DNA of 64,000 nt. Source: Halomarina rubra. Lineage in GTDB: Archaea; Halobacteriota; Halobacteria; Halobacteriales; Haloarculaceae. Shown piece by piece: positions 1 through 64,000 of this stretch (the stretch's first letter is position 1; the number at the start of each line of letters is the position of its first letter). Both the position numbers and the translations under genes were made by a program. The stretch covers positions 674,878 through 738,877 of the forward strand of contig NZ_JALXFV010000003.1 of the NCBI RefSeq assembly GCF_023699475.1, given 5' to 3'. The notes beneath the pieces are model-generated. The model saw only the letters and a list, made by a program, of their open reading frames with translations. It did no database searches and was not told the origin of the DNA.

Positions 1-1
1 C

Positions 2-1714
2 GGCCCCGCAGCGGCCTCCCGTCTCGCTCGCGAACACGGTCTCGACGTGCTCATCCTCGAAGGCGGCCCGTGGCACGGCAACAGCAAGTGGCCGAAACCC
101 CACGCCGACGCCGGTGGGACGGTCAGCACCGACCCCGACGACCTCGACGGGAAACTGCTCGACGAGCAGTTCACCCACCGCGAGGCTGACGCCAACGACC
201 CGACCTGGGGCTACCTGCGTGTGGGACCGGCCGACCACTCGCGCGCGCCGTGGTTCCGCAACCTGCATCAGAACGCGTTCATCTGGCAGGTCGGCGCGGT
301 CGGCGGCACCTCGCTGCACTACTTCGCGAACCACCCGCGAGCGTACCCCCACGCCATCGACGAACAGCCCCACTGGCCCATCTCCTACGAGGACCTCGTC
401 CCGTACTACCAGCTCAACGAGGAGGTGACCCACACCCAGCAGGCACCGATGACCGCCAAGGAGGAGGTGTTCATCGAGGGGGCCAAAGGTGCGGGCTACG
501 ACCGTATCGACACGAAGAACGTCGTCTCGACGGGGTGGCGACCGCAGGCCAACGCCGTCTCCGTCCCCGGCAAGGAGACGTCGAACGGCCAACCGCTCGA
601 CGCCGACTACGACGGATCGTTCAGCTACGACGACGGCTTCCGTGGCGACACGCTCGTCGGCGACCACTTCCAGGGCTCGTCGACGCCCGTCGACGCGCCG
701 GTCCGCGAGAAGGCGCGCAAGTCCGCGAACGTCAGTTGGGTGCCGCGAGCGCTCGACACGAACGACGAACCCGACGCCGGGAGCGTCGCCATCCGGCCGA
801 ATGCGTTCGTCACCGACGTCCACACCGAAGAGGGCGCGGGGACGCTCGAAGCGACCGGTGTGACGTTCCGTGACTCGTGGTCCGGGCAGTCCCAGCGCGT
901 CTCGGCCGACACCGTCGTGCTCGCCGGTGGCTGTATCGAGACGCCGCGACTCTGGCTCAGTTCGGGCCTCCCGGACGACGGCTGGGTCGGCAAGGGCCTG
1001 ACGACCCACTGGTTCGACTGGGTCGTCGGCGTCTACGACGACGACACCGTCGCGAACATCAACCCCGAGGAAGAGCACATGGACCCGTACATCGGGCAGA
1101 ACTCCGCGGTCAGGTTCGACAAACCCGGCGTCGGCGGGATGGAGGACATCGGGATGTCACCCGGCCTCGTCTCCTACGCCGACTACCTGTTCACCGAGGC
1201 GGGCTACAGTTTCGACACGCCGACCGACCCCGACGAGCCGTGGGACACCCGCGGCTACCTCGTCGGCGAGGAACTCAAACGGAAGATGTCGAACTACCGC
1301 CAGACGAAGGCGCTGCTCATCCTCACCGACGACCTGCCCCGACAGGACAACGGCGTCTCGCTGGACAACACGTTCAGCGACGAACACGGTGCGGTGCCGA
1401 AGGTGAAGTGGGAACCGCACCCCGACGACGACGCCAAGCGCGACGAACTCGCGCGCATCGCCGCCCGCATCCACCGCGAGGCCGGCGCGTCCCACGTCCA
1501 CCGCGCGGAGTGGCCGCCGCTCCTCTTGCACATGCAGTCGTCGATGCGCATGGGGAAGGTGCTCAACGCGAGCGCCGAGGCGAAGAACGTCTCGCGACTG
1601 TTCGTCGCCGACCACTCCGCGATGGCCAACGGCATCGGCGGGCCGAACCCGACGAACACCGGCCAGGCGCTCGCACTCCGAACCGCCGACCAGATCGCCG
1701 CGCGCTACTTCTGA
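2..1714 (+). CDS. GMC-family oxidoreductase (5'-truncated by window edge)
   Basis: The reading frame is open from base 2, so the gene starts outside the window and the first in-frame GTG (47) is not the real start. The first residues (GPAAASRLAREHG, then VLILEGG) are the end of an N-terminal FAD-binding Rossmann motif. The C-terminus carries HMQSSMRMG, aligning with the catalytic-His region of GMC enzymes, then VADHS and GGPNPTNTGQALALRTAD, the typical GMC C-terminal FAD/active-site block. The family oxidises alcohols or sugars with FAD. The substrate cannot be read from sequence; a gluconate or sugar dehydrogenase large subunit is possible. No cytochrome or small-subunit gene follows. Confidence 0.85.
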   Translation, partial: GPAAASRLAREHGLDVLILEGGPWHGNSKWPKPHADAGGTVSTDPDDLDGKLLDEQFTHREADANDPTWGYLRVGPADHSRAPWFRNLHQNAFIWQVGAVGGTSLHYFANHPRAYPHAIDEQPHWPISYEDLVPYYQLNEEVTHTQQAPMTAKEEVFIEGAKGAGYDRIDTKNVVSTGWRPQANAVSVPGKETSNGQPLDADYDGSFSYDDGFRGDTLVGDHFQGSSTPVDAPVREKARKSANVSWVPRALDTNDEPDAGSVAIRPNAFVTDVHTEEGAGTLEATGVTFRDSWSGQSQRVSADTVVLAGGCIETPRLWLSSGLPDDGWVGKGLTTHWFDWVVGVYDDDTVANINPEEEHMDPYIGQNSAVRFDKPGVGGMEDIGMSPGLVSYADYLFTEAGYSFDTPTDPDEPWDTRGYLVGEELKRKMSNYRQTKALLILTDDLPRQDNGVSLDNTFSDEHGAVPKVKWEPHPDDDAKRDELARIAARIHREAGASHVHRAEWPPLLLHMQSSMRMGKVLNASAEAKNVSRLFVADHSAMANGIGGPNPTNTGQALALRTADQIAARYF

Positions 1715-1843
1715 GCGCCGGCGTCGGCCGCACTCGACGCGGTCGGTCGGTCTTTCGAGCGTCCCTGCGGAGTCCGCGACGACCGCCGCGGTGCGTCCCG
1801 TTCGTCGACTAGAGTTTTGAGACTGCCGCGAGTGCTGGTCGGT

Positions 1844-2248
1844 ATGGCTGCCGCCGACGAACCATCGGATACGACCGACCAGCGCCGCTCGCTGTCGCGA
1901 CTGGGGAGAGTGTTGCTCGGCCTCGGCCTCGCGTTGCAGGCATCGGAGGACTTCCGGGACATGGACGACACCGTCGAGTACGCCGAATCAGCGGGCGTCC
2001 CGATGCCCGAGGTGATGGCCCCGTTCGCGTCGGGGATGATGCTCGTCAGCGGGGTGTGTCTCGCCTTCTGGCGACTCCCTCGCCTCGCGACGGGGGCCGT
2101 CGTCACCTTCCTGACCGCGGTCACGTTCACGATGCACGACTTCTGGAACGCCGACGAGGACGACCGGGACGGCGAGCGGATGGCGTTCTTCGGCAATCTC
2201 GCGATGCTCGGGGGCGCGCTCGTCTTCCTGCGCGAGGCGTTCCGGTAA
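1844..2248 (+). CDS. DoxX-family membrane protein
   Basis: About 134 aa with a hydrophilic acidic N-terminus and roughly four hydrophobic segments. LFGL-like helices, an ASGMMLVSG helix and the MHDFWN motif near the C-terminus match haloarchaeal DoxX/DoxD-like proteins. The ATG at 1844 was chosen over an upstream GTG at 1817 because the AT-rich patch AGTTTTGAG (about 1812) sits where a promoter element would be expected and the residues before the ATG are not conserved-looking. Its role is unknown; DoxX relatives are linked to quinone or thiol redox at the membrane. Confidence 0.72.
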   Translation: MAAADEPSDTTDQRRSLSRLGRVLLGLGLALQASEDFRDMDDTVEYAESAGVPMPEVMAPFASGMMLVSGVCLAFWRLPRLATGAVVTFLTAVTFTMHDFWNADEDDRDGERMAFFGNLAMLGGALVFLREAFR

Positions 2249-2561
2249 CGGCCTCGTCACCGACTCTCCTCTGCGAACCGTACCTGCACGAGTAGCGCGT
2301 CGCTCGCCGTCGGTTCGCTGCCGTACCGACCTCGTTCTAACGAGTTTGATATCGCGCTCACTAGTGTACCGCTCTCGGGAACGCGAGTCGCCCGTCGTCC
2401 ACGTCACCGTACGAACTCGTTCGAAATCGGCGTCTCCAGGTCGCACTCGCTACCGAACGGTCCGCTCGTCACACGAGAGCGGTGGACGGGCGACTCGTGG
2501 GGCGAGGCGTTCGACGGTCGAACTACGGGAACTTATGTTCGTGATTCGCTAGGACCGAACG
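2249..2561. other. Intergenic region, no gene seen
   Basis: About 310 bases between the DoxX-like gene and the lipoprotein. Short ORFs here are arginine-rich shadows. The stretch near 2340 (GTTTGATATC) is locally AT-rich and may be promoter DNA. No RNA gene or repeat was recognised. Confidence 0.5.
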
Positions 2562-3668
2562 ATGCAACGCCGTCACTTCCTCCAGGGCGGACTCGGAGTC
2601 ACTGGCTCGCTGCTCCTCGCCGGTTGTGCCGACTCGACGGGCGACGAGAACCCGACCGACGCGACGACCGGGACCCCCACGCCCGGTACGACGCCGACGA
2701 ACACGACGAGCGGGACCGCTACTCCCGAGAAACCCGCGGGCGTCTACGTCCAGTCGTTCGTGGAGTCCATGGCGATGCAGGGGACGGCGACCGCGGGCGA
2801 CTACCGGTTCGGACTGATGTTCACCGTCCCCCACACCTTCTGGACGGTCACCGGGTCGACGGTCGAGACGACGCAGAAGACGACCGAGGACAGCGTTCAC
2901 CTGATGGCCGTCATCTGGGACCCCGAGACGGAGACGGTGCTCCCGGAGACTGGTCTCTCGGTCGAACTCGCCCGCGACGGGGAGTCGCTGAGCCAGGAGG
3001 TCATCTACCCGATGCTCAGTCAGCCGATGGGGTTTCACTACGGGGGGAACTTCACGCTCCCCGAGGACGGGACGTACACCGCGACGCTCAGCGTCGGCGG
3101 GATGAGCACGCGCCGGACGGGAGCGTTCGCGGGCCGGTTCGGCGACCCGGCGAGCGTCGACATCCCGCTGGAGTTCACCCCGGAGAGCCAGGAGCAGGTC
3201 AGTTCACGACCCATCGACAGGGCCGGGACGGCGGGAGCGCTCGCCCCGATGGAGATGGGGATGTTGCCCCAGTTGGTCGCCCCGAAACCCGAGGCCCTGC
3301 CCGGGAGGCTGCTCGGGACGCCCCGCAGCGACGACGCCGACTTCGCGACGGTCGCGCTCGACTCACCGCCCGAGGGCGTCGACGGCGACGGCTACCTCGC
3401 CGTCTCGGCCCGAACGCGGTACAACCGACTCACTCTCCCCGCGATGGGCCTCGACGCGACGGTCACCCGCGGGGGGGAGACCGTGTTCGAGGGGTCGTTG
3501 ACGCGGACGCTCGACCCCGACCTGGGCTATCACTACGGTGCGAGCGTCGCCGTCGAGTCCGGGGACGGCGTGACGCTCACGCCGACGACGCCTCCGCAGG
3601 TCTCCCGCCACGAGGGCTACGAGACGGCGTTCCTCCAGTTCGAGTCGATGGAGTTGACCGTCGAGTAG
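2562..3668 (+). CDS. Tat lipoprotein with duplicated beta domain (iron-transport P19/Tp34-like?)
   Basis: Starts MQRRHFLQGG with a twin-arginine signal and the lipobox LLAGC (Cys22), so it should be exported folded and lipid-anchored. A Thr/Pro-rich linker (about 25-62) follows. Two copies of a beta-rich domain come next. Each contains an aromatic/His signature, GFHYGG near residue 155 and GYHYGA near residue 321, suggesting internal duplication. The Met-rich stretch MEMGMLPQ sits between them. His/Met placement resembles periplasmic Fe/Cu-binding P19/Tp34 proteins and the haloarchaeal proteins annotated as iron transporters, but the metal is inferred. The gene stands alone, with a convergent membrane gene 10 bases downstream. 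Confidence 0.65.
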   Translation: MQRRHFLQGGLGVTGSLLLAGCADSTGDENPTDATTGTPTPGTTPTNTTSGTATPEKPAGVYVQSFVESMAMQGTATAGDYRFGLMFTVPHTFWTVTGSTVETTQKTTEDSVHLMAVIWDPETETVLPETGLSVELARDGESLSQEVIYPMLSQPMGFHYGGNFTLPEDGTYTATLSVGGMSTRRTGAFAGRFGDPASVDIPLEFTPESQEQVSSRPIDRAGTAGALAPMEMGMLPQLVAPKPEALPGRLLGTPRSDDADFATVALDSPPEGVDGDGYLAVSARTRYNRLTLPAMGLDATVTRGGETVFEGSLTRTLDPDLGYHYGASVAVESGDGVTLTPTTPPQVSRHEGYETAFLQFESMELTVE

Positions 3669-3678
3669 GTCCTCGCCC

Positions 3679-4128
3679 TCACTCGGTCGCCGGTTCGGCG
3701 TGCTCGCGCCGTTCGACCGTCTCGTCGTCGCCGACCGGTTCGGCGGCTTCCTCCTCGGACAGGCCGACCCCGCCGACCACGGCCAGTACCGCTCCGCCGA
3801 GGACGCTGAGGTACCAGCCCAGTTCGACGCTGTAGTTCGTGTTGTGGCCGACGCTCGCCGCCGCGAACAAGTACCCGACGGCGAGTAGGACGAGGAGAAC
3901 GCCGACCAGCAGCGTGACACTGGCACACAGACGGTCCCGGCCGTCGCTCCAGTGAGCGACGAGGACGCCGGCGACCAGTCCGAGGACGACCACGTCGAGA
4001 CCACCGAATCCGGTCTCGACGCCGGCCCGGAACAGCGACAGCACGAGCGACTCGCCGGGGGGGCGCTCGCTGCGACGCAGCCACGGCAGGTACGTCCCGA
4101 CCACGACGGCGAGCAAGCTGCCGGTCAC
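3679..4128 (-). CDS. Four-helix membrane protein, function unknown
   Basis: 149 aa starting at a GTG (4128). Hydrophobic segments lie near residues 3-17, 42-60, 68-90 and 105-122, followed by an acidic, charged cytoplasmic tail (EEEAAEPVGDDETVERREH). This layout is common in haloarchaeal small membrane proteins. No catalytic or ligand motif is visible. It converges on the preceding lipoprotein gene with a 10-base gap. Confidence 0.6.
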   Translation of the reverse strand: MTGSLLAVVVGTYLPWLRRSERPPGESLVLSLFRAGVETGFGGLDVVVLGLVAGVLVAHWSDGRDRLCASVTLLVGVLLVLLAVGYLFAAASVGHNTNYSVELGWYLSVLGGAVLAVVGGVGLSEEEAAEPVGDDETVERREHAEPATE

Positions 4129-4223
4129 GAGTAGTCGACTGCTCCGTGCGTGTCGCGCGATAGGTCCCGTCGGCGACGTCGTGACAAATACGTTACCGGC
4201 TCACCGCCGTCCGTCTCCGCCGG

Positions 4224-4649
4224 TCACTCCGCAGGCGCGGCCGTCTCGGGGTCGAAACAGACCAGCTCGACGCTGTTGCCGTCCGGGTCGTCGAGGTACA
4301 GCGAGCGCCACTCGACCCACTCGTGGTAGGCGAACTTGAGGTCGTAGCCCAGTCCCTCCAGTCGCGCCGCTTCGTCGTCGAACGCCTCGGGTCGAACCCC
4401 GAATGCGACGTGGTCGACGGTGGTCCGCTCGCGCTCGGGTGGTGTGTACCCCACGCTCCCCGAGCGGTCGAACAGCACGAGAACCTGCGTGTGGCCGGCG
4501 ACGCCGTCGCCCGCCCGGAAGAACGCGCTCCCCTCGAACGGCGGGTCGTCGACACGGTCGAGACCGAGCACGTCGCCGTAGAACGCGACCATCTCGTCGA
4601 GTCGTTCGGTCCGGAAGGCAACCTCGCCCAGTCCTTCGATTGCGGTCAT
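4224..4649 (-). CDS. VOC / glyoxalase-family protein
   Basis: 141 aa from ATG 4649; the frame stays open upstream, but the longer N-terminus is arginine-rich non-conserved sequence. Two beta-alpha-beta-beta-beta VOC modules are visible. Module 1 has GEVAFRTERLDEMVAFYGDVLG. Module 2 has VDHVAFGV and ends in YLDDPDGNSVELVCFD, the classic VOC signature whose Glu is a metal ligand. The metal-binding His/Glu pattern fits a metalloenzyme such as glyoxalase I or a dioxygenase, but the substrate is not predictable. The next upstream gene on this strand begins 86 bases away. Confidence 0.8.
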   Translation of the reverse strand: MTAIEGLGEVAFRTERLDEMVAFYGDVLGLDRVDDPPFEGSAFFRAGDGVAGHTQVLVLFDRSGSVGYTPPERERTTVDHVAFGVRPEAFDDEAARLEGLGYDLKFAYHEWVEWRSLYLDDPDGNSVELVCFDPETAAPAE

Positions 4650-4735
4650 ACCTCCGGTCGGGGGCGCGAGCGCTTCGACGTTCCGACGGCAGCACCGGCC
4701 ACCGAGCGCGGGGTTCCGACCGTCCCGCCTCGGAA

Positions 4736-4945
4736 CTACCGACTCGCCGCGTTCTGCTGGCGGCGACGAGAGACGGCGACCCCGACGTAAGCGACGACGA
4801 GGGCGACGGTACCGGCGATGCCGATGGTCAGGTAGCTGACGAACTCGGCGGCGGCGAGCAGGTACGGGACGACGAGCAAGACGAGTACGAGGTTCTGCCG
4901 TCGCTCGATTCTCTCGAGGCGGTCCTGGAGGGTGGCGTCGTTCAT
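4736..4945 (-). CDS. Small membrane protein with short N-terminal coiled coil
   Basis: 69 aa from ATG 4945. Residues 3-16 (DATLQDRLERIERR) form a charged amphipathic helix, followed by two transmembrane helices (about 19-37 and 41-59) and a basic tail (SRRRQQ). The hydropathy is too regular to be a shadow. Function unknown. It lies between the VOC gene and the PQQ-propeller lipoprotein on the same strand. Confidence 0.6.
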   Translation of the reverse strand: MNDATLQDRLERIERRQNLVLVLLVVPYLLAAAEFVSYLTIGIAGTVALVVAYVGVAVSRRRQQNAASR

Positions 4946-5040
4946 ACGAGCGACAGTACGACTCTGGAAAGAAAGGGGTTCCTCTGGCGTTGACACGCCC
5001 GCTACCCGTCCGGCGGGTCGCCGGTTCGGCGTCGCCGTAC

Positions 5041-6354
5041 TCAGCGGCGAAGGCAGTGACCGAAGAGTTCGGTCGAGCACTCGCCGAAGGCGTACAGTCC
5101 ACCGTGGTTGGTCGAGAGGAACACGAGGTCGCTCGTAACGGCGGGGGTCGAGTGGTCGGTGTGTTCGTTGCGGCCGAGGGCGACCCGACTCAGTTCCTCA
5201 CCGGTCGCCAGGTCGACGACGAACAGCCGACCGTGGACGGTCTCTCGCTGGACGTACCCGGCGACGTAGACGGCGTCACCGGCGACGACGGGTGTCGACC
5301 GGAGGTCGAACACCGGTTCGTCCGGTGGGTACTCCTCACCGGGTATGACGTCGCCGCCAAACCGCCAGACGCGCTCACCGGTGTCCCGTCGACGCGCTTC
5401 GAGGCCGTCGTCGTGCGTGTGGACGAGCAGGTCGTCGGCGACCGAGACGGTGGAGGCCGGCCACCGCGGACCGAGCGACTGCCGCCACTGCCGGGACCGG
5501 TCGCGGCGGTCCAGCGCGAGCAGGCTGTCGGTGTCCTCGTCGAACCGCCGCTGCGAGACGAGGAGTCGGTCGTCGGTGACCGTCGGCGTGCCGTGTATCG
5601 GCCCGTCCCACCACCAGCGTTCCTCGCCGGTCGCGACGTCGAGTGCGAGGAGTCCCTCGTCGAGGAACGGGACGTAGACGACGCCACCGTGTGACGCGAG
5701 TCGCCACATGTTCTCGCGGCCAGACGTCGGCCGTCGCCACCGTTCCTCGCCGGTCGCGGTGTCGATGCCGTAGACGACCTCGTCGCCGTCGTGAACCGTG
5801 TCGTAGCTTCCCGCCACGACGACGTCGTCTGTGACGACCGGTGGGACGATGTCCGGTATCTGCTGGCCCGGTCCCTGGTTGTCGAACATCCACTCGACCT
5901 CGCCGTCGGTCGTGAGCATCGTCAGCCCCGGCTTCGTCTGGACGAACAGGCGGTCGCCGTCGACGACCAGCGAGTCCGAGTGGTGGAAGTAGTGGCTTTC
6001 GTTGGTGTGGTACAGTTCGGTCTTCCACCGTGATTCACCCGTCGCCGCGTCGAACGCTTCGACCCAGGTCGTGGCGGGTTCGTTCGAGTGTACGCCCTCC
6101 GTGTACGCGACGTAGAGGACGCCGTCCTCGACGACGGGCGACGTCTCGCCTCCGCCTCGGTCGGGTCGCCGCTGGTCCCAGACGGTGTGGAGGTTCGTCG
6201 TCGGTCCCGTCGTCGGCGAGTAACCGGTGTGGTCGTCGTCGACGGTTCGGTGGGGCCACGACCCGGTGACGGACGGCTGGCCGGTGGAGAGACAGCCGGC
6301 GAGCGCACCGACGCCGGCGGTACACGACGCGAGGAACGTTCGACGGGAGGGCAT
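5041..6354 (-). CDS. PQQ-type beta-propeller Tat lipoprotein (BamB-like)
   Basis: 437 aa. The N-terminus MPSRRTFLAS with lipobox GALAGC (Cys21) predicts Tat export and lipid anchoring. The rest is a repeated pattern of roughly 40 residues with the propeller signature ATGEERWRR, ATGEERWWWDG, DTGERVWRF and DLATGEELSR, typical of PQQ-binding-like or BamB-like beta-propellers. In haloarchaea such proteins are usually non-enzymatic surface propellers; no dehydrogenase active site is seen. Its 5' end faces the divergent membrane gene at 6545, with a shared 190-base promoter region. Confidence 0.82.
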   Translation of the reverse strand: MPSRRTFLASCTAGVGALAGCLSTGQPSVTGSWPHRTVDDDHTGYSPTTGPTTNLHTVWDQRRPDRGGGETSPVVEDGVLYVAYTEGVHSNEPATTWVEAFDAATGESRWKTELYHTNESHYFHHSDSLVVDGDRLFVQTKPGLTMLTTDGEVEWMFDNQGPGQQIPDIVPPVVTDDVVVAGSYDTVHDGDEVVYGIDTATGEERWRRPTSGRENMWRLASHGGVVYVPFLDEGLLALDVATGEERWWWDGPIHGTPTVTDDRLLVSQRRFDEDTDSLLALDRRDRSRQWRQSLGPRWPASTVSVADDLLVHTHDDGLEARRRDTGERVWRFGGDVIPGEEYPPDEPVFDLRSTPVVAGDAVYVAGYVQRETVHGRLFVVDLATGEELSRVALGRNEHTDHSTPAVTSDLVFLSTNHGGLYAFGECSTELFGHCLRR

Positions 6355-6544
6355 TGCCGGCGATGAGGTGACGACACGGGAATACGTGTCGGAGTCTCTG
6401 CCGAGCCTGTCCGGCGTGTTCGTCGCCCTACCGGACGGCGCTGGAGGCGTTCGGCGGCGCGCTCTCGGCTGGTCGGGAGAGACACGCCGAACCGCGACCT
6501 CAGGTCAGGGAAACACACATTACACGACAGGCACACGTCGGACT

Positions 6545-6955
6545 ATGGCAGACACCGACGCGTCGTGGTTCTCGCTCAAGCGGTTCGCCGTCGCCCTCCT
6601 CTCGGTCGGCACCGGGGCCGCCGTCGGCGTCGAGTTCGTCCCGATGGTCGGCCTCTACGTCGGCACGCTCGCGGGCGGGTTCGCCGCCGGCCTCGCCTTC
6701 GAGCGTCGCCCCCTCCTGGAGTCGGGCCTCGCGGGCCTGTTCGCCGGGATGGGCGTCCTCCTCGTCTCGAAACTCGTCGGCGGGAACATCATCGAAGCCA
6801 TCCTCGGCCTCATCGCACTCCAGCCACAACTCCTCGTGATATCGGCGGCGCTCAGCTTCACCACGGGGATGCTCGGGGCGTACTTCGGCAACGACCTCCG
6901 CGACGGCCTCACCCGCCCCATCGACGAGTCCGGCATCGGGACGGGCGACCCGTAG
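6545..6955 (+). CDS. Glycine-rich integral membrane protein, unknown function
   Basis: 136 aa from ATG 6545 (GACTATGGCAG). About four hydrophobic helices are rich in Gly/Ala (GTGAAVGVEF, GTLAGGFAAGLAF, GLFAGMGVLLVSKL, ALSFTTGMLGAYFG), followed by a short acidic C-terminus. A longer frame upstream exists but reads through the intergenic region. Similar four-helix proteins are widespread in haloarchaea without assigned function. Confidence 0.65.
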   Translation: MADTDASWFSLKRFAVALLSVGTGAAVGVEFVPMVGLYVGTLAGGFAAGLAFERRPLLESGLAGLFAGMGVLLVSKLVGGNIIEAILGLIALQPQLLVISAALSFTTGMLGAYFGNDLRDGLTRPIDESGIGTGDP

Positions 6956-7051
6956 CACGACGACGAACGACCTCGACTCCTCATCCGTCCACGATTCCGT
7001 CACCGCCGAGCCGTTCAAAAACTTAACACGTCCGACCGCTATCGAACGTAC

Positions 7052-8281
7052 ATGTCGAATCCGGAGTGGTCCCGCCGGGACGTACTGAAGACCCTCGGAA
7101 CCGGTGCGGTCGGGGTCGGCCTCGGGGCGGCCGTCCTCGACCGGATGGAGCGGTACATCGTCGGGGCGCACGACCCCGACGCCGTCGCCGCCGCGAGCAC
7201 GATTTCGGACGTTCACGAGGAGCGCATCGACCTCACCGGCCACACGCCGCTGACGCTCGTCGTCGGTGCGTACTCCGACGCCGGCCGCCGGTCGTTGCTC
7301 ACCCGCAACGACGTCGCGTTCGTCCAACCCGACCGGACGCTGTCGCTGTTCTCGCCGGCCGGTGGTCGCGCGGTGCGTGATGCGCCCGACCAGGTCCTCC
7401 CGTGGGGCGTCGACCGCGTCGACGCCGACGTCGCCCACGACGAGGGAGCGACGGGTGCGGGCGTCGACGTCGCCGTCGTCGACGGCGGCATCGCCGCCGA
7501 CCACCCCGACCTGCGAGCGGCCCTCGCCGACCCGAGCGTCGAGGGCAACCACCGTGCATGGGTCGACTGCGAGGGCGAGAACTGTCCGTACCCGTGGGCC
7601 GACGACGGCGACCACGGGACGCACGTCGCGGGGACCGTCGCGGCCGCCGAGGACGGCGGCGTCGTCGGTGTCGCTCCCGAGGCGACGCTCCACGCGCTGA
7701 AGGTGTGTAGCGCGGGCGGTGGCTGTCGCACCTCGGACATCGTCGCCGCCATCCGCCACGCCGCCGACCAGGGGTGGGACGTGGTGAACCTCAGTCTCGG
7801 GTCGCCCGCGGCGTCGCCGGCGCTCGAAGCCGCCGGCCAGTACGCCCGTGCGGCGGGCGTCGTTCTCGTCGCGGCCGCAGGCAACCGCGGCCAGCCCGAC
7901 TCGGTGGGCTACCCGGCGGCCTACGACGAGTTCCTCGCCGTCGCCGCGACGACCATCGACGACGAGGTGGCCGCCTTCTCCTCGCGGGGCCCGGAGGTCG
8001 ACGTCGCCGCTCCCGGCGAGGGCGTCTGCTCGGCGGTCGGTGGGGGGCACGACGTGCTTGACGGGACGTCGATGGCCGCACCCCACGTCACCGGTGCCGC
8101 GGCGCAGTTGCTCGCCGCCGGCGTCTCGCCCGACGAGGTCCGCGACCGACTGCTCGCCACCGCCGAGGACCTCGGCGCGTCCGACACGGCGCAGGGGGCC
8201 GGTCTCCTCGACGTCGCCGCGGCGCTCGACTACGACTCGGGGGACGACGGGACGGGCGACGGAACGGGCTGTCCGGCCTGA
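7052..8281 (+). CDS. Tat-exported subtilisin-like serine protease (S8)
   Basis: 409 aa. The Tat signal is RRDVLKTLGTGAVGVGLG (about 8-25). An inhibitor-like propeptide spans about 45-105. The catalytic domain shows Asp144 (AVVDGGI), His188 (GDHGTHVAGT), the oxyanion Asn278 (AAAGNRG) and Ser340 (DGTSMAAPH), so the triad is complete. DGG replaces the more usual D-S/T-G. Cysteines at 173, 178, 219 and 225 may form disulfides. The C-terminus is a short Asp/Gly/Thr tail, without the PKD domain of classic halolysins. Likely a secreted, salt-adapted protease. Confidence 0.92.
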   Translation: MSNPEWSRRDVLKTLGTGAVGVGLGAAVLDRMERYIVGAHDPDAVAAASTISDVHEERIDLTGHTPLTLVVGAYSDAGRRSLLTRNDVAFVQPDRTLSLFSPAGGRAVRDAPDQVLPWGVDRVDADVAHDEGATGAGVDVAVVDGGIAADHPDLRAALADPSVEGNHRAWVDCEGENCPYPWADDGDHGTHVAGTVAAAEDGGVVGVAPEATLHALKVCSAGGGCRTSDIVAAIRHAADQGWDVVNLSLGSPAASPALEAAGQYARAAGVVLVAAAGNRGQPDSVGYPAAYDEFLAVAATTIDDEVAAFSSRGPEVDVAAPGEGVCSAVGGGHDVLDGTSMAAPHVTGAAAQLLAAGVSPDEVRDRLLATAEDLGASDTAQGAGLLDVAAALDYDSGDDGTGDGTGCPA

Positions 8282-8355
8282 GAGCTATCGGTGCTCGTCT
8301 CCCGCCCCGTGGGTTACGGGTTCGGAGTGGACGCTTCGACGCTTCCGTCCCGTGG

Positions 8356-9024
8356 TCAGCGTGGTTCGGCGGTCTCGTCGGCGCAGATGGTGTGGCGAAC
8401 GAGGATGTCGATGGCGCGGCGGAGTCGTTCGGAGGCGGCCTGGTGGCTGATGCCGAGCTCCTCGGCGAGCGTCTCGAGGTCGATGTGCCGCGGGACTTCG
8501 TAGTAACCCTCGGCGACGGCCCGGACCAGTATCTCGCGTTGCTTCTCCGAGAGGCCGAACTCGGTGAACGACTCGCCGTCCTCGGACTGTTCGTACTTCT
8601 GGAGCAGTTGGAACCCGAGGTCGTGTTCCCGACAGACCTCGTAGAAGCGCGCGAGTCCGTCGTGGTGCGGGAAGGCGATCTGGAACTCCCAGCCTTCGTG
8701 GGTGCCGACCATCCGCTGGATGATGCCGTCGCCCGCGACGATGGTCGGGTAGACGCTCCGCTCGCGCCCCTCCTCGACCTGCTCGGCGCGGTAGAGCCGC
8801 CGGTCGCTGAACGTCGTCAGACACCGGTAGTCGCCCACCGTCGGGTCCTCGGCCATCGCCGCCTCGAACGCGTCGTAGTCGTCCGCCTCGACCCAGAACG
8901 AACCCACCCGGTTCCCGCCGTCGACGGTGTCCAACTGCTCGAAGGTGATTCGCGCAGTCGGGACCGCTCGAAGCGTCTGTAACAGCGTCGGCTGTTGAAT
9001 CTGTACGGTGACGATGATGCTCAC
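8356..9024 (-). CDS. Bat-type HTH-10 transcriptional regulator
   Basis: 222 aa. The N-terminal half (about 1-150) is the sensor-like domain seen in haloarchaeal Bat-family regulators. The C-terminal half carries FTEFGLSEKQREILVRAVAEGYYEVPR, then LETLAEELGISHQAASERLRRA, the HTH-10 helix-turn-helix. It is a soluble DNA-binding protein with no PAS or GAF domain. The target is unknown. It is the first gene of a minus-strand run that includes an MFS transporter and the GH97 enzyme, so it could regulate sugar uptake, but that is inference. Confidence 0.85.
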   Translation of the reverse strand: MSIIVTVQIQQPTLLQTLRAVPTARITFEQLDTVDGGNRVGSFWVEADDYDAFEAAMAEDPTVGDYRCLTTFSDRRLYRAEQVEEGRERSVYPTIVAGDGIIQRMVGTHEGWEFQIAFPHHDGLARFYEVCREHDLGFQLLQKYEQSEDGESFTEFGLSEKQREILVRAVAEGYYEVPRHIDLETLAEELGISHQAASERLRRAIDILVRHTICADETAEPR

Positions 9025-9158
9025 GGTCTCGTGTCCCCCTCAGGTCTGGAGTGGCGATGTCGGGAGATAACCACGTCGCCGCCGAGCGCGTCAGTCTCGG
9101 TCGCAGACCGGTCGTCGGCCGAGTCGGTCCGAGTCGCTGAGACCTGCGCTCGGCGCGT

Positions 9159-10343
9159 CTACGCACCGGTAGGGGCAGCGCTCGGCTCTCGAACCGGTTC
9201 GGTCCACAGCCACACTCCCCCGGCGACGACGGCCACGCTCACGCCCGTCGCCGAGAGGAACGCGACCGGCCCGACGGACTCGGCGACGTGGCCGCCGAGG
9301 ACGTTCGCGGTGCCCGAGGCGACCGAGAGCACCATCGAGACGCCCGACAGGACCGTCGCCCGGCCGGCGTCGTCGACCCGGTCGTTGACGTAGGCGTTCC
9401 GGACGGGCCGCGTGACGGTCTGGACGGCCCGTCTGAAGAACAACACCGGGAGCAACAGCAACGGGACGACGGCGAAACTGGCGTACAACACGCCGGTCGC
9501 GGGAGCGAGCAACAGGAGAACGCCGCGCGTTCCCAGGCGGTCGTGGACGGCTCCCGTCGCGCTCGCCGCGGCCGCCGAGACGAGCTTGAACGCCGCGTAG
9601 ACGACGCCGAGGCCGACGACGGGGACGCCGATAGCCCGCATCGCCGGCTGTTCGAACACGCGCGTCACCGAGAAGGCGACGTTGAACAGCGCGGCGTAGA
9701 CGACCACCCAGCGGATGGCGGGGCGGGTGAGCTGTGTCCGCAGGACGCTCGCGGCCTCACGGACGCCCAGCGGCGAACAGTCCGGCCCGTCGCAGTCGCG
9801 CGTGGCCGGCAGCGAGTACAGCAGGGGGACGCCGAAACCCGCCAGCACCCCGTTCACGTAGAACGGCAGCGTCTGGTCGACGGTGTACAGCAAGCCCGCA
9901 CAGAGCGCGCCGACCGCCGAGACGACCAGTAGCGTCGACTCGGCCCGGCCGCTGATACGCGAGTACGACTCGCCCCGTCCGCGCTCGACGAGCATCTCGT
10001 AGAGCCACGCGTCCGCGGTGCCCGTCCGGAACGTCCACCCGACGGCCCACAGCACGTAGACTGCGAGGAACCCGGCCGTCGAGTCCGCGAGCGTGAACCC
10101 GACCATCACCGCGACGACGACGGTGTTGCCGACCGCGAGCGCCGCCCGTCGGCCGAGGCGGTCACCGAGGTAGCCAGTCGGCAGTTCGGCGGCGACCATC
10201 GCGAACAGGAACGCACCCTGTACGAGACCGATGTCCGCGAGTGAGAGCCCCTTCGCCTCCATGTAGACGACCGAGACGGGGAGGTAGAACCCCGAGGAGA
10301 GCGTCGCCCGGTAGAGGTAGTAGCGCCACGTGAGGGAGACCAT
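9159..10343 (-). CDS. MFS transporter
   Basis: 394 aa with about twelve hydrophobic segments. The loop 2-3 signature GYLGDRLGRRAAL matches the G-x-x-x-D-x-x-G-R-R motif of the major facilitator superfamily. The N-terminus (YYLYRATLSSGFYLPVSVVY) and the PTGYLGDRLGRR context resemble the DHA/sugar-porter-like MFS proteins common in haloarchaea. Substrate unknown. It lies 153 bases from the GH97 gene on the same strand, so import of released sugars is conceivable but unproven. Confidence 0.85.
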   Translation of the reverse strand: MVSLTWRYYLYRATLSSGFYLPVSVVYMEAKGLSLADIGLVQGAFLFAMVAAELPTGYLGDRLGRRAALAVGNTVVVAVMVGFTLADSTAGFLAVYVLWAVGWTFRTGTADAWLYEMLVERGRGESYSRISGRAESTLLVVSAVGALCAGLLYTVDQTLPFYVNGVLAGFGVPLLYSLPATRDCDGPDCSPLGVREAASVLRTQLTRPAIRWVVVYAALFNVAFSVTRVFEQPAMRAIGVPVVGLGVVYAAFKLVSAAAASATGAVHDRLGTRGVLLLLAPATGVLYASFAVVPLLLLPVLFFRRAVQTVTRPVRNAYVNDRVDDAGRATVLSGVSMVLSVASGTANVLGGHVAESVGPVAFLSATGVSVAVVAGGVWLWTEPVREPSAAPTGA

Positions 10344-10496
10344 ACGCCAGCTTCGTCGAGTCGTAGTAAACCGATTTCCTGAAACTCAGTTCAGTAGCGG
10401 TCCTCGGCGGCCGCTCGAACCGTGGCGCTTCGCGGTCGTCACCACCGAGAGCGCCCCGACTGATTCGGAACGCCAGCGGACGCGAGCGTTCGGTCC

Positions 10497-13400
10497 CTAC
10501 TGGAGCGAGACGAACGGGAGCGTCGCGCGCTCCTCGGCGGTGTAGCCGAGTGCGTCGGCCTGCGAGACGCCCTCGGGGGTGGTCACGTCGAGGAGCAGCG
10601 GCGCGTTGTCGACCGCTCCCTCCTCGGCACCGCCGAAGCGGTGGCCGCTACCGTCGACCGTGACCGGGCGCAGGGCACCGTACTCCTCGGACCCGACGGC
10701 GGCGACGAGTTCGAGGTCCGTCAGGTCGACCCCGTCGAAGGCCGCCCGGTCGAGGTCCAGCGTGACCGTCCCGGCGTCGAAGTCGACGCTCGGTCGAATC
10801 GCGACGCCGCTCCCGTCCTCGTCGGTCAGGGGCGCGCCGCCGGCGTCGACGGCGGCCATCGCCCACCCGGTGACGTGCAGTCGGTAGTGCCACGGCCGCT
10901 CGAAGGTGACGTTCGCCCCGAGGTCGTCGAGGCTCTCGGTCGCCCCGCCCTCCGCGCTCGGGTCGCGCAGCCACAGGACGAACATGTGCGGCGAGAAGCG
11001 TCCGCCCCACACGTCGTACAGCGTCTCGACGCCGACCGTGAACCGGGCGAGGCTGGGCGTCTGGGCGACGCTGACCGACGTCAGGTCGAACGCGCCGTCG
11101 CGGTAGGCGTCGGCGGTCGGGTAGGTGTACGCACCGGGGCCGGCGTCGTCGCCGGTCGGGTCCTCGACGGTCGCGACCGTCTCCGGGGGCGTGACCGTCA
11201 CCGTGTTCGTCGCCAGTGTCTCGCCGTCGGCCGTCCGCACGGCCACCTCGTAGCTGCCCGGCGAGTCGAACGAGTACGCGAGGTCGTCGTTCGCGTCGGT
11301 CGTGTTCGGAGCGAACCGGACGTTCGAGCGCTGGACGACCTCGCCGTCGACGACCAACTCGACGGTCGTCCCGCCGACGTAGTCGCCGTCGTTGCTCCCC
11401 GTCGCCGTGATGAACGACTCACGGACGAACGTCTCGTCGGCGATAGTCACCGTGAGGTCCTGCTCGGGTCGTTCGTACGTCGGCAGGTCACCGACCTCGC
11501 CACCCTCCGGACGTCGGAGTCGGACGGCAGTCCCGCCGCTGCCGACCATCGAGGCGAGCAGCGTCGTCCGCGGCGTCACGATGGCCTCGTCGACGCGGAC
11601 CGGTTCGAGGCTGTCGTCGAAACTCGCGTCGATGCCGTCGGAGTAGATTTCGGCGACGTACTTCGGGCCGTTCGGAGCCTTGCCCTTGCGCTGTTCGGTC
11701 CCTCGCTTGGACCCCGGCGCGAGGAAGTCGAGGTCGACGTCGAGTGCGCGGCCGCTCTCGTCGGTCATCGCGCCGACGAACCACTCCTCGTCTTTCTTCC
11801 GGGCGGTGACGGTGTACTCGCCGATGGCGGCGTCGAGGACGCGGGTGTCCTCCCAGCCGCCGGCCGGGACGTCCTCGATGAACTGGAAGGCGTCGACGGT
11901 CGGGCCGCGGATGGGTGCGACTTCGGGGTCGGGCATCGACTCGCCGGCGGCGGTGAGCGCGACCGAGTCGAGGTTGAACCCGCCCGTGTCGTCCTCGGTG
12001 AGCGCGACGCCGACCGTCTCGGCGTCCGCCGCGAGCGTGATGGTCGCCGCGACCGACGACCAGACGTCCCAGTAGTCGGTCGGCGGGAGCGTGACCTGGG
12101 CGGCGGGCGACCCGTCGACGGTGACGGTCGCGGTCCGTGGCTCGCCGGCCGGGACGGCGTTGTTCTCCGCGTCGCTGGCGTAGCGGAGGTGGAGGTCGTA
12201 CTCGCCTGCGCTGGCGTCCTCGACGGTCCAGGTGACGGCCGAGCCGGTGGCGGCGCTGTTCGGGTCGAACTCGACGTAGCGTTCACCCTGCGCGTTCGCC
12301 CAGCTAGCCGCGGTGGCGAACCCGTCGACCTCGGCGAACTCCGCCTGTGCGACCTCGCCGGGAGCGACGGTCGACGGCTGGTCGGCGAGGTAGGAACTGG
12401 GGAGGTCGGCGACCATCTGGAGGCCGCTGAAGTAGGTTGGGTACATCGCGAGCTGTTTCGCCCGCGTCGTCTCGATGCCGCCCGACCCCGAGTCCATGTC
12501 GAAGATACCGGGTGTGAACTCGAAGGGGCCGCCGAGCATCCGCGTGAACGGATAGGTGACGTGCTGGGTCGGCGTGATGGTGCCGAAGGAGTCGTACTCC
12601 TGGCCGTACACCCCCTCGCGGGTCATCAGGTTGGGGTAGGTCCGGCGTCGCCCGGTCGGGTGGATGGGTTCGTGGACCTCCAGCATCTGGCGGTTGGCGG
12701 CGGCGGTCCGGGCGACGAGGTGGTGGTGGTTGACGAGCACCTGGTTGTGGTGGTTGTGGCCCTCACCCGAGAGGTCGCCGTCGTCGTTGACGTAGCCCGT
12801 CTTGATGGTCCGGATGCCGAGGTCGTCGTACAGGCCGTACGCCTCGTCGAGTTGGCTCTCGTAGTTCTGGAACCCGCCCGCCGTCTCGTTGTGCATCGTC
12901 ATCTGGGTCGGCGGGTCGAGGCTCGCGCCGAACTCCGTCACCTCCTGGAGGTCGTAGTCGGGGTACGGTTCGGTGAAGTCGAAGGCGTCGCCGCCGCCGT
13001 CGGGGTAGCTCGACCACCCCTCGTTCCACCCCTCGACGAGGACGCCGGGGATGTCGTGTTCGCTGGCGAACTCCATGTACTGCTTCGCACGACCGGTCTG
13101 TGCGCCGTGGTTGCCGGCCTCCATGCCCTGATACTCCCAGTCGGCGCGCCCGGTGATCATCAGCCACCAGACACCGACGAACTTCTGGGGTTCGATCCAG
13201 TCGGTGCCCTGCGGGAACTCCGCGGGGTCGTAGTCCTCGTTGAGGTTGACGACGAGACTCGACTCGACGAGGTCGCCGGGTCGCTCGCCGAGTTGGACGG
13301 TCCGCCACGGCGTGCGGTGGGGGGCCGACGCCGTCACCTTCGTCCCGTCGGGGAGCGGGGCCAGCGTCGACTCGAAGGTCGTGCCGCCCTCGCTGGTGGG

Positions 13401-14222
13401 CTGGACGGCCATCGCTGCGTAGTCGACGAGGTCCGCCTCGTGGACGCTCAGGTAGCAGTCCTCGCTCGCTTTCATCGTCAGCGGCGTGTGGGCCCCCCCG
13501 GAGGGACTCTCCGCACCGATTGCGCTCAGCGGCGTCTCGTTGTACGGGTACTCGTAGCTGTTGACGTCGTCCTGGATCCACCAGGCGTCGTAGTCGCCCG
13601 CGAAGGCGAACTCGGTGCGCTCGGCGGTGACGACGAAGTCGCCGAACCCGCCGTCTTCGGGGAAGACGTACCGGAAGCCGACGCCGTCGTCGAACACGCG
13701 ACACTCCAGCGTGAGGGCGCGACCGGGCGAGTCGGTCTCTTCGAGGCCCAGTCGGAGGTCCGCGGAGTGCTCGCGAATCTCGTCGTACTGGTCCCAGACG
13801 GGCGTCCAGGTCTCGTCGGTCGTCGCCCGTTCGCTCCCGGCAACGGTCAGGCCCTCGCCGACCGCTGGCTGGTCCCGGAACTCGAAGCCCAGACCGGCGT
13901 CCGCGACGACCGTCGTCCCGTCGAAGGCGACGCTGTAGGTGGGCGTGCCGTCGGCGACGTCGACGGTCAACTCGACGCGGCCGTCCGGCGAGGTGACCGT
14001 CTGGGTGGGCGCGTCGTCGCCGTCGGTCACCTGCGCGGCGGTCGCGGCGGGGACGCCGAGCGAGAAACTCGCCGCCGCGGCGAGCGAGGCGAGGCCGGCG
14101 ACGAACCGCCGGCGGGTCGTCGGTGTCGACGCCGAGTCGGTCTCCCGAGACCGGTCGGCGACACGTCGTGTGTCTTCGGGTGCGTTTCCGTTTGTCTCCG
14201 AGAGGTCAGAATCTTCGTCCAT
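10497..14222 (-). CDS. Multidomain secreted glycoside hydrolase family 97 enzyme
   Basis: 1241 aa with a Tat signal (TTRRRFVAGLASLAAAASF, about 35-53). A GH97 N-terminal beta-sandwich occupies about 75-330. The TIM-barrel region includes KFVGVWWLM and IPGVLVEGWNEGW, where the Glu is the expected catalytic acid. A CBM6/35-like carbohydrate-binding module (about 650-790; AEFAEVDGFATAASWANAQG and ending GGFNLDSVAL) lies between barrel and GH97 C-terminal sandwich (FQFIEDVPAGGWEDTRVLDA, ARKKDEEWFVGAMTD). A beta domain and a glucodextranase-type C-terminal DOMON-like module (DPTGDDAGPGAYTYPTADAY) follow. GH97 enzymes are alpha-glucosidases or alpha-galactosidases; which one cannot be told here. 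Likely a secreted polysaccharide degrader. Confidence 0.9.
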   Translation of the reverse strand: MDEDSDLSETNGNAPEDTRRVADRSRETDSASTPTTRRRFVAGLASLAAAASFSLGVPAATAAQVTDGDDAPTQTVTSPDGRVELTVDVADGTPTYSVAFDGTTVVADAGLGFEFRDQPAVGEGLTVAGSERATTDETWTPVWDQYDEIREHSADLRLGLEETDSPGRALTLECRVFDDGVGFRYVFPEDGGFGDFVVTAERTEFAFAGDYDAWWIQDDVNSYEYPYNETPLSAIGAESPSGGAHTPLTMKASEDCYLSVHEADLVDYAAMAVQPTSEGGTTFESTLAPLPDGTKVTASAPHRTPWRTVQLGERPGDLVESSLVVNLNEDYDPAEFPQGTDWIEPQKFVGVWWLMITGRADWEYQGMEAGNHGAQTGRAKQYMEFASEHDIPGVLVEGWNEGWSSYPDGGGDAFDFTEPYPDYDLQEVTEFGASLDPPTQMTMHNETAGGFQNYESQLDEAYGLYDDLGIRTIKTGYVNDDGDLSGEGHNHHNQVLVNHHHLVARTAAANRQMLEVHEPIHPTGRRRTYPNLMTREGVYGQEYDSFGTITPTQHVTYPFTRMLGGPFEFTPGIFDMDSGSGGIETTRAKQLAMYPTYFSGLQMVADLPSSYLADQPSTVAPGEVAQAEFAEVDGFATAASWANAQGERYVEFDPNSAATGSAVTWTVEDASAGEYDLHLRYASDAENNAVPAGEPRTATVTVDGSPAAQVTLPPTDYWDVWSSVAATITLAADAETVGVALTEDDTGGFNLDSVALTAAGESMPDPEVAPIRGPTVDAFQFIEDVPAGGWEDTRVLDAAIGEYTVTARKKDEEWFVGAMTDESGRALDVDLDFLAPGSKRGTEQRKGKAPNGPKYVAEIYSDGIDASFDDSLEPVRVDEAIVTPRTTLLASMVGSGGTAVRLRRPEGGEVGDLPTYERPEQDLTVTIADETFVRESFITATGSNDGDYVGGTTVELVVDGEVVQRSNVRFAPNTTDANDDLAYSFDSPGSYEVAVRTADGETLATNTVTVTPPETVATVEDPTGDDAGPGAYTYPTADAYRDGAFDLTSVSVAQTPSLARFTVGVETLYDVWGGRFSPHMFVLWLRDPSAEGGATESLDDLGANVTFERPWHYRLHVTGWAMAAVDAGGAPLTDEDGSGVAIRPSVDFDAGTVTLDLDRAAFDGVDLTDLELVAAVGSEEYGALRPVTVDGSGHRFGGAEEGAVDNAPLLLDVTTPEGVSQADALGYTAEERATLPFVSLQ

Positions 14223-14344
14223 CGTGAATGGTAATTGTTACTCGGTACCGAGTTATATAATAGCGATGGCCGTTCGAATCGCGCGACGTCGGCGCTCCGT
14301 GTCACTATCGAACGTCGCTGAAGGAGGGCACCCTTCGGCGTCGT

Positions 14345-15577
14345 TCACCGTGCCGGTTCGGGGGCCAGCCACGCGAGCGCGATGCCACAGCAAGCGAGAC
14401 CGCCGGCGACGAGGAACGCGGCGTCGAACCCGGCGCTGTCGACGACCGCTCCGCCGACGATGGGTGCGACGAACGCCCCCGCGAGGCCGACGCTCGTCTG
14501 GAACGCCACCGCCGTCGCGGCGACGCGCGGGTGGACGAGTTCCCGGACGTAGGTGAACGACAGCCCCAGCGTCGTCTGGATGGCGAAGCCGGTGACGAGC
14601 AACACCGCCACCAGCACCGGGAGCGATTGGAGGCTGGTGAACCCGAACACGAGCGGCGTCGCGACGACGAACGACCCCAACACGATGGGCCGCCGTCGGC
14701 CGTCGAACACTCGGTCGGAGAGGAGGCCGCTGCTCGTCCGCGAGAGGACGCCCACCGCGGGGAACACCGCGACCAAGAGGCCGCTCGCGGCGACCGAGAG
14801 GCCGACCTCCTCGGTGAGGTACGGTCCGCCCCAACTGTTGACGAACAGGTAGAGCGCGTAGCCGAGGAAGCCCAGACCGCCGACGAGCCAGACGTTCCGG
14901 TCGCGGAGGACGGCCCCGAACTCCGCGACCGACGGTGCCGCACCGGCGCTGTGGCCTAGGCCCCGACTCACCGGCCAGAACAGCACGAGACCGAGCAGGG
15001 CGATGCCGTTGAACGCGAGGAAGATGGCCGGCCAGCCGAACTCCAGAGCGACGAGCGGGCCGGTCGCCTGCCCGAGCGCGAACCCGATGGGGCCGCTCGC
15101 GGTGAAGATGCCGACCGCGGTCGCCCGACGCTCGGGGTCGACCGCGCGACTCACCATGTCGATGCCGGCGTTCCAGACGGCGACGTACGCGACCCCGCCG
15201 AGCACTCGCGAGGCGACGACTCCTCGGAAGTCACCGTTCTCGCCGGCGACCCACCCCCACACCCCCGCGACGAACAGCGTGAGCACCGCGACGGCCATCG
15301 CACTCCGCGAGTTGGTCCGGTCGAGCACGACCCCGACGGGAACGCTCGCGACGACGGCCGTCCCGAACATCGCGCCGACGAGCAGGCCCGCCGCCGTCGC
15401 GTCGACGCCCAGCGACTCCTGGACCAGCGGCGTCACGCTCGCGGGGGCGATCTCGTAGGCCGCCAACCCCGTCGAGAGGAGACTCGCTCCGAGGACGAGG
15501 AGCCAGGTTCGGCGGTCGTCTCGGTCGGTCGACTGTGCGGCCGGGGCTCGCTCCACCGTCTCGGTTCGCTCCGTCAT
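14345..15577 (-). CDS. MFS transporter
   Basis: 410 aa with about twelve transmembrane helices. Signatures are PVGVVLDRTNSRSAM (loop 2-3, degenerate MFS motif A), SRVLGGVAYVAVWNAGIDM and GLLSDRVFDGRRRPIV (loop 8-9). The soluble N-terminal 25 residues are charged. It is most like the nitrate/nitrite or organic-acid MFS groups but the substrate is not assignable. It is upstream of the GH97 gene on the same strand with a 122-base gap containing an AT-rich promoter-like stretch, so separate transcription is likely. Confidence 0.85.
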   Translation of the reverse strand: MTERTETVERAPAAQSTDRDDRRTWLLVLGASLLSTGLAAYEIAPASVTPLVQESLGVDATAAGLLVGAMFGTAVVASVPVGVVLDRTNSRSAMAVAVLTLFVAGVWGWVAGENGDFRGVVASRVLGGVAYVAVWNAGIDMVSRAVDPERRATAVGIFTASGPIGFALGQATGPLVALEFGWPAIFLAFNGIALLGLVLFWPVSRGLGHSAGAAPSVAEFGAVLRDRNVWLVGGLGFLGYALYLFVNSWGGPYLTEEVGLSVAASGLLVAVFPAVGVLSRTSSGLLSDRVFDGRRRPIVLGSFVVATPLVFGFTSLQSLPVLVAVLLVTGFAIQTTLGLSFTYVRELVHPRVAATAVAFQTSVGLAGAFVAPIVGGAVVDSAGFDAAFLVAGGLACCGIALAWLAPEPAR

Positions 15578-15736
15578 TCCGTAGCTGTCGTGAGGTCACA
15601 CCGGGAGCGCGATAGGTCTGACTGCCACGACAACGTTGACGGCTGGTGGCCGTCGAAGCGATGTCTCGTCTCGTGAGGGAGGCGCTGCGCCAACCGGTCA
15701 GCCCGTGACGTCACATTCGAGCCCCACCGCATCCAC

Positions 15737-15768
15737 CCCACCGCCACCGCCACCACCGCCACCGCCGT
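15737..15768 (+). repeat. CCACCG low-complexity tract
   Basis: A run of CCACCG/CCGCCA hexamer-like units in the 274-base intergenic space between divergent MFS and CPBP genes. Read on either strand it gives only poly-Pro or poly-Gly shadow ORFs, so it is treated as noncoding low complexity. Confidence 0.6.
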
Positions 15769-15851
15769 CGCCCGTACTCGGACCCTGCGGATTGCCGAGC
15801 GACAGGGTTCGAGATAGGTTGATGTTCTCGACCGTCCGTAGAGGACACTCG

Positions 15852-16676
15852 ATGAACACCACCGCCGAGCGAGGGTCACAGCTAGCCGACCGACCGAGTT
15901 CCAGGGGGCAGTTCCTCCGTCGAACCCTGGCCGTCTTCGGCCTCGGACTGGTCGGTATCGTTGGCCTGGTGGTCTCGACGCTGCTGGTCCCCGAGAGCAT
16001 CCCGGTCGTCGCCGAACTCCCGCGGTCGGTGCTCCTCGTCGCCATCGTCGTCCAGCCGGCGCTGTTGGTCCTCCTCGCCGCGGCCGTCGGCGCACGCCTC
16101 GCCCCGCGGGTCGGCTTCGACTCCCACGCCGTCGCCCGCGTCGACGGCACTCGCCTCCCGACGAGCCTCCGCGACGAGGCTCGCGTCGCACTCCCCGCCG
16201 GACTGGCCGCCGGCGTCCTCGTCGTCGTCACCGACCTCGCGCTCTCGGCCGTCGTCGGGGTGGACAGTCGGCTCGTCCCTACGGAGGCGGTCTCGCTTGG
16301 GGCCGTCCTCGCCTCCCTCCCGCTGCGCTTCCTCTACGGGGGTATCACCGAGGAGGTCCTGCTCCGATGGGGGTTCATGACGCTGCTCGTCTGGGCCGGC
16401 TGGCGACTGGCCGGCCGTCCGGCGACGCCCTCCGCGCGGACGGTCTGGGTCGCCCTCGTCGTCGCGGCCGTGGCGTTCGGCGTCGGGCACCTCCCGGCGG
16501 TCGCCGCGACCACCGCGCTGACGCCCGCGCTCGTCGCGCAGGTCGTCCTCCTCAACTCGGTCGGTGGCGTCGTCTTCGGGTGGGTGTACTGGCGCTACAG
16601 CCTCGAAGCGGCGATGCTCGCCCACGGCGCAGCCCACGTCGCGCTGGTCGCCCCCGTCGTCCTCGCGGCGCTCTGA
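15852..16676 (+). CDS. CPBP-family intramembrane metalloprotease
   Basis: 274 aa from ATG 15852; an alternative ATG at 15822 would add ten residues. About eight hydrophobic helices are present. The CPBP (type II CAAX protease/bacteriocin-immunity) motifs are EEVLLRWGF (motif 1), GVGHLPAV (motif 2 His) and AHGAAH near the C-terminus. In bacteria and eukaryotes the family processes prenylated or membrane proteins; haloarchaeal substrates are unknown. It stands alone, divergent from the MFS gene. Confidence 0.85.
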   Translation: MNTTAERGSQLADRPSSRGQFLRRTLAVFGLGLVGIVGLVVSTLLVPESIPVVAELPRSVLLVAIVVQPALLVLLAAAVGARLAPRVGFDSHAVARVDGTRLPTSLRDEARVALPAGLAAGVLVVVTDLALSAVVGVDSRLVPTEAVSLGAVLASLPLRFLYGGITEEVLLRWGFMTLLVWAGWRLAGRPATPSARTVWVALVVAAVAFGVGHLPAVAATTALTPALVAQVVLLNSVGGVVFGWVYWRYSLEAAMLAHGAAHVALVAPVVLAAL

Positions 16677-16755
16677 ACAGGGCTGACTCCGTCCCGAACG
16701 TGGTCCCTTCTGACGCGACCCGAACCGTTACCCTTCACAGTCCCCGACCCCGGCC

Positions 16756-17778
16756 GTGAACCTCTCCGCTGTCGACCTCTCTCCCGTCCCCGCCGGCGGG
16801 ACCGCCACCGACGCGTTCGCGAACACCGTCGCGGCCGCCGAACAGGCCGAACGGCTCGGTTTCTCCCGGTTCTGGGTCGCCGAACACCACGGGATGACCG
16901 ACACCATCGCCGGCACGACGCCCGAGGTGTTGCTCGGCAACCTGGCCGCCGAGACGGAGTCGATTCGACTCGGCTCGGGGGCGGTGTTGCTCAACCACTA
17001 CAGCCCGTTCAAGGTCGCCGAGCAGTTCGGCACCCTCGACGCCCTCGCACCAGGGCGTATCGACGCCGGACTCGGGCGGGCGAACAACTCACCGGCCGCC
17101 GACCGCGCGCTCCAGACGAGTCGGCGCGTGCAGAACCCCGACGAGGACCACGCAGAGAAGCTCGAAGCCGTCGTCAACCACCTCTACGACGACTTTCCCG
17201 ACGACCACCCCTACAGCGAGTTGGGTATCCCGCGCTCGGACCAGGCCCCGCCCGTCCCGTGGGCGCTCGGGTCGAGTCCGTCGAGCGCGGCCATCGCGGG
17301 GAGACTGGGCCTGCCGTACTGCTTCGCGGCGTTCATCCGCCCCCAACTCGCCACGCGCTCGTTCGAGCGGTACCGCGAGGGGTTCGAAGCGTCCGAGCTG
17401 GCCGGTGGCGTCGACGAACCGCAGGGTATCGTCGCGCTAAACGCCGTCTGTGCGGCGACCGACGAGGAGGCGGCCCGGCTTCGCGCCGTCGCCGAAGCGA
17501 CGTACAAACGGATGCAACGCGGCGTCGTCGGCACGCGGCCCTCCATCGAGGAGGCGCTCGACGAACTCGGCGGCGTCCCCGACCCGACGCCCGCGACGCT
17601 CGACGACGGCGAGTGGCCGCGTGCCATCTCGGGCAGCCCCGAGACGCTCGCCGGGTTGCTCGACCAGCTCACCGACCGCGTGGGCGTCGACGAGGTGATG
17701 ATTCAACACGTGACGGGAACCCACGAGCAGGCGCTCCGTTCGCACGAACTCGTCGCGGAGGGCGTTGGCGTCGCCTAA
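16756..17778 (+). CDS. Luciferase-like (LLM) flavin-dependent oxidoreductase
   Basis: 340 aa from GTG 16756; no SD precedes it, so a leaderless start is plausible. The TIM-barrel family motifs are GFSRFWVAEHHGM, GAVLLNHYSPFKVAEQFGTLDALAPGRIDAGLGR and PWALGSSPSSAAIAG. These match the class of FMN- or F420-dependent alkanal-monooxygenase-like proteins (MsnO8 subgroup). The substrate is unknown. It is the last gene of the very GC-rich left part; base composition drops after it. Confidence 0.88.
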   Translation: MNLSAVDLSPVPAGGTATDAFANTVAAAEQAERLGFSRFWVAEHHGMTDTIAGTTPEVLLGNLAAETESIRLGSGAVLLNHYSPFKVAEQFGTLDALAPGRIDAGLGRANNSPAADRALQTSRRVQNPDEDHAEKLEAVVNHLYDDFPDDHPYSELGIPRSDQAPPVPWALGSSPSSAAIAGRLGLPYCFAAFIRPQLATRSFERYREGFEASELAGGVDEPQGIVALNAVCAATDEEAARLRAVAEATYKRMQRGVVGTRPSIEEALDELGGVPDPTPATLDDGEWPRAISGSPETLAGLLDQLTDRVGVDEVMIQHVTGTHEQALRSHELVAEGVGVA

Positions 17779-17950
17779 TTCTCTGTCTTACCGGGGCGTT
17801 CCTCTGAAGGAGTCACTCTCGTGACCGACGGAGCGCCAGAACAGTCGATTCGTGTGTCGTCTTCGGCGATTTTTCGAACCACGGATTAGCATCAGACCAT
17901 TGATAATACGTATGGCTTCTGCCGTCGTTGTAGCCGGTGGTGACTCGACC

Positions 17951-18370
17951 ATGAGCTTAGCAACCCTCGCACGAGACGAGGTCGTGACTGCATCGCCAGA
18001 CGCGTCCGGGACGGAACTCGCACGGCAGATGCGCGACGAGACGGTCGGCTGTGTCGTCATCACGGAAGACGACCGGCCAGTCGGATTAGTGACCGACCGC
18101 GACCTCACGATCCGACTCGTCGCCGACGGGCACGACCCGGCGACGACGACCGCTCGCGACGTGATGACCGAACACCCGACGACGGTCGACGTCGGGACGG
18201 GACTGTACGAACTGACCGAAGTGATGGAGGACAACGCCGTCCGGCGGATGCCGGTCGTCGACGGTGACCGGCTCGCGGGCATCATCACCCTCGACGACGT
18301 TCAGGGCCTCCTCGTCGACGAACTCGACAACCTCTCGGACGTTATCGAAGAGGAATCCCCCGACTACTGA
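17951..18370 (+). CDS. CBS-domain pair protein
   Basis: 139 aa. ATG 17951 was chosen over 17912 because the SD-like GGTGGTGA lies seven bases before it and the TATA-like TTGATAATA (about 17901) would put the transcript start near 17930, after the other ATG. Two CBS motifs are present: MRDETVGCVVITEDDRPVGLVTDRDL, then ARDVMTEHPTTVDV and NAVRRMPVVDGDRLAGIITL. Such paired CBS modules bind adenosine nucleotides and sense energy state. The stop overlaps the next gene's ATG (TGATG), indicating translational coupling. Confidence 0.88.
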   Translation: MSLATLARDEVVTASPDASGTELARQMRDETVGCVVITEDDRPVGLVTDRDLTIRLVADGHDPATTTARDVMTEHPTTVDVGTGLYELTEVMEDNAVRRMPVVDGDRLAGIITLDDVQGLLVDELDNLSDVIEEESPDY

Positions 18371-18762
18371 TGAAGTTCAGTCAGTTCGTCGGGCAGGCAC
18401 AGCACCGCCTCGAACTCGCCGACGAGGGGCCTGCGCTTCGGGCGATACGAGCGACGCTGACGACCCTCGGTGAGCGCATCCAGGCCGGTGAGGCGAAGGA
18501 CCTCGCGTCGTCGCTCCCGATGGAGATCGACCGCTTCCTCACGGAGGCGGAGTCGGGCCAACGCTTCGACTACGCCGAGTTCGTCGCCCGGGTGGCCGAG
18601 CGCGAGCACACCGACCGCTCGAAGGCAGCCTACCACTCCAAACGTATACTCGAACTCGTCGCCGAAGCGGTCGCGCCCGGCGAGATGAAGCAGGTCAGGG
18701 CACAGCTTCCCGACGACTACGAACCGCTGTTCGAATTAGTCGACGCGGGTGTGGAGCCATAA
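18370..18762 (+). CDS. DUF2267-family protein
   Basis: 130 aa. The opening KFSQFVGQAQHRLELADEGPALRAIRATLTTLGERI is characteristic of DUF2267, and the C-terminal half repeats the helical pattern (YAEFVARVAEREH, then LELVAEAVAPGEMKQVRAQLPDDYEPLF). The family is all-helical and of unknown function, often beside CBS or stress genes. Here it overlaps the CBS gene by one base, so the two are almost certainly co-expressed and may act together. Confidence 0.85.
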   Translation: MKFSQFVGQAQHRLELADEGPALRAIRATLTTLGERIQAGEAKDLASSLPMEIDRFLTEAESGQRFDYAEFVARVAEREHTDRSKAAYHSKRILELVAEAVAPGEMKQVRAQLPDDYEPLFELVDAGVEP

Positions 18763-18829
18763 CGGCCCCGACGGCGAGTAGGGACGAGACCGGCGACAGC
18801 GGGTCCGGACACACTCGCTGTTCAGCCGG

Positions 18830-19549
18830 TCACTTTTCGATATCGACGTACCGGAGGGCAAGCTGGGCTTCAGCCTGCCGGAGTCGGTAGGACAGCGTCG
18901 AGCGTGGGATGTCGAGCGACTCGGCGATCTCGTCGAGCGTCGCCTCACGCGGCGTCTCGTAGTACCCGAACTCGACCGCTGTCACGAGTGCTTCCTGCTG
19001 TTCGTCGGGAATCGACACCCCCGCGAGCGTGTTCTGTTGCCAGCCGACGGCGTCCCGGAGGTGACCCATTCGGAACGACAGTCCGTCGCGCAGTCTCGAA
19101 CCCAAGGTGTCGTACAGGAGGCCTGCCTTCGCATCGGAGCGCATCAGGATACGCCACTGGTGGGTATCATCGACACGGTGGGTTTCGAACACGGTTCCCG
19201 GCTCGAGATACCGGCCGGCGATAGTGTGAAAAGACTCACAGTTGCGGATGTTCTCTAGATACGTGTAGATGACACGCTCGTTCGGCGTGCGTTCGAGAAC
19301 GTCGTGATAGCGAGTCGCCTCACAGTCGGTCTGGGTAACCGTCTCCCCACACTGGCTATCGTCGAACCGTAACCGCTCTACTTCCTCCAGCGCGGCGGCC
19401 GGGCCGCGAACGCGTTCGACCCGCCAGAACCAATCGGCTGCTACACAACCGTCGAGGGAGTGAGCCACGAGCTCCGGATAGTCGAGAAAGACGTCCATCA
19501 ACGGGTCGGCGCCGTGTTCGTACTGGATTTCGAAGGTGAATTCTCGCAT
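18830..19549 (-). CDS. Bat-type HTH-10 transcriptional regulator
   Basis: 239 aa from ATG 19549 (MREFTFEIQYEHG); the longer open frame upstream is not conserved-looking. The sensor-like N-terminal domain contains several Cys (near TDCEATRY and NCESFH). The C-terminal HTH-10 is EEQQEALVTAVEFGYY-like (read here as DEQQEALVTAVEFGYYETPR) then LDEIAESLDIPRSTLSYRLRQAE. A palindrome-like site lies 42 bases upstream (19591-19604). Given its thiol/sulfur neighbours, a redox-responsive role is possible but inferred. Confidence 0.85.
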   Translation of the reverse strand: MREFTFEIQYEHGADPLMDVFLDYPELVAHSLDGCVAADWFWRVERVRGPAAALEEVERLRFDDSQCGETVTQTDCEATRYHDVLERTPNERVIYTYLENIRNCESFHTIAGRYLEPGTVFETHRVDDTHQWRILMRSDAKAGLLYDTLGSRLRDGLSFRMGHLRDAVGWQQNTLAGVSIPDEQQEALVTAVEFGYYETPREATLDEIAESLDIPRSTLSYRLRQAEAQLALRYVDIEK

Positions 19550-19939
19550 GTTGAACTGTCGGGTAACGCTCCGGTGTGAACGAGGTCGGTTTGTCGTACG
19601 CCAAATCGACCACGACGACTGACCGGTTCTTCCCACTCACACATGGGTGTGTCGGGCTGGACAGCTCTGCTGGGACCGATAGTGGTGTTCTCGTCGTCTT
19701 CGTCCTGCTCTCTGACCGAGCGCCGCCTCCGCGACAGGCCGCTGCGTTCTAAACGGGGATCGGCTCCCGTAGCGAACAGGCGTGCTGGTGCGACGGTGAG
19801 TCCGACGGTCCGAACACGATTGTCCTCCCCGAGAGTATCGAAGCTCGACCGGGTAGGCGACCAGCCCTGTGGGTGTGCAACGAGCGAACGAGGGGCATCC
19901 AAACAACGATGGGTGTTCGGGAAGGACTCGATTTCAACG
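19550..19939. other. Intergenic region with a palindrome-like site at 19591-19604
   Basis: About 390 bases between divergent genes. TTGTCGTACGCCAA (19591-19604) is a near-palindrome resembling the perfect one at 21120-21135. No ORF here looks real; the long open frames are Ser/Arg-rich shadows. Confidence 0.45.
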
Positions 19940-20209
19940 ATGGACGACTCGACGGAGGACGGTGAGGGAGAATCGGAACCCCCGTCAAGATGGCCGGTTC
20001 TCTGGGTCGGAGGTGCTGTCAGTCTCTGTTGTCTCTTCGCTGCACCTGCTACGGGTGCCGCAGGAGCAACTCTTGCCGGCGGTGCGACCGCCGCGGCTGG
20101 TGGCACCCTCGTCCAGATCGCCGTCGTCGCGCTGACGGTCGGCATGATCGGTCTCGTAGTCCGACTCCGTTCGGGCTCCGACTCCTGCGAACGCGACGCT
20201 ACACCGTAG
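19940..20209 (+). CDS. Small two-helix membrane protein
   Basis: 89 aa from ATG 19940. An acidic N-terminus (DDSTEDGEGESE) precedes helix 1 (PVLWVGGAVSLCCLFAAPAT). A Gly/Ala loop (GATLAGGATAAAGG) follows, then helix 2 (VQIAVVALTVGMIGLVV) and a charged tail with one Cys. The vicinal CC in helix 1 is notable given the nearby thiol-redox genes, but no function can be assigned. Confidence 0.6.
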   Translation: MDDSTEDGEGESEPPSRWPVLWVGGAVSLCCLFAAPATGAAGATLAGGATAAAGGTLVQIAVVALTVGMIGLVVRLRSGSDSCERDATP

Positions 20210-20233
20210 CGACCGACAGCCTACCCACCTCGG

Positions 20234-20848
20234 TCAGTCGGTCGAATCCACGTTCGGCGGCCGGCGGAACACCTGTCCGTAGTGGTACGGTGGAAGCTCG
20301 ACCGTTCGTTCGTGGACGAAGCCTTCCGACGTGAAGCGCGCTCGTGTCTCCGATGGGGAGAGTCGCAGGTCCGTCGGCGGCCCTCGCGGGACGTCACCGA
20401 TGGTCGTCTCCGAGCGGGGTGTGTCGTGCCAGTTCACGACCGCGACGCGGCCCTCTGGGTTCAGCGCTCTCGCGAGTTCACGGACGAACGCTCCTGCACC
20501 CTCGATGCCGTGAAACGTGTTCATGAGCAGTGCGAGGTCGACTGGCCGAGGGAGATGTTCGGAGAGTCGCCGAGCGTCTCCCTGTCGCGTAACGATGGAT
20601 TCGACGTCCTCGTCGGCCGCGTTCCGTTCGAGTCGTTCGAGCAGCGCCTCGTCGAGTTCGACTGCGTACAGCGGCTGGTCACCGACGAGTTCGGCAGCGG
20701 GAATCGTGAAGTAGCCATCGCCAGAACAGACGTCAACGACGGAGCACTCCTGGTCGACCCCGAGTTCGCCGAGGACGGCTGTCGGGTCTGGCCAGAGCGC
20801 TTCCCACCAGTCCCAGTCGGGTTGGCCTGTGTTTTGAAACCGTGTCAT
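20234..20848 (-). CDS. Class I SAM-dependent methyltransferase
   Basis: 204 aa from ATG 20848. Motif I is VVDVCSGDGYFTIPAAELV, motif II is YAVELDEALLERLE, and ARQGDARRL-type and VDLALLMNTFHGIEG segments complete a Rossmann-fold methyltransferase. PEGRVAVVNWHDTP resembles the post-motif III of UbiE/ArsM-like enzymes. Substrate unknown. It is 19 bases downstream of the mini-rhodanese on the same strand and probably co-transcribed, suggesting thiol, sulfide or metalloid methylation, which is inference. Confidence 0.85.
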   Translation of the reverse strand: MTRFQNTGQPDWDWWEALWPDPTAVLGELGVDQECSVVDVCSGDGYFTIPAAELVGDQPLYAVELDEALLERLERNAADEDVESIVTRQGDARRLSEHLPRPVDLALLMNTFHGIEGAGAFVRELARALNPEGRVAVVNWHDTPRSETTIGDVPRGPPTDLRLSPSETRARFTSEGFVHERTVELPPYHYGQVFRRPPNVDSTD

Positions 20849-20867
20849 AGAGCGAGTAGTTCGGGGG

Positions 20868-21080
20868 TCAGTTCGCCGCGCAGTTGTTCGGCCCGAGTTC
20901 GAGGTCTTCGGCCTCCTCGTCGAGGAGTTCGTCGTAGATGGGGAGGTTGCGACTGCCGTCGATGTTCCACTCCTCGACGTCGTCTTCGTTACGAACGTCG
21001 AGGACGAACAGGCTGTCATCGCGTCGCTCGGCGACCTCTTCCGGGCTGATCTGCGGTGGAACGGATTCTGTCTCGCTCAT
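20868..21080 (-). CDS. Mini-rhodanese with LGPNNCAAN tail (probable internal-deletion derivative)
   Basis: 70 aa from ATG 21080. Residues 10-52 are the first half of a rhodanese domain (ISPEEVAERR, FVLDVRNEDDVEEWNIDGS, NLPIYDELL). The catalytic-Cys loop that should follow is absent, and the protein ends LELGPNNCAAN. That ending is nearly the same as the tail of the intact rhodanese-metallo-beta-lactamase protein at 26931-28115 (ELELGPNNCAAS). This looks like an in-frame loss of about 300 codons from a rhodanese-MBL gene. The conserved Cys in the tail remains. It heads a two-gene unit with the methyltransferase. It may be a pseudogene or a functional small protein. Confidence 0.7.
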   Translation of the reverse strand: MSETESVPPQISPEEVAERRDDSLFVLDVRNEDDVEEWNIDGSRNLPIYDELLDEEAEDLELGPNNCAAN

Positions 21081-21119
21081 CTTATCTCGAACTACCGGTT
21101 CGGTCTTGATAAGGGGCAA

Positions 21120-21135
21120 GTTGGCGTGCGCCAAC
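21120..21135. promoter_or_regulatory. Perfect palindrome GTTGGCGTGCGCCAAC, candidate operator
   Basis: 7-bp arms and a 2-base centre, lying between the divergent mini-rhodanese (start 21080) and DsbA-like (start 21175) genes, 39 bases from each. A variant occurs upstream of the Bat-like regulator (19591-19604). Position and symmetry suggest a repressor or activator site. Confidence 0.5.
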
Positions 21136-21174
21136 CAAGGGACTACACAGGATTGGTAGCAAGGGTGGGGTATC

Positions 21175-21915
21175 GTGGCCCCCTCCGACCTCTCGCTCTC
21201 ACGCAGAGCCCTCGTCGTCGGCGCTGGCACCACGGCCATCGGTGCGTGGGTCGTCTACGGTGCGTCTCAGTTCGCCGACGGCCAATCGACGGCCACACTC
21301 GACTCACCGATACACCAGAGCGAGGCGACGACCGGATTCGGTATCGACCTCGCCGGTCACCCGGTGATGGGTGATCTCGACGCCCCCATCGACATCTACT
21401 ACTGGAGTGATTTTCAGTGTCCGTTCTGCCACCGCTTCGAGCAGGAGACGCTCCCCGAACTCATCAGCAACGACGTGGAGGCGGGCCGGGTTCGTATCGT
21501 CTTCATCGAGCATCCGTATCTGGGGTCAGCATCCATGACGGCCGCCGTCGCTGACCGCTGTGTCTGGCGGCAGATCCGGGAGGACTCACCGGAGACGTAC
21601 TGGCCGTGGCACGCCTCGGTGTTCGAAGCGCAGGGCGACACCAACTCCGGGTGGGCCTCGAAGTCGAACCTCCTCGATATCGCTGCCGACGTCGACGGCG
21701 TCGACGGACGGGCCGTCGAGGAGTGTATGGCCGACAATCGGGAGCCCATCGAATCGAGCATTGAAGAGGACCTCGAACAGGCGGGCGGGTTCGGCGTCCG
21801 AGGAACCCCGTCCTTCGTCCTCTACCATCGACCGTCGGAGACGGCGGGGAAGATGGTCGGTGCACAACCGTACGAACAGTTCGAGACCGCCCTCTCCAAA
21901 CTGGAATCACGATGA
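21175..21915 (+). CDS. DsbA-like thiol oxidoreductase, membrane anchored
   Basis: 246 aa from GTG 21175. The N-terminal signal anchor (LSLSRRALVVGAGTTAIGAWVVYG) contains RR and may be Tat-like. The thioredoxin fold begins IDIYYWSDFQCPFCHRFEQ, with active-site Cys82 and Cys85. An inserted helical region follows, then the cis-Pro loop GVRGTPSFVLY (near residue 210). This is the DsbA/BdbD-like family that oxidises or reduces thiols outside the membrane. The ATGA overlap with the next gene and the CcdA gene beyond make an extracytoplasmic thiol-redox operon. Confidence 0.9.
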   Translation: MAPSDLSLSRRALVVGAGTTAIGAWVVYGASQFADGQSTATLDSPIHQSEATTGFGIDLAGHPVMGDLDAPIDIYYWSDFQCPFCHRFEQETLPELISNDVEAGRVRIVFIEHPYLGSASMTAAVADRCVWRQIREDSPETYWPWHASVFEAQGDTNSGWASKSNLLDIAADVDGVDGRAVEECMADNREPIESSIEEDLEQAGGFGVRGTPSFVLYHRPSETAGKMVGAQPYEQFETALSKLESR

Positions 21916-22448
21916 GGCAAGGAGCACTCACCGAGCGGGCGGAGTCGCTGGTCGTCGCCCTCACGTTTCCGCTGACGACGACCCCTCGAACGGTCGTCGC
22001 CGCCGGCGTCGCTGGGGTGACGTACTGCCTCCTCGTGTTGAGTTCGTTCCCCGAGTACAGCGTGCAACTGCTGTCTGCAGACATCGGGTATCTCGACGAG
22101 GCACTCGTTGCACTCACGGCGAACACGGTGGCGACTGCGGGAACGACTGGGGTGGCGCTCATCGTCGCCTACTCGCTGCTCGCGGGGATCGCCATGGTCA
22201 ACGCCGTTACGCAGGTGCGGGTGGTCGGCCTGCGAGGTGCCGGGAGTCTGTCTGGCGCGGTTCCTGGCTTGCTTGCCTCCGGGTGTGCTAGTTGTGGGGC
22301 TGGGGTACTCGGCTTGCTCGGGCTAGCGGGCGCACTGGCGACGCTTCCGTTCCACGGGAACCTCCTCCGTCTAGGTGGGTTGGTGCTGCTGTTGGCCTTC
22401 CTTGGCCGCGCAGGTGATCCACGCGTGTGTAACATCGAGACCCAGTGA
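21912..22448 (+). CDS. Polytopic membrane protein with SGCASCGAG motif
   Basis: 178 aa, overlapping the DsbA gene by four bases (ATGA). About five hydrophobic helices are present; the motif GLLASGCASCGAGVLGLLG near residues 115-133 puts two cysteines in a CxxC arrangement within or next to a membrane helix. This resembles haloarchaeal membrane proteins found beside DsbA and CcdA genes, but I cannot name the family. The CxxC could relay electrons between CcdA and the DsbA-like protein. That is inference from motif and operon position. Confidence 0.75.
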   Translation: MRQGALTERAESLVVALTFPLTTTPRTVVAAGVAGVTYCLLVLSSFPEYSVQLLSADIGYLDEALVALTANTVATAGTTGVALIVAYSLLAGIAMVNAVTQVRVVGLRGAGSLSGAVPGLLASGCASCGAGVLGLLGLAGALATLPFHGNLLRLGGLVLLLAFLGRAGDPRVCNIETQ

Positions 22449-23350
22449 TGCCGCTTTCACAACCACCCGTTCTGGTAGCGGCGTACGCTGCTGGCGTGTT
22501 GATGTTCTTCGCCCCGTGCAGTGTAGGACTCCTCCCAGCGTACCTCTCGTACTACTCGGCCCACGACGATGGTGGGACGGTCACCGAGACGAACGTCGAC
22601 GTGCTGACCAGACCGGCGCTCCTGACGGGAACTTTGCTGTTTCTCGCAGGCGCGGTACCGCTGTTTTACATGGCAATGGCTGGAATTCGAATCACCCTCC
22701 CGGGGTACAGTGTCCTCGTCCCGCTGGCTCGGCAAGGGACCGGCAGCTATCTCCCGTCGGTCGGACTCGTCGTGTTCGGAACCGTCGCCGTCGCAGGAAC
22801 CCTCGGTGGTCAGCAACTCTGGAAGGGGCTGCGTATCGGTGGGTACGTCACCCTCGGCATCGTGGCCGTGTACCTCGGAGTCGGTGGTGTCGTTCTCGTG
22901 GTCGGCGAGTGGGTTCGGCCGTACCTGATGAGTCTCGAACTGCTGGCGGGGCCGCTGCTCGTCCTGCTCGGACTCGCATACGCCGTTGGATGGTCCCCCT
23001 CGACACCGGTCGCGCTCCCCGAACGTGCCGACGTCTCTCCCACGGCGTTCGTGGGGTTTGGGGTGCTCTACGGAATCGGGAGCCTCGCGTGCAATCTCCC
23101 TGTCTTCCTCGGTGTCGTCCTGTCCTCATTCTCGACCGCAGGCTTCGCACAAGGGCTGTTGGTCTTCCTCGCGTTCGGGGCGGGGATGGGGACGCTCATG
23201 ATCGGCGTCAGTGTCGTGATGCATCTCGGGCAGACCACCGTCTCACTCGGGACGTATGCCAGTCGGGTCCACCGACTCGGGGGGCTCGCACTCGTCGGTA
23301 TCGGACTGTACGTGTCGTGGTTCACGCTCGTCTCGTTCGACGTACTCTGA
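22448..23350 (+). CDS. ccdA: CcdA/DsbD-type thiol-electron transporter
   Basis: 300 aa from ATG 22448, one base overlapping the previous stop; a GTG at 22445 would add one residue. Around six to eight helices. The paired conserved cysteines are in FFAPCSVGLLPAYLSYY (Cys24) and GSLACNLPVFLGVVLS (about Cys214), the signature of CcdA, which passes electrons from cytoplasmic thioredoxin across the membrane. Third gene of the DsbA, CASC-protein, CcdA operon. It converges on the TrmB-like regulator 117 bases downstream. Confidence 0.9.
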   Translation: MPLSQPPVLVAAYAAGVLMFFAPCSVGLLPAYLSYYSAHDDGGTVTETNVDVLTRPALLTGTLLFLAGAVPLFYMAMAGIRITLPGYSVLVPLARQGTGSYLPSVGLVVFGTVAVAGTLGGQQLWKGLRIGGYVTLGIVAVYLGVGGVVLVVGEWVRPYLMSLELLAGPLLVLLGLAYAVGWSPSTPVALPERADVSPTAFVGFGVLYGIGSLACNLPVFLGVVLSSFSTAGFAQGLLVFLAFGAGMGTLMIGVSVVMHLGQTTVSLGTYASRVHRLGGLALVGIGLYVSWFTLVSFDVL

Positions 23351-23466
23351 CCACGAGGTCATTCATTCGGAACGTGCCAACCCCTCGTCCTCGACAGTAC
23401 GAAGGTCGTAAGCCGGTGTCTACGAAGAATCGCCGAGAAAGGTCTTCCGTCAGGGCGGATAGGATG

Positions 23467-23871
23467 TCAGTTCTCAGCAGAGGCTGGAGCGCGCTCCGCG
23501 TCGTCGTACTTGGTGCGGAACTCCTGGATGAGTTGCCCCATCTTGGCGTACCAGTCGTTGAGTAGCCGCTGCATGTCATCTGCTGCTTCGTCAGCGGCCA
23601 CTGGCTCGAACACGTGGTAGTACCCCCCGTTCTCGTAGTTCACCTGCTCTTTCCGGACGAACCCCGCGTCAAGCAGTCGCTGGATCGAGCGATACGCGGT
23701 CGTCCGCTCTCGGTCCACTTGCTCGGCGACCTCGTCGACGGTCAGTGGTTCTGCGGTCTCGACGAGGACCGAGAACACGGTCCGGTCGAGGTCTTTGAGA
23801 CCGTGGAAGCACTCAAGTAACCCCTCACACTCCATGTCTTCTCGGAGCATCTCGCTCATGGCGTCAGGCAT
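23467..23871 (-). CDS. TrmB-like winged-helix regulator
   Basis: 134 aa from ATG 23871 (a second ATG at 23859 is possible). The core is VFSVLVETAEPLTVDEVAEQVDRERTTAYRSIQRLLDAGFVRKEQV, a MarR/TrmB winged helix. A C-terminal helical segment follows (DDMQRLLNDWYAKMGQLIQEF). Cys-containing ECEGLLECFHG near the N-terminus could sense thiols or metals. This type commonly sits beside sulfur-handling genes in haloarchaea; regulation of the adjacent redox or YeeE genes is inferred. Confidence 0.82.
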   Translation of the reverse strand: MPDAMSEMLREDMECEGLLECFHGLKDLDRTVFSVLVETAEPLTVDEVAEQVDRERTTAYRSIQRLLDAGFVRKEQVNYENGGYYHVFEPVAADEAADDMQRLLNDWYAKMGQLIQEFRTKYDDAERAPASAEN

Positions 23872-23925
23872 TCGTACGTGTACTCTAGACCCTCGCGCGA
23901 AAAGGTCTTGCGCAATCTTCGAACA

Positions 23926-24173
23926 ACTATCTCTCGAATGAGTTCCTTTTTCCTTGCTCGTCTCTCGCCCTGTTTCGAGTCGTTTTACTCGCAGTTCACC
24001 GGTCGCGTCCAACCGGCGCGGTCGACACGCGACCACCGCGGCGACGAGGGGTGCCGAGACGACGATAGTTGTGACGAGTGTCCCCGCAAGCGTCCCGGTG
24101 CAGTCAACGGCCAAGTCTCTTCGACGAACACTGTCACGAGAAGCACCCACGCACCGTCGAGGATAGCGAACAG
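23926..24173 (-). pseudogene. Possible frameshifted small membrane protein
   Basis: Within the 754-base gap 23872-24625, a hydrophobic stretch LFAILDGAWVLLVTVF (from 24173) runs in one minus-strand frame to about 24117. The next frame then continues with TGTLAGTLVTTIVVSAPLVAAVVA, a positively charged flank (CRPRR) and a hydrophilic tail. One frameshift would join two transmembrane helices into a small protein. No clear start codon or family. The rest of the gap shows no gene. Confidence 0.3.
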
Positions 24174-24625
24174 CGGAAGTGGACTCGTTGGAGGCGGTGT
24201 GAAATGGCCTCTTCGCGCGATATCTACCGTGTCGGGTGAGCGTCGTCGTCTGCCGACTCGCACCACCACTGGACACCGACGCTTCGATCGGGGTCCAATC
24301 CGGGTCTCTAAACGTTCTGCTGGAGTATCGAACTCGCGAGTGAGAGAGCTTCATCGGGTTGACCTCGCCGCGGTAGCCGTGGGCGAGGACGGAACTCGGA
24401 CCCCCGTTGACGTGCAAGAATCCCTCGCCGGCATGCGGGTCCTACCCTCGCGCCGTCACTGGGTCCAGTCTCTCTGACGTCCGCTGTCATCACCTTTCCT
24501 CCGCTGTTCGGCTGGGTCATGATTGTGGGTGGTGAGCAATAATCTCGATCGACGACCAGTAACAGGTTCTCGTTCGCGGGTGGGCGGTCCTCGTCGTCCC
24601 TCTCGTCCCTCTCTGTCGATAGTGT

Positions 24626-25090
24626 TCAGTCGCTGGTCGCTCCGGTGGATGCGGTCGTCCCCGTTCGGTGGGCACGCCAGTAGGCCTGTACGTACGCGCC
24701 GATGAACATCCCGGCGATAGCCCACAGAATCTCGACGTTCCCGATGCCGACGCTGGCGTAAGCGGCGCCCGGACAGATGCCCGAGACGCCCCAGCCGACA
24801 CCGAAGATGCCGCCGCCGATGATGACGTTCCGGTCCATCGACTTCACACGGCGGCCGTGCGTGTCACCGGTCAGCGGTGCGCGGTCCAGCACGCGCGGAA
24901 CGACGAAGAACGTCAGTCCCGAGACGACGGCGGCCCCGCCCATCACGAGGAGCAGGCCGAGGTCCTCGAACTGGAGGAAGTCGAGGACGACCTCCGGGCG
25001 AGCCATCCCGCTGTACGCGAGGCCGAACCCCTGTAGCAGCCCGCCGAGGACGACCAGCGGGTAGAACAGCGGGTGACGCCCGTCGCTCAC
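24626..25090 (-). CDS. YeeE/YedE-family half-transporter (second half)
   Basis: 154 aa from GTG 25090, overlapping the upstream YeeE gene by four bases. About four helices, with the conserved segment GGGIFGVGWGVSGICPGAAYASVG including Cys in SGICPGA. The family is the YeeE/YedE (TsuA) thiosulfate or sulfur-transport fold; haloarchaea encode it as two half-length proteins. With the upstream half it probably forms one membrane transporter that passes sulfur species by Cys relay to TusA-like proteins, one of which is encoded divergently at 25878. Confidence 0.88.
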   Translation of the reverse strand: MSDGRHPLFYPLVVLGGLLQGFGLAYSGMARPEVVLDFLQFEDLGLLLVMGGAAVVSGLTFFVVPRVLDRAPLTGDTHGRRVKSMDRNVIIGGGIFGVGWGVSGICPGAAYASVGIGNVEILWAIAGMFIGAYVQAYWRAHRTGTTASTGATSD

Positions 25091-25587
25091 GGGCTCACCC
25101 CCAGTGCCAGCATCCCCATCGCTGTGACGATGGCGACGCCGACGAACAGCGCGACGTTGACGATCGAGGTGCGAGAGACCGACCCGATGCCACAGACGCC
25201 GTGTCCGGCCGTACACCCCTTCCCGAGACGCGTGCCGATACCGACGAGGACGCCACCGCCGAGCAGTCGCCACCACTGGACCTCGGTGTGGAACGCACCC
25301 GGGTGGGCCGGGTCGAGGACGAGTCCCCACAGCGCCGCCCCCACGACGATGCTCGCGGCGAACACGACCCGCCAGTCACGCGACGTGACGTACTTGTGCT
25401 GGTTGAGGCGCGGCAGGTCAGAGACGTACGACAGCGTCGATTCGAGGAACGTGCTGTTGCCCGGGATGATCGCCGTCCCGATGTAGATGACGGCGATGCC
25501 GGTCGCGACGAGCACCCCACCGATAGCGTACCGCGCCATCCCGTTCGGGAACAGCTCGCCGAGCATCTGCAGCGCCACCCCCGTCAT
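25087..25587 (-). CDS. YeeE/YedE-family half-transporter (first half)
   Basis: 166 aa from ATG 25587. About four helices. Motif GGGVLVGIGTRLGKGCTAGHGVCGIG carries the family's conserved cysteines. A soluble loop (STLSYVSDLPRLNQHKYVTSRDW) lies after the first helix pair. It is coupled to the second half through a GTGA overlap. The divergent TusA gene starts 290 bases away, with AT-rich DNA between (CAATAAAAATT near 25679), so transport and sulfur-carrier genes likely share a control region. Confidence 0.9.
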   Translation of the reverse strand: MTGVALQMLGELFPNGMARYAIGGVLVATGIAVIYIGTAIIPGNSTFLESTLSYVSDLPRLNQHKYVTSRDWRVVFAASIVVGAALWGLVLDPAHPGAFHTEVQWWRLLGGGVLVGIGTRLGKGCTAGHGVCGIGSVSRTSIVNVALFVGVAIVTAMGMLALGVSP

Positions 25588-25877
25588 CGTCTCCCTCTCT
25601 GCTGAGGAACGGCTGTGTCACCCTGTATCGATAGCGCTCCGTTGGTAGGCATCTGTCTTGGTCTTGCAGTCTAAGCGCAATAAAAATTCGGATTCAACTG
25701 TGGTCGGTTGTGTCAGTGATGGTCGTAGAGAGGCCAAATTAGCACTTTCAACGGCAAATACAGGTCTTTACGCTCCTCTGCCAAGATTGTTCGCCACATC
25801 AGAGTTGCAGAAGGTGGGCAATACAAACGATAGGTTTTTGAGTCCGAGTCCGGTACTGTTTGTCGAGTACATCACAG

Positions 25878-26123
25878 ATGAGTTCAGACATCGATGCCAC
25901 CGAGACGCTCGACGTGAAAGGCCAGAACTGTCCGATGCCGGTCGTCAAGACCAAGCAAGCTATCGACGACCTCGCCGCCGGCGAGACGCTCGAAGTGCTC
26001 GCGACCGACTCGGGCAGCGTGAGCGACTTGGCGGGATGGGCCGAGGCGACCGACGGGGTCGAACTCGTCGGGCAGACCGAGGGCGATGGGCTGTACACGC
26101 ACTACGTCCGGAAGACGGAGTGA
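25878..26123 (+). CDS. TusA-family sulfur carrier
   Basis: 81 aa from ATG 25878. The TusA signature LDVKGQNCPMPVVKTKQAID places the sulfur-binding Cys18 before Pro19. The rest is the beta-alpha fold (GETLEVLATDSGSVSDLAGWAE, GLYTHYVRK). TusA proteins carry persulfide between rhodaneses, DsrE and acceptors. The TATA-like TTTTTGA at 25835 is about 43 bases upstream, giving a short leader. The DsrE-like gene follows after four bases. Confidence 0.92.
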   Translation: MSSDIDATETLDVKGQNCPMPVVKTKQAIDDLAAGETLEVLATDSGSVSDLAGWAEATDGVELVGQTEGDGLYTHYVRKTE

Positions 26124-26127
26124 TACG

Positions 26128-26700
26128 ATGAGCACCGACACCACGTCCGGACCCGAAGACAGTTCCGTCGCGGAGCTTCGCGCCCGCATCGACGAACTGG
26201 AAACACAGCTTTCGGACCTCGAAGCCGAGGTGGGCGACGACCCGAAGAAGATGGTCATCATCGCGACGAAGGGGACGCTCGACATGGCGTACCCGCCGCT
26301 CATCCTCGCGTCGACCGCCGCTGCCTTCGGCTATGACGTCACCGTCTTCCACACGTTCTGGGGTCTCGAGATCCTCCACGAGGACCACGCCAAGGAGCTG
26401 AAGCTGAGCTCGGTGGGCAACCCGAACATGCCGATGCCCAACGCCATCGCCGCGCTGCCGGGGATGGACGAGGTGACGACGCGGATGATGCGCAAACGCA
26501 TCGCCGACAACGAGGTCGCCACCGTCGAAGAGCTCATCGAGACGTCCATCCAGACCGGCGTGGACCTGCAGGCGTGCCAGATGACTATCGACCTGCTGGG
26601 GTACGACGAGGACGACTTCTTCGACGGTGTCACCACCGGCGTCGGGGCCGCCTCCGCGTTCCAAGAGATGGTCGAAGCCGACATCCAGCTCCTCGTCTGA
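26128..26700 (+). CDS. DsrE/DsrF/DrsH-like family protein
   Basis: 190 aa from ATG 26128. An N-terminal coiled coil (VAELRARIDELETQLSDLE) precedes the DsrE-like fold (KKMVIIATKGTLDMAYPPLILASTAAAFGYDVTVF). The segment DLQACQMTIDLLGYDEDDF contains the conserved Cys of DsrE/DrsE3-like proteins, which accept or donate persulfide sulfur. The four-base spacing from tusA indicates one operon and probably direct partnership. Peripheral membrane or cytoplasmic location is likely. Confidence 0.9.
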   Translation: MSTDTTSGPEDSSVAELRARIDELETQLSDLEAEVGDDPKKMVIIATKGTLDMAYPPLILASTAAAFGYDVTVFHTFWGLEILHEDHAKELKLSSVGNPNMPMPNAIAALPGMDEVTTRMMRKRIADNEVATVEELIETSIQTGVDLQACQMTIDLLGYDEDDFFDGVTTGVGAASAFQEMVEADIQLLV

Positions 26701-26874
26701 GCGATTCTTTGCCACGGCCTGCCGGTCCGTTTCTCGACTGAGACCACCCACCCGACTTCCATCGGCTCTCCGCTTCTCGTGACGAGCCAGTATTGTGTCG
26801 ATTCGTGCACTTACCGTCGTATTATTCGCTTGTTGGACTCCTCCGACGACAGAGCGAGAACGATACCCGACTCT

Positions 26875-26897
26875 GTATTGCACACTATCCACAATAC
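26875..26897. promoter_or_regulatory. Inverted repeat GTATTG-N11-CAATAC upstream of the rhodanese-MBL gene
   Basis: 6-bp arms at 26875-26880 and 26892-26897; the right arm overlaps the TATA-like element, so a bound protein could block transcription. Related GTATTG words occur at 26790 and 28304 near other sulfur-gene starts. Confidence 0.35.
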
Positions 26898-26930
26898 TTT
26901 TGAACCGGGGACGAGTACGCCAGGGTACAC

Positions 26931-28115
26931 ATGGACGACTTTCCAGCACCGGAGACGCCCGTCGACGTGCTCGAACCAGCGGCGTTGAAGGACCGAATCG
27001 ACACGGGAGAGCCCGTGACGGTACTCGATGCCCGGATGCCTGCGGACTTCGAGGAGTGGCATATCGACGGCGAGAACGTCGATATCGTCAACGTGCCGTA
27101 CTTCGAGTTCATGGACGGTGTCGAGGAGGAGGTTCTCGAACAGATACCGCACGGTGACCCACTGGTCGTGCTCTGTGCGAAGGGCGGGGCCAGTGAGTTC
27201 GTCGCTGGTGCGTTGGCCGATGCGGGTCGGGACGTCGTTCATCTTGAGGACGGGATGAACGGCTGGGCACGTATTCTCGAACGAGTCGAGGTCACCACGT
27301 ACGATGGCCCAGGCGCCGTCTACCAGTACCAGCGGCCGTCGTCCGGATGTCTCTCGTACCTCGTCGTCTCCGATGGTGTCGCTGCCGTCATCGACCCACT
27401 GCGTTCGTTCAGTGACCGATATCTCGCCGACGCCGAGCGACTGGACGCGACGCTCCTCTATGCGTTCGACACGCACATCCACGCCGACCACATCTCTGGC
27501 GTTCGGGCCCTCGACGACGCAGGGGCCCGTGGAGTCCTGCCAGCACCGGCGCTCGATCGGGGCGTTGCCGATGCCGACGTCCTCGAAGCCGTCGACGACG
27601 GAGAGACCATCGACATCGGTGAGACGACCATCGAAGCGGTTCACACACCTGGTCACACCTCGGGGATGACGTCGTACCTCGTCGGGGGAGCACTTCTCGC
27701 GACCGGGGATGGACTGTTCACCGAGAGCGTCGCGCGGCCTGACCTCGAGGAAGGCGACGATGGAGCGGCCGCTGCGGCACGCACGCTTCACGAGACGCTC
27801 CAGCAACGGATTCTGACGCTCCCGTCCGAGACGGTCATCGCACCGGCTCACTTCAGTGACGCGGCGACCACGGCCGAAGACGGGTCGTACACGGCCACGG
27901 TCGGTGAACTGACCGACCGGATGAGTGCGCTCTCGCTCGACGAGGAGTCGTTCGTCGAACTCGTGCTCGCGGACATGCCGCCACGTCCTGCGAACTACGA
28001 GGAGATTATCGAGACGAACCTCGGACAGCAGTCGGTCGGCGACGACGAAGCGTTCGAACTCGAACTCGGGCCGAACAACTGTGCAGCCAGTCAGGACTCG
28101 CTCGCCGACGACTGA
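26931..28115 (+). CDS. Rhodanese-metallo-beta-lactamase fusion (persulfide dioxygenase-like)
   Basis: 394 aa. The N-terminal rhodanese domain (about 10-120) has LDARMPADFEEWHIDGENV and active-site Cys82 in VLCAKGGAS. The C-terminal MBL domain (about 125-370) has THIHADHISG (181-190), HTPGHTSGMTSYLVGG, TGDGLF and PAHFSD, the metal ligands of the glyoxalase II/ETHE1 type. The tail ends LELGPNNCAAS. The order is reversed relative to many ETHE1-rhodanese fusions. Likely converts persulfide and transfers sulfur with TusA and DsrE upstream. A TATA-like ACTTTTGAA (about 26897) sits 26 bases before a near-leaderless start. Confidence 0.9.
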   Translation: MDDFPAPETPVDVLEPAALKDRIDTGEPVTVLDARMPADFEEWHIDGENVDIVNVPYFEFMDGVEEEVLEQIPHGDPLVVLCAKGGASEFVAGALADAGRDVVHLEDGMNGWARILERVEVTTYDGPGAVYQYQRPSSGCLSYLVVSDGVAAVIDPLRSFSDRYLADAERLDATLLYAFDTHIHADHISGVRALDDAGARGVLPAPALDRGVADADVLEAVDDGETIDIGETTIEAVHTPGHTSGMTSYLVGGALLATGDGLFTESVARPDLEEGDDGAAAAARTLHETLQQRILTLPSETVIAPAHFSDAATTAEDGSYTATVGELTDRMSALSLDEESFVELVLADMPPRPANYEEIIETNLGQQSVGDDEAFELELGPNNCAASQDSLADD

Positions 28116-28174
28116 GCGACGCCGCGGCCTCACGTGCAATTGTCTGTAGATATTCGCGCTCGTTGACATCCTCC

Positions 28175-28218
28175 TCGCCCTGACGGGCGAACAGTTCTCG
28201 CCGGTTCTTCGTAACCGG
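28175..28218. repeat. Tandem hairpins resembling an IS200/IS605 terminal structure
   Basis: Following GACATCCTCC, the first stem is TCGCCC/GGGCGA with loop TGAC (28175-28190) and the second CCGGTT/AACCGG with a 6-base loop (28201-28218). In haloarchaea this kind of CATCCTCCTCGCCC-hairpin sequence is typical of tnpB-element right ends. No tnpB gene is adjacent, so it is probably a relic. The rest of 28116-28411 looks like promoter DNA, with a TATA-like TTATATG near 28338. Confidence 0.4.
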
Positions 28219-28411
28219 TGGTCCAGTACGTCCCACATTGAGCGACAGCCTCGGGTGCGTCGGTATCATCCCGTAACTTATCGATATCCATCAGTGGGAT
28301 ACGCGAATATAGTATTGCAGAGCCGGTGCAAAACTGTTATATGGGCAAACAGGCAACTTGGAGTATGCAGTATTTCGAGATTGGCACAACACGCACTTCG
28401 GGGCAGAACTG

Positions 28412-28561
28412 ATGTTCGGAATCGAAACGCTCGGCTCGACGCTGCAGTCGGTCGTGCTCGTCGGCCTCGTGCTCGTCGAGGCGCTCGCGCTCTACGTTGG
28501 GTACGGCACCCTCGAGGAGGCAGTCGGTGAGCGATTCGTCACAGCGTTCACGGGTGAGTGA
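28412..28561 (+). CDS. 49-aa membrane microprotein coupled to TauE
   Basis: Starts ATG 28412 (MFGIETLGSTLQSVVLV); an in-frame TTG at 28358 is less likely. A single transmembrane helix (VVLVGLVLVEALALYVGYG) precedes an amphipathic acidic end. Its stop overlaps the start of the sulfite exporter gene (GTGA). Very similar ~50-residue proteins precede TauE/SafE genes in other haloarchaea as far as I recall (DUF7512-type). It could be a transporter subunit or regulator. Confidence 0.72.
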   Translation: MFGIETLGSTLQSVVLVGLVLVEALALYVGYGTLEEAVGERFVTAFTGE

Positions 28562-29565
28562 GTGTGGAGGTTCTGGGCGTCGGCATCGCACTCCTCACGA
28601 TGTTCGTTGGGTTCGGTCTCCTCATCGGCATCCTGTTCGGGTTCTTCGGCATGGGCGGGTCGTTCCTCGTTACGCCAGCGCTCATCGTCATGGGCTACCC
28701 GACGCGGGTCGCCGTCGGTAGCGGCCTCGCGTTCGTGTTCGGGACGTCGATCATCGGCGCACTTCGCCATCGGTCGCTCGGACAGGTGGACTACACCCTC
28801 GCCGCACTCATGACGGTGAGCGTCACCGCTGGCATCGAGGTCGGAAAACGGGGCGTCTTCGCCCTCGAGTCACTCGGACTGGCGGATACGGTCGTCTCCA
28901 TCGCGTACATCGGGCTGTTGGGTGCCGTCGGTGCGTTCATCCTCGTGGATTCACGACGAAAATCGAACGAGGAGTCCTCCGACACGGCAGACGATCAGGT
29001 GGGACTGTTCAGTCGAATCCGAGTCCCACCGATGATCGACCTGACTGGTGGCCCGTCGATATCGGTGTGGGTCATCTTCGCCGTCGGACTCGTCGTCGGC
29101 GTCCTCGCTGGATTCCTTGGCGTCGGTGGCGGGTTCCTGTTGATGCCCGCGATGATGTACGGGTTCGGCGTTCCGGCCGCCGTCGCTGTCGGGACCGACA
29201 TCCTCCAGATTACCATCTCCGGTGGCGTCGGGAGTCTCCTCTACGCTCAGTCCGGAGGGGTCGACCTCAGCATCGTCGTCCCACTGCTCGCCGGGAGCGC
29301 CCTCGGTGCGCGAATCGGCGCGGCGGCCACCAAACTGGTCGACGAGGACGCGATAACGGGGTACTTCGCGGTGATGCTACTACTCGGGGCTGTCGCGGTC
29401 GGAGTCCGGCAGGCGGGCAACTACCTCGGCATCGAGATGCTGCAGGTGGTCAGTCTCGTCATCATCGTCGGTGCCGCGCTGTTCGTCAGTGGAGCAGTCG
29501 TGACGCTGAGCCTCCGAGAGCTGCGGGCCGTCCGAACCTCGACACCGCAGTCGAACACGGACTGA
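28558..29565 (+). CDS. TauE/SafE-family sulfite/sulfur-anion exporter
   Basis: 335 aa from GTG 28558. Eight or nine helices in two repeats, each with the Gly-rich signature: GILFGFFGMGGSFLVTPALIVMG and GVLAGFLGVGGGFLLMPAMM. A charged central loop (about 130-165) separates the halves. The family exports sulfite, sulfoacetate or related anions. With rhodanese-MBL upstream, which can yield sulfite, export of the oxidation product is a reasonable inference. Coupled to the microprotein upstream. Confidence 0.9.
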   Translation: MSVEVLGVGIALLTMFVGFGLLIGILFGFFGMGGSFLVTPALIVMGYPTRVAVGSGLAFVFGTSIIGALRHRSLGQVDYTLAALMTVSVTAGIEVGKRGVFALESLGLADTVVSIAYIGLLGAVGAFILVDSRRKSNEESSDTADDQVGLFSRIRVPPMIDLTGGPSISVWVIFAVGLVVGVLAGFLGVGGGFLLMPAMMYGFGVPAAVAVGTDILQITISGGVGSLLYAQSGGVDLSIVVPLLAGSALGARIGAAATKLVDEDAITGYFAVMLLLGAVAVGVRQAGNYLGIEMLQVVSLVIIVGAALFVSGAVVTLSLRELRAVRTSTPQSNTD

Positions 29566-29913
29566 CACCCTCCTCCTCGGCCCTGACGCTCCCCCATTGG
29601 TATCGTCGCCGAACAGAACTCCGGCTCAGGCGGGGAGAAAGAGGCCCGTTCGACCTCGGTCCGGATGACTTCTCGAACACCCTGCTGGCGGATTGATCTC
29701 CCCCCGCGCCTGAAGACACGGGAATCGGCGTCGACGAGATGCCGATTAGAGGAGGACTCGGTAGCGCGGGTCAGGGGAAAGCCGTGGACGTCGGGGTGAC
29801 ACCGAACGCCAAGACGGCCACTCGTCCTCGCCCGCCAGAACGGACCGGCGCGCTACCGCTGAGTTCTTTCGTCTCCCCTGATACTTATTATCCGCTCGGC
29901 CGAACGGTCACGT
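29566..29913. other. Intergenic region with direct-repeat copy A (29596-29653)
   Basis: The stretch from 29596 (ATTGGTATCGTCGCCGAACA...) to about 29653 resembles 34649-34705 in the same orientation. In one frame both read GIV(A/S)EQN followed by Gly/Lys-rich residues, like the ragged end of a decayed ORF. A strong TATA-like element, ATACTTATTATC (29881-29892), precedes the next gene. No intact gene is seen. Confidence 0.4.
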
Positions 29914-30207
29914 ATGAGTTGGTCCCTCCCTCCCGGTCGTGTCCTCCAGCGCTGGGCGTTCCGATACGCCGTCATCGTCGGTTGCAGTGCCATCGTCTAC
30001 GTCTCCCTCGGCGGCGTGTTCGTCGTCCCGGACAAGTGGCGTGCGCCCGCCTTCTACGTCCTCGGTGGGGTGGCGGCGTCTGCTGTCATCGCCCTCGTCG
30101 TCGGGCTCGTCCTCTCGTTGACTTCCCCCGGTGCTGGTTCATCGCCACCCCCGGAGGACGACCGCCCGTCGATATCGGAAATTCTCGACCGGCGCCAGCG
30201 TCGCTGA
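29914..30207 (+). CDS. Small two-helix membrane protein
   Basis: 97 aa. Helices at about 14-32 (FRYAVIVGCSAIVYVSLGG) and 45-68 (FYVLGGVAASAVIALVVGLVL). A Pro-rich cytoplasmic tail follows (SPPPEDDRPSISEILDRRQRR). The TATA-like ATACTTATTATC 22-33 bases upstream indicates an almost leaderless transcript. Function unknown. Confidence 0.65.
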   Translation: MSWSLPPGRVLQRWAFRYAVIVGCSAIVYVSLGGVFVVPDKWRAPAFYVLGGVAASAVIALVVGLVLSLTSPGAGSSPPPEDDRPSISEILDRRQRR

Positions 30208-30330
30208 CGGTCCCGCCACTCTCGGCTCCCGACGAACTCCATACGGAGACACCTCCCGCTGGGTACTCCGAGTTCGATGTGGGGCCGAGCCGTGTCGAGA
30301 ATCCCACGGAGTCGCCCGTCTCCCGAGTGG

Positions 30331-30753
30331 TCAGTCCATAGGATGACGGATTAGCCGCCCGTGCTCGACCTTCATACAGTGGTCCTGGACGACGTCCAGC
30401 CCGGCGGCTTCGGCCGTCCGCGCCGCTTCGTCGTTTCGAATCCCCTGTTGCATCCAGATAGCCTTCACGTCGTCGCGGGCGAGCGCCTGTTCGACGATTT
30501 CGGGGACTTCCTCGCTCGGTCGGAAGACCTGGACGACGTCGACGGTGTCCGTGACGTCGGCGAGCGAGTCGACCGCCCGCTCGTCGAATATCTCGTCGGC
30601 GGTCGGGTTGACCGGGGATAGGTGGTAGCCGTGGCGCTGGAGGTACGCCGGCACGATGTGCGCCGCCTTCTCGTAGGAGGTCGACGCCCCGACGACGGCG
30701 ATACGGTCGTATCCGAGCACCCGACGGAGTCCGTCGGCGTCTTCGATGGGCAT
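30331..30753 (-). CDS. CoA-binding domain protein
   Basis: 140 aa from ATG 30753. It is a stand-alone Rossmann CoA-binding domain: DRIAVVGASTSYEKAAHIVPAYLQRHGYHLSPVNPTADEI, then VDVVQVFRPSEEVPEIVEQAL and IWMQQGIRNDEAARTAEAAGLDVVQDHCMKVEH. It matches the YccU/succinyl-CoA-synthetase-alpha-like family. Such proteins bind CoA; their physiological role is poorly known. Isolated gene. Confidence 0.9.
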   Translation of the reverse strand: MPIEDADGLRRVLGYDRIAVVGASTSYEKAAHIVPAYLQRHGYHLSPVNPTADEIFDERAVDSLADVTDTVDVVQVFRPSEEVPEIVEQALARDDVKAIWMQQGIRNDEAARTAEAAGLDVVQDHCMKVEHGRLIRHPMD

Positions 30754-31009
30754 AGACGAGATAGCGGTCGCCGGGCGATGAGTGTGGTGCCGTTTCGGCT
30801 CCGGCGCTTCGCGTCGGGTCAGACTGCAGGCTGGGTAGGCCAGGGTTCGCGTCGAAGTCGGCCGCTGCTCACTCTGTTGACGTCGCCGTCTTTGCAACTC
30901 GAATACAACTTCGATGGCCGCGTATACCTGTCTGTGCTGTTTGCCGGTCTTTCTGCCATACTGTCGGGTCCCGTCAGAGCTATACTGACTATAGACACTA
31001 TGTTGACAT

Positions 31010-31357
31010 ATGGGTTCGACTGAATCGGTGTTGACACACCACCTTGAGATGTTTGGTAATGGGAATCTGGATGGGTTGATGGACGATTACGCGACCGACG
31101 CAGTGCTCATCACCGCTGACGAGACGTACAGGGGCGACGACGAAATCCGGGAGATGTTCGTCAGTCTGCTTTCGGAGTTCGACGACCCGTCTGTCGAGTT
31201 CACGCTCACGAAGCAGGTCGTAGAGGGAGAGTTTGCCTACATCATCTGGAATGCAGAGACACCAGCCAATCACTACGAGTTCGCGTCGGACACGTTCGTC
31301 GTGCGCGACGATGAGATCGTCGCACAGACGTTCGCAGCGAAGGTATCGCCCAAGTAG
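31010..31357 (+). CDS. SnoaL-like / NTF2-superfamily protein
   Basis: 115 aa. Opening helix VLTHHLEMFGNGNLDGLMDDYATDAVLI, then YRGDDEIREMFVSLL, and a curved beta sheet (VEFTLTKQVVEGEFAYIIWNAETPANHYEFASDTFVV) fit the cone-shaped NTF2 fold. No catalytic assignment. Upstream DNA has TATACTGACTATAG (about 30982-30995), a probable promoter giving a near-leaderless start. Confidence 0.82.
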   Translation: MGSTESVLTHHLEMFGNGNLDGLMDDYATDAVLITADETYRGDDEIREMFVSLLSEFDDPSVEFTLTKQVVEGEFAYIIWNAETPANHYEFASDTFVVRDDEIVAQTFAAKVSPK

Positions 31358-31482
31358 TGGTTGTGGCCGGTGCTTCGATGTCCTGCGTATTCGACAGGCG
31401 TTGAATACAGCGAGGGATCCCCTCAGCTCGAACAGTTGTATCGGCTCGGTTGTCCGTCAGCAGCCGACTGGCCTCTTGTGCG

Positions 31483-32391
31483 CTACTCGTGGTCATCCCG
31501 ACGAACCCACATCGCGAGTCCCGCGCTGCTCGTCATCTCGACGACCCCGAAGACGACGGCTGGGAGTGACGCGATGGTCGGCAAGCCCGCTGCGACGACG
31601 AGTGCTGCTGCGACGGCGAAATCACGCATCCCGACGGTGAGCACCGACGCGACTCGCATCGGTCGGGTGGCCCGTCTCGACACGAGATATCCGAGCCCGT
31701 ATCCGAGGAGGTTCAACACGACCGCCCCGACAGCTACGCGCAGAATCACCGACCGACTCGACCGGAGAACCTCCGCGTTGGCGGCCGTCACGCCACCGAT
31801 GACGAGGACGACCATCAGTGCCGACACGGTGGTGTAGTACCGGTCGTACCGGCCGACGCGTTCGGGCCACCAGGTCCGAACACCAACGCCGAGTCCCATC
31901 GGGACGACGACGGCGACGAGCAACTGGCGAACGATGGGTGTCGTCGGAACGGTGACACCGTCGACGAGGAGCGCGACCATGCCCGGGACGAACACGACGC
32001 TCCCGAGACCGACGGCGACGAGTGCCGTCGTCGCCAGCGCGGTGTCACCGTCGGCCAGTTCGGTCATCACTGGGGTGACGAGCTCCGGGGTGACCGCTCC
32101 CAGCACGACGAAGCCGACGGTCACACCCGGAGCGGCCCCCACCACTCGAGCGATCACGAACGCGAGAACCGGCATACAGACGTGTCCGAGCAGTATCGCG
32201 GCCAGTGTTCGGGGGTCGACGTCGCGAACCGCTTTGAGGGAGATCGTCAGCGAGATGCTCCCGATCATCACCGCGAGGATCAGCGTCGAAGCGCGGGTCA
32301 CGCTCGCTAGCTGGGGAACCAGCAAGCCCGCAGCGACGGCCAGAACGACCCACGCGAGTAGATAGTCCTCGACGAGGTCGGTGAGCGCCAT
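31483..32391 (-). CDS. Bile acid:sodium symporter (BASS/SBF)-family transporter
   Basis: 302 aa with about nine to ten helices. MIGSISLTISLKAVRDV, HVCMPVLAFVIARV and GAVTPELVTPVMTELADGDTALATTAL match the SBF/BASS core with its crossed helices and the Na+-site residues (PELVTPVMTELA-like). The C-terminal half has GMRDFAVAAALVVAAGLP. The substrate could be an organic anion such as pyruvate or pantoate. It converges on the SnoaL-like gene. Confidence 0.85.
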   Translation of the reverse strand: MALTDLVEDYLLAWVVLAVAAGLLVPQLASVTRASTLILAVMIGSISLTISLKAVRDVDPRTLAAILLGHVCMPVLAFVIARVVGAAPGVTVGFVVLGAVTPELVTPVMTELADGDTALATTALVAVGLGSVVFVPGMVALLVDGVTVPTTPIVRQLLVAVVVPMGLGVGVRTWWPERVGRYDRYYTTVSALMVVLVIGGVTAANAEVLRSSRSVILRVAVGAVVLNLLGYGLGYLVSRRATRPMRVASVLTVGMRDFAVAAALVVAAGLPTIASLPAVVFGVVEMTSSAGLAMWVRRDDHE

Positions 32392-32580
32392 CGATTGGTT
32401 CTACCCGGGAAACGGACCCCTCGGCAATACGGCTGTGGTTCCGGCTACCGCCCACGAACGACTCTCTGAGTGGTCGCAACTGCCGTTCGACACTGCTCTA
32501 AGGGACCGCTCGACGAGCGAGACACCACCAGAGGACGGTCTCGGTGGGAGAGAACATCGCACTCGGCTCCAACGTCCGGT

Positions 32581-32676
32581 ACGACCGACGCCTGTGAAGC
32601 TCGTACCAGCGCGTTCGACCGCGTTCGGTCGGTCGACGTGGCTCTCGATATTTCAGGGGACGCCGAGTGGAGACCG
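32581..32676 (+). pseudogene. Remnant 1 of DUF7342-type HTH gene (start codon lost)
   Basis: Reads TTDACEARTSAFDRVRSVDVALD...AEW in frame, matching the N-terminus of the intact protein at 59355 (MTDAWKANTSAFDRVRSIAVTLD...AEW). The position of the start ATG is ACG here (32581). Homology fades after AEW and the HTH is missing. Upstream sequence 32392-32580 and downstream to 32826 hold no other recognisable gene. Confidence 0.7.
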
Positions 32677-32826
32677 ACGGAGCGTTCGAACCTGAGAACG
32701 CTGCTGTCGAGGCAGTTATCGAGAGGTGCCACCGTCTGCCCTAACACACGTTAACGTCGAGGCTGTGCTGACAAACATACCAACTGTAAGTTCCTATGGA
32801 ACGGTCCGCCGACTGTAGAGACGACA

Positions 32827-32982
32827 ATGGCTCACTGCGACCACTGCGACGCACACGTCTCGCGTCGGTTCGAGATCGTCTTCGCGAACGTCGACGGTCT
32901 GATTCTCGCCTGTCCGAACTGTTCGCCGAACGCGGGTATCGCCGAAGCCTCGCAGGACAGAGCGGGCACGAGGTCCGAGTGA
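32827..32982 (+). CDS. 51-aa zinc-ribbon microprotein
   Basis: Starts ATG 32827: MAHCDHCDAHVSRRFEIVFANV, then GLILACPNCSPNAG, ending TGA 32982. The two pairs C-x2-C (residues 4/7 and 29/32) form a likely zinc ribbon of the small CPxCG-type proteins common in haloarchaea, several of which influence stress or growth. There are no recognisable neighbours on this strand within 170 bases. Confidence 0.6.
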   Translation: MAHCDHCDAHVSRRFEIVFANVDGLILACPNCSPNAGIAEASQDRAGTRSE

Positions 32983-33157
32983 CGACGACGGGCGGCGACC
33001 GATTCGTATCCGGTCGTCGACCACCGCGGGTCCCCGGTGACTGACTCACCGAGTAGAGGGTGGCCGGTGCCACCATCGGCTGTGAATCGCGCTCTGTGAC
33101 TGTGTCGCCACGGAACCCCTTCCAAACCCTTAATCCAAGCGCGTACTCAATCGTGCC

Positions 33158-33709
33158 ATGGCTCAGTACGAGGCGTTCGACCAGCGAACCGAGGTCCACG
33201 GTCGAACGATTCTCGTCGTCGTCGACGACGCGCTCGCCCGGTTCTCGGAGGAGTACCGCACCACGGCGCTGGACACGCTGGCGGCGAACGGTGTCGACGA
33301 CCCCACACCGGACGGGTGGTACCCACAACAGGCGTGGCTGGATACGATGGAGACCATCGCGGACGAACTCGAACCCCACCTGCTCGACCGCCTGGGCGGA
33401 CAGATTCCGGCGGTGGCCCCGTGGCCGGACGGTATCTCGACGGTCGAAGCGGGACTCCAGTCCATCGACGACGCGTACCAGTCCAACCACCGCGGCGGTG
33501 ACGCCGGCTACTACGAGTACGAACACGAGGGCGACCGGACCGGGCGGGTCACCTGCGCCAACCCGTACCCGTGTCTGTTCGACCGCGGACTCGTCCGTGC
33601 CGTCGCTCGACAGCACGCGCCCGTGAAGTCGTTCGTCTTCGTCGAAGAACGCGGCCAGCACTGCCGCAGAGCGGGCGACGACACCTGCACGTACACGGTC
33701 TCCTGGTAG
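33158..33709 (+). CDS. Conserved-looking soluble protein, possibly V4R/heme-NO-binding-like
   Basis: 183 aa. The N-terminal helical region (DALARFSEEYRTTALDTLAANG, WYPQQAWLDTMETIADELEPHLLDRLG) and the C-terminal GRVTCANPYPCLFDRGLVRAVARQHAP ... HCRRAGDDTCTYTVSW are reminiscent of V4R or heme-NO-binding-like domains, whose C-termini also end in Cys-rich beta strands. Four cysteines near the end could bind a metal or ligand. I do not recognise the exact family; the assignment is tentative. Confidence 0.6.
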   Translation: MAQYEAFDQRTEVHGRTILVVVDDALARFSEEYRTTALDTLAANGVDDPTPDGWYPQQAWLDTMETIADELEPHLLDRLGGQIPAVAPWPDGISTVEAGLQSIDDAYQSNHRGGDAGYYEYEHEGDRTGRVTCANPYPCLFDRGLVRAVARQHAPVKSFVFVEERGQHCRRAGDDTCTYTVSW

Positions 33710-33742
33710 CTGCCGAGCGTCGGCGTCGCGAACCCTGCTCGA

Positions 33743-34261
33743 CTACCCGTCGTACTGTTCGATCGCGTCGGCGAGTTCACTCGGCGAGTACTCCATCGAC
33801 GCGTTGAGCAGCGTCTCGAGCGTGGAGTAGGTCTCTCGAAGTTCCTCGACGCGTGCTTCCTCGACTTCCGTGTCCTCATCGTCCAGCGACTGGAGACGGG
33901 TGAGGGCACGGTCGAACGTGCGCTGACTCGCGCTTATCTCGCGGTGGACGTACTGCTGGAACACCTCCTGGAGGATGAACCACAGCTCCGTCTCGGCGGC
34001 GAACTGGACGCGCTTGCCACCGCCGCCCGACGACCGACGGCGAATCAACCCGAGTCGCGTGAGTCGACGGGTGACGGTACTGATAGTCGACTTCGCGTAG
34101 CCGGTGCGCTCGACCAGCTCCGGTATCGACAGCGGCTCGCCCGCGAAGTGGAGCACTCCGTAGACGCGGCCGGCGCTCCGGCTCAGCCCGTACATCTCCG
34201 CCGACCGCTCGATCGACTCGACGACCTCTTCGACGACCGCCGCTCGTTCGTCAGTCTCCAC
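33743..34261 (-). CDS. GbsR/MarR-type winged-helix regulator
   Basis: 172 aa. The winged helix is SRSAGRVYGVLHFAGEPLSIPELVERTGYAKSTISTVTRRLTRLGLIRRR, followed by a basic Gly-rich wing (SSGGGGKRVQF). A C-terminal helical region (SQRTFDRALTRLQ, VEELRETYSTLETLL) should mediate dimerisation. This matches the GbsR subgroup, which controls osmolyte or efflux genes. No obvious target is adjacent. The promoter region contains AAACGGTTACG near 34333. Confidence 0.85.
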   Translation of the reverse strand: METDERAAVVEEVVESIERSAEMYGLSRSAGRVYGVLHFAGEPLSIPELVERTGYAKSTISTVTRRLTRLGLIRRRSSGGGGKRVQFAAETELWFILQEVFQQYVHREISASQRTFDRALTRLQSLDDEDTEVEEARVEELRETYSTLETLLNASMEYSPSELADAIEQYDG

Positions 34262-34989
34262 CAGTGCTCACACCCCCTCGAAGGCAACTCCACATTTGTT
34301 CGATTGTGTATCATTTGAGGAACCAAAACCATTAAACGGTTACGACTGCTCGTTCGGATTGGACCGAACAGTCGGAACAGACCTATCGGTCCCCTCTGAC
34401 AGCAGCAGACGCCCACCGTCTGCCCCTCCAGCGGACCCCTTTCGATGTGTCTCCCGCTGGTGGGTTCTTCGAAGTACACCGACGCTATCGACGCTCCGTC
34501 GTCTCGTTCCGTCTCGACACAGAGCCTCTGCTGGTGCCATTCGGAGTCCAGCTCAGAGAACAGTCGTCGCCGATCGAGAACCGTCTAGGTCGAGCGTCGA
34601 CCGACCGTGGCGGTGGATTCTCGCCTGCCGTTGAGAGAGATACGACTCGTTGGTATTGTATCCGAACAGAACATCGGCCCGAGCGGGATGAAAAGGCCCG
34701 CCAGGCCGACTGTCCTAAATTGGTCCCCGCTGACGCTTCGGCCCTCCAGACGAAGCGTCGATTACTGCTTGTGGGTCATCCATGATAAAGCCTCGTGCTT
34801 GCGTATGGAACACTGATTGCACAATACTGGTTGACACTCTTCGTTCGCCAAAGAATGTGGGAAGACTGACGTGTTTGACACAAGCTGAGGGGGCTGTCAC
34901 GTGCGTCCTGTATCAGTGCTCCGCAGTCCAACTCCTGCACTCGTCGTCGAAGAAATCAGCTTCATTAGCTGGACGCGCGCAGGTCAGCC
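34262..34989. other. Intergenic region with direct-repeat copy B (34649-34705)
   Basis: 728 bases without a recognisable gene. Copy B (GTTGGTATTGTATCCGAACA...) resembles 29596-29653. A word CACAATACTGG at 34820 is the reverse complement of 26787-26797. The sequence has the look of decayed mobile or gene DNA: locally AT-richer with fragmentary open frames. Confidence 0.4.
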
Positions 34990-35907
34990 ATGACCGTCGA
35001 CTCTGCGATGCTGGTCTACCTCTTCGCGCTCGTCCCGGCCGTCATCTGGGGGTTCACACCGGTCCTGGACAAACGGGGGATGTCGCTGGGCGGCACCGCC
35101 CTCCAGGCGTCGCTCGTCGTGGTCGTCGTCGACCTCACTCTATTCGTCGCCGCCTTGCTCGCACTCGACGGACTGGATTTCCTGGCGGGACTCGACCTCT
35201 CCATCGCGGCGCTGTTCCTCTTCGCCGGAGCCACGGGGACGGCCCTCGGCCGACTGTCCATCTTCGTCGGCGTCGACCGCGTCGGCGCGAGCATCAACAG
35301 CGCGGTCGTCAGCACCCGACCGCTGTTCGCGACCGCGTTCGCCTTCGGCCTCCTCGGCGAACCTATCTCGGCCGACATCGGCGTCGGCATCGTCGTCCTC
35401 GTCGTCGGTCTGGCGATCCTCAGCCTCGCGAAGGGTGGGGACATCACCGGCTGGCAGCCTCGCGACCTGCTCTACCCACTGGGGTCGGCCGTGCTGTTCG
35501 CGTTCGGGAACGTCCTCCGCCGGTTCGGGTTGGAGACCGGGGGTGCGGAGGTGTTGCAAGCCGTCGCGCTCAACGAAGCCGGTGCACTGTTCGTCTTTCT
35601 CGGCTACGCCGCCGTCCGGGGGACGGCGGGCTTTCACTCGGCCGACCGACGCTCGTACGGGTACTTCGCTATCAGCGGTGCGCTCACCGGCATCGCACTG
35701 CTCTCGCTGTTCAGTGCGCTCGCCCTCCCGAGCGGACAGGTCGCCATCGTCGAGTCACTGGCGTCGACGGCACCGCTGTTCACCACCGTCTTCGTCTACT
35801 TCCTGCTCCAGGACCTCGAACGGGTGACCCGTGGCATCGTCGTCGGGGCCGTGCTCGCGGTGCTCGGGGCTGCGTTGGTGACGCTCGGACCGTCGTTGTC
35901 TCTGTAG
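34990..35907 (+). CDS. EamA/DMT-superfamily transporter
   Basis: 305 aa with ten helices in two EamA repeats. Repeat 1: YLFALVPAVIWGFTPVLDKRGMSLGG ... ATGTALGRLSIFVGVDRVGASINSAVVSTRPLFATAFAFGLLGEPIS. Repeat 2: PLGSAVLFAFGNVLRRFGLETG ... LALPSGQVAIVESLASTAPLFTTVFVYFLLQDLE. The family exports or imports metabolites such as amino acids; substrate unknown. Single gene. Confidence 0.88.
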   Translation: MTVDSAMLVYLFALVPAVIWGFTPVLDKRGMSLGGTALQASLVVVVVDLTLFVAALLALDGLDFLAGLDLSIAALFLFAGATGTALGRLSIFVGVDRVGASINSAVVSTRPLFATAFAFGLLGEPISADIGVGIVVLVVGLAILSLAKGGDITGWQPRDLLYPLGSAVLFAFGNVLRRFGLETGGAEVLQAVALNEAGALFVFLGYAAVRGTAGFHSADRRSYGYFAISGALTGIALLSLFSALALPSGQVAIVESLASTAPLFTTVFVYFLLQDLERVTRGIVVGAVLAVLGAALVTLGPSLSL

Positions 35908-35922
35908 TCGGACCGTCAATAC

Positions 35923-36753
35923 TCAGTAACCGACTCGCTGCAGCGTTTTGTCGAGTTCGCCGTGATACTGGCCGCCGAAGAGATGGACGTGGACGAGCAG
36001 TGGGTATAGCCGGTAGACGAACCGACGACGCTCGAAGAATCCAGCGTTGATTCCCCGCCGTTCTCGGTATCGCTCGAAGAACCCCTCGTCGAACGTTCCG
36101 GTCCAATCGATGTACGCCAGTTCGATTTCGGGGTGGGCGTAGTATATCGCCGGGTCGAGAAACGCGCTCACTTCCCCATCACTGGCGAGGACGTTCGTCG
36201 TCCAAACGTCGCCATGAATCAACGCTGGTCGCTCTGGCTCGGTCAGTAGTTCGCCCAAATCGTCGCATACCGCCTCGAGCCTGGCCCGTGTCTCCCCTGG
36301 AAGATCTGCCAGAGAGAGGAGCTGTCCGAGTCGGTGCTCGCGGTAAAACTCGACCCAACTCTCTGTCCACGTGTTGGGCTGGCGAACCGGCCCGGTGACC
36401 GTATCGAAGTCGAGCCCAAACGCTGCGCCGCTGTTCTCGTGGAGTGCGGCGAGGTGGTCGGCTGCATCGCGCGCGACGCAAGCGTCGTGGTTGGTCACAC
36501 CGTCGACGTACTCGATGAGGAGCAGCTCCGAATCCGCGTGATACACTGTTGGAACAGGCAGAGTGCTATGCTCGGCGAGATAGCGGAGCATCCGCCCCTC
36601 GACATCGAGCGGTGTCTCGCCCGTCTTCGCGACGACTCGTCGGCCGTCGGCCAACGTCACCTGGCGGACCGTCCCGATCTGCCCGCCCGTGAGCTCCCGG
36701 AACGTGGCCGGCGACGAGCCGAGCGCAGATTCGATGTCGCTCTCGAGGTCCAC
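35923..36753 (-). CDS. Fructosamine/ketosamine-3-kinase-family protein
   Basis: 276 aa from GTG 36753. The APH-like kinase fold shows GGQIGTVRQVTLADGRRVVAKTG (Gly loop and Lys), LLIEYVDG hinge, LIHGDVWTTNVL (catalytic Asp, Asn) and AFLDPAIYYAHPEIELAYIDW (Mg-binding DPA). C-terminal YPLLVHVHLFGGQYHGELDKTL is typical of FN3K relatives. These kinases phosphorylate glycated amines for repair. Convergent with EamA. Confidence 0.92.
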   Translation of the reverse strand: MDLESDIESALGSSPATFRELTGGQIGTVRQVTLADGRRVVAKTGETPLDVEGRMLRYLAEHSTLPVPTVYHADSELLLIEYVDGVTNHDACVARDAADHLAALHENSGAAFGLDFDTVTGPVRQPNTWTESWVEFYREHRLGQLLSLADLPGETRARLEAVCDDLGELLTEPERPALIHGDVWTTNVLASDGEVSAFLDPAIYYAHPEIELAYIDWTGTFDEGFFERYRERRGINAGFFERRRFVYRLYPLLVHVHLFGGQYHGELDKTLQRVGY

Positions 36754-37036
36754 AGCTATCAGACCAGTACGTGCTCAAAGAGCGTTGCTCTCGAATGTGT
36801 TCGTACTACGAGTTGGACTGCGACCAGTCTGCCTCCCAAGGTGGTCTCTCGAACTCGCTTCTGGATGTCTCGCTTCTAAGGCCCTCCAATCGTCCTACCG
36901 CCCACGTCGACCTCTCACGCTCTTCGATGACACCCTCCTGCTGGTTTTCCACCCTCTCGGTCGGAGTAGGGTCTGCCGTGTTCGCTGTGGACGAGAACCT
37001 GAATATCGAAGACGTCTCATGGAACCCTGTCGTAGA

Positions 37037-37612
37037 ATGATCGACGTGGTCTCTTCGGACTTTTCGGGGACGGCTGAGCGTGGTCTCCGCACGGGCATCG
37101 TTGCGGTTCTCGTCGAGGGTGCTCGTCGGCGTAATCCAGGTGCAGTCGTAAATGCGGTTGTCGCTCTCGGAGCGACGTACGTACCCGCCGTCTTCGAGGC
37201 CAGATCTTCCGTCGAGTTCCGGCCGTGGCAGCGCATCTACGTGGCGACGGCGATGTTGACGCACGCTGTCGGAATGCTCGGCCCCTACGACGATATCTGG
37301 TGGTGGGACCACCTCACTCACCTGCACTCGGCGACGCTTCTCGGTGGGCTGATACACGTGACTGCACGCCGGTCGGACGTAGACCCTCGACCACGCGTCG
37401 TCGTCGGTGTCGCTACCATGGGACTGCTCTGGGAACTCGGAGAGTACGTCATTCACGTCGCCTCACGACAGGTCGGTCTCGAGCCGATCCTCGTCTCCTA
37501 CGGAAGAGCCGACACACTCCTCGACCTCGTGTTCAACGTCGTCGGTGCTGCGCTCGTCGTCGTGTTCGGCGACAGCTTGTTGGAGAACTTCATCCGACAG
37601 AGCGACGATTGA
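37037..37612 (+). CDS. YjdF/DUF2238-like membrane protein
   Basis: 191 aa from ATG 37037; ATG 37019 is an in-frame alternative, but TATA-like AATATCG near 37003 favours the later one. Several helices; the signature GPYDDIWWWDHLTHLHSATLLGGLIH and GLLWELGEYVIH ... GRADTLLDLVFNVVGAALVV matches the DUF2238 (YjdF) family with its conserved Asp/His and D-LLDLVFN-G pattern. Function unknown. Confidence 0.75.
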   Translation: MIDVVSSDFSGTAERGLRTGIVAVLVEGARRRNPGAVVNAVVALGATYVPAVFEARSSVEFRPWQRIYVATAMLTHAVGMLGPYDDIWWWDHLTHLHSATLLGGLIHVTARRSDVDPRPRVVVGVATMGLLWELGEYVIHVASRQVGLEPILVSYGRADTLLDLVFNVVGAALVVVFGDSLLENFIRQSDD

Positions 37613-37631
37613 CTTCCGGCGATTCCCAGCC

Positions 37632-37709
37632 GTGGTCGCTGACCTTCGCTCGATCGCGGTCACCCTCAACGCTCCGAGAAATGCTGATGGATTGGTGAAC
37701 AAGCACTGA
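37632..37709 (+). pseudogene. Remnant 2 of DUF7342-type HTH gene
   Basis: Reads VADLRSIAVTLNAPRNADGLVNKH then stop, matching RVRSIAVTLDTPRNAEWISEQ of the intact gene at 59355 in the same frame, also closely at the DNA level (CTCCGAGAAATGCTGA shared). Both ends are missing. It lies right after the YjdF-like gene. Confidence 0.7.
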
Positions 37710-37750
37710 TGAGAGCACTCAGGCTGGATTCATCTCGTGGATAGACCCTT

Positions 37751-37769
37751 ATGATAGGTCTACTATCAT
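37751..37769. promoter_or_regulatory. Inverted repeat ATGATAG-N5-CTATCAT before the DHH gene
   Basis: Perfect 7-bp arms centred 22 bases before the ATG at 37782. In this AT-rich promoter the repeat overlaps the likely TATA/start zone, so it is a candidate operator. Confidence 0.5.
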
Positions 37770-37781
37770 CTATCTCAACTG

Positions 37782-38795
37782 ATGTCTGGGTCAGAGTCAC
37801 TACAAGCCATGCTCGCCGACGGTGAGGAACTCACCATCGTCTGCCACAACAACCCCGACCCCGACTGTCTCGCGAGTGCGTTCGCCCTCGGGCGAATCGC
37901 AGCGAATGCCGGCATCGACGAGCGACGCATCCTCTACAGCGGCGATATCTCCCACCAGCAGAACCGTGCGTTCATCAACCTCCTCGAGATGAACCTCACG
38001 GCGTTCGATACCGACGCGGTGATGAACCGGCCCGAGGACTCACTGGTCGCATTCGTCGACCACTCCTCTCCGGGGGCGAACAACGAAGTCCCCGAGGGGA
38101 CGCCTATCGACATCGTCATCGATCATCATCCAGCCGACGATATCGAGGCCCGATTCGTCGACCATCGTGAGTCGATCGGTGCGACCGCGACGATTCTCAC
38201 CGAGTACGTCCGTGAGTTGGATATCCAGATGCAGACGTCGCTCGCGACGGCACTGTTGTTCGCGATTCGTCGAGAGACGCTGGGCTTCCTCCGAGGGGCG
38301 ACCGAGGACGAGTACGCCGCAGCGGGCCACCTCCACTCACTGGCCGACCGAGACCTCCTCCGAACGCTCGCGACGCCCTCGGTGAGCGGTGCGACCGTCG
38401 ACGCCATCGCGGAGGCCATCCGCACCCGCGACGTTCGGGGCTCCGTCCTCATCTCGCACGTCGGGCGGACGAGCGAACGTGACGCACTCCCGCAAGCGGC
38501 GGACTATCTCGCGACGCTCGAAGGCATCCAAACGGCAGTCGTCTTCGGCATCATCGACGACTCTATCCACATGAGCGCGCGCTCGACGGACCCTCGTATC
38601 CACGTCGGCTCACTGCTTCGTGAAGCGTTCTCCAACGTCGGCAGTGCTGGTGGTCATCGGGAGATGGCTGGCGGTGAGGTCCCGCTCGGTGTGTTCGCCG
38701 GCTACGAAGACGAAGAACGACTGGTCTCGATGGTCGTGCAGGTCATCACCGACCGCCTCGTCGCTGCCCTCAACCTCTCCGAGGATCGCGGGTGA
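37782..38795 (+). CDS. DHH-DHHA1 family phosphoesterase
   Basis: 337 aa. DHH motifs: VCHNNPDPDCLASAFALG (metal-binding NNPDPD), AFVDHSSPG and VIDHHPADD. The DHHA1 domain near the end has GSAGGHREMAGGEVPLG. These enzymes hydrolyse short oligonucleotides or cyclic dinucleotides (NrnA, GdpP-like); haloarchaea may use them for c-di-AMP or RNA turnover. No RecJ OB domain or CBS is attached. A symmetrical repeat in the promoter suggests dedicated control. Confidence 0.92.
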   Translation: MSGSESLQAMLADGEELTIVCHNNPDPDCLASAFALGRIAANAGIDERRILYSGDISHQQNRAFINLLEMNLTAFDTDAVMNRPEDSLVAFVDHSSPGANNEVPEGTPIDIVIDHHPADDIEARFVDHRESIGATATILTEYVRELDIQMQTSLATALLFAIRRETLGFLRGATEDEYAAAGHLHSLADRDLLRTLATPSVSGATVDAIAEAIRTRDVRGSVLISHVGRTSERDALPQAADYLATLEGIQTAVVFGIIDDSIHMSARSTDPRIHVGSLLREAFSNVGSAGGHREMAGGEVPLGVFAGYEDEERLVSMVVQVITDRLVAALNLSEDRG

Positions 38796-39043
38796 GCGTC
38801 CGCTCCGCGCGATTGAACCCACCGAGGAACTGCCGTTCCATGGAGTCGCTCAGGGACGACCGCACGAGGCGTTCGGCTCGGTGGCCACCGTCGTCGGGTT
38901 CGCAAATGCTCACGTTCCGAGCAACCTCCTCGCGGGCACCGAAATAGTTTCGACTGGTGTGCCGGTCACCCTATCTTCCATCGCACACGGCGCGGTGATC
39001 GTACTAGCCGTCCGCTGTCGAACTCGTGGTTACGACTGGCCGA

Positions 39044-39829
39044 TCAGGAGTGCTCGTCGAGGCCATAGCTCGTCTCGACGAGTCCTCGAAGTCGGTCGGT
39101 GAACCGTGCTGCGGGTGCGCCGTCGACCACGTCGTGGTCGAAGCTGACGGTGACGCTCAGCTTCTCTTGGGGGACGATTTCGCCGTCGACGACGGTCGGT
39201 TTGGTCGCGATACCACCGACGATTACTTGGCATGTGTAGTTGCTCGGACTGACACCCCATCCACTGCCGTCACCGAACATCCCCACGGACGTGACGGCGA
39301 CCGTTCCCGCCAGTCGTTTCCAATGAACGGGAGACACCTGTGGGAGTCGCCAGATTTGTCGCCGAACGATGCCGGGAAGCCGGAGTCCGAGCGACGCGAG
39401 TGACGAGTGGCGGCTCTCGGCTGGACTGGTCTGGACGCGCCGAATCTCCTCGTGTATCGATACGACCGACCGTCGATTCGCCCGCCTGACGACGTGCGGG
39501 ATGGCCAGTTTCTCCCCGTCGACGTGCTTCTCGACGAGCACGTTCACGTCGACGTCGTCGAACCTGACGACGCGACCTCGCCAGTCGTGGTACGCGTTGA
39601 CGTCCGGATGGTCGTCGATGGCCCGACCCAGACAGCCGACGAGAAACGCCGTGAACGAGAGCCGTTCGCCCGTCTCTTCGAATCGGTTCTGGATCACCTC
39701 CCGTGCGTCGGTCACGTCAAACTCGACGAGGCCGTAGACGACACTCCGCTGCCCGGCGATACGCATGTAGTCGGCGGTCGCCCGACGCTGGAGTGGCCTC
39801 GGTTCGGGTGACTCGTCCTCGGGATTCAT
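39044..39829 (-). CDS. Stand-alone 2-oxoacid dehydrogenase E2-type acyltransferase domain
   Basis: 261 aa with no lipoyl or subunit-binding domain. It begins near the catalytic core (RRATADYMRIAGQRSVVYGLVEFDV) and has FTAFLVGCLGRAIDDHPDVNAY. Its active-site motif SFDHDVVDGAPAARF has DHD in place of the usual DHR, but keeps His and the DG needed for CoA acyl transfer. Such domains may act as acyltransferases independent of the complex. A full E2 lies 4 kb away (44088-45692). It sits 49 bases downstream of the minus-strand membrane gene. Confidence 0.8.
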   Translation of the reverse strand: MNPEDESPEPRPLQRRATADYMRIAGQRSVVYGLVEFDVTDAREVIQNRFEETGERLSFTAFLVGCLGRAIDDHPDVNAYHDWRGRVVRFDDVDVNVLVEKHVDGEKLAIPHVVRRANRRSVVSIHEEIRRVQTSPAESRHSSLASLGLRLPGIVRRQIWRLPQVSPVHWKRLAGTVAVTSVGMFGDGSGWGVSPSNYTCQVIVGGIATKPTVVDGEIVPQEKLSVTVSFDHDVVDGAPAARFTDRLRGLVETSYGLDEHS

Positions 39830-39878
39830 ACCCGGGATATGGTGTCAGGCAACAAAGATGTTTGAGTCCCCGGTTGGT

Positions 39879-40787
39879 CTACGTCCCGACTCGACCGCGG
39901 TGGTCCTCACGGGATTCGCGGTCGGCGAACAGCGGCCGGTAGACCCATACGGTGAACGCGGCGAACAGGAGGCCGGCGATCGAGAGGACGACGACGCGTC
40001 CGACCGCCGCGTTCGGGTCGTCGTTGAGCAGCATGACGACACCCATCGTAGCGACGGAGATGGGGACGAACAGGTACCAGCCAGCGACGCCGTACAGCGC
40101 CCGGTTCGCCCACGACGCGCCCCGGAGGAGGCTAAGTGCAGTAGCGAGGGTGACCGGAACCACGACGCCAAGGTCGAGGAAGAAGATGGACCAGTACATC
40201 GTTGGGTCGGCACTAGCCTCGGCGGAGAGCGGTCCCGCGGTCAGGAGACCCTCCACTGCCCCCAGATACTGCAGGCAGACGAACGCGCCGAGGATGACGA
40301 GTACCCCACTGGCCGTCCGCCGCCGTCGCTGAGAGAGTGTGGGCAGGTCGCCGTCGTCGAGATCGGCCCACGCCCGGAGGAGGACGGCCCCGCTGAGCAC
40401 GAAGATACTGAGGTGCAACGCCACGACAGGTCGGTACGTCAGGTAGCCCGGTCCGACGACGTATTGGACGAACATATACGCGGCGTACGCTGCGGGCGGA
40501 ATCGCCACCACTGGCCCGGCTCGATGCCCGCTGGTGATCAACCACGCCGCGAGGAGACACCACGGTGCGACCACGAACAGCGACACGGCTTCGAGGCCGA
40601 CGGTCTGGTTCACGAGCGTCTCCGAGAATGGGTACGTGACGACGCTGGCCACGAGCGGCCCGAGGATAGTGTTCACTGCCAACGCGACGGCCAGCACGAC
40701 GAGTCCAGCGGCCAACCAGCGGTCCGAGCGGGTGCCCCTTGACGAGTCCCTCGTCTCTCTGGACTCCCTCGCCGGTCGGACACTCAT
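39879..40787 (-). CDS. Polytopic membrane protein, unknown
   Basis: 302 aa with about eight helices and a charged N-terminus rich in Arg/Ser. Segments include AAGLVVLAVALAVNTILGPLVASV, AVVAIPPAAYAAYMFVQYVVG and ALYGVAGWYLFVPISVATMGVVMLL. No transport or enzyme motif recognised. Same strand as, and upstream of, the stand-alone E2 domain. Confidence 0.6.
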   Translation of the reverse strand: MSVRPARESRETRDSSRGTRSDRWLAAGLVVLAVALAVNTILGPLVASVVTYPFSETLVNQTVGLEAVSLFVVAPWCLLAAWLITSGHRAGPVVAIPPAAYAAYMFVQYVVGPGYLTYRPVVALHLSIFVLSGAVLLRAWADLDDGDLPTLSQRRRRTASGVLVILGAFVCLQYLGAVEGLLTAGPLSAEASADPTMYWSIFFLDLGVVVPVTLATALSLLRGASWANRALYGVAGWYLFVPISVATMGVVMLLNDDPNAAVGRVVVLSIAGLLFAAFTVWVYRPLFADRESREDHRGRVGT

Positions 40788-40982
40788 CGGCCACTTCCGT
40801 ATCGAGTGGTCGGTTCGCTGTTCATGCTCGACTGTATACTATGTCAGAAGATGCATACTTCGACAGTTCTCGCGTAACGACACTCAGGATGATTCGGTTA
40901 TCGCGGTCGGGAGCGGCGGTTCAGCGAATATGTATTCTGATAGTCTAGTTGAGATACTCGGTCATGTGTTCTTAAATGAATG

Positions 40983-40989
40983 TTTATTA
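40983..40989 (+). promoter_or_regulatory. TATA-like box of the E1alpha operon
   Basis: TTTATTA, 26 bases before ATG 41015, in an AT-rich stretch. Spacing predicts transcription starting at or just before the start codon, i.e. a leaderless mRNA. This supports ATG 41015 over 40976, which lies inside the promoter. Confidence 0.6.
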
Positions 40990-41014
40990 CATACCACTTG
41001 CAAGGGCGTGTTGT

Positions 41015-42049
41015 ATGGTGACAATAGACATAAAGGCGGAGTCGGGGCAAAGAGAGATGCTCCGTCGGATGCTGACGATTCGGGCGTTCGACACGAGAGC
41101 GGGTGAGTTGTTCGCAGACGGTGAACTTCCCGGGTTCGTCCACCTGTACATTGGTGAGGAGGCGGTCGGCGTCGGAGCCATCTCGGCGCTCGAACCGGAC
41201 GACTACATCACGAGTACACATCGCGGACACGGTCACTGCATCGCGAAGGGACTCGACACCTACCAGATGATGGCCGAACTGTACGGCAAGCGCGACGGCT
41301 ACTGCAACGGCAAAGGCGGGTCGATGCACATCGCCGACGTCGACGCCGGGATGCTCGGTGCGAACGGTATCGTCGGGGCCGGCCCACCACTCGCGACGGG
41401 TGCAGCACTGACCGCTTCGTACAAGGACGAAGACCGGGTCGCCCTGGCGTTCTTCGGCGACGGGGCGGTCGCACAGGGGCAGGTCCACGAGGGCATCAAT
41501 CTCGCCGCGACGTGGGACCTTCCGGCAATCTTCGTCGTCGAGAACAACCACTTCGGAGAGGCGACACCCGTCGAGAACCAGCACAACGTCGAACACCTCT
41601 CGGCGACCGCCGAGGCGTACAACATCCCTGGATTCACCGTCGATGGGATGGACGTGACTGCCGTCTACGAAGCCGTCGAGGAAGCCAGAGCGCGCGCAGC
41701 AGCAGGCGACGGTCCGACGTTCATCGAAGCGGACACCTACCGGTACAAGGGGCACTTCGAGGGTGACCACGAACCGTACCGGACGAAAGACGACATCGAC
41801 GACGCTCGCGAGCGTGATGCCATCGACCGGTTCAAGACACGGCTCGTCGACGCCGGGGTCATCACTGACGCGGAGTTCGACGACCTCGAAGCGGAGGTAG
41901 AGGCCGAAATCGACGAGGCGACCGAGCGGGCACAGGACGCCGAGTACCCCGACCCGAGTGAAGCGTACGAGGACATGTTCGGCGCACACGTCCCCGAGAT
42001 AGAGGAGTTCGCGGCACGGGTCCGCACCGACGGCGGTGAGCGACAATGA
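41015..42049 (+). CDS. acoA: Acetoin/2-oxoacid dehydrogenase E1 subunit alpha
   Basis: 344 aa. TPP-binding features: GFVHLYIGEEAVGVGAISAL, STHRGHGHCIAKG, GKGGSMHIAD and GDGAVAQGQVHEGINLAATW ending ENNHFGEATP (the GDG...N motif for Mg-TPP). C-terminal FIEADTYRYKGHFEGD is typical. This enzyme decarboxylates a 2-oxoacid or cleaves acetoin on TPP. It overlaps the E1beta gene by four bases and is followed by AcoX, arguing for an acetoin-type complex, although a branched-chain or pyruvate substrate is not excluded. Confidence 0.85.
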   Translation: MVTIDIKAESGQREMLRRMLTIRAFDTRAGELFADGELPGFVHLYIGEEAVGVGAISALEPDDYITSTHRGHGHCIAKGLDTYQMMAELYGKRDGYCNGKGGSMHIADVDAGMLGANGIVGAGPPLATGAALTASYKDEDRVALAFFGDGAVAQGQVHEGINLAATWDLPAIFVVENNHFGEATPVENQHNVEHLSATAEAYNIPGFTVDGMDVTAVYEAVEEARARAAAGDGPTFIEADTYRYKGHFEGDHEPYRTKDDIDDARERDAIDRFKTRLVDAGVITDAEFDDLEAEVEAEIDEATERAQDAEYPDPSEAYEDMFGAHVPEIEEFAARVRTDGGERQ

Positions 42050-43056
42050 GTACCGAGACAGGAACCGGACAGGCAGTATCGGCGACAGAGACGATGACGA
42101 TTCGTGAGGCGATTCGCGAGGCCCTCCGCGAGGAGTTAGCCCGCGACGAAGACGCCTTCCTCATGGGCGAGGATATCGGGACGTTCGGCGGTGTCCTCTC
42201 GGTGACTGGCGACCTCGTCGACGACTTCGGCGAGGAGCGCGTCCGTGATACACCCATCAGCGAGGCCGGATTCATGGGTGCAGCGGTCGGTGCTGCGGCG
42301 ACTGGGACCCGCCCCATCGTCGAGATCATGTTCTCGGATTTCCTCGGCGTCTGTGCCGAGCAGATTCTCAACCAGATGGCGAAGAACCGCTACATGTTCG
42401 GCGGGAAAGCCGAGATGCCGGTGACGGTTCGGACCACCGAGGGCGGTGGGATGGGTGCCGCCAGCCAGCACTCCGGGACCATCCACACGTGGTTCGCCCA
42501 CCTCCCCGGTGTCATGGCGGTCACCCCAGGGTCCGCTCGTGCGGCGAAAGGGTTGTTGAAGTCGGCCATCCGGTCGGACGACCCTGTGTTCTTCTTCGAG
42601 AACAAGGACATCTACGAGCAGGAAGGTGAGGTCCCCACCGACGAAGACTACACCATCCCGCTTGGCCAGGCGAGCGTCGAACGCGAGGGTGACGATGTCA
42701 CCGTCGTCGCGACCCAGCGCTGTGTCGGTGAGTCTCTCGACCTCGCCGAGGAACTCGCGGGTGAGACGAGCGTCGAGGTCATCGACCTCCAGTCGCTCTA
42801 CCCGATGGACACCGAGACGCTCCTCGAGAGCGTCGAAAAGACGGGGCGACTCATCGTCGCTGACGAGAGTCCACTCTCGTACGGCACGCACGCCGAAGTC
42901 GTCGCACGGGTCCAAGAGCGGGGCTTCTTCAGCCTCGATGCGCCTATCCAGCGCGTCGGCGTGCCGGATACGCACATCCCGTTCAGCCCGGCACTCGAAC
43001 GCGAAGTGATGCCCGACGCCGACGGAATTCAGGCAGCAATCGACCGCGTGGTCTGA
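42046..43056 (+). CDS. acoB: Acetoin/2-oxoacid dehydrogenase E1 subunit beta
   Basis: 336 aa. TIREAIREALREELARDEDAFLMGEDIG, FMGAAVGAAATGTRPIVEIMFSDF, MPVTVRTTEGGGMGAASQHSG and the C-terminal transketolase domain (VTVVATQRCVGESLDLAEEL, VIDLQSLYPMD) are classic for E1beta. It pairs with E1alpha as an alpha2beta2 heterotetramer, with TPP sitting between subunits. The ATGA overlap suggests stoichiometric expression. Confidence 0.9.
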   Translation: MSTETGTGQAVSATETMTIREAIREALREELARDEDAFLMGEDIGTFGGVLSVTGDLVDDFGEERVRDTPISEAGFMGAAVGAAATGTRPIVEIMFSDFLGVCAEQILNQMAKNRYMFGGKAEMPVTVRTTEGGGMGAASQHSGTIHTWFAHLPGVMAVTPGSARAAKGLLKSAIRSDDPVFFFENKDIYEQEGEVPTDEDYTIPLGQASVEREGDDVTVVATQRCVGESLDLAEELAGETSVEVIDLQSLYPMDTETLLESVEKTGRLIVADESPLSYGTHAEVVARVQERGFFSLDAPIQRVGVPDTHIPFSPALEREVMPDADGIQAAIDRVV

Positions 43057-44061
43057 GTGGGGGCGACGGTCGGCCTCATCGTCAACCCGGCGGCAGGGCG
43101 CGACATTCGCCGACTCGTCGGCGGTGCGAGCGTCAGCGACGCCTACAGCAAACGCCGAACGGCACAGTGCGTCCTCGCAGGTGTGACGCTCAGCGACGAC
43201 GACGTCGACGTGCTCGTGATGCCCGACCGCGGCAGTCTCGGGCAACGCATCGTCGACGAGGCACCCGACGACCTCTCGGTCGGTACGCTCGACATGCCGG
43301 TCGGTGGCGACCGTGAGGACACACGCCGCGCCGCAGGGCGATTCGAACAGGAGGCGGATGCGGTCGTCGTCCTTGGTGGGGACGGGACCAATCGTGACGT
43401 TGCTCACACGATCGGTGACGTCCCTGTCGTGAGCCTCTCGACGGGGACGAACAACGTCGTGCCGAGTGCGGTCGACGGCACCGTCGCTGGTGGGGCCGCC
43501 GCACTCGTCGCGACCGGCGTCGTCCCCGCCGAGGAGGTGACGACGCGTCACGGGATGGTCGAAGCAGTCGCCGAGACGCCGACCGGTACGCAGCACCTTC
43601 GGGGGTTGGCGACGCTCGGCGTCATCGACCAAGCGTTCGTCGGGACGCGAGCACTTCTCGATGCGAGCACCATCCTCGGCGGTGTCGTGTCCAGAGCCTC
43701 ACCGACCGAAATCGGCCTCTCCGGTATCGCTGGTGGACTGACGCTCCATTCGATGGACCAACCAGGTGGTGTTGGATTCCGTGTCGGACCGGTCGAATCC
43801 ACCGACCAGCACGTCCGTGCCGTCACTGTACCCGGTGTCGTCGAGCGCGTCGGTATCGGAGAGTGGCGACAGCTCGGCGACGGGGAGTCACTGTCGTTCG
43901 ATATCGACCGTGGTGTCCTGTCGGTCGACGGTGAACGAGAACTCGAACTGCGAGACGCCAGTATCGACATCCACCCGGTCGCTGACGGCCCCTCCATCGT
44001 CGATGTCGAGGCGACCTATCGGGCAGCCACGGAGCAAGACTTCTTCTCGAGTACTCGCTGA
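43057..44061 (+). CDS. acoX: AcoX / ATP-NAD-kinase-like protein
   Basis: 334 aa from GTG 43057 immediately after the E1beta stop. VGLIVNPAAGRDIRRLVGGASV and VVVLGGDGTNRDVAH (GGDG nucleotide-binding motif) match the NAD-kinase/AcoX superfamily. AcoX proteins occur with acetoin dehydrogenase genes in bacteria and have unknown function, perhaps sugar- or nucleotide-phosphate related. Its tight operon location is the main argument that this is an acetoin-type cluster. It ends 26 bases from the convergent E2 gene. Confidence 0.82.
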   Translation: MGATVGLIVNPAAGRDIRRLVGGASVSDAYSKRRTAQCVLAGVTLSDDDVDVLVMPDRGSLGQRIVDEAPDDLSVGTLDMPVGGDREDTRRAAGRFEQEADAVVVLGGDGTNRDVAHTIGDVPVVSLSTGTNNVVPSAVDGTVAGGAAALVATGVVPAEEVTTRHGMVEAVAETPTGTQHLRGLATLGVIDQAFVGTRALLDASTILGGVVSRASPTEIGLSGIAGGLTLHSMDQPGGVGFRVGPVESTDQHVRAVTVPGVVERVGIGEWRQLGDGESLSFDIDRGVLSVDGERELELRDASIDIHPVADGPSIVDVEATYRAATEQDFFSSTR

Positions 44062-44087
44062 ACACCCCCGCAACGAACGGTGGGTGT

Positions 44088-45692
44088 TCAGCGTGCACTC
44101 GCCTCGACAACGAGCGGCCACGGGTCTTCGACGTGTGTGACCAGCGTCTGCATGAAGCGAGCGGCGTCTGCCCCGTCGACGAAGCGGTGGTCGAACGAGA
44201 GGTCGAAGCCGATGCGCTTCTCGACGGTCGGCTCACCGTCCTCACCCGGAACGACATCGTCTGCGATGGCGTCGACACCGAGGATGGCGACCTGTGGTGG
44301 GTTGATGATGGGGTCGAACGACTCGACGCCCAGTCCACCGAGGTTCGAGATGGTGAACGTCCCACCGGTGAGGTCGCTCATCGTGTGTTCACCCGCGAGC
44401 GCCCGGTCGGTCACAGCACGGCGTTCCTCGGTTACTTCCGATAGCGAGAGTTGGTCGACCGTCCGGACCACCGGAGCCACGAGTCCGGCGTCGATATCGA
44501 CGGCGACGCAGATGTTGTGTTCCTCGTGGAGTTGGTGGACCTTGTCTTCGGCCGTCGCGTTGAACTCGGGGTGGGCGTCGAGTGTCGCCGAGACGGCGAG
44601 CAACAGTACGTCGTTCACGGAGACGGCGGCGTCGAGACCAGCCTTCGCCGCCTTCGCGGCCGCGAGGAGGTCGGCTGCCGCCGCAGTTCGGTGGATGGTG
44701 ACGTGGACGGCGTTCTGGTAGCTCTGCCCGAGTCGGTTGGCGATGGTCCGACGCATGCTCCCGAGTGGCCGTTCCTCGTCACGGGTTCCCGGTGGTTCTG
44801 TGTGCTCGGTCGCCCGCTTGTCGGTCGAAGCGGCGACGCCGTCGTCGGCTGCCCGAACGTCCGGTTCGGTGATCGCCCCCCCGACACCCGTTCCGTCGAC
44901 GGACTCGATGTCGACACCGAGTTCGCGTGCAAGGCGACGAACGCGTGGTGAGGCGAACACTCGCTCCTGGCCTTGGCCCGTAGCTGTCGACGCTGTCTCT
45001 GACTCGCCTGTCGACGGTGCCGGTGACGCCGGCTCACTCTCGACTGTGTTCGCAGCGGCCTCGACGTCATCGGCCGTCACTGTTCCCTGTGGGCCCGTTC
45101 CCTCGACCGTCGAGAGGTCGACTTCCAACTCTTCTGCCCGGCGCTTGGCTCGCGGGCTCGCCTTGACCGACCGCTCGCTTGCAGTCTCCTCGTTGGCGGC
45201 TGCAGCGGCCTCGTCGACGTCGTCGGCCGTCACGGCCCCCTGTGGACCGGTGCCTTCGACTGTCGCGAGGTCGATGTCCACTTCCTCTGCTCGCCGCTTG
45301 GCTCGGGGAGTCGCCTTCACGTCGACTTGCGCTACAGCGGACTTCCCGTTCCCCGAGACACTCGTGGTCTCGGTTGGCTCGTCGGCTACCGTCTCGGTGG
45401 CCGTATTATTCGCTTCGACCCCTGTCTCGGCTAACAAGTCCGAGACGTCTTCGTCGGGAGCCCCGACGATTGCCACTGCACCTCCCGGTCCCGTGCTGTC
45501 ACCGACGTTGAGGAGTCGCTCGTGGATGATACCGTCTTCACGGACGGTGATTTCGCCGGTCGTCTTCTCGGATTCGATCTCGGCGACGACCTCTCCCTCG
45601 GTGACCTCGTCCCCTTCGTCGACGAACCACTCGACGATCGTCCCTTGGTCCATGTCCATCCCAAGCTTCGGCATCTTGACGATGTATGACAT
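44088..45692 (-). CDS. Dihydrolipoamide acyltransferase (E2) with three tandem PSBDs
   Basis: 534 aa. A lipoyl domain (1-78) has Lys43 in IESEKTTGE. Three subunit-binding domains follow: 126-162 (KATPRAKRRAEEVDIDL), 176-213 (KASPRAKRRAEELEVDL) and 246-282 (FASPRVRRLARELGVDI), each ending in a G-T-G-x-x-G-x(V/I)T DV pattern. The catalytic domain (about 305-534) has SFDHRFVDGADAARF. Linkers are acidic and Glu/Thr-rich. Most E2s have one PSBD. The gene converges on acoX; TATA-like ACTTATCG lies about 27 bases before the start. No E3 gene is in the window. Confidence 0.92.
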   Translation of the reverse strand: MSYIVKMPKLGMDMDQGTIVEWFVDEGDEVTEGEVVAEIESEKTTGEITVREDGIIHERLLNVGDSTGPGGAVAIVGAPDEDVSDLLAETGVEANNTATETVADEPTETTSVSGNGKSAVAQVDVKATPRAKRRAEEVDIDLATVEGTGPQGAVTADDVDEAAAAANEETASERSVKASPRAKRRAEELEVDLSTVEGTGPQGTVTADDVEAAANTVESEPASPAPSTGESETASTATGQGQERVFASPRVRRLARELGVDIESVDGTGVGGAITEPDVRAADDGVAASTDKRATEHTEPPGTRDEERPLGSMRRTIANRLGQSYQNAVHVTIHRTAAAADLLAAAKAAKAGLDAAVSVNDVLLLAVSATLDAHPEFNATAEDKVHQLHEEHNICVAVDIDAGLVAPVVRTVDQLSLSEVTEERRAVTDRALAGEHTMSDLTGGTFTISNLGGLGVESFDPIINPPQVAILGVDAIADDVVPGEDGEPTVEKRIGFDLSFDHRFVDGADAARFMQTLVTHVEDPWPLVVEASAR

Positions 45693-46066
45693 GGTTGTTA
45701 ATCTCTTACACGGTGCGATAAGTTCTCGGGCCGGTGGTTCCCTTGCCGCAACCGTTATCGAACGGGCTCAGCGTCGTTATCCTCGTGGAAGGACAGGGAT
45801 GGGTGGGATGGTGAGGATGTCGGAACGGCTGCATGTTTCTGAGCACACGGACTGATTCGTGACTCCCTGTCCAGTATCATCCTCGCCGGGATGGTACGTG
45901 AACAAACTGGCTGTAATAGGCGGTCCTTGATAACAGTCCTCGTGATGAGCTGGCCCTATCGGTGAACGACGACTTCGTTCGATCGTGGAGGTCAGAGAGT
46001 CACGATGGACAGTCGGTCGGGCCTATCGCAACAACCTTTATCATTCCAACTGACACTTGTGCAGTC
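45693..46066. promoter_or_regulatory. Divergent promoter region between E2 and a small membrane gene
   Basis: 374 bases. On the right, TTTATCATT at 46037-46045 lies about 26 bases before ATG 46067, fitting a leaderless transcript. On the left, ACTTATCG (minus strand, about 45720) serves the E2 gene. No gene is seen inside. Confidence 0.55.
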
Positions 46067-46321
46067 ATGTTCGGCGTACTGATGCTGCTCGGTGTGGTTG
46101 AACTGTTCTTCCCACGGCAGTTGGTGGACTTCTGGATGCAGTGGTTAGTCGAAGACGGTGAGGAGGTGACAGTCCGTCCATGGGCATACTCGCTCGTGCG
46201 CCTCGAGGGCATCGTCATCATCCTCTGGGTGGTCACGAAACGACAGCGGCGAATGCTGGAACGCCGTGCGGAACAGACAGAAGGATCAGAAGTGGGCAAT
46301 CGTGCTCTAAGCGGTCGATAA
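46067..46321 (+). CDS. Small membrane protein
   Basis: 84 aa from ATG 46067. Helix 1 GVLMLLGVVELFFPRQLVDFW, a charged segment (VEDGEEVTVRPWAYSLVRLEG), helix 2 IVIILWVVTK, then a basic amphipathic tail (RQRRMLERRAEQ). I recall a haloarchaeal family of similar short proteins with FPR and RPW...R-EG motifs but cannot name it. Promoter evidence supports expression. Confidence 0.62.
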   Translation: MFGVLMLLGVVELFFPRQLVDFWMQWLVEDGEEVTVRPWAYSLVRLEGIVIILWVVTKRQRRMLERRAEQTEGSEVGNRALSGR

Positions 46322-46479
46322 AGTACACGAGCAAGAGTCGACCACTCACACCGCTGATGGCTCCCTCTGCCCAGAGAGTCAACGCAGTCGTGTAAATGAG
46401 CCAAGTTGTCTCGTGGCGAAATGACGGAGTGAGAGAATGGTTGGGATAGAAACTCACGTCGATCCGGAGTCGAGCGCTG

Positions 46480-46620
46480 ATGGTCGGGCCTGACGTACTG
46501 CTTGGCCTCTCGCTGACCCTGCTGGCGTGGCTTGGGCTGCTCACGACGGTGCTACGGGGCAGAGCGAACATCGAAGGCCACCGTCGATCAGACGCCGCCC
46601 GACCAGAACGTCCCCCATGA
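46480..46620 (+). CDS. 46-aa membrane microprotein overlapping the permease start
   Basis: ATG 46480: MVGPDVLLGLSLTLLAWLGLLTTVL, one transmembrane helix, followed by a basic tail (GRANIEGHRRSDAARPERPP). Its TGA overlaps the permease ATG (CCCATGA), the usual sign of translational coupling. Too short for standard gene calling. May be an accessory subunit of the transporter. Confidence 0.6.
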   Translation: MVGPDVLLGLSLTLLAWLGLLTTVLRGRANIEGHRRSDAARPERPP

Positions 46621-48995
46621 CGATGCGTCAGTCAGAGACGTTCGTAGTGGATGAGTCTGAAGGGACTGACTTCGCCAGAGAGCTCACGCTCGTCGACGTG
46701 ACGCTCATCGGCGTCGGAGCGATGATTGGTGGGAGTATCTTCGTCCTCAGCGGCCTTGCCGCCGGTGAGTCCGGTCCTGCGCTCATCCTCGCGTTCGCAC
46801 TCAACGGTTTCATCACAATCTTCACCGGGATGGTGTACGCCGAACTCGGCAGTGCGATACCCGAACCTGGTGGTGGCTACCTCTGGGTGCGGACCGCGCT
46901 CGGGCGTTCCCAGGCGTTCCTGTCGGGGTGGATGAGCTGGTTTGCTCACGCCGTTGCGGGGTCGCTCTACATCCTCAGTTTCGGCTCGTTTGTGACGCTC
47001 ATCCTCACCGAGTACTTCGGACTGGCGCTCGGTCTTGCGCCCGCGACGCTCCAGCAGACGTTCGCCGTTCTGGCTGCCGTTGTGTTCACCTACGTCAACT
47101 TCCGCGGCGCGAAAGAGACGAGCCGCGCTGAAAACGTCGTGACGACGCTCCAGTTGCTCATCATCGGTGTGTTCATCATCGCTGGTGTCGCCTCAATGGT
47201 GGGTCAACCACAGACCGTCTCCACGAACTTCGAGCCGTTCTTTCCGAACGGTGCGGGCGGTGTGTTCCTCGCGATGGGGTTGACGTTTATCGCGTTCGAG
47301 GGGTACGAGATTATCGTTCAATCAGGGCGAGAGGTGGTCAATCCGCGCGAGAACATCCCGAAGGCAGTCTTCTACTCGATGTTCGTCGTCGTCACCATCT
47401 ACATCCTCGTCGGTGTCGTCCTCATCGGCGCGGTCGACCTGACGCCAGAACTGCTCGATACCGCCCGGACAACCGAGAGTATCGGTGGGAGCACGGTCGG
47501 TGAACTTCCGCCCGACCCGGCGGTCTGGCAAGTGCTCGGAAATCTCGGGGAGTTCGGGCTCGCTCAGGCCGCGGGCCAGTTCCTCCCGTTCGGGACGCTC
47601 GTCATCCTCATAACGGGCATCCTCTCGTCGCTGGCGGCACTCAATGCGACGACGTTCTCCAGTTCTCGGGTCGGCTACGCGATGGGCCACGACAAAGTGT
47701 TCCCAGACGCCTTCGAGCGTATTCACGACGAACACCAGACACCGCACGTCTCGATTCTGTTCAGTGGAGCACTCATCGCCGTGATGGCGGTCGCCCTGCC
47801 GCTGGCGCAGGTCGCCGCCGCGACAGACCTGATGTTCTTGCTCTTGTTCTTGCAGGTCAACTACTCGATGATACGAATCCGCCGTGAGTACGGCGACGAC
47901 CTCGATTACGGCTACCTTTCGCCGTACTTTCCCTACGTCCCCATCGTGGGCATCCTCACCAAGCTGTTCCTCGCCGTCTACTTCTTCAACTACAGTCCGC
48001 TGGCGTGGCTTCTGGCGGTCGGGTGGATTCTCGCTGGTGTCGGCGTCTTCCTCGGCTACTCCAGAGGCCGTATCCTTCGAACGGAACTCGCCAGTGAGGT
48101 TCGAGTCCTTTCGGAGGAGTGGAGTCCAACCGAACGCCCCTACCGGATTCTCGTCCCGATTGCGAACCCACAGACTGCTCCACGCCTCGTCCACCTCGCC
48201 GCGACTCTCGCTCGAGAGTACAACGGCGAACTCCACCTGACGAGCGTTGCGACGGTGCCGGTTCAGACACCCATCGAGGAGGGCGAACAGTACGTCCAGA
48301 ACGAACGGGAGGTGCTCCGGGAGGCGATGCAGTACGTCCCGAAAGACGTCCCCGCTCATCGGTCGGTCACAGTGGGACGAACGCCTGGGCGAAGCATCGT
48401 CAGCATGGCCTATCGCTACGACAGCGACTTGGTGTTACTGGGATGGCGGGGTCAGCGTCGCCGTCGTGAGTTCGTCCTCGGTTCGACCATCGACGTGGTG
48501 GTCGAGGAAGCCCCGTGTGACATCGTCGTCGCGAAACTCACCGGGACCGATCGCCCTCGGTCGGTTCTTCTTCCAACCGATGGGGGACCACACGCCGAAC
48601 GCGCGGAAGCGATCGCTGCTGCGTTCGTCGAACAGCGCGATGGTATACTTACCTTGTTGACAGTTGCACCGGAAACGGAGGGGTCGGTGTCCTATCTCGA
48701 ATCACGGCGTAGTGGGTTGACCGAAGAGGGGTTGTCGGCCGAAACGAGAATCATCGACGACTCAGACGTCGCGTCGGCGATTCAGAACTATGCCGAGTCC
48801 CACGATGTGGACACTATTGTCATGGGAGCAACCCGTGAAGGGTGGCTTACCAGACGAGTGTTCGGAGACATTCCAGAAACAGTTGGTGAGCGGTTTGAGG
48901 GCGAGGTACTGCTCGTTCGACAACACGAGCCAGTTCGGTCGATCGTTCGAAAGTGGATACTGAAGTGGTTCGGTGAGCGTCGGATTCGTCCGTGA
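46617..48995 (+). CDS. APC-family amino-acid permease fused to two Usp domains
   Basis: 792 aa. The N-terminal APC domain has about twelve helices: VDVTLIGVGAMIGGSIFVLSGLAAG (helix 1 substrate motif), GMVYAELGSAIPEPGGGYLWV, TFIAFEGYEIIVQSGREVVNPRENIPKA. C-terminal cytosolic part: Usp domain 1 (from about residue 506, YRILVPIANPQ ... VLGSTIDVVVEEAPCDIVV) and Usp domain 2 (RSVLLPTDGGPH ... VFGDIPETV). Usp domains bind nucleotides and may gate transport by energy state. ATG 46617 was chosen because it overlaps the microprotein stop. Confidence 0.9.
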   Translation: MTMRQSETFVVDESEGTDFARELTLVDVTLIGVGAMIGGSIFVLSGLAAGESGPALILAFALNGFITIFTGMVYAELGSAIPEPGGGYLWVRTALGRSQAFLSGWMSWFAHAVAGSLYILSFGSFVTLILTEYFGLALGLAPATLQQTFAVLAAVVFTYVNFRGAKETSRAENVVTTLQLLIIGVFIIAGVASMVGQPQTVSTNFEPFFPNGAGGVFLAMGLTFIAFEGYEIIVQSGREVVNPRENIPKAVFYSMFVVVTIYILVGVVLIGAVDLTPELLDTARTTESIGGSTVGELPPDPAVWQVLGNLGEFGLAQAAGQFLPFGTLVILITGILSSLAALNATTFSSSRVGYAMGHDKVFPDAFERIHDEHQTPHVSILFSGALIAVMAVALPLAQVAAATDLMFLLLFLQVNYSMIRIRREYGDDLDYGYLSPYFPYVPIVGILTKLFLAVYFFNYSPLAWLLAVGWILAGVGVFLGYSRGRILRTELASEVRVLSEEWSPTERPYRILVPIANPQTAPRLVHLAATLAREYNGELHLTSVATVPVQTPIEEGEQYVQNEREVLREAMQYVPKDVPAHRSVTVGRTPGRSIVSMAYRYDSDLVLLGWRGQRRRREFVLGSTIDVVVEEAPCDIVVAKLTGTDRPRSVLLPTDGGPHAERAEAIAAAFVEQRDGILTLLTVAPETEGSVSYLESRRSGLTEEGLSAETRIIDDSDVASAIQNYAESHDVDTIVMGATREGWLTRRVFGDIPETVGERFEGEVLLVRQHEPVRSIVRKWILKWFGERRIRP

Positions 48996-50165
48996 ACGAG
49001 AGAGGCGATGTAGTGAGGCTCCCCGACCACGAGCAACGACACATCAGGCGACCCACTCAAGGGTACGTAGCGTGTTACTCGTCAGTGGCCTGAGCTCTAC
49101 ATCAGAATGGGTCATGAAGGGAAAAAGTGTCAGAGGCATCCCTTCAGAGACACACCCATTGCGAGTCTGAGCAGGACTCTATCCACCTTCTGTTCGGTAT
49201 CGTGGTGTGTCCCGTTCGGGCTACCACGGTGTAGTGTATAACTATGTCGGCTGTTCTACAATACTGTGAGAGTACGCGGACGAATCCAATTGCTGGTCGT
49301 GGTCGTACCAGAATCTCGTTGCTCTCGTTGGGTAGTGACTCATCGGGGTGGCCAACAGAGACTATTTGTCAGTGGCGCTAGCTCGGTGAGAGTGCGCAGC
49401 CCAGTTCCATCAGACACCACTACGTAGCGTCAACATCTCGGTCGGCACCGATGACCGTCGCGCACTGTTTGTTCGGTATTTTTGTGTGCCGACGGCTGGG
49501 ACTCCCGAGTGGACGAAATCACCAGTTTAGGTTCGTCACTCACCGCCTGGCCAGACCTCCATGCCACCAGGTGCCGTAGCGTATCTGCCCGGAATGCAGT
49601 TATCTGAGATACTCACAAAAATCGTTGACACTAACGATGTAGGTGTGGACCGAATTTCGAATCACGCACGGCTCACTCGGCGAACTTCGCCTGAGTCGTC
49701 CGGGCCAATGGTTCGGTAGTCCCCACATGTCGGACCATCCACCTGTGGTTGCCGAGTGGCCGTGCGTGTAAAACCAGTGACACTCTATCGATACATAATT
49801 GTAGCGCTACAACCTGCCTGTTGGAAGTTTCTGGAGTAGTTGTACACCACCACTGTTAGAGGCTCTCGCGTCCTTGTACGTGGAAGAGAACCCAGTCTCG
49901 CTGGTAGCGAATATCGGGGAGAGCAGTGTGTGTCGCTAGCGAGTCGTGACTCAGTATCCTGTTCAGCATTGTCTCCGTAGAGTTCCGCTCTCGTCTCGTT
50001 CGCTCCAGTGTGCAAGGGAGATTGGATAATCGAGAGACGGGATGCTCTCTGAGTGCGGAGCATGAATCACACAGGACAGTCTCCCAGTTCCGAAATGACA
50101 CTCAAATTCACCGGTTGCGTACTCACCAACTCGACGCGCGTCAGCACGACCGTGTCCGAGCGAGT
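48996..50165. other. 1.17-kb region without recognised gene
   Basis: AT-richer than its flanks, all ORFs short and unconserved. Two structures: a hairpin CGTGGT-GTGT-CCCG-TT-CGGG-CT-ACCACG (49201-49228) and an inverted repeat ATCGTT-GACACT-AACGAT (49621-49638). The last part probably contains the promoter of the TauE-like gene. It may be decayed sequence or hold an unannotated small RNA. Confidence 0.45.
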
Positions 50166-51197
50166 ATGGAATACGACCAATCAACGGACGGTGAGCACGC
50201 TGAAGAACACGATACAGCCGTTCAGGAGCACGTCGTCACCCCCGAGAAAATCGGGGTAGAAGCACAGCAGTTAGACCGCCGGCTTACGACTGCCGAACGC
50301 CTTCGAATACCAGCCCGGTCGCTTCGACGACTGAGCCTCTTGGGACTGGTCTACATCGTTGGGATGGGGCTGATGGCGTGGTGGCTGCCTCCATTCGGCC
50401 AAGAAACCTCGTACGTCGTTTTAGGCGCGCTGGTACTCACAGCGTTCGTCTTCGAGCTACTCGATTCTGCAGCGGGGATGGGCTTTGGCACGGCACTCGC
50501 CCCGCTGTTGTTCATCCTTGGGTACGACCCACTTCAGGTCACCCCCGTCTTGCTCATTTCCGAGACGCTGACAGGCCTGGTCTCCGGCGGGGTTCACCAC
50601 GAACTCAGAAACGCCCGGTTCTCGATTCGTCCGCTGAACGCCGAAACACGGCTGATGCTGTTGCTCGGTGGCGTTGGCGCAGCCGCCACGCTCGTCTCAA
50701 TCGTTTTAGCATACTTCGCACTCGTCCTCCCCGAATCGTTCATCAAGCTGTACGTCAGCGTGTTGGTACTCGTGATGGGGGTCGTGGGCCTCGTCCGTGC
50801 GCGACTGGTCACGACTATCGAGTATCGGCCACGTCGACTAGTGGCGTTCGCGGCGCTCGCCGGCGTCAACAAAGGAATCGGCGGAGGTGGCTACGGACCG
50901 GTCGTGACGCTCGGTCAAATCCTCTCAGGGGTCTACGAGAAAAGTGCCATCGCCATCGCCGGGCTTGCTGAAAGCCTCGTTTCGATCGTCGGCGTTCTCA
51001 CATTCGTACTCCTAGCGATGGGCGGCGTCCACATGGACCTCCTGCTCCTCCCGTCTATCTTCACTGGAGGTTTCCTCGCCGCCATTGCCGCCCCGTATCT
51101 CGTTCGGGTCCTTCCGAACGCAGTGTGGCGCTACGTGGTCCCCCTCTACGCATTCGGAATCGGACTGGCCGCGCTCACCATCGGCCTCGACATATGA
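50166..51197 (+). CDS. TauE/SafE-family membrane transporter (second copy)
   Basis: 343 aa from ATG 50166 after an acidic, His-containing soluble N-terminus (DGEHAEEHDTAVQEHV). Helical repeats: FVFELLDSAAGMGFGTALAPLLFILGYDPLQVTPVLLISE and ALAGVNKGIGGGGYGPVVTLGQILSG, matching TauE/SafE. Sequence differs clearly from the copy at 28558, so not a recent duplicate. Substrate may be a sulfur or organic anion. Confidence 0.85.
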   Translation: MEYDQSTDGEHAEEHDTAVQEHVVTPEKIGVEAQQLDRRLTTAERLRIPARSLRRLSLLGLVYIVGMGLMAWWLPPFGQETSYVVLGALVLTAFVFELLDSAAGMGFGTALAPLLFILGYDPLQVTPVLLISETLTGLVSGGVHHELRNARFSIRPLNAETRLMLLLGGVGAAATLVSIVLAYFALVLPESFIKLYVSVLVLVMGVVGLVRARLVTTIEYRPRRLVAFAALAGVNKGIGGGGYGPVVTLGQILSGVYEKSAIAIAGLAESLVSIVGVLTFVLLAMGGVHMDLLLLPSIFTGGFLAAIAAPYLVRVLPNAVWRYVVPLYAFGIGLAALTIGLDI

Positions 51198-51263
51198 AAT
51201 CAGTTGGGCGGCCCTGCGTCACTCACCGACAGGCCAGTATTGACGTATCGTATAGGATACACT

Positions 51264-51809
51264 ATGACCCAGGTGTTCGACACGGAGTTCCGTGACATCC
51301 TCGGAGCAGAGTTCGTCTCCGTCGTCGGGGGACTAGCGACGGGGGCGATTCTCGCCATTCAGGAAGATGTCGTGTTGGCAGTACCCGGACTACTCATTAT
51401 CTTCCCAGGATTCTTGGAACTTCGAGGGAACATCTCTGGCTCGCTCGCTGCACGAATCGCCGCTGGCCTGTACCTTGGTGAGCTCACTGCCGGTGACTGG
51501 CGTCACCGACTCGTTGTTGGGAACCTCGTTGGGTCGTTCGTGCTCGTCATCGTTGTCTGTGGCGTCCTTGGGGGGCTGGCGTATGCGTATACTGTGTTCA
51601 TCTTCGGAATCAATGCCACACAACTGTTGGTCATCCCACTGCTCGCGGGGGTCCTCGCGAATCTCATCGAGATACCTCTCACGCTGGCCGCGACATTCGC
51701 TGTGTATCGTCGGGGCCACGACCCCAACGACGTCATCGGGCCGTTCGTCACCTCGACAGGTGACGTCACGAGCGTTCTGGCGCTCTTCGTCGCGGTGATG
51801 CTCGTATGA
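51264..51809 (+). CDS. MgtE-type divalent-cation transporter domain, half 1
   Basis: 181 aa from ATG 51264, TATA-like CGTATAGG about 20 bases upstream. Five helices; the pore-type segment AVPGLLIIFPGFLELRGNISGSLAARIAAGLYLGEL matches the MgtE/SLC41 membrane domain (P-x-L-x-x-x-x-G-N). Ends VTSTGDVTSVLALFVAVML. No cytoplasmic N or CBS domain. Coupled by ATGA overlap to the second half; together they would form a two-subunit Mg2+/Co2+ channel. Confidence 0.85.
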   Translation: MTQVFDTEFRDILGAEFVSVVGGLATGAILAIQEDVVLAVPGLLIIFPGFLELRGNISGSLAARIAAGLYLGELTAGDWRHRLVVGNLVGSFVLVIVVCGVLGGLAYAYTVFIFGINATQLLVIPLLAGVLANLIEIPLTLAATFAVYRRGHDPNDVIGPFVTSTGDVTSVLALFVAVMLV

Positions 51810-52495
51810 GCGAACCACAGCTCGACGAACTCCGAGACATCGACCGAACAGAACGCCACCCGCTCATCTACGATGTCTCTGAAACGCAGGATATCAGTCG
51901 AGGAACACTGTTCTACGTCAAGGAGTACGGGCGTGGGGCCGTCGTCTGGCGGACAATCGTTCGCGAGAGTTTGTTGGTTCTCATCCTCGCCTCACTCGTC
52001 TCCTCAGTCGGTGGGCTTGCACTCGAGGAGTTCAAGACGGTCCTGTTCGCGCTGACCCCATTCGTCGTGTTGTTTCCAGCCCTCAACGACATGCTCGGCG
52101 ACCTCGGAATCGTCATCTCGGGTCGCTATTCAGAACTGCTGTACCGCCGCGACGAGATGCCTCCGTGGTGGCGCGACAGTGCGCTCCGTCGGCTCTTCGT
52201 ACAGGTGCTGGCCGCAGCGCTGGTCATGGTCGTCGTCGCGGTTGGTGGGGCACTTTCGATCACCACGCTTGGGGGGACGGCTCCCTCTGGCACCACCATT
52301 GGCAAGATTGTGCTGGTCGTGTTCCTCGATGTCCTTTTCCTCGTCTGTGTGGTCTTCGCGGTCGCACTCCTGACGGGGACGATTGTGTATCGCCGCGGGG
52401 AAGACCCGAATAACGTGCTCATCCCGGTAACGACGGCAGTAGCAGATGTCCTCAATATCGTCGTCCTCGTCGGGTTAATCTCGGTCGCGTTCTGA
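51806..52495 (+). CDS. MgtE-type divalent-cation transporter domain, half 2
   Basis: 229 aa with a soluble N-terminus (about 1-45) and five helices. ALTPFVVLFPALNDMLGDLGIVISGRYSELLYR replaces the Asn-Gly motif region of half 1, and the C-terminus EDPNNVLIPVTTAVADVLNIVVLVGLISV parallels half 1. This arrangement resembles SLC41-like paired MgtE domains. Presumably forms a heterodimer with half 1. Confidence 0.85.
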   Translation: MSEPQLDELRDIDRTERHPLIYDVSETQDISRGTLFYVKEYGRGAVVWRTIVRESLLVLILASLVSSVGGLALEEFKTVLFALTPFVVLFPALNDMLGDLGIVISGRYSELLYRRDEMPPWWRDSALRRLFVQVLAAALVMVVVAVGGALSITTLGGTAPSGTTIGKIVLVVFLDVLFLVCVVFAVALLTGTIVYRRGEDPNNVLIPVTTAVADVLNIVVLVGLISVAF

Positions 52496-52545
52496 CGAAG
52501 ACTGCAAGATATTTTTCGCTGTGAATCCACTGGCAGGGTCTGTCC

Positions 52546-52585
52546 AAGGGGTGAAAACTCTCCTCCAATTTTGGTGGTTCCCCTT
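52546..52585. terminator. Possible hairpin AAGGGG...CCCCTT followed by T run
   Basis: 6-bp arms at 52546-52551 and 52580-52585 with an inner CCAATTTTGG palindrome, followed by TTCG, 50 bases after the MgtE half 2 stop. Position fits a terminator of the MgtE unit; a regulatory leader is less likely because the VIT1 transcript probably starts near 52664. Confidence 0.35.
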
Positions 52586-52633
52586 TTCGTGGGCCACGTT
52601 CTTCTCCAATCGACGCAGCGCTCGTACTCGCCG

Positions 52634-52644
52634 CAATATATATT
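52634..52644 (+). promoter_or_regulatory. TATA-like box AATATATATTA of the VIT1 fusion gene
   Basis: A strong AT element about 26 bases before ATG 52664, in otherwise GC-rich DNA. It predicts a leaderless mRNA. Confidence 0.6.
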
Positions 52645-52663
52645 AGTAGAATAACACTTACGG

Positions 52664-53800
52664 ATGCTAATGGCCGATAGTGAGGCCATCGAGCGCTATC
52701 GTCAAAACAGACGAGACGAAATCGACAGTGCGACAGTGTATGATGCGATGGCGGACGCGGAACCACAGTCGCAACTGGCCAGCGTCTATCGGCAGCTTGC
52801 AGTAACTGAACGTGAACACGCCGCCTTCTGGGGACGACTTTTGAGCGAGGCTGGCTTTGATGAGCCCGAGCCGAGGCCCTCGTGGCGCGCTCGCGTCCTC
52901 GCATGGGTTGCTCGTCACGTCGGGCCAGACGCCGTTGTCGGGACGATGCGTGCTGGTGAAGCTGTGGGTGGAGCAGGATACGCCAGTCAACCGGAAGTCG
53001 AGGGGACGGGAATGATCGCCGATGAACGGTCACACGATCGCCTTCTGGTTGCGATTGCCGGAACTGGTGGACCTGGCGTCGAAGGCGGAACGCTTGCCCG
53101 ACTCGAAGGGCGGCACCGTGCGACGAGTGGCAACGCCCTTCGGGCAGCCGTCCTCGGAGCAAACGACGGATTGGTCTCGAATCTGAGTCTCGTGATGGGG
53201 GTGGCGGGCGCGGCGCTCGATACTACGGCCATCCTCGTTACTGGTCTCGCCGGACTGCTAGCCGGAGCTGGGTCGATGGCCATGGGTGAGTGGCTCTCCG
53301 TCCAGAGCTCTCGGGAACTGTATCAGCGACAGATCAGCATCGAAGCTGCTGAACTCGCCGAAGCCCCCGACGAGGAGCGAGAGGAACTCGCACTCATCTA
53401 TCAGGCGAAGGGGCTCTCTCAAGACCAGGCAGAACAGTTGGCAGACCAAATCATCTCGGACGAGGCAACTGCTCTCGATACGCTCGCTCGTGAGGAGTTG
53501 GGAATCGACCCCGAGGAACTTGGGGGCTCGGCGTGGGAGGCCGCCGGTGCCTCGTTCATCCTGTTCGCCCTCGGGGCCATCGTCCCTGTTATTCCCTTCT
53601 TCGCACTCTCGGGGCTCACGGCTGTCGCAGTGAGCCTCCTGCTGAGCGGTGTCGCCCTTTTCGTCGTCGGGGCTGGAATCACCGTACTGACGGGTAGAAG
53701 CGTGCTGTATTCGGGGACGAGACAGGTGGTAATCGGGCTAGCTGCTGCCGCGCTCACCTACGGGGTGGGGACGCTCATCGGTGTCAGCATCGCAGGGTGA
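52664..53800 (+). CDS. Ferritin-like/VIT1-CCC1 fusion transporter
   Basis: 378 aa from ATG 52664 (ATG 52670 also possible). The N-terminal 140 residues form a rubrerythrin-like helical bundle with Glu-rich motifs (DEIDSATVYDAMADAE, LAVTEREHAAFW). The C-terminal domain is VIT1/CCC1: AVLGANDGLVSNLSLVMGVAGAA, GSMAMGEWLSVQSSRELYQRQI and paired helices at the end. The cytosolic Glu-rich loop (EAAELAEAPDEEREELA) is the metal-binding part. Such fusions move Fe2+/Mn2+ out of the cytoplasm for detoxification. Confidence 0.92.
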   Translation: MLMADSEAIERYRQNRRDEIDSATVYDAMADAEPQSQLASVYRQLAVTEREHAAFWGRLLSEAGFDEPEPRPSWRARVLAWVARHVGPDAVVGTMRAGEAVGGAGYASQPEVEGTGMIADERSHDRLLVAIAGTGGPGVEGGTLARLEGRHRATSGNALRAAVLGANDGLVSNLSLVMGVAGAALDTTAILVTGLAGLLAGAGSMAMGEWLSVQSSRELYQRQISIEAAELAEAPDEEREELALIYQAKGLSQDQAEQLADQIISDEATALDTLAREELGIDPEELGGSAWEAAGASFILFALGAIVPVIPFFALSGLTAVAVSLLLSGVALFVVGAGITVLTGRSVLYSGTRQVVIGLAAAALTYGVGTLIGVSIAG

Positions 53801-53915
53801 CCTCATCCTCTCGCCAGGGGAAAGCTGTCGTGGGCGCTGTGCCGTCTCTGTGGGTTCAAGAGAGTAGCGCCAGGACTTCAACTGCAGAGGTAACGATTTC
53901 GTATTGTTGGCTGTG

Positions 53916-54248
53916 TCACCTGTCAGGCTCTTCACGACCAATGAGTGTCCAGTGGTGGTGCGTTGTCCCATCAGGGTGGGGCTCACTAGTGACGTGGTAG
54001 ATGTACCGCCCACCGAGTGAGCCATCAGCGTGGCGGTGGCGCTTGTGGACCTCCAGATAGCCGTCTCGTTCGTCGACCCGGACGATTTCCTCCCCAAGTT
54101 GGGGTTCGACTGTCGGGTGTGGTTCGTGGAGGGCACGCAGGAGTTCCTGTGCGTAGACGATGGCCTCACGCAGGTCGTGGCCGTCGAGTTGCTGTAGTGA
54201 CTCGGCTACCGCCGGTGGCAAGTCTTCGGGTGGGGTCGGATCGGTCAT
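53916..54248 (-). CDS. His-rich small soluble protein, unknown
   Basis: 110 aa from ATG 54248, which overlaps the Usp gene stop (ATGA). A helical N-terminus (PPAVAESLQQLDGHDLREAIVYAQELLRAL) precedes a beta-rich part with many His (KRHRHADGSLGGRYIYHVTSEPHPDGTTHHHW). Could bind metal. I recall similar haloarchaeal proteins without assigned function. Co-translated with the Usp protein. Confidence 0.65.
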   Translation of the reverse strand: MTDPTPPEDLPPAVAESLQQLDGHDLREAIVYAQELLRALHEPHPTVEPQLGEEIVRVDERDGYLEVHKRHRHADGSLGGRYIYHVTSEPHPDGTTHHHWTLIGREEPDR

Positions 54249-55141
54249 CTCTGGTCGGGGAGTCGATGGTCGTTCACTGTTCGGACGGTCAACACCGGAA
54301 CCGGAGCACTCCGGATGACGTGCGCTGCAACACTGCCGACGACGAGTCGGTCTAGACCCGTTCGCCCGTGGGTGCCGACCACGACGAGGTCGACGTCGTG
54401 TCGGTCGGCGTATCGAACGATGGCCTCGTTTGGATACCCCTCCAGCATCTGGTCGCGGATGTCGACTCCGGCCGTGGCCGCGATGTCGACGACTCGACGG
54501 AGCGCTCGATTCCCTTCTCGCTCCATGAACTCTCGAATCGAGTACGAGCGTACGTACTGACTATCCAGCGCGTAGATTGCGTGAACGGTCGCACCGTACT
54601 CTGCGGCGAGGTCAACCCCTTCTTGGACGGCTCGCGACGACCCGGGACTGCCATCGGTGGCGATGACGATGTTCTCGTAGTCGGTCGGTGTCTCCTCGGT
54701 CTCCGTTCGCAGCGTCAACACGGGCACGGGGGACGACCGGACGACACGCTCGGTCGTACTCCCGACGAAGAGACGGCGAAGTCGCGACGTCCGGTGTGGC
54801 CCCATCACGACGAGGTCGTGCGAGTGCTGGTCGATCTCATCGAGGATCGTTCGGGCTGGATGGCCCGCCCGTATCCGTTCGGTGACTGGGACGTCTGGAT
54901 ACCGCTTCGCCGCGACGTCTCGAAAATCGGTGAGAGCCGCCTCTCCTTCCTTCTCGGCCTCTTCGTACAGGCTCGTCCACACAGAGTCTGTGGGGACCTC
55001 TTCTTCGGTGTATCCCAAATCGACGACGTACAACACGTCCACCGCAGCGCCACACCGCTCAGCGAGTGCGAGCCCGTGTTCGAACGTCTGCTCGGTATCC
55101 GACGATCCATCGGTTGGGATCAGAATCGACTGGTAGGTCAT
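54245..55141 (-). CDS. Tandem universal stress protein (two Usp domains)
   Basis: 298 aa. Domain 1: YQSILIPTDGSSDTEQTFEHGLALAERC ... LVVMGPHRTSRLRRLFVGSTTERVVRSSPVPVLTL. Domain 2: YENIVIATDGSPGSSRAVQEGVDLAAEY ... VVVGTHGRTGLDRLVVGSVAAHVIRSAPVPVLTV. The second holds the ATP-binding G-x2-G-x9-G-S pattern fully; the first has MGPH in place of the first Gly pair. Overlaps the downstream gene by four bases. Confidence 0.93.
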   Translation of the reverse strand: MTYQSILIPTDGSSDTEQTFEHGLALAERCGAAVDVLYVVDLGYTEEEVPTDSVWTSLYEEAEKEGEAALTDFRDVAAKRYPDVPVTERIRAGHPARTILDEIDQHSHDLVVMGPHRTSRLRRLFVGSTTERVVRSSPVPVLTLRTETEETPTDYENIVIATDGSPGSSRAVQEGVDLAAEYGATVHAIYALDSQYVRSYSIREFMEREGNRALRRVVDIAATAGVDIRDQMLEGYPNEAIVRYADRHDVDLVVVGTHGRTGLDRLVVGSVAAHVIRSAPVPVLTVRTVNDHRLPDQR

Positions 55142-55317
55142 CGGGGCTCACGTCTCCACTTGTACTCTGCTCGACAGCTTGAGTCGTGTTGAACCAATCA
55201 TGAATCAGGCTCACAATCATTATTCAGTCGGGTCTTCGTGAATCAATTCGAAGCCAGAACGTGGGGGACACTACGTGTTTCATGGGGCCGCTGCGTTCGG
55301 ACTGTCCCTGTGTATTC
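55142..55317. promoter_or_regulatory. Short spacer with promoter-like DNA before the Usp gene
   Basis: 176 bases; AT-rich words (CAATCATTATTCA near 55213) on the Usp upstream side fit its promoter. The TatC gene ends at 55318 on the same strand; no terminator hairpin is obvious. Confidence 0.4.
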
Positions 55318-57234
55318 TCACAGTCGCCGGTGATTTCGAACAAAGGCGGGCCGGGTCGAGAGGTCTCGACGGCCGTTGGCGGTCATGATTGCTAACACGA
55401 GAAGACCGATACCATACGCAAAGAGGATGGGCAGCGTGAAGACGAACATCATCACCACCCCACCGGGGACGACGACGGCTCCGATGAAGAACAGCCCGAC
55501 CGTCACCTCGCGCCAGCGACTGGCCATGGTTCGAAACGGGACGCCCGCGCGGTTGAGCAACACCATCATGACCGGCACGTCAGCAAGCAACCCGACGCCC
55601 ACGGTCGTGTAGAAGATGAGCCAGAAGAACGCCGAGATACGGTAGCTCACGATAATACCATTGGATATCGTGTCCGCGACGAGATACGAGATGACCGACG
55701 GTGCGACAATCGCATAGCCGAGTACGCTCCCACCAACGAGACCGACAGTCAGCGCGACACACCAGATGAGGAACGTCCCTGACCGCATCTCGAGGTTTTT
55801 GCGTGCTCTGAGTGCTGGCCAGCTGTAGTACACGACCATTGGAAGAGTCACTGCTGTTGCGACCACTAGCGAGAATTTCATCTCGAAGACGAGCGCTTCT
55901 GCCGGGTGGAGGGTGATGACCGACAGTTCTTCGGGGTGAATCTGTGGGGGAAGCCGACGGAGGAAATCACGCTGAACGGAGCCGATGCCACCGTACGAGA
56001 GCCACGAGAACACGGTCGCCATCACGACGATGAAGACTCCAACTATCCGGATCGACTTCGACCGGAGTGTGTCGAGAACGAACGCGATATCGTAGTAGTA
56101 CCCGCCAAGCTCTTCATCAGGGTCACGACCGAGTGCTGTGACATCGCGTGTTGGGTCATTCTCTGCTCGACCAGTTTCAACAGCCCTCGTTCGATCGGAC
56201 GGCGCAGCATCGCCGACTGTCGATTCCGAATCAAACGGAATCTCGTCGTATCGGTCCAGAAGTGCCCGGGCTTTGGTGTCGTCTCCCTCGTCGAGCGCGT
56301 CATTCGCGATGGACAACACTGCCTCTTCGGAGAGGTGCTCGAACGCTTCTCGTGGCGCAGCCTCGATGCCCGCTGTATCCAGTGCCCCGACATCGAGCGC
56401 AGTGGGGTCACCGAATGGGGTCGTTTGTGCTGTCCGCTGTGACAGGTGCCTGCTCGAGACGACGAAACCAGCAATCACGAGTCCAAGCCCATAGAGCACA
56501 ACCAATGGGAGGGCGACAATCGCCATCGACAGTGGGTCCGGCGAGCCATTGACGATGGACGCGACAATGGTAATCGCGACGACCGCGTGTCGCCATCGCT
56601 GGCGAAACACGTCGTAGGGGACAATCTCTGTGTATGCGAGCACACTCATCAGAAGTGGGAGTTCAGCAGCGACGCCGAACACGGCGGTCAGCACCAAGAG
56701 GAACTCAGCCCAGTCGACGATGGAGTAGTGCGGAGCGAAACCAGCGGTGACCGCATTGGACGCGAAGAACTCGAACAAGAACGGGAAGAGAAGTTCGTAG
56801 GCGTAGCTGACGCCGAGAACGAACAACGCCGTCGAGAGTACCGCGATACCAGCGACCTGCCAGCGAGTCAACGAGACGGCTGGCCAGAGATTGAGATCAC
56901 GTAAGCGTGGCAGGAATTGCAGTAAAAAGAGCGGGAGCGCAACTGCGAGCCCGACGATGATCCCAATCTTCACCTGCAGTAACACCACGTCGAACGGTGT
57001 CTGTGCGATGAACTGGACTTGTTGCCTGATTGCGGGCGTCATCCCTGACTCGGTGACTTCCTTGAGGAAGTCCCACCCAACCGTCCAGAGCCAGTAGAAC
57101 GCGACGAGGAATCCAGCGAGAAACGCGAGGGTCAATCGGAGAAGGTTCGTTCGGGCTTCAGCGATGACGACAAAAACGGTGTCCCGTATCGCTAACTGCG
57201 AACGAGTGGTGGCCGCACCGCCCACCGAGGCCAT
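55318..57234 (-). CDS. tatC: Tandem TatC (TatCt-like) twin-arginine translocase component
   Basis: 638 aa from ATG 57234; an upstream TTG at 57264 lies in the promoter. Two TatC modules (about 1-265 and 385-638), each with six helices, joined by a hydrophilic linker rich in Asp/Glu. Module 1: VKIGIIVGLAVALPLFLLQFLPRL, AAELPLLMSVLAYTEIV, NGSPDPLSMAIVALPL. Module 2: MKFSLVVATAVTLPMVVYYSWPAL, DVPVMMVLLNRAGV, VPGGVVMMFVFTLPILF. This is the halophile-specific fused double TatC; it recognises RR signal peptides. It may be an accessory paralogue. Confidence 0.82.
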   Translation of the reverse strand: MASVGGAATTRSQLAIRDTVFVVIAEARTNLLRLTLAFLAGFLVAFYWLWTVGWDFLKEVTESGMTPAIRQQVQFIAQTPFDVVLLQVKIGIIVGLAVALPLFLLQFLPRLRDLNLWPAVSLTRWQVAGIAVLSTALFVLGVSYAYELLFPFLFEFFASNAVTAGFAPHYSIVDWAEFLLVLTAVFGVAAELPLLMSVLAYTEIVPYDVFRQRWRHAVVAITIVASIVNGSPDPLSMAIVALPLVVLYGLGLVIAGFVVSSRHLSQRTAQTTPFGDPTALDVGALDTAGIEAAPREAFEHLSEEAVLSIANDALDEGDDTKARALLDRYDEIPFDSESTVGDAAPSDRTRAVETGRAENDPTRDVTALGRDPDEELGGYYYDIAFVLDTLRSKSIRIVGVFIVVMATVFSWLSYGGIGSVQRDFLRRLPPQIHPEELSVITLHPAEALVFEMKFSLVVATAVTLPMVVYYSWPALRARKNLEMRSGTFLIWCVALTVGLVGGSVLGYAIVAPSVISYLVADTISNGIIVSYRISAFFWLIFYTTVGVGLLADVPVMMVLLNRAGVPFRTMASRWREVTVGLFFIGAVVVPGGVVMMFVFTLPILFAYGIGLLVLAIMTANGRRDLSTRPAFVRNHRRL

Positions 57235-57360
57235 ATATACTAGGAATCGACTGACAGATATCAACTTTTCCAGCCGTAGTCAGGTGTCTTGCCGACGAAC
57301 TCGCGGAGGAGGGGAAGTCACAGAACCGAAGAACAGCGCTGATTCACTGTCCTGGGGGTG

Positions 57361-58050
57361 TCACGGGTGGGGATGTCGGAGGGACTCAGAGAGGACATCA
57401 CTGCTCCGAATTCGGTGGACTCGAGCATACCATCGACGGATAAACCGAATGAGCCACGTTTCACGAACGATTGGCTGGACACGACCGTCTCGAACCGCAT
57501 TCACGAGTGTAGTTGGCGATAGTTCGTCGCTGTCGACGAGCGTGTATGCACGACCGGCCTCGAATGGGAAGTGCGCATCACTTCCGCCGACAAGCGGAAC
57601 TGCTCGCTCACGGGCGATTTCTTCAACACGAGTGCGATATCTAGGATGCTTCCCGTTTATCTCGACAGCATCGAACGGCGCGTCGACACTCCGAACGGTG
57701 CTGTTTCGGAACGGGTGTGGGATGATGGCGACACACGCTCGTTCGTGGGCACTGTCGACGACTTCCTCCGGGGTGAGTGTCCCTGGATCTGTATTCGCGG
57801 GTGGGTCGGGGCCAATCACCAGCACGTGACCTCGGGTGGTGGAGATCTCGATGCCCGGGAGCACTCGAACGCCGTAAACTGTGTCTCCCAGATCACGATA
57901 GAAGTCGTGGTTGGTCACGACGATAGCATCCATCCCACGGTACCGTGCCATCATCGCGAGTAACCGAAGACCGAGTGGATCCAGCCGTGTTGGGGTACCG
58001 GGGAACGCATGGAGGAACCCAACGTGCGTGTGAAAATCCACGGCGTACAC
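57361..58050 (-). CDS. PHP-domain phosphoesterase
   Basis: 229 aa from GTG 58050. Motifs DFHTHVGFLHAF (first metal His pair), IVVTNHDFYRD, LPGIEISTTRGHVLVIG, IIPHPFRNS, VEINGKHPRY and GGSDAHFPFEAGRAYTLV form a complete PHP metal centre. Typical of TrpH/YciV-like exonuclease or phosphatase proteins. It is divergent from the diacylglycerol-kinase-like gene, 52 bases apart, so the two share a promoter region. Confidence 0.9.
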   Translation of the reverse strand: MYAVDFHTHVGFLHAFPGTPTRLDPLGLRLLAMMARYRGMDAIVVTNHDFYRDLGDTVYGVRVLPGIEISTTRGHVLVIGPDPPANTDPGTLTPEEVVDSAHERACVAIIPHPFRNSTVRSVDAPFDAVEINGKHPRYRTRVEEIARERAVPLVGGSDAHFPFEAGRAYTLVDSDELSPTTLVNAVRDGRVQPIVRETWLIRFIRRWYARVHRIRSSDVLSESLRHPHP

Positions 58051-58102
58051 GCTGAGTGTAGCCAGCGCTACTGCTTTACTCTTCTTCGACCTTCTACTCG
58101 AT

Positions 58103-59002
58103 ATGCGCCGTCTCCTGGTGAACAATCCCGTGAGTGGCAATCACCGGTCGACCACCTTGGCGTGTGAGATAGCACGAGACCGGGGATATCAGGTGTGGGA
58201 CACGGAGAAGCCAGGTGATGCATTCGAGCTGGCTCACCGAGCGGCAGTCGAAGGGGTCGACGCCATCATCGCTTCTGGAGGGGATGGGACGGTCAACGAA
58301 GTCATCCACGGTGTCGACCACGCTGGGATGCTCAGGAAAAGCCGACTGGGTGTCGTCCCGACGGGGACCGGAAACGGGTTCGCGAAAGACATCGGAATCT
58401 CCAGCGTCCGGTCTGCGTTCGACGCAATAGAATCGGGTCACGTTCGATTACTCGACCTCGGGACGGCCAACGACCACCTGTTCATCAAAACGTGCTCAAG
58501 CGGATTTCCTGCCACACTTAGTGCGCATACGACACACGAGATGAAGCGGTTCTTCGGGCTCACAGCGTACGGTCTCGGAGCGGTTCCGTCGGCTCTCGAT
58601 GCGCTTCAAAGCCAGCACGCAGACACTCTCCCCAAACTGCATGCTCGCGTTGGTTCTGAAGACGACCCTATGTGGACCGGGACAGCAGCGATGGTTCTAA
58701 TAGGTAACAGCCGGCGATTTCCGGGATTGAGATATCGGCAGGCACCGATGGAGGACGGGTTGTTGGAGGTAGTGGTCGTCAAACGACCCTCGGTAGTACA
58801 GACTCTTCGTCGAGCAGAGCCACTTGCGATGAGATTCGACTCGCCCTATTTGCTTCGAACGCAGACTGCTGAACTGGAGATTGAAGCTCCGGCCCCGACG
58901 CTCTTCAGCCTCGATGGGGAGATCATCGAACGGACCCACCTGACGATCAGCGTCCGACCCAAAGCTGTGCAGTTCTGCGTTGGTGACCAGTATGAGTATT
59001 GA
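58103..59002 (+). CDS. Diacylglycerol/lipid kinase-family protein
   Basis: 299 aa. LLVNNPVSGNHRS, IASGGDGTVNEVIHG and VVPTGTGNGFAKDIG are the DAGK catalytic motifs (GGDGT, GTGN). The C-terminal beta domain (RQAPMEDGLLEVVVVKRPS) ends FSLDGEI, matching the family's D-G-E motif. Enzymes phosphorylate diacylglycerol, sphingoid or archaeal lipid precursors; the archaeal substrate is unknown. Short AT-rich start region, near-leaderless. Confidence 0.92.
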   Translation: MRRLLVNNPVSGNHRSTTLACEIARDRGYQVWDTEKPGDAFELAHRAAVEGVDAIIASGGDGTVNEVIHGVDHAGMLRKSRLGVVPTGTGNGFAKDIGISSVRSAFDAIESGHVRLLDLGTANDHLFIKTCSSGFPATLSAHTTHEMKRFFGLTAYGLGAVPSALDALQSQHADTLPKLHARVGSEDDPMWTGTAAMVLIGNSRRFPGLRYRQAPMEDGLLEVVVVKRPSVVQTLRRAEPLAMRFDSPYLLRTQTAELEIEAPAPTLFSLDGEIIERTHLTISVRPKAVQFCVGDQYEY

Positions 59003-59354
59003 CCTCTAGGGGTGGACAACGGAGCGAACCTCGTTTGCCCTGCACTACCGCCCATCCAGGCGGGGTCGCGTGTAGGTGAGTTGCGCAGGCTTCGAGGCAT
59101 GGCCTGAAAGGTGAAGTACCTCGGGGGCAAGCCCCGAGGCACTCGCCTTGCTTTCTCTGTAGACCATAACATCCCAACTCAGCGGTGCCGTGGGATTCCT
59201 CCGGGTGAACGCGGAGGAGGATGCCAATGACCCCCGGAGACGCTCCGTCTTGGTTGGTGTGCCTTTGTCGTATTTGCCGAGAGCTCGCTGCAGCCAAGAC
59301 TTAATTATCTGATTCAGGGGTAGAACTATTGCGCTCGACTTCTAACTGTGAGGT
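59003..59354. repeat. Region of strong hairpins, IS605-type terminal or RNA-like
   Basis: Two stems: CCTCGGGG-GCAAG-CCCCGAGG (59119-59139) and TCCTCCG-GGTGAACG-CGGAGGA (59195-59216). Sequence context (GGCCTGAAAGGTGAAGTACC, then CACTCGCCT) resembles tnpB-element ends seen in haloarchaea. No transposase remains. The last bases, with ACTTAATTATCTG (59299-59311), look like the promoter of the next gene. Confidence 0.45.
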
Positions 59355-59855
59355 ATGACCGACGCCTGGAAAGCAAACACCAGTGCGTTCGACCGTGTCC
59401 GTTCAATCGCAGTCACGCTCGATACTCCGAGAAATGCTGAGTGGATCAGTGAACAAGCCCTGGTGTCAGAAAATACCGCTCGCAATCATCTTGAGCGGCT
59501 CGTCGAGATGAACATCTTACAGCGTCTCGAGGAGCGAGCCGTGTTGTACCAGCCGGATCCATTGTATACACGGATGCGGGCTCTTCGTGAGTTACTGGCG
59601 GAGCATGACCAAGATGACCTGATAGCACTCCGTGCGCACCTACTCGAACAGGTCGAGGCGTGGCAAGCCGAGTACGATGTCGAAGACGCGGATGAACTGC
59701 GCACAGTAGCGACACAGGCAGCGTCCGCCGAGGAAACGCGGGCGATTCGCCAGACTGCAAACGACTGGGCCATCGTCGCCTATCGCTTGCGCCTCGTCGA
59801 TGACGCTATCGAGCACTATAGTGAGTACACCGGTTCGACGCCGGCACCCGCCTAA
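59355..59855 (+). CDS. DUF7342-type HTH protein (candidate antitoxin-like member)
   Basis: 166 aa. WKANTSAFDRVRSIAVTLDTPRNAEWISEQALVSENTARNHLERLVEMNILQRLEE is a winged helix-turn-helix; the second half is helical (LREL LAEHDQDDLIALRAHLLEQVEAWQ, IRQTANDWAIVAYRLRLVDDAIEHY). I recall this as DUF7342-type and often paired with the kind of gene that follows 2 bases later. Two decayed copies are at 32581 and 37632. Likely a DNA-binding autoregulator; a toxin-antitoxin role is inference. Confidence 0.75.
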   Translation: MTDAWKANTSAFDRVRSIAVTLDTPRNAEWISEQALVSENTARNHLERLVEMNILQRLEERAVLYQPDPLYTRMRALRELLAEHDQDDLIALRAHLLEQVEAWQAEYDVEDADELRTVATQAASAEETRAIRQTANDWAIVAYRLRLVDDAIEHYSEYTGSTPAPA

Positions 59856-59857
59856 GC

Positions 59858-60301
59858 GTGTTCATCAGCGATGGTGGGTATCACGCCGGCGAAGCATCGC
59901 ACACGGTCTTGCTCGAACTCCGACGGAGCATCACTCGCCACCCCGGAGTCACTGCTGCCCGCGGCGACCCACCAGATCTGTTCACAAGGGTGCATGCTGA
60001 TGTTGACCCGCGTGTGTTCGGTGGGACCAGCGAGAAGGGACAGTTGTCGATACGGTGGTTTGCAGGGGCGTCTCAGGAGGATCCTCCACAGTTCTCGTTT
60101 CACTACAGCGAGAACTCCGGATTCGACTGTGGGTGGCATCACGAGCCAAACTCCCACGTCGAAGGGTGGGCACACTACCAAGCGCGAGAGAGCGCTGCTG
60201 CCAGTTACGAGTGCCAATCTGTGGAATTTGCGTCGTTACAGGCGGTCCGTGTGATGTGGGACGTACTGGAGCAACTCGAAGAAATCCTCTCTCCCCAGTA
60301 A
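59858..60301 (+). CDS. Partner protein of the DUF7342-type gene, unknown (candidate effector)
   Basis: 147 aa from GTG 59858, 2 bases after the HTH stop. Soluble, with motifs DPPDLFTRVHADVDPRVFGG, LSIRWFAGASQEDPPQFSFHYSENS, DCGWHHEPNSHVEGWAHYQ and EFASLQAVRVMWDVLEQLEEIL. His/Trp/Asp clustering (GWHHEPNSHVEGW) could form an active site, but no known nuclease or toxin motif fits. The tight spacing with an HTH gene is what suggests a two-gene module. Confidence 0.65.
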   Translation: MFISDGGYHAGEASHTVLLELRRSITRHPGVTAARGDPPDLFTRVHADVDPRVFGGTSEKGQLSIRWFAGASQEDPPQFSFHYSENSGFDCGWHHEPNSHVEGWAHYQARESAAASYECQSVEFASLQAVRVMWDVLEQLEEILSPQ

Positions 60302-60370
60302 TCGGCCACTGCCCATCACGCTTCAATCGTCCCGACGAAGGTTCGTGACATCCATCAGCTCGGTCAGCGA

Positions 60371-60390
60371 CCCACGAGTGAACTCGTGGG
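60371..60390. repeat. Hairpin CCCACGAG-TGAA-CTCGTGGG followed by CTTCCGC
   Basis: An 8-bp perfect stem with a 4-base loop followed by GCTTCCGC is the characteristic right-end/guide-RNA hairpin of IS200/IS605 tnpB elements. No transposase gene is adjacent, so it is a solo end or relic. Confidence 0.55.
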
Positions 60391-60483
60391 CTTCCGCCTC
60401 GAATGTGTGTGTCGAGACTGCCCTATCGTTTGCTTCTCGTGGTCCCGAGAACACTTTTCCCCCTGACCTCCTTCGAGTCGCTC

Positions 60484-60714
60484 ATGCACGACGACGTCGT
60501 TGAGGTCACCCTCGACCGGAAGAGTGACACGGGCGAACCGGTCGGCACCGACGGCGACGGCAGAACGATTCACGTCCGCGACGGCGAGGTCGGTCGGACA
60601 TACCGGGTCGTGGTCATCAAGACGATCAATGGCGTCTATCGCGGGCGAATCCGCGCCGCGAAACATCCCGAGAATGGGTGGGGACCGGTCCACAGCAGAC
60701 ACCGGATGTCTTGA
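60484..60714 (+). CDS. Small TRAM-like domain protein
   Basis: 76 aa from ATG 60484. VVEVTLDRKSDTGEPVGTDGDGRTIHVRDGEVGRTYRVVVIKTINGVYRGRI has the beta-barrel spacing of TRAM/OB-like RNA-binding domains (G-D-G-x...-V-x-G-x-x-x-G). The C-terminal tail (AAKHPENGWGPVHSRHRMS) is basic. Single-domain TRAM proteins are abundant in archaea and act as RNA chaperones. The call is tentative because the fold is inferred from pattern only. Confidence 0.5.
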   Translation: MHDDVVEVTLDRKSDTGEPVGTDGDGRTIHVRDGEVGRTYRVVVIKTINGVYRGRIRAAKHPENGWGPVHSRHRMS

Positions 60715-61129
60715 ACATGGCCGCCTGAACGTAGCGCTACCGACTCACATACCTCTCTATCATGCTCGGTCGTGCTATACCAACCGGGTGGGGGCAAAGG
60801 GGCTCCTCGCCTCTCCATCTCTGAGCTGACAGTAGGCGCTACGCCCCGTTCTTCAGCGAGCGCAGACCGAAGGGAGGGCGCGAACTGGGAGGGGATACAG
60901 CGTCCCCAGAACGCTTCTCGTTCTGGTGTGCGGACGAGATGCTCTGCGTCTCGTCAACGCCGCACAGTTCTCATACACGATTCGGCAAGAAATCGTTCTG
61001 CATCACACGCTCCGGGTTGTGCCCCAAGAAGTAGAGGCCATTACTAATTGTGACTATCTAGAGTATGACCTTCGACAACTGGGCGGCAGAGTTTGATAAC
61101 TCTCGAACTGGCGTTCTAATCCTCTGACT
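60715..61129. other. Intergenic region with two strong hairpins (60906-60955)
   Basis: Hairpins CCAGAACG-CTTCT-CGTTCTGG (60906-60926) and GACGAGA...TCTCGTC with an inner GC/GC pair (60933-60955) sit back to back. A 20-codon ORF begins at 61063 and stops before the insertion. No gene recognised; may be a noncoding RNA or part of an old transposon end. Confidence 0.4.
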
Positions 61130-61874
61130 GGCACTGTCTAGTTTAGCACGACTTCGGCAGGCGTTCGATCGTTGAGCGATTGGTGGGGTCTGAGTCGATT
61201 GTAGTAGTGCGCAAACACTGCACACCAATGGTGCGTGCTCCGCCGACTGCCCACCCACGAGTTATGGAAGCGGTCGATGCGCATTTTGAGTGTCTGAAAC
61301 CACTTTTCGATCAGGTTTCGGTCGGTGTAATCGACCCGACCGCTCAACCCAAGTCGCGCGAGGGCAGTCCGATAGCCGAACTGATCGACGAGAAACGTTG
61401 TGTTCGAGAGATCGTGTTTCTCGGCCAGTCGCGACAGAAACGCAGCCGCCGGATCAGTACCGTGACGACCGAACACCGCGACATCGAGAATCAATTTTGT
61501 CTCGGTGTCTATTGCAGCGTATAACCAAGACCACTCACCGTTAATCTTGACAGCGGTCTCATCGACCGCGACCCGCTTCGGCTGCGCCTCAGGCGGGTCG
61601 GGAACGCTGTCAGCGACCTGATGCACCCAGTTCCAAACGGCTCCGTGAGAACGTTCAACGCCGAATTCAGCGAGAATCGAAGTTGTTTCTCTGAGCGAAT
61701 AACCGGTCGCGTGGAGCCGGACGGCAAACGCCCTGACGGGCGTTGCCGTCCGCTCACGCTCCCAAGTTTCTTCTAAATCCACCGCGAAGCATCCGCTGAG
61801 CAGGTCTGCGAGCATTCTGACCAAGAAACTCAACGACCTGCTCGCTTCTCAAACTGGCGTAACTAGACAGTGCC
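61130..61874 (-). mobile_element. Complete IS6-family insertion sequence
   Basis: 745 bases bounded by perfect 14-bp inverted repeats GGCACTGTCTAGTT (61130-61143) and AACTAGACAGTGCC (61861-61874). It is flanked by a perfect 8-bp target duplication CTCTGACT (61122-61129 and 61875-61882). It contains one transposase gene on the minus strand. The intact repeats and identical target duplication indicate recent insertion. IS6 elements transpose replicatively via cointegrates. Confidence 0.95.
61138..61833 (-). CDS. IS6-family transposase (DDE)
   Basis: 231 aa; TTG at 61833 or ATG at 61815 may be the start. The N-terminal HTH region is SLRETTSILAEFGVERSHGAVWNWV. Catalytic residues: Asp in KRVAVDETAVKINGEWSWLYAAID, Asp in NTTFLVDQFGYRTAL and Glu in NLIEKWFQTLKMRI, followed by the family-typical HNSWVGS and RPHQSLNDRTPAEV ending. 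All three acids are present, so it looks active. It nearly fills the element. Confidence 0.95.
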   Translation of the reverse strand: MSFLVRMLADLLSGCFAVDLEETWERERTATPVRAFAVRLHATGYSLRETTSILAEFGVERSHGAVWNWVHQVADSVPDPPEAQPKRVAVDETAVKINGEWSWLYAAIDTETKLILDVAVFGRHGTDPAAAFLSRLAEKHDLSNTTFLVDQFGYRTALARLGLSGRVDYTDRNLIEKWFQTLKMRIDRFHNSWVGSRRSTHHWCAVFAHYYNRLRPHQSLNDRTPAEVVLN

Positions 61875-62044
61875 CTCTGACTCTTTAAGTCAAATTTCTG
61901 AGAATAAACTGAGATTCACACAGCCCCCGCGAGGATGGCTCTATCCCCGATGTGTCCTATACAGAGGACAGTTCTGTCAACCATAAACAATTATTATATC
62001 ATTTTGACCTAACAAGTGATTGTCCCATAGGGGGAATCAACACA

Positions 62045-63364
62045 ATGAATCTCGATAGACGGACACTGCTACGGGGAATCGGCGCTGCAGGTGCGACACT
62101 CGCGTTCAGCGGATTCGCATCCGCAGCGGACGGCTCAGCACAGTATCTCATCACCGGCTTGAATAGAAAAACTCGAAGCGAACTCGAAATGGGTGGATTC
62201 ACCATCCGGCACGTCCTCGCCGAGGGCAACGTTGCGGTCGTCACGGGCCCAGAGGGTGCTGTGGGTGATCTCGAAGGAATTCGCGGCGTCTCCGCCGCGA
62301 CACGAGACATCTCGGTCGAACTCGACCTTCCCGAGCTTGATGCAACGGCCACGGCAACACCAGGTGAGGATGCAGCACTTCGCGATCTCCAGTGGGACAA
62401 CGACCTCACACGAGCGACACCCGCCCACGAGATTGCGACCGGCAAGGGTGCACGAATCGCCATCATCGACAGTGGTATCGACCTTGATCATCCCGACCTC
62501 GGAAACGTCAACGAGAACCTTGGCGAAGTGTTCGTCGCAGATGACGATGTGCCGGAGATCGGTCCGGGAGACTCCGGCTACCACGGGACACACGTCGCGG
62601 GTATCGCCGCAGCAACCGGAGCAGTAGGTGTGGTCGGGCTGGCACCCGAAGCCGAGTTGATTCCGATTCGTGTGTTCCCTGCGAATGGCGGGGCTACCTT
62701 CGGCGACATCCTGGCAGGTATCGACTACGCAGCGGAAATCGGCGCTGATGTCGCTAACTTCAGCCTCGGCATCCCAGGCGTTCAACAACCGGGTGTAGAG
62801 ATCAACAAGCTTCGAGCGTCCATCCAGAAGGTGTTCCAGAGCGCCGTCCGTCGCGGAACTGTCATTACCGGGTCTGCGGGCAACGCCTCCGGAAACCTCC
62901 AACAAGGCGGGGGTCTCACCCTCCCCAACAGTGTCCCGGCCGTCATCACCGTCAGCGCGACGTCGCCCGCTGACACGCTTTCGTTCTACTCGAACTACGG
63001 CACGAGCGATATCGATGTCGCCGCTCCTGGTGGGTGGTACGAGACGGTTCCACGAACACTCGGCGAAACTGGGGAACCAGATGACGTCCCGTTCCCATAC
63101 AACGGCGTGCTATCCACGTGGCCGATGGATGCCGCTCCCGCCTACCTACCCATCTCCGGCTACGACGCGATCTCAGGAACATCGATGGCTGCGCCACAGG
63201 TCGCTGGGCTCGTTGGTCTCGTCCGCAGTCTCGACCCGAGTCTCAACGCGGGCCAAGTCGAGAGCGTCATCAAGCAGGGTGCTGACCTCTCCAACGGAAA
63301 CAGCGACCCACGATTCGGAGCCGGCCGCATCAACGTCCTCGAGACGCTGCAACTCGTCGAGTGA
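62045..63364 (+). CDS. Tat-exported subtilisin-like serine protease (S8), second copy
   Basis: 439 aa from ATG 62045, preceded by GGGGGAATC (SD-like, 62030) and a TATA-like TTATTATATC (61991). Signal DRRTLLRGIGAAGATLAFSG. Propeptide-like domain to about 125. Triad Asp142 (IIDSGI), His180 (YHGTHVAGI), Ser380 (SGTSMAAPQ), with oxyanion Asn280 (SAGNASG). An insert (about 328-372) precedes the Ser. Distinct from the copy at 7052. It probably matures outside the cell. The tnpB fragment begins just after its stop. Confidence 0.93.
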   Translation: MNLDRRTLLRGIGAAGATLAFSGFASAADGSAQYLITGLNRKTRSELEMGGFTIRHVLAEGNVAVVTGPEGAVGDLEGIRGVSAATRDISVELDLPELDATATATPGEDAALRDLQWDNDLTRATPAHEIATGKGARIAIIDSGIDLDHPDLGNVNENLGEVFVADDDVPEIGPGDSGYHGTHVAGIAAATGAVGVVGLAPEAELIPIRVFPANGGATFGDILAGIDYAAEIGADVANFSLGIPGVQQPGVEINKLRASIQKVFQSAVRRGTVITGSAGNASGNLQQGGGLTLPNSVPAVITVSATSPADTLSFYSNYGTSDIDVAAPGGWYETVPRTLGETGEPDDVPFPYNGVLSTWPMDAAPAYLPISGYDAISGTSMAAPQVAGLVGLVRSLDPSLNAGQVESVIKQGADLSNGNSDPRFGAGRINVLETLQLVE

Positions 63365-63375
63365 ACTACCCCTGC

Positions 63376-63789
63376 CTACTCGCTCACGGCTGACGCCATT
63401 CGCTCCTTGAGGCAGGGGCTTCCTGCTTCGACGACGCGACGTGCATCAACCGAACGGGGTGACACAGTGGTCGCTGTCTCCACAGGCGTGTCTTCGGAGT
63501 GACCCACTCCTAGTTTCTCCAGACCACGCGAGAGGACGTTCAACGCGGCGTTCCAATCCCGGTCGGTCTCGAATCCGCACGTGGGGCAACTGTGTTCTCG
63601 AACCCACAGCGGCTTGTACACCGACGACCCACACGATGCACACTCAAGTGTCGTATTCTCCGGTTTGACGGTACGAACGTGACAGCCATTCTTCCGCCCG
63701 TGATGCTCGAAGATGCTGATGAGGTCACGCCATCCCCCCTCGGCTTTGTTGCGAGCGTTCGTGTCACCTTCGAGCATTCCCTTGACGTC
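63376..63789 (-). pseudogene. TnpB (IS200/IS605 family) C-terminal fragment
   Basis: About 138 residues remain: VKGMLEGDTNARNKAEGGW, then the zinc finger ECASCG...SCPTCGFETDRDWNAALNVLSRG, where DRDWNAALN is the RuvC-III Asp region, ending VVEAGSPCLKERMASAVSE. Most of the RuvC and N-terminal domains are missing. A TnpB-like frame ends where the HD-domain homology starts on the other strand (about 63790). The stop lies 12 bases from the peptidase stop, so the element end is very close. TnpB is an RNA-guided nuclease; this copy is dead. Confidence 0.88.
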
Positions 63790-64000
63790 GATGCCCACAG
63801 CGGACAGACCGACAAAGCCGACGCGACGTACATCCGTCATCCCCTGCGCGTCATGACGCAGATGGACACCGACCGCGAGCGTGTCGTGGCTGTGCTGCAC
63901 GATGTCGTTGAGGACACTCCATGCACGCTTGAGGAGATTGAGAGTGAGTTCGACGCCGAGGTTCGGCAAGCTGTGGATGCGCTCACGAAGCGCAATTGTG
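63790..64000 (+). pseudogene. HD-domain (ppGpp hydrolase/SpoT-like) gene fragment, N-terminus lost, runs off window
   Basis: Plus-strand frame reads AHSGQTDKADATYIRHPLRVM, VVAVLHDVVEDT and FDAEVRQAVDALTKR, the opening motifs of SpoT/Mesh1-type HD hydrolases (H near the start, HD in LHDVVEDT). The first helix is missing or fused because the tnpB remnant begins immediately upstream in opposite orientation. Continuation beyond 64000 is not visible, so it could still be a working gene with a different start. Confidence 0.65.

Follow-up and report, generated by a model that had tools for sequence, protein, structure and literature searches.

Three tandem peripheral subunit-binding domains of two subtypes in a haloarchaeal E2 acyltransferase

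The E2 protein encoded in the stretch of Halomarina rubra DNA analysed here (64,000 nucleotides, positions 674,878 to 738,877 of contig C10, in the following the window) combines one lipoyl domain and one catalytic domain with three peripheral subunit-binding domains (PSBDs), the first two belonging to one subtype (K) and the third to the canonical one (F). The two-plus-one arrangement, kept in 14 haloarchaeal loci, suggests that the partner enzymes differ between the dock subtypes, and a split of duties between the subtypes is favoured over three equal docks. In the form considered here, to which a probability of about 40% is given, the K copies would dock the E1 encoded in the same gene cluster and the F copy the E3 shared by the genome.

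Domain layout of the E2 protein and its gene cluster

The features of the E2 gene and of the genes beside it are the following.

44088..45692 (-), E2 dihydrolipoyl acyltransferase, 534 aa, lipoyl-PSBD(K)-PSBD(K)-PSBD(F)-catalytic (ORF and Pfam)
45471..45680 (-), lipoyl domain (Biotin_lipoyl), residues 5-74 (PF00364, 50 bits)
45213..45320 (-), PSBD copy 1, K subtype, residues 125-160, VKATPRAKRRAEEVDIDLATVEGTGPQGAVTADDVD (PF02817, 48.8 bits, and modelled PSBD fold)
45060..45167 (-), PSBD copy 2, K subtype, residues 176-211, VKASPRAKRRAEELEVDLSTVEGTGPQGTVTADDVE (PF02817, 55.3 bits, and modelled PSBD fold)
44853..44960 (-), PSBD copy 3, F (canonical) subtype, residues 245-280, VFASPRVRRLARELGVDIESVDGTGVGGAITEPDVR (PF02817, 57.6 bits, and modelled PSBD fold)
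44112..44780 (-), acyltransferase catalytic domain (2-oxoacid_dh), residues 305-527, SFDHRFVDG (PF00198, 219 bits, and translation)
40976..42049 (+), E1 alpha subunit, same cluster as E2 (PF00676, 320 bits, and conserved neighbour)
42046..43056 (+), E1 beta subunit, same cluster as E2 (PF02779 and PF02780, conserved neighbour)
43057..44061 (+), NAD-kinase-fold protein, AcoX-like (PF01513, 42 bits, and conserved neighbour)

The architecture of the E2 protein, with three PSBDs after a single lipoyl domain as given in a preliminary description of the window, is confirmed. Each copy exceeds the E3_binding (PF02817) cut-off of 23.7 bits, and the combined E value of 9e-40, along with the fold model, rules out a chance similarity. 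The lipoylatable lysine is found in the motif EIESEKT of the translated lipoyl domain, and the catalytic DHxxxDG motif is intact. By its domains the protein is a 2-oxoacid dehydrogenase-type acyltransferase, for which catalytic activity and a multimeric core are predicted.

Whether the copies have the PSBD fold, a point on which the preliminary description had made its reading depend, was addressed by modelling the linker region (193 residues) with AlphaFold2 from 14 aligned orthologues. The helix, turn, loop and helix pattern appears three times, in blocks with pLDDT values of approximately 88-94, confidence being low at both ends and in the linker preceding copy 3, and each copy models as a PSBD with the trait of the family (approx. 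36 residues with two parallel helices, a turn and a loop). In a Foldseek comparison with the PDB the top 36 matches to the linker model are all E2 or PSBD chains, and 1w85 chain I fits at 0.6 Å over 39 columns. Geobacillus stearothermophilus E2p (1w3d, 1w85, 1ebd) shares with the window E2 the lipoyl-PSBD-catalytic order and the PSBD fold; however, one PSBD serves E1 or E3 in the former, whereas the latter has three, of two subtypes.

The cluster order E1 alpha, E1 beta, NAD-kinase-like (AcoX-like) gene and convergent E2 is conserved; the name AcoX is given by context and fold family rather than by a curated model. The window E2 is predicted to form the core of a haloarchaeal complex of the 2-oxoacid or acetoin dehydrogenase type. 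In bacterial acetoin dehydrogenase systems (AcoA/AcoB/AcoC with AcoX), E1 alpha, E1 beta, E2 and NAD-kinase-like genes are grouped in the same way, but the window cluster differs from them in its E2 gene convergent to E1, its three PSBDs and the absence of a linked E3. A pyruvate dehydrogenase was considered and rejected with the NCBIfam equivalogs, the scores falling below the cut-offs for E2 (312 versus 445, TIGR01349), E1 alpha (365 versus 394, TIGR03182) and E1 beta (329 versus 454, NF008854). Relatives of acetoin dehydrogenase E1 occur in Haloferax, with no substrate assigned, and the literature names no substrate for most haloarchaeal homologues (PMC8305020). The window also encodes, close to the E1 genes (39044-39829, minus strand), a 261-aa free-standing E2 catalytic domain with the motif SFDHDVVDG and without lipoyl domain or PSBD, which is only a distant relative of the three-PSBD protein.

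The absence of a nearby E3 gene, already pointed out in the preliminary description, holds for the whole window, in which no Pyr_redox_dim gene, and hence no linked AcoL of the acetoin type, was found; likewise, the genes flanking the other AcoX clusters of F type include no E3. Four Pyr_redox_dim genes are present elsewhere in the genome. The one at C10:423737, which stands alone on the contig that holds the E2 gene, approximately 295 kb from it, looks by its sequence like a dihydrolipoyl dehydrogenase and is the best E3 candidate of the genome, and the other three, by reading only, look like different flavoenzymes.

K and F subtypes and the distribution of multi-PSBD E2 proteins

Copies 1 and 2 share 81% of their residues and 80% of their nucleotides, in agreement with the duplication previously proposed for them. 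Copy 3, which had been regarded as more diverged but part of one stepwise series with them, is only 47-53% identical to copies 1 and 2 and instead belongs to the canonical subtype, with 67% identity to PSBD1 of the housekeeping E2 encoded in this genome, so that its interpretation as a decayed copy was also rejected. The same relation is found for the F copies of AcoX clusters (67% identity to housekeeping PSBD1, 50% to K copies), F or K being assigned by the higher score of two small HMMs. The mean K1-K2 identity is 84% inside a gene versus 69-71% for K copies between genomes, and K1 equals K2 in protein sequence in some genomes (G132, G140, G398 and G405), a likeness that results from concerted evolution or repeated duplication. 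The stepwise series is therefore limited to copies 1 and 2.

The subtypes also differ at the positions of B. stearothermophilus R135, R139 and R156, the basic PSBD residues in contact with E1 and E3. In the window E2 these positions hold R, R and A in copy 3, and K, E, A and K, E, T in copies 1 and 2. Arg is present at both the R135 and R139 positions of the F copy in 14/14 loci, the residue table for F being made of the 12 F copies of full length. Among the 28 K copies of the 14 loci, the R135 position is K, E or R, the R139 position is E or D in 26 and the R156 position is A, S or T in all; the PSBD core and the glycines are almost invariant. Glu at the R139 position is likewise found in the single-PSBD bacterial relatives L041, L044 and L052, so that this residue alone cannot exclude E3 binding.

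The survey of haloarchaeal E2 proteins for PSBD number that had been suggested was carried out with E2 relatives from family-wide and class-wide searches and from plasmid records, recounted with one PSBD HMM. Besides the window, 13 loci, all haloarchaeal, carry three PSBDs, in the same genus (G056), in Halococcus (L039), in Haladaptatus (L133) and in other haloarchaeal families (f3, f4, f6, f8), with a constant K-K-F order in all 14, and the view of the three-PSBD E2 as a one-off in its source genome was rejected. Close relatives of the window E2 show K-F, K-K or a single K, so that the PSBD number varies from one to three, and K-F and K-K-F occur inside one genus.

That a single PSBD is usual, as initially stated, is correct for the bacterial relatives compared, with one PSBD each, in line with the bacterial norm (PMC6270654), but not for haloarchaea. 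In their housekeeping E2, a conserved motif (TLATPATRRLARELDVDIDAVPTDETRDGEPYVDEAAVRAFAE in L022) comes after PSBD1; it gives a partial PSBD HMM match and in a model folds as a second PSBD, the loop of which is longer. This diverged PSBD-like domain is seen in L110:4080-5624 and in L009-L038, and haloarchaeal E2 proteins therefore commonly have more than one PSBD. The first of these genes encodes the housekeeping PDH-type E2 of the same genome, which resembles the window E2 in its F-type PSBD1 and in the presence of a second PSBD-like domain, and differs from it in the divergence and longer loop of the latter, the whole proteins being approximately 30% identical.

In the tree, the E2 proteins of the window and of G056 group with K-K-F proteins of other families, and G051, G053, G055 and G057, of the same genus, have K-K or K proteins with OsmC; from the tree, the cluster has likely been transferred between families. 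In the literature searched, which covered few subscription papers, no report of multi-PSBD E2 proteins or of OsmC-E2 fusions was found, and PSBDs and OsmC are both absent from a paper on the archaeal 2-oxoacid dehydrogenases (PMC3904984).

F-type PSBD, linked E3 and C-terminal OsmC

The presence of an F-type PSBD, of an E3 gene in the flanks and of a C-terminal OsmC domain was scored in 83 non-housekeeping lipoyl-bearing E2 proteins, with E3 linkage read inside the fetched flanks, mostly of approximately 7 kb, and OsmC detected by an HMM made from the C-terminal extensions, a detection that Pfam confirmed for seven proteins. F only is found in 29, OsmC only in 32, E3 only in 14 and none of them in 5; combinations are limited to F plus E3 (1) and E3 plus OsmC (2). 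Thus, a linked E3 is absent in 29/30 of the E2 proteins with F and present in 14/19 of the K-only ones without OsmC. The AcoX-type clusters divide into 21 with F (leaving out the housekeeping E2 neighbouring in L224), 26 with OsmC (counting L121, whose OsmC part is in another frame), 4 with neither and none with both, and this mutual exclusion of F and OsmC is a new pattern.

In the catalytic-domain tree, F occurs in two separate clades of the OsmC-rich AcoX group, one of 18 members that includes the window and one of Halococcus, which implies at least two switches in this group rather than dozens. The Fisher p values of 1e-10 and 0.002 ignore relatedness, were obtained with classes set after a partial look at the data and are descriptive; with so few independent changes they overstate the associations.

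Several other arrangements were observed. OsmC (PF02566) lies C-terminally in the same ORF in 34/83 of the scored proteins (L119:5668-9075, L115:5728-7758, L185:6978-8807, L186, L188, L191 and L206, among others). The four AcoX-type E2 proteins with neither F nor OsmC (L107:6035-7348, L109:6574-7917, L130:3320-4771 and L217:7142-8446) have lost the catalytic histidine motif (e.g. YDTRALD) but keep a lipoyl domain and two K-type PSBDs that closely resemble each other; such proteins may act only as scaffolds, in the manner of E3BP. The only scored protein with both F and a linked E3, L098:6324-7805, sits on a very long branch. Two E2 genes look frameshifted, L121:5577-7511 with 6709-7335 (OsmC part in another frame) and L184:6914-8194 with 7090-7857 (catalytic part in another frame), which may be due to sequencing error or decay. 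A split layout, with E1 alpha, E1 beta, a lipoyl ORF and a free-standing E2 catalytic domain, is found in L093, L095, L099, L100, L103, L104, L131, L132, L208, L209, L218 and L219, and no PSBD was found in these clusters. Finally, L116, L118, L128, L101 and L204 belong to another cluster type, with acyl-CoA dehydrogenase neighbours in the annotated members, and their E2 proteins share a conserved C-terminal extension of approximately 105 residues (..ATTKRLLYAACRESAYADTISGLRDPEI..), in which the L204 protein gives no Pfam match.

Docking of E1 and E3

According to the proposed division of labour, the two K domains would hold the E1 encoded in the same cluster, and the F domain, which shares its subtype with housekeeping PSBD1, would hold the shared E3 encoded elsewhere on the contig, so that each E2 chain would be provided with separate, non-competing E1 and E3 sites on one polypeptide. 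The K domains would multiply and be homogenised by unequal crossing-over or gene conversion, and therefore the number of E1 sites could drift. A precedent is given by mammalian PDH, in which E1 and E3 docking is divided between E2p and E3BP (PMC8146983). The logic of separate PSBDs for E1 and E3 is as proposed for the window E2; however, the mammalian PSBDs are on different polypeptides, whereas K and F are on one chain, and their partner binding is predicted. A change of the E1:E3 stoichiometry by the extra docks is possible.

It may well be, although we incline less to it, that all copies bind E1 and E3 interchangeably and that their number drifts nearly neutrally through duplication and loss, with the extra copies adding at most avidity or peripheral-subunit load per chain. 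The range of one to three PSBDs among close relatives, the homogenised or recently duplicated K1 and K2, and the fact that bacterial PSBDs commonly serve both partners agree with such a drift. However, 14/14 loci, from several families, keep both the order K-K-F and the F signature, and F is distributed non-randomly with respect to OsmC and E3 linkage, which neutrality does not predict.

The latter distribution could extend the division of labour to the AcoX-type E2 proteins in general. E3 reoxidises dihydrolipoyl groups. Reduction by lipoylated proteins has been reported for Ohr peroxidases (PMC5962072), which are related to OsmC, so that F, a linked E3 and OsmC may be alternative ways to handle the reduced lipoyl arm. 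In this scheme, which is rather speculative and on balance doubtful, either an F-type PSBD would recruit the shared E3, the K copies of this F form being E1 docks, or a C-terminally fused OsmC would couple dihydrolipoyl to hydroperoxide reduction. Two observations speak against the assignment of E1 to K and of E3 to F: in the K-only proteins with OsmC and without a linked E3, K (or OsmC) must cope without F, and L098 has both F and a linked E3.

Reversed roles, with F docking E1 (or E1 and E3 alike, as it does in the housekeeping E2) and K docking E3 or the AcoX-like protein, are unlikely. K-type PSBDs are present in every E2 with a linked E3 but without F (14 loci), and K domains may therefore bind E3 there; on the other hand, F is the subtype in common with the housekeeping E2, with which the shared partner would be E3 rather than E1, and E2 proteins with a dedicated, linked E3 gene almost never have it. 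Very little probability is assigned to K copies that dock nothing and act as folded spacers, making the arm from the lipoyl domain to the core longer: at the R139 and R156 positions their basic residues are indeed lost, but the PSBD core and glycines are kept, the copies model as folded domains, and some E2 proteins hold K copies only, which must dock E1 or E3 there. An assembly or sequencing artefact, for which the tandem repeat of copies 1 and 2 could be invoked, can be dismissed, as these differ by 20% in DNA, the frame is open, and 13 further loci with this architecture leave no room for an assembly error.

The allocation of E1 and E3 on E2 cores by one small domain type, and the control of their ratio, are long-standing questions, which natural E2 proteins with one, two or three PSBDs of two conserved subtypes in otherwise similar clusters make directly testable. 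With the division of labour proposed here, the F form would merge the roles of E2 and E3BP in one chain with an adjustable number of E1 sites, and the OsmC fusion, if functional, would tie a core of central metabolism to peroxide defence.
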